From contig CALBTC010000337.1 in assembly GCA_937967805.1 (NCBI GenBank), positions 1-5,250 on the forward strand: a stretch of DNA of 5,250 bases, given 5' to 3'. Position 1 is the first letter of the stretch, and every line of letters begins with the position of its first letter. The notes beneath the pieces are model-generated. The model searched no databases. It was given only the letters and a program-made list of their open reading frames with translations, and had not been told where the DNA came from. The position numbers were made by a program, and so were the translations under genes. Below are positions 1 to 5,250 of this stretch, in pieces. The stretch is from an uncultured Anaerolineaceae bacterium (GTDB lineage: Bacteria; Chloroflexota; Anaerolineae; Promineifilales; Promineifilaceae).

Positions 1-2
1 CG

Positions 3-890
3 CCGGTGCGCCGCATCGGGCTGGTGCTGCCGGCCATCATCATGGCCTCGGCTTCTGGCGAGCGCATCTTTGAAATTTTAGACCAGATTCCCGACGTCGA
101 TGACGCGCCCGATGCCGTCGATCTGCCTAAAATCACCGGCAAGGTGCAGTTTGAGGACGTCTCTTTTGGCTACCTGAAGCGGCACCGCGTGCTGAAAAAT
201 ATCAACTTTGCCGCCGAGCCGGGGCAAGTGATTGCATTGCTGGGGGCCACCGGCGCGGGCAAATCGACCATCATGAATTTGCTGCCCCGCTTTTATGATC
301 CGACCGGCGGGCGGGTGCTGGTAGACGGCCACGATTTGCGCCAGGTGACGCTGGCCTCGCTGCGCAGCCAGATGGGCATTGTGCTGCAAGAAACGACGCT
401 GTTTGCCGCCACCATCGGCGAAAATATCGCCTTCAGCCAGCCGGAAGCCACAGAGGCGGACATCATCACCGTGGCCAAAGCGGCCCAGGCCCATGAGTTC
501 ATCAGTCAACTGCCCAAAGGGTACGAAACCCACGTGGGCGAGCGTGGCGTGACGCTGTCCGGCGGGCAAAAGCAGCGCATTGCCATCGCCCGTGCCCTGC
601 TGGCCGATCCGGCCATCCTTATTTTGGATGACGCCACGGCCAGCGTAGATACACAGACGGAGCGGTTGATTCAGCAGGCATTGGAGAATTTGATGAACGG
701 CCGTACCACCTTCGTCATTGCCCATCGCCTGAGTACCGTGCGTCGCGCCGACCTGATTCTGGTTCTGGAAAAAGGGGAGATTGTGGCCCGCGGCACGCAT
801 GATGCGCTGCTGGAGAGCTCGGCCCATTACCAGGAGATTTATAACAGGCAGTTACGGCCGCAAGAAAGAAGTTTGCAAGTGGGCAAGTAG
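3..890 (+). CDS. ABC exporter half-transporter, 5'-truncated (degenerate-site subunit)
   Basis: This is the C-terminal part of a membrane ABC exporter; the reading frame is open to the left edge, so the start and most of the membrane domain are missing. Residues are counted from the GTG at position 6. Residues 1-40 are the end of the last membrane helix and the linker (SGERIFEILD). The nucleotide-binding domain follows: Walker A GATGAGKST (80-88), Q-loop Q128, signature LSGGQ (184-188), Walker B ILILDD (D208, D209) and H-loop H240. The catalytic Walker B glutamate is replaced by Asp209, as in the degenerate-site subunits of heterodimeric exporters (BmrC, LmrC, TM287). The signature is fully canonical. 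The next gene, 70 bp downstream, carries the complementary defect, so the two probably form one heterodimer. Substrate is unknown; drug or lipid export is typical of the family. The last codons (LQVGK) and the TAG stop lie in an intergenic fold-back repeat. Family assignment is very secure; the pairing is inference. Confidence 0.95.
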   Translation, partial: PVRRIGLVLPAIIMASASGERIFEILDQIPDVDDAPDAVDLPKITGKVQFEDVSFGYLKRHRVLKNINFAAEPGQVIALLGATGAGKSTIMNLLPRFYDPTGGRVLVDGHDLRQVTLASLRSQMGIVLQETTLFAATIGENIAFSQPEATEADIITVAKAAQAHEFISQLPKGYETHVGERGVTLSGGQKQRIAIARALLADPAILILDDATASVDTQTERLIQQALENLMNGRTTFVIAHRLSTVRRADLILVLEKGEIVARGTHDALLESSAHYQEIYNRQLRPQERSLQVGK

Positions 891-946
891 CAAGTTTGCA
901 AGTCACTTGCATACCTGCAAACTTGCATACTGGCATATTCGCAAAC
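871..946. repeat. Heptad-unit fold-back repeat in the exporter intergenic gap
   Basis: GCAAGT occurs four times at 875, 883, 890 and 898 (spacing 8, 7, 8). Inverted copies follow (ACTTGC at 905 and 921, with degenerate units TGGCATA and CGCAAA). The best-paired core is a perfect 11-bp inverted repeat, GCAAGTTTGCA (890-900) with TGCAAACTTGC (916-926). GTTTGC at 871 with GCAAAC at 941 closes the outer end. It spans the last codons and stop of the upstream gene and most of the gap to the next. No U-tract follows, so it is not a classical terminator. It has the same design as the fold-backs at 3921-3994 and 4063-4116. Confidence 0.8.
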
Positions 947-951
947 AAAGG
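947..951 (+). promoter_or_regulatory. Ribosome binding site for the second exporter gene
   Basis: AAAGG lies 9 nt before the ATG at 961 and just outside the fold-back. It supports that ATG over the longer open frame, which runs upstream into the previous gene. Confidence 0.5.
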
Positions 952-960
952 TTTTTACAC

Positions 961-2790
961 ATGAGTTTTTCCATCGGATCATCTGGACCCAACATGGGGC
1001 CCCGCGGGGCATTGCACCGCTTTGGCCAGGAAGACGCTGGACAGCTATTTGATCAGCGAGTGGTGGTGCGGATGTTGGCCTATTTGAAGCCATACGGCCG
1101 TTACATGACTATCGCCACCGTTTTAATGTTGATTGCCACCGGCATGACCCTGCTCGTGCCCTATCTGGTTAAAATCGCCATCGACGAGCACATTGCCCAG
1201 AGCAACACTGCCGGCCTTATTCGTGTAGCCAGTTATATCGGCGGCGCATTTGTGCTGTTGTATGTGGCCTCCGCCGGGCAGCGTTACCTGTTAGGCTGGG
1301 TGGGGCAGCGCGTTTTGGCCAACATGCGTGAGCACATGTTTCGCCATTTGCAGGCTTTGCCGCTGGCCTACCATGATACCCACATCGTCGGCGTGACCGT
1401 CTCGCGGGTGATGAACGACGTGGCCGTCATCAACGATCTGCTGTCGCAGGGGTTGGTGACGTTGATTGGCGATTTGCTGGTGCTGCTGGGCATCATCATT
1501 GTCATGCTGTCAATGAGTCCGCGGCTGGCGTTGATCACCTTCACTGTGCTGCCGCTGATGGTACTGGTGACGGTGCTGTTCTCGCGCCGGGCTAAGGTGG
1601 CGTTCCGGCGCACGCGATCCAGCGTGGCTGCCGTGGTGGGCGATCTGGCGGAAGGCATTGCCGGGATGCGCGTCATCCAGGCGTTTGCCCAGGAGGAGGT
1701 GGCGCAGGCCCGCTTCGACGAAATTAACGAATCGAACAAGACGGCGCATGTGGATGCGATGTCACTCTCGTTTATTTTCTTGCCCTCGATTGAATTTATG
1801 GGGATGCTGGCAACGGCCGTTGTCCTCTGGTTTGGTGGTGTGGCCGTGAGCCGGGGTGGCGTGACGCTGGGCGTGCTGGTCGCTTTTCTGGCCTACGTTA
1901 CCCGCTTCTTCCAGCCCATTCAGGAATTGAGCCAACTGTACACCACCATGCAGTCGGCCATGGCCGGTGGGGCGGAAGTGCTGCGCCTGATCGATACGGA
2001 ACCGACGGTGGCCGATGCGCCTGACGCCATTGAAATGCCCCGCGTGCGCGGTGAGGTTGAGTTGAAAGACGTCTCCTTCCGCTACCGGCCGGAAACGCCG
2101 GAAGTGCTGCACAACATCAACCTGCACATCGCGGCCGGGCAGACGGTGGCTTTGGTGGGGCCAACCGGTGCGGGCAAAAGTTCTATTGCCAACCTGATTG
2201 CCCGTTTTTACGATGCCACCGAAGGCGAGGTGCTTATCGACGGCATGGATGTACAATCGGTACAGCAGCAGTCGCTGCGGGCGCAGACGGGCATTGTGTC
2301 GCAGGATCCGTTCCTCTTTTCTGGCACCATCGGGGAGAATATTCGCTTTGGTAATGCAGCGGCGGCGGAAACGGCCGTTATCGCCGCCGCCAAAATGGCC
2401 AATGCCCACGAGTTCATTGCCGCCCTCCCAGACGGCTACGAAACGCAGATTTTGGAGGGTGGGGTGAATATCTCGCTAGGGCAGCGGCAGCTCATCTGCA
2501 TCGCCCGCGCCGTCCTGGCCGATCCCCGCCTGCTCATTCTGGACGAGGCCACGGCCAACGTAGACACGCTCACCGAGGCGCTCATCCAGGAGGCGTTGGA
2601 GCGGCTGCTGCAAGGGCGTACAGCGATTGTCATCGCTCACCGCTTGAGTACAATTCGTCGCGCCGATTTGATTTGCGTGGTGCAGGACGGCCGACTCGTC
2701 GAACAAGGTGTGCACGAGGCGCTGCTGGCGCAAAAAGGCCTGTACCGCGAATTGTACGAGCGCCAGTTTGTGAATGATGTGCGGGTGTAA
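961..2790 (+). CDS. ABC exporter half-transporter (catalytic-site subunit), complete
   Basis: This is a 609-aa half-transporter, the normal size for an exporter with one six-helix membrane domain and one ATPase domain. Predicted membrane segments are near residues 48-70, 89-115, 163-184, 188-207, 268-290 and 300-318. The ATPase domain has a possible A-loop Y375, Walker A GPTGAGKSS (400-408), Q448, signature ISLGQ (504-508), Walker B LLILDE (D528, catalytic E529) and H560. The signature deviates from LSGGQ (Leu in place of the first Gly), while the Walker B glutamate is kept. This complements the upstream subunit. In the expected heterodimer, this protein's Walker A/B faces the partner's LSGGQ and forms the active site; the other site is degenerate. 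ATG 961 was chosen because it has a ribosome binding site and starts a normal cytoplasmic N-terminus; frame-open sequence upstream overlaps the previous gene. The gene is probably co-transcribed with the upstream gene. Substrate cannot be told from sequence. Confidence 0.97.
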   Translation: MSFSIGSSGPNMGPRGALHRFGQEDAGQLFDQRVVVRMLAYLKPYGRYMTIATVLMLIATGMTLLVPYLVKIAIDEHIAQSNTAGLIRVASYIGGAFVLLYVASAGQRYLLGWVGQRVLANMREHMFRHLQALPLAYHDTHIVGVTVSRVMNDVAVINDLLSQGLVTLIGDLLVLLGIIIVMLSMSPRLALITFTVLPLMVLVTVLFSRRAKVAFRRTRSSVAAVVGDLAEGIAGMRVIQAFAQEEVAQARFDEINESNKTAHVDAMSLSFIFLPSIEFMGMLATAVVLWFGGVAVSRGGVTLGVLVAFLAYVTRFFQPIQELSQLYTTMQSAMAGGAEVLRLIDTEPTVADAPDAIEMPRVRGEVELKDVSFRYRPETPEVLHNINLHIAAGQTVALVGPTGAGKSSIANLIARFYDATEGEVLIDGMDVQSVQQQSLRAQTGIVSQDPFLFSGTIGENIRFGNAAAAETAVIAAAKMANAHEFIAALPDGYETQILEGGVNISLGQRQLICIARAVLADPRLLILDEATANVDTLTEALIQEALERLLQGRTAIVIAHRLSTIRRADLICVVQDGRLVEQGVHEALLAQKGLYRELYERQFVNDVRV

Positions 2791-2793
2791 AAT

Positions 2794-2851
2794 GTAGGGG
2801 TAGATCCCCGTGTCTACCCCAATCAGGGCAGGCACAGGGACCTGCCCCTAC
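2794..2851. repeat. Twin-hairpin intergenic repeat
   Basis: Two hairpins sit side by side, related to each other by inversion. The left is GGGGTAGA (2797-2804) with TCTACCCC (2813-2820), 8 bp around an 8-nt loop. The right is GGGCAGG (2826-2832) with CCTGCCC (2841-2847), 7 bp around an 8-nt loop. An outer pair, GTAGGGG (2794-2800) with CCCCTAC (2845-2851), could close the whole into one long stem. It begins 4 nt after the stop of the exporter gene and ends 27 nt before the acetyltransferase start. It could slow or end transcription between them, but there is no U-tract on the + strand. It resembles repetitive extragenic palindromes in form. Confidence 0.85.
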
Positions 2852-2867
2852 CAAATCGCCAAACGGC

Positions 2868-2872
2868 AGGAA
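2868..2872 (+). promoter_or_regulatory. Ribosome binding site for the acetyltransferase
   Basis: AGGAA lies 6 nt before the ATG at 2879. It decides the start: an in-frame GTG at 2810 would add 23 residues encoded by the twin-hairpin repeat and has no ribosome binding site. Confidence 0.6.
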
Positions 2873-2878
2873 ATCAAA

Positions 2879-3730
2879 ATGAACGTCAAAATATTTAAGA
2901 CACCAAACGATTTTTTGGACGCGACGTTAGATTATCTCGAGGCGCAGGAGGTACTGAATGGCCTCATGTTGGGGATTGCGTTTCGCCTGAGCCAGAGCGC
3001 GCCGCGGCGGCGGAATCGGCCGTTTTTGGCGGTGGTAGAAGACGGAGGTGAATTGGCCGGCGCAGCGGTCATGACCCCACCGCGTAAAATGATCTTGTAT
3101 AGCCATTTGTCCCACTGCCAGTCGGTGGTGCAGGCGCTTTGGGATTCGTTGCAAGGCAGTCGCTGGACGGTACCAGGGGTGCTAGGGCCCGCCAATGTGG
3201 CGGACGCGTGGGCGGCGTTGTGGGGGCGGGTAAACGGCCGTCCCCCCCAACCAGGTACGCGGCAGCGCGTCTTTAAACTGAAGCAGGTCCAGGGGCTCAT
3301 CTTACCGCCGGGTCAACTCCGTTTAGCCAATGCCGATGATTTTGAGCGGGTGGTGGGCTGGGTCCAGGCATTTCATGAAGATGCCAACATTCGTGATAAT
3401 TTAGAATCGGCCGAGCTGCTGGCGCGGGGCAAAATGCAGAACGAAGATCTGTTTTTGTGGGAAGATGAAGCGGGCGAGCCGGTCTCTATGGCCGCTAAAG
3501 CGCGCCCCACGCGACACGGCATCACCGTTGGGTTGGTGTATACACCTGCCGCTCTGCGTGGTCGCGGCTACGCCACCGCCTGCGTGGCCACCCTTAGCCA
3601 GCGGCTGCTGGACGAAGGTTACCAGTTCTGTACATTGTTTACGGACCTGAGCAATCCTGTGTCCAACCACATTTACGAAAAGATTGGGTATACGGCCGTT
3701 GCCGACTTTCATGAATATTTCTTTGGTTGA
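2879..3730 (+). CDS. GNAT-family N-acetyltransferase
   Basis: This 283-aa protein carries a C-terminal GNAT (Gcn5-related) acetyl-CoA-binding domain at about residues 165-283. The motif A region reads VGLVYTPAALRGRGYA, with the pyrophosphate-binding loop RGRGYA at 227-232. The late motif NPVSNHIYEKIGY is the typical C-terminal 'N..A...Y...GF' element. The N-terminal half (LNGLMLGIAFRL, then an AVV..GGELAGAAVMTPP stretch) resembles a degenerate first GNAT-like half, seen in two-part acetyltransferases of Firmicutes and related phyla. The acyl acceptor cannot be predicted. It could act on a small molecule such as an aminoglycoside or amine, or on a protein N-terminus. It is soluble, with no signal peptide or membrane segment. 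Context gives no clear role: an exporter lies upstream, and serS lies downstream with its own promoter. The stop TGA at 3728-3730 lies inside that promoter's -35 box. Family is secure; function is unknown. Confidence 0.9.
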   Translation: MNVKIFKTPNDFLDATLDYLEAQEVLNGLMLGIAFRLSQSAPRRRNRPFLAVVEDGGELAGAAVMTPPRKMILYSHLSHCQSVVQALWDSLQGSRWTVPGVLGPANVADAWAALWGRVNGRPPQPGTRQRVFKLKQVQGLILPPGQLRLANADDFERVVGWVQAFHEDANIRDNLESAELLARGKMQNEDLFLWEDEAGEPVSMAAKARPTRHGITVGLVYTPAALRGRGYATACVATLSQRLLDEGYQFCTLFTDLSNPVSNHIYEKIGYTAVADFHEYFFG

Positions 3731-3755
3731 CGGCCGTTCCCCCCCCAGCTATAAT
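3727..3755 (+). promoter_or_regulatory. Sigma-70-type promoter of the serS T-box transcript
   Basis: TTGACG (3727-3732) is separated from a consensus TATAAT (3750-3755) by 17 nt, which is optimal. Transcription would start near 3761-3763, just ahead of T-box Stem I. The -35 box uses the TGA stop of the acetyltransferase and overlaps an ACGGCCGT octamer. The spacer contains a run of eight C residues (3739-3746). Confidence 0.85.
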
Positions 3756-3920
3756 GCTCAGCAACAAGATACACACCGACGATGACAGAGACAAGTACGG
3801 CCGTCGCAATCCCCAGAGAGTTCGCGGACGGTGTAAGCGAATGATTGTCCAGCCGGAAATCCACTCTAGAGTCGCTGCCGAAACAAGGCAAGCCGGGTCA
3901 GCCCGTTACAGCTTTTTGAG

Positions 3921-3994
3921 ATCGGTAATCAGTAATCGGTAGTGTGGTAATCGGTAAAAAACCGTTTACCGTTCACCGATAACCGTTTACCGAT
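3921..3994. repeat. Heptad-unit fold-back inside the T-box linker
   Basis: The left arm is ATCGGTA, ATCAGTA, ATCGGTA, GTGTGGTA, ATCGGTA (units of 7, 7, 7, 8, 7 starting at 3921). The right arm is ACCGTTT, ACCGTTC, ACCGATA, ACCGTTT, ACCGATA in exact 7-nt steps from 3961; its last base is 3995. The arms pair imperfectly, with ATCGGTAA (3921-3928) matching TTACCGAT (3987-3994) at the base. It sits between Stem III and the antiterminator, where T-boxes tolerate variable linkers. It would fold as an independent long hairpin in the leader RNA. Confidence 0.85.
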
Positions 3995-3998
3995 AAAA

Positions 3999-4030
3999 CC
4001 AGGTGGCACCACGGGCCCCCCTCGTCCTGG
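3999..4030 (+). promoter_or_regulatory. T-box antiterminator
   Basis: Helix A1 is CCAGG (3999-4003) with CCUGG (4026-4030). The bulge is UGGCACC (4004-4010), and helix A2 is ACG (4011-4013) with CGU (4023-4025). The bulge UGGC pairs with the tRNA 3' end GCCA; the fourth base C matches discriminator G73, which bacterial tRNA-Ser carries. The strand 4023-4026 is shared with the terminator, so the two folds exclude each other. Confidence 0.93.
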
Positions 4031-4058
4031 AAAAGAGACGAGGGGGCTTTTTTATTTT
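4017..4058 (+). terminator. T-box Rho-independent terminator
   Basis: CCCCCTCGTC (4017-4026) pairs perfectly with GACGAGGGGG (4037-4046), a 10-bp stem with a 10-nt loop. TTTTTTATTTT follows from 4048. It forms when charged tRNA-Ser is abundant and stops transcription before serS. Confidence 0.95.
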
Positions 4059-4062
4059 AGTG

Positions 4063-4116
4063 GCTGGTGGTTAGTGGTTAGTGGCTGGTAACGACCACTA
4101 GCCACTAACCACCAGC
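4063..4116. repeat. 22-bp heptad-unit hairpin between terminator and serS
   Basis: The arm 4063-4084 pairs with 4095-4116 over 22 positions, with a single G-U wobble, around a 10-nt loop. The left side is built of 7-nt units TAGTGGC, TGGTGGT, TAGTGGT, TAGTGGC from 4058. The right side has GACCACT, AGCCACT, AACCACC from 4093. No U-tract follows, so it is not a second terminator. It ends 6 nt before the serS ribosome binding site and would lie in the 5' UTR of every full-length serS mRNA. Confidence 0.9.
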
Positions 4117-4122
4117 AGCTTT

Positions 4123-4127
4123 GGAGG
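4123..4127 (+). promoter_or_regulatory. Ribosome binding site for serS
   Basis: GGAGG lies 5 nt before ATG 4133. It selects this ATG over an in-frame TTG at 4121, which overlaps the site itself. Confidence 0.85.
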
Positions 4128-4132
4128 TTCTT

Positions 4133-5250
4133 ATGCTAGACATTAACTTGATACGAGAAAAACCGGCATGGGTGAAGGAGCAGGTGGCCAAGCGCAACCA
4201 GACCGCGCCCATTGATGAGATTTTGGCCGACGACGGCCGTCGTCGCGAAATCTTGCAGGAAGTAGAAGAACTACGCCGCCAGCGGAACGAAAGCTCGAAG
4301 CAAATCGGCCGTTGGATGGGCAGCCTGTAGAAGATGGAAGCCGCTGTACGTCGCGCCGAAGCCGGGCAGGATGTGGGCCAGCCGGTCGAGGCGCTGCGCA
4401 CGCAGGTGCAGGCGCTGCAAAACAATGCCGAGCAGGCCAAAGACGAAACCCGCGAAATCGGCGACAAGATTGCCGCTTACGACGAAGAGCTGCGCGAAGT
4501 TGAAGAGCGGCTAAACGAAAATCTGCTGTGGGTGCCGAATTTGGTGCACGAAAGCGTGCCCGTTGGGCCAGATGAGGCGCACAACACCTTTCATGAGCCC
4601 CAGGGTGCACCGGAGCCGCAGTTCGATTTTGAGCCGAAGCCACATTGGGAATTGGGGCCAAAGCTAAACATCATCGACTTTGAACGCGGGGTGAAGCTAA
4701 GCGGCAGCCGCTTCTACGTTTTGCGCGGTGCCGGGGCACGTTTACAGCGAGCATTGATCCAGTTCATGCTCAACTACCATCTGGAGCATCACGGCTTTAC
4801 CGAGATTTATCCGCCGTTTATGGTGCGTTCATATGTGTTTGAAGGCGCCGGGCAGCTACCCAAGTTCTTTGACAACATCTACCGCGACGCTGAAGAAGAT
4901 TTCATGTGGCTGGGTACGGCCGAAATCGCCCTGACCAACCTGCACCGCGACGAAATTCTGGATGAGGCCGACCTGCCGCTGAAATATGTGGCCTACACGC
5001 CCTGCTGGCGGCGCGAGAAGATGAGCGCGGGCAAGGACGTGCGCGGCATCAAGCGCGGCCACCAGTTCGACAAGGTGGAAATGTACCAGTTTGTCCATCC
5101 TGACAAGAGCTACCAAGTCCTGGAAGAGATGAAGCAGTACGCCCAGGCCATCTGTGACGCGCTCGGTTTTCGCTACCGCTTTGTAGATTTGGCCACGGGC
5201 GACGTGGGCTTTGCCATGACCAAAACATACGACATCGAAGTGTGGGCGGC
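4133..5250 (+). CDS. serS: Seryl-tRNA synthetase, in-frame amber at codon 66, 3'-truncated by the window
   Basis: SerRS is a cytoplasmic class II synthetase that charges tRNA-Ser with serine. Residues count the amber as 66. Residues 1-27 match the SerRS start (MLDINLIREKPAWVKEQ). The charged region from about 28 to 105 is the long coiled-coil arm that grips the tRNA-Ser variable arm. Motif 1 is around 203-228 (ending IYPP). The serine-binding TxE motif is T262-A263-E264. Motif 2 runs from 289 to 317 (TPCWRRE, then RGHQFDKVEM). The frame then continues as GDVGFAMTKTYDIEVWA to the edge. Motif 3 and about 50 residues lie outside. The frame is interrupted by TAG at 4328-4330, near the tip of the coiled coil; the same frame resumes without any other stop or gap. 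The gene may be broken, may carry a sequencing error (CAG to TAG is one change), or may be read through. An ATG at 4334 could restart translation but has only a weak upstream site. The complete T-box upstream argues that the gene is used. Identity is certain; functional state is not. Confidence 0.93.
4328..4330 (+). other. serS: In-frame amber codon within serS
   Basis: The codons read GGC AGC CTG TAG AAG ATG GAA. Sequence on both sides matches SerRS in the same frame, so this is a nonsense codon and not a frameshift. Gln is the simplest original residue. The upstream exporter gene also ends in TAG (888-890) at a normal C-terminal position, which argues against a general reassignment of amber. 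Confidence 0.9.

Follow-up and report, generated by a model that had tools for sequence, protein, structure and literature searches.

Within one 5,250-nt stretch of an Anaerolineaceae genome (the window), three fold-back elements share a design of inverted arms built from tandem 7- or 8-nt units, and their sequences have nothing in common; how does such a design come to recur? Folded as DNA with short flanks, elements 1, 2 and 3 (Table 1) reach z scores of -3.4, -4.9 and -8.1, each folding better than all 200 of its own dinucleotide shuffles, which confirms the three fold-backs that a first-pass annotation had placed here. That annotation had read a heptad design into all of them. Autocorrelation, scored against all same-length windows within the 5,250 bases, bears this out at lag 7 for elements 2 and 3 (z of 5.3 for 3921-3994 and 5.6 for 4058-4116), but at 871-946 the peak falls at lag 8 (z of 6.2) and lag 7 is unremarkable (z of 0.8). 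The design is therefore common to the three elements, and the term heptad fits two. In element 1, GCAAGT stands at 875, 883, 890 and 898, a spacing of 8, 7 and 8, and the right arm advances in 8-nt steps. Tandem Repeats Finder returns rows of period 8 for element 1 (869-903 and 905-937) and of period 7 for element 2 (3921-3957 and 3961-3992) and element 3 (4058-4086 and 4095-4116).

The 5' end of element 1 overlaps the last codons and the stop of the upstream gene, which, like the downstream one, we take from its sequence motifs to encode an ABC transporter. The T-box leader around element 2, overlooked in the first-pass annotation, passes the Rfam gathering score (108.3 against 93 bits). As judged from the sequences and folds of the three elements, none contains an ORF, the loops being too short; nor does any of them lie in a 23S rRNA helix, their locations being the T-box leader and gene gaps.

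Table 1. Features of the window, with gene names as presumed by us
Feature	Position	Strand	Remark
ABC transporter gene (presumed), 3' part	3..890	+	upstream of element 1; from the ORF list
Element 1, octad fold-back, GCAAGTTT-type	871..946	.	between the two ABC-transporter genes
ABC transporter gene (presumed)	961..2790	+	downstream of element 1; from sequence and ORF list
GNAT-type acetyltransferase gene (presumed)	2879..3730	+	served to locate syntenic sister loci
T-box leader, RF00230	3773..4032	+	108.3 bits
Element 2, heptad fold-back, GGTAATC/ACCGTTT-type	3921..3994	.	at the stem III position of the T-box leader of serS
T-box intrinsic terminator stem and T-run	4016..4056	+	by eye from sequence
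Element 3, heptad fold-back, GTGGTTA-type	4058..4116	.	directly behind the T-run of the T-box terminator, ahead of the ribosome-binding site of serS
serS (presumed), start of gene	4133..5250	+	reading frame holds an in-frame TAG, 4328-4330

Contig stretches of three sister Anaerolineae genomes (G001-G003), 1.56 Mb in all, hold 81 period-7 and 44 period-8 fold-backs, about a quarter of all fold-backs found (125 of 546). A second-order Markov control gave one periodic fold-back, at lag 5, which rules out a chance origin; the excess of 7-nt periodic hairpins that the first-pass annotation had led one to expect is thus real and far above the control. What that annotation missed is that the units do not arise anew at each site but form shared families of one polarity. 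The same unit recurs at many unlinked places in the same arm order, and among the 81 heptad elements no unit class is also seen reversed; octad polarity is looser (15 versus 4 and 9 versus 1). For the GGAGATT unit, 19 of 52 genomes have fold-backs and overlapping matches number 712 in all, against a single match, in one of the 52, for the reverse order. By eye, the loops vary among unlinked copies of one unit. Ordinary MITEs, in contrast, do not show such loop variation. The copies fall into several unit families with differing loops, and fixed terminal inverted repeats are absent across them. Target-site duplication was likewise not found around the 125 elements: 5-mers are common to the two flanks in 9 of them, with a shuffled mean of 9.1, and flank 4- to 7-mers show no excess over shuffled flank pairing. 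The elements are not all intergenic, because 57 of the 125 overlap a mechanical ORF of at least 400 nt; their sites include in-frame positions inside genes as well as gaps without known structured RNA.

At orthologous places the units do change between sister genomes, as the first-pass annotation had envisaged. When each G001 element is taken once, 30 have an anchored sister gap, and 21 of these gaps hold a periodic fold-back, 10 of another unit, against 1 of 82 controls. The all-pairs count, in which some sites enter twice, in both directions, so that its p value comes out too small, is 49 of 72 versus 5 of 121 controls. Calls of same or different unit depend on 6-mer thresholds chosen after an earlier comparison of 65 pairs had been seen (25 same, 28 different, 12 without a fold), and some of the different calls among those pairs are drifted versions of one unit. 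At the place of element 1, the syntenic loci L001, L002 and L003 carry fold-backs of GCGAGT, GCAAGT and TCAAGT, a gradual drift for which mobility is not needed. The element 2 slot holds long hairpins of other unit mixes in L001 and L003, with the fold kept, and an 8-bp stem only in L002; at the orthologous places the leader upstream of element 2 is 94-97% identical and element 2 itself 61-74%. By eye, no such fold-back stands at the place of element 3 in L001-L003.

Some fold-backs of the same design surround a gene of family PF05635. Its product, the intervening-sequence protein of 23S rRNA (IVP), is a four-helix bundle and weakly matches the bAvd of diversity-generating retroelements. In G001-G003, 10 of the 11 PF05635 genes have an exact inverted pair of at least 10 nt in periodic context (lag match of at least 0.5), as do 15 of 989 mechanical control ORFs under a looser lag match of at least 0.45; at 11 nt the counts are 9 of 11 and 6 of 989. 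One of the six passing control ORFs is a PF13366 gene. Among 28 further IVP loci, the best matches out of more than 140 listed, 18 pass the arm test, marginally so L148 (0.49) and L154 (0.45); on inspection by eye, eight of the 10 that fail have degenerate arms, and of the other two a contig end truncates one and the second is without arms. At L168 heptads stand on either side of the IVP gene, but the units differ, and at L165 the units measure about 8-9 nt by eye. Each of the three units of the window is found again in an arm next to an IVP gene: the GCAAGTTT unit of element 1 at L129, the GGTAATC unit of element 2 at L122, and the GTGGTTA unit of element 3 in the left arm of L127, an arm of degenerate sequence that did not pass the automated test. 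Since the window elements have no ORF, their link to IVP rests on these shared units and the shared design.

Arms of this kind also accompany 8 of 10 IVP genes inspected on plasmids, seven of them cyanobacterial and one (L192) an insert in the 23S rRNA of an Azospirillum plasmid, with the same heptad-arm design; the ten were picked for different genera from 34 matches to a query that finds close relatives only. Two genomes without an IVP match, a small sample in mostly short contigs, gave no period-7 or -8 fold-back in 113,346 bases, with 9.1 expected. For GGAGATT, the one unit counted, the number of fold-backs does not track that of IVP genes: G006 has 2 IVP and 109 GGAGATT matches, G041 has 8 and none, and G018 has 3 GGAGATT matches without an IVP match. 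An exact 12-mer-arm search for genes in long-loop fold-backs yielded one IVP gene (L022), most of the other results being pairs of distinct fold-backs. A 23S rRNA IVS in the sister genomes was set aside as a candidate: the whole 23S rRNA gene of G001 has no large insert, and the matches in G002 and G003 are partial pieces. The portions of the open-licence literature available to us gave no link between heptad fold-backs outside rRNA and IVP. Longer units make up the arms around a PD-(D/E)XK nuclease gene (PF13366): at the loci that passed, 18 of 40, they measure 8-11 nt, as scored over lags 5 to 11 only; four of 18 G001-G003 matches (L143, L145, L146 and L147), being fragments or a second domain of an already counted frame, were dropped before this test. 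Unit length goes with the family of the gene inside the arms.

Based on these data, we propose that the window elements are probably gene-less, IVS-like members of a dispersed fold-back class, exchanged at favoured sites. In its full form such an element would have an IVP gene flanked on either side by an array of 7- or 8-nt units, the two arrays inverted to each other, and 23S rRNA IVSs would be rRNA-lodged members of the same class. The proposal starts from what is seen: arrays of one unit, in constant arm order, both at numerous unlinked places and flanking IVP genes. Such elements may disperse as units, helped by IVP or by a partner that IVP recruits. They stand in T-box loops, just after terminators and at gene ends, where one unit gives way to others at the same place, and they may settle or persist there because an additional hairpin would cost little. 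Slippage within the tandem rows would change the number of copies, and one arm may serve as template for the other, which would keep the two paired while the unit drifts. Judging from published 23S IVS work, the transcript hairpin would be either a harmless stem extension or cut by RNase III. The earlier suspicion of a process is supported to this extent, that one tied to an element protein is a better candidate than copies of a fixed sequence.

A more elaborate scheme, which we regard as possible but doubtful, has two parallel classes of hairpin element, each with its own unit-length-setting protein: an Avd-like four-helix protein with 7-8-nt units and a GxxExxY PD-(D/E)XK nuclease with 8-11-nt units. 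These proteins, perhaps assisted by a reverse transcriptase or by the replication machinery, would copy purine-first arms from hairpin to hairpin without target-site duplication, and the hairpin of one family could overwrite that of another at a site; such arm copying would have left its traces as 23S rRNA IVSs, as the P6b stems of Nostoc and as the heptad repeats of cyanobacteria. RVT_1 is present in all three genomes and decides neither way on a reverse transcriptase as partner, and the text on GxxExxY accessible to us in the open-licence literature does not deal with repeats. No mobile element would be required if the hairpins grew on the spot, by slippage of 7-8-nt units and template switching at a small hairpin, the survival of IVP genes inside some of them being incidental. 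Unit drift with pairing kept (element 2 in L001 and L003), the absence of target-site duplication and the short stem in the T-box slot of L002 all agree with such growth, and among long simple repeats heptanucleotides are reported to be the most frequent kind in most genomes (PMC4679880). We nevertheless consider it unlikely: growth on the spot predicts both polarities, whereas the same units recur in one polarity at many unlinked places; arms are far more frequent at IVP genes than at control ORFs; and unit length tracks the enclosed gene family.

High copy number, dispersal and fixed polarity would suit ordinary MITEs or REP sequences that a DDE or Y1 transposase mobilizes, an explanation rendered improbable by the lack of a fixed terminal sequence and of target-site duplication, the many units and the differing loops. 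That the three window elements are diverged copies of one ordinary MITE, a possibility that the first-pass annotation had argued against, was rejected: they have a design in common but not a sequence, their loops differ and their flanks are without duplication. Least probable, and very much so, is that the hairpins are selected RNA parts, for example an extended stem III tuning the T-box switch. Pairing is indeed retained despite fast sequence change, and 17 of 24 T-box leaders contain a significant heptad stretch (by single-base shuffles, with 23 of 28 T-box matches fetched); the positions vary within the leaders, however, similar elements occur in gaps without known structured RNA and in frame in genes, and in some leaders, that of L002 among them, no long hairpin is present. 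A T-box-specific role was discarded, most periodic fold-backs lying outside T-box leaders and those inside occupying different parts.

The same arm type and the same small protein gene thus join Anaerolineae, cyanobacterial plasmids and a 23S insert; gene-less copies lodge inside riboswitches, and the tie between unit length and gene family offers a direct handle on the maker of the repeats. If the window elements do belong to a dispersed, IVS-like class, much 'low-complexity' intergenic sequence would be the trace of a little-known class of element with a named candidate protein.

Several known systems resemble these elements in part. Rickettsia palindromic elements are palindromes lying in frame inside genes, and we know of no heptad units in them. 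REP/REPIN sequences with their RAYT are also short dispersed hairpins, built on a fixed palindrome rather than on a periodic unit as here. Cyanobacterial STRRs, like the TAACTGA repeats of Beggiatoaceae, have a 7-nt unit and are mostly intergenic, often ahead of genes. To our knowledge, the cyanobacterial heptad repeats have no explanation. Elements 2 and 3 share with them the tandem 7-nt unit, element 1 having one of 8 nt, and unlike these direct arrays without inversion all three window elements fold back. As far as the available text goes, the TAACTGA sequences are 7-nt direct repeats, mostly intergenic and often ahead of genes, and the genome described has 169 direct-repeat sets and one inverted case (PMC4679880). 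In the P6b stem of the Nostoc tRNA-Leu(UAA) group I intron, 7-nt units of TDNGATT or NNTGAGT vary the length and one unit class has repeatedly replaced the other; this is a single RNA site in cyanobacteria, for which the excerpt names no protein or genome-wide element (PMC4476775). The 23S rRNA IVS with its S23p/IVP gene, stated to lack an explanation, is alike in its heptad fold-back arms around an IVP gene, as at L192; in a published 23S IVS, heptamers repeated in tandem a variable number of times precede the S23p gene, and excision from the RNA by RNase III is reported (PMC4990558). The window elements share with the Azospirillum insert the inverted arms of tandem 7- or 8-nt units. They and their sister elements differ from 23S IVSs in being dense, mostly gene-less and outside rRNA, in T-box leaders, gaps and coding genes; those of the window are without a PF05635 gene, whereas the sister elements at L122, L127 and L129, made of the same units, carry one.

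The three fold-backs of the window (elements 1, 2 and 3, each an array of short units with inverted copies) are real structures, as the first-pass annotation had read them, since each folds better than all 200 dinucleotide shuffles (z = -3.4, -4.9 and -8.1, respectively). The common heptad design claimed for them holds only in part: scored against every stretch of equal length in the window, the period is 7 nt for elements 2 and 3 (z = 5.3 and 5.6), whereas element 1 has a period of 8 (z = 6.2), with lag 7 reaching merely z = 0.8.

Layout of the window; gene names are our presumptive assignments
Feature	Positions	Place and remarks
ABC-transporter gene, 3' end		5' of element 1
Element 1	871-946	Between the two ABC-transporter genes
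Second ABC-transporter gene		3' of element 1
GNAT-type acetyltransferase gene		Between second transporter gene and serS leader
T-box leader (RF00230)	3773-4032	Ahead of serS; 108.3 bits (gathering score 93); not named in the first-pass annotation of the elements
Element 2	3921-3994	Occupies the stem III slot of the serS T-box leader
Element 3	4058-4116	Starts directly past the terminator T-run, stops before the serS ribosome-binding site
serS, start only		Right end of window, behind the T-box leader

An in-frame TAG stands early in serS (4328-4330), where 3/3 sister loci have a lysine codon; it is either a real nonsense change or a sequencing error. Inverted GTAGGGG/CCCCTAC-type sequence, seen by eye in the gap that separates the second transporter gene from the acetyltransferase gene (2791-2860), is possibly another dispersed repeat. 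The window contains 9 copies of the palindromic octamer ACGGCCGT (e.g., 3234-3241, 3692-3699 and 3730-3737), where base composition predicts 0.14, and 1.56 Mb of sister contigs contain 2623 copies against a predicted 32.5; this 80-fold excess can be likened to that of HIP1 in cyanobacteria.

Three syntenic loci from Anaerolineae metagenome-assembled genomes (L001-L003) were found with the window acetyltransferase protein as query. In these loci, the part of the T-box leader that lies 5' of element 2 shares 94-97% identity with the window, and element 2 itself just 61-74%, with a different unit mix. A long hairpin is retained at its place in L001 and L003 (RNA z = -6.2 and -4.0) and an 8-bp stem only in L002 (z = -2.0; all with single-base shuffles). 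The place of element 1 holds a fold-back in all three (z = -3.1, -5.6 and -3.7), built of GCGAGT, GCAAGT and TCAAGT units, respectively. By eye, the place of element 3 is without such a fold-back in L001-L003; a CACGAAT-type fold-back in the gap from the acetyltransferase gene to the T-box of L001 (10843-10950), also seen by eye, is absent from L002, L003 and the window.

The scan for periodic fold-backs proposed in the first-pass annotation was run, for ungapped fold-backs, on seven contig stretches of three sister genomes (G001-G003; 1,559,601 bases; periodic meaning a lag match of 0.5 or more), and it bore out the expected excess: 546 fold-backs with best lag 7 in 81, 8 in 44, 9 in 16 and 10 in 7, against 104 in a second-order Markov control with a single periodic one, of lag 5. 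None of the 81 heptad elements belongs to the reverse class of any unit found, and the 5' arm is rich in purines in 76 of them and in pyrimidines in 2. Octad polarity is looser (AATTGAGT, 15 vs 4 reverse; AATTGGGT, 9 vs 1 reverse). Family-wide, the GGAGATT fold-back has 712 overlapping matches in 19/52 genomes and its reverse order one match in 1/52. The flanks show no excess of target-site duplication (9/125 elements vs 9.1 shuffled). GGAGATT fold-backs also lie in frame within long ORFs, which we take to resemble purL (G002 C77, about 121950-123860; G001 C2, about 154480-156090), and add peptides such as ETGDWRLETESQSPVSNLQSP to them.

Units are also exchanged at orthologous sites. With each G001 element counted once, 30 of 78 periodic elements had a well-anchored sister gap; 21 of these 30 had a periodic fold-back in at least one such gap and 10 had a different unit, the replacement that the first-pass annotation had envisaged, as against 1 of 82 anchored control positions, which were random intergenic places without fold-back (Fisher p = 1e-14 and 5e-6). 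When all pairs are taken, so that some sites count twice, 49/72 (29 same unit, 18 different, 2 between) compare with 5/121 in controls. Swaps include GGTAATC vs GGGGTGA and GGAGATT vs ACGCAAAG. This looks like the Nostoc P6b stem, in which one heptad class is repeatedly replaced by another (PMC4476775).

T-box leaders host such arrays beyond the window. Among the 24 scored by single-base shuffling (the window leader and 23 of the 28 matches in G001-G003), 17 contain a heptad stretch with a p value of at most 0.005, and another 2 reach 0.010. Rfam alignments and inspection by eye place these in stem I, in the stem III slot or in the loop preceding that slot, and in several leaders a second unit, GGAGATT, is found 3' of the terminator.

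Other fold-backs enclose a gene. At L022, a long-loop octad fold-back surrounds a 110-aa ORF of the 23S rRNA intervening-sequence protein family (IVP; PF05635, 23S_rRNA_IVP, E = 2.8e-25), which also matches bAvd (6.7e-5, below that family's cut-off); related solved structures are 2rld and 2gsc. Of the 11 PF05635 matches in G001-G003, ten carry a perfect inverted pair (10 nt or longer) set in periodic sequence; at the remaining one, L127, the heptad arms seen by eye are degenerate. Of 989 mechanical control ORFs (300-480 nt), 15 passed this arm test at 10 nt and 6 at 11 nt, and one of these six is a PF13366 gene. PF05635 is present in 47/52 family genomes, and 18 of 28 family loci (the best 28 of at least 140 matches) pass. 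Of the ten failing, eight have degenerate arms by eye, including L168, whose gene has a different heptad on either side, and L165, whose units measure about 8-9 nt; a contig end truncates L157, and L160 has, by eye, no arms beside the gene. All three window units recur in arms by IVP genes: GCAAGTTT (L129), GGTAATC (L122) and GTGGTTA (L127, left arm). G014 and G025, without a PF05635 match, have no period-7 or -8 fold-back in 113,346 bases, mostly short contigs, where the density of G001-G003 predicts 9.1. Against a link to IVP presence, G018 has three GGAGATT matches despite no PF05635 match, and the numbers of IVP genes and GGAGATT matches do not track each other.

A second family, PF13366 (PD-(D/E)XK nuclease), also often lies within inverted arms, of longer unit. 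The IVP loci that pass the arm test (28/39) comprise 21 of period 7 and 7 of period 8; the passing PF13366 loci (18/40) comprise 3 of period 8, 6 of period 9, 6 of period 10 and 3 of period 11, and none of period 7 (period 7, Fisher p = 2e-7). Unit length therefore goes with the enclosed gene family.

We thus observe common units, a single heptad polarity, exchange at sites, enclosed genes and no target-site duplication. The window elements are no isolated accidents, nor, in agreement with the first-pass annotation, are they copies of one mobile sequence. Such elements may disperse with the aid of IVP or an IVP partner and lodge where a hairpin is tolerated, and slippage inside the arms and copying from arm to arm would complete the mechanism. 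RVT_1 genes occur in 3/3 genomes (G001-G003), so that a reverse-transcriptase route would be possible; it is not supported.

The arms extend to other phyla. An IVP search of 72,556 plasmid records gave 34, of which 33 are cyanobacterial by name and one is Azospirillum. Ten of these 34 loci were inspected: automated values give inverted 7/8-nt arms at eight, L188 has degenerate arms by eye, and L190 has none. At L192, from the Azospirillum lipoferum 4B plasmid AZO_p2, the IVP gene, unannotated and in a stretch without any feature in the PLSDB table, lies within a gene that we take, from its conserved sequence, to be 23S rRNA, and is flanked by arms whose heptads include GACGGAT and GACAGAG. Its sequence identifies L192 as a probable classical intervening sequence (IVS) whose arm design is shared with IVP fold-backs elsewhere. 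In one reported 23S IVS, the S23p gene is preceded by tandem heptamers that differ in number between strains, and RNase III excises this IVS (PMC4990558). Judged by sequence, the window elements would work like the IVS class, but they differ from 23S IVSs in two defining features, place and gene, and we class them as IVS-like fold-back elements that lack the gene.
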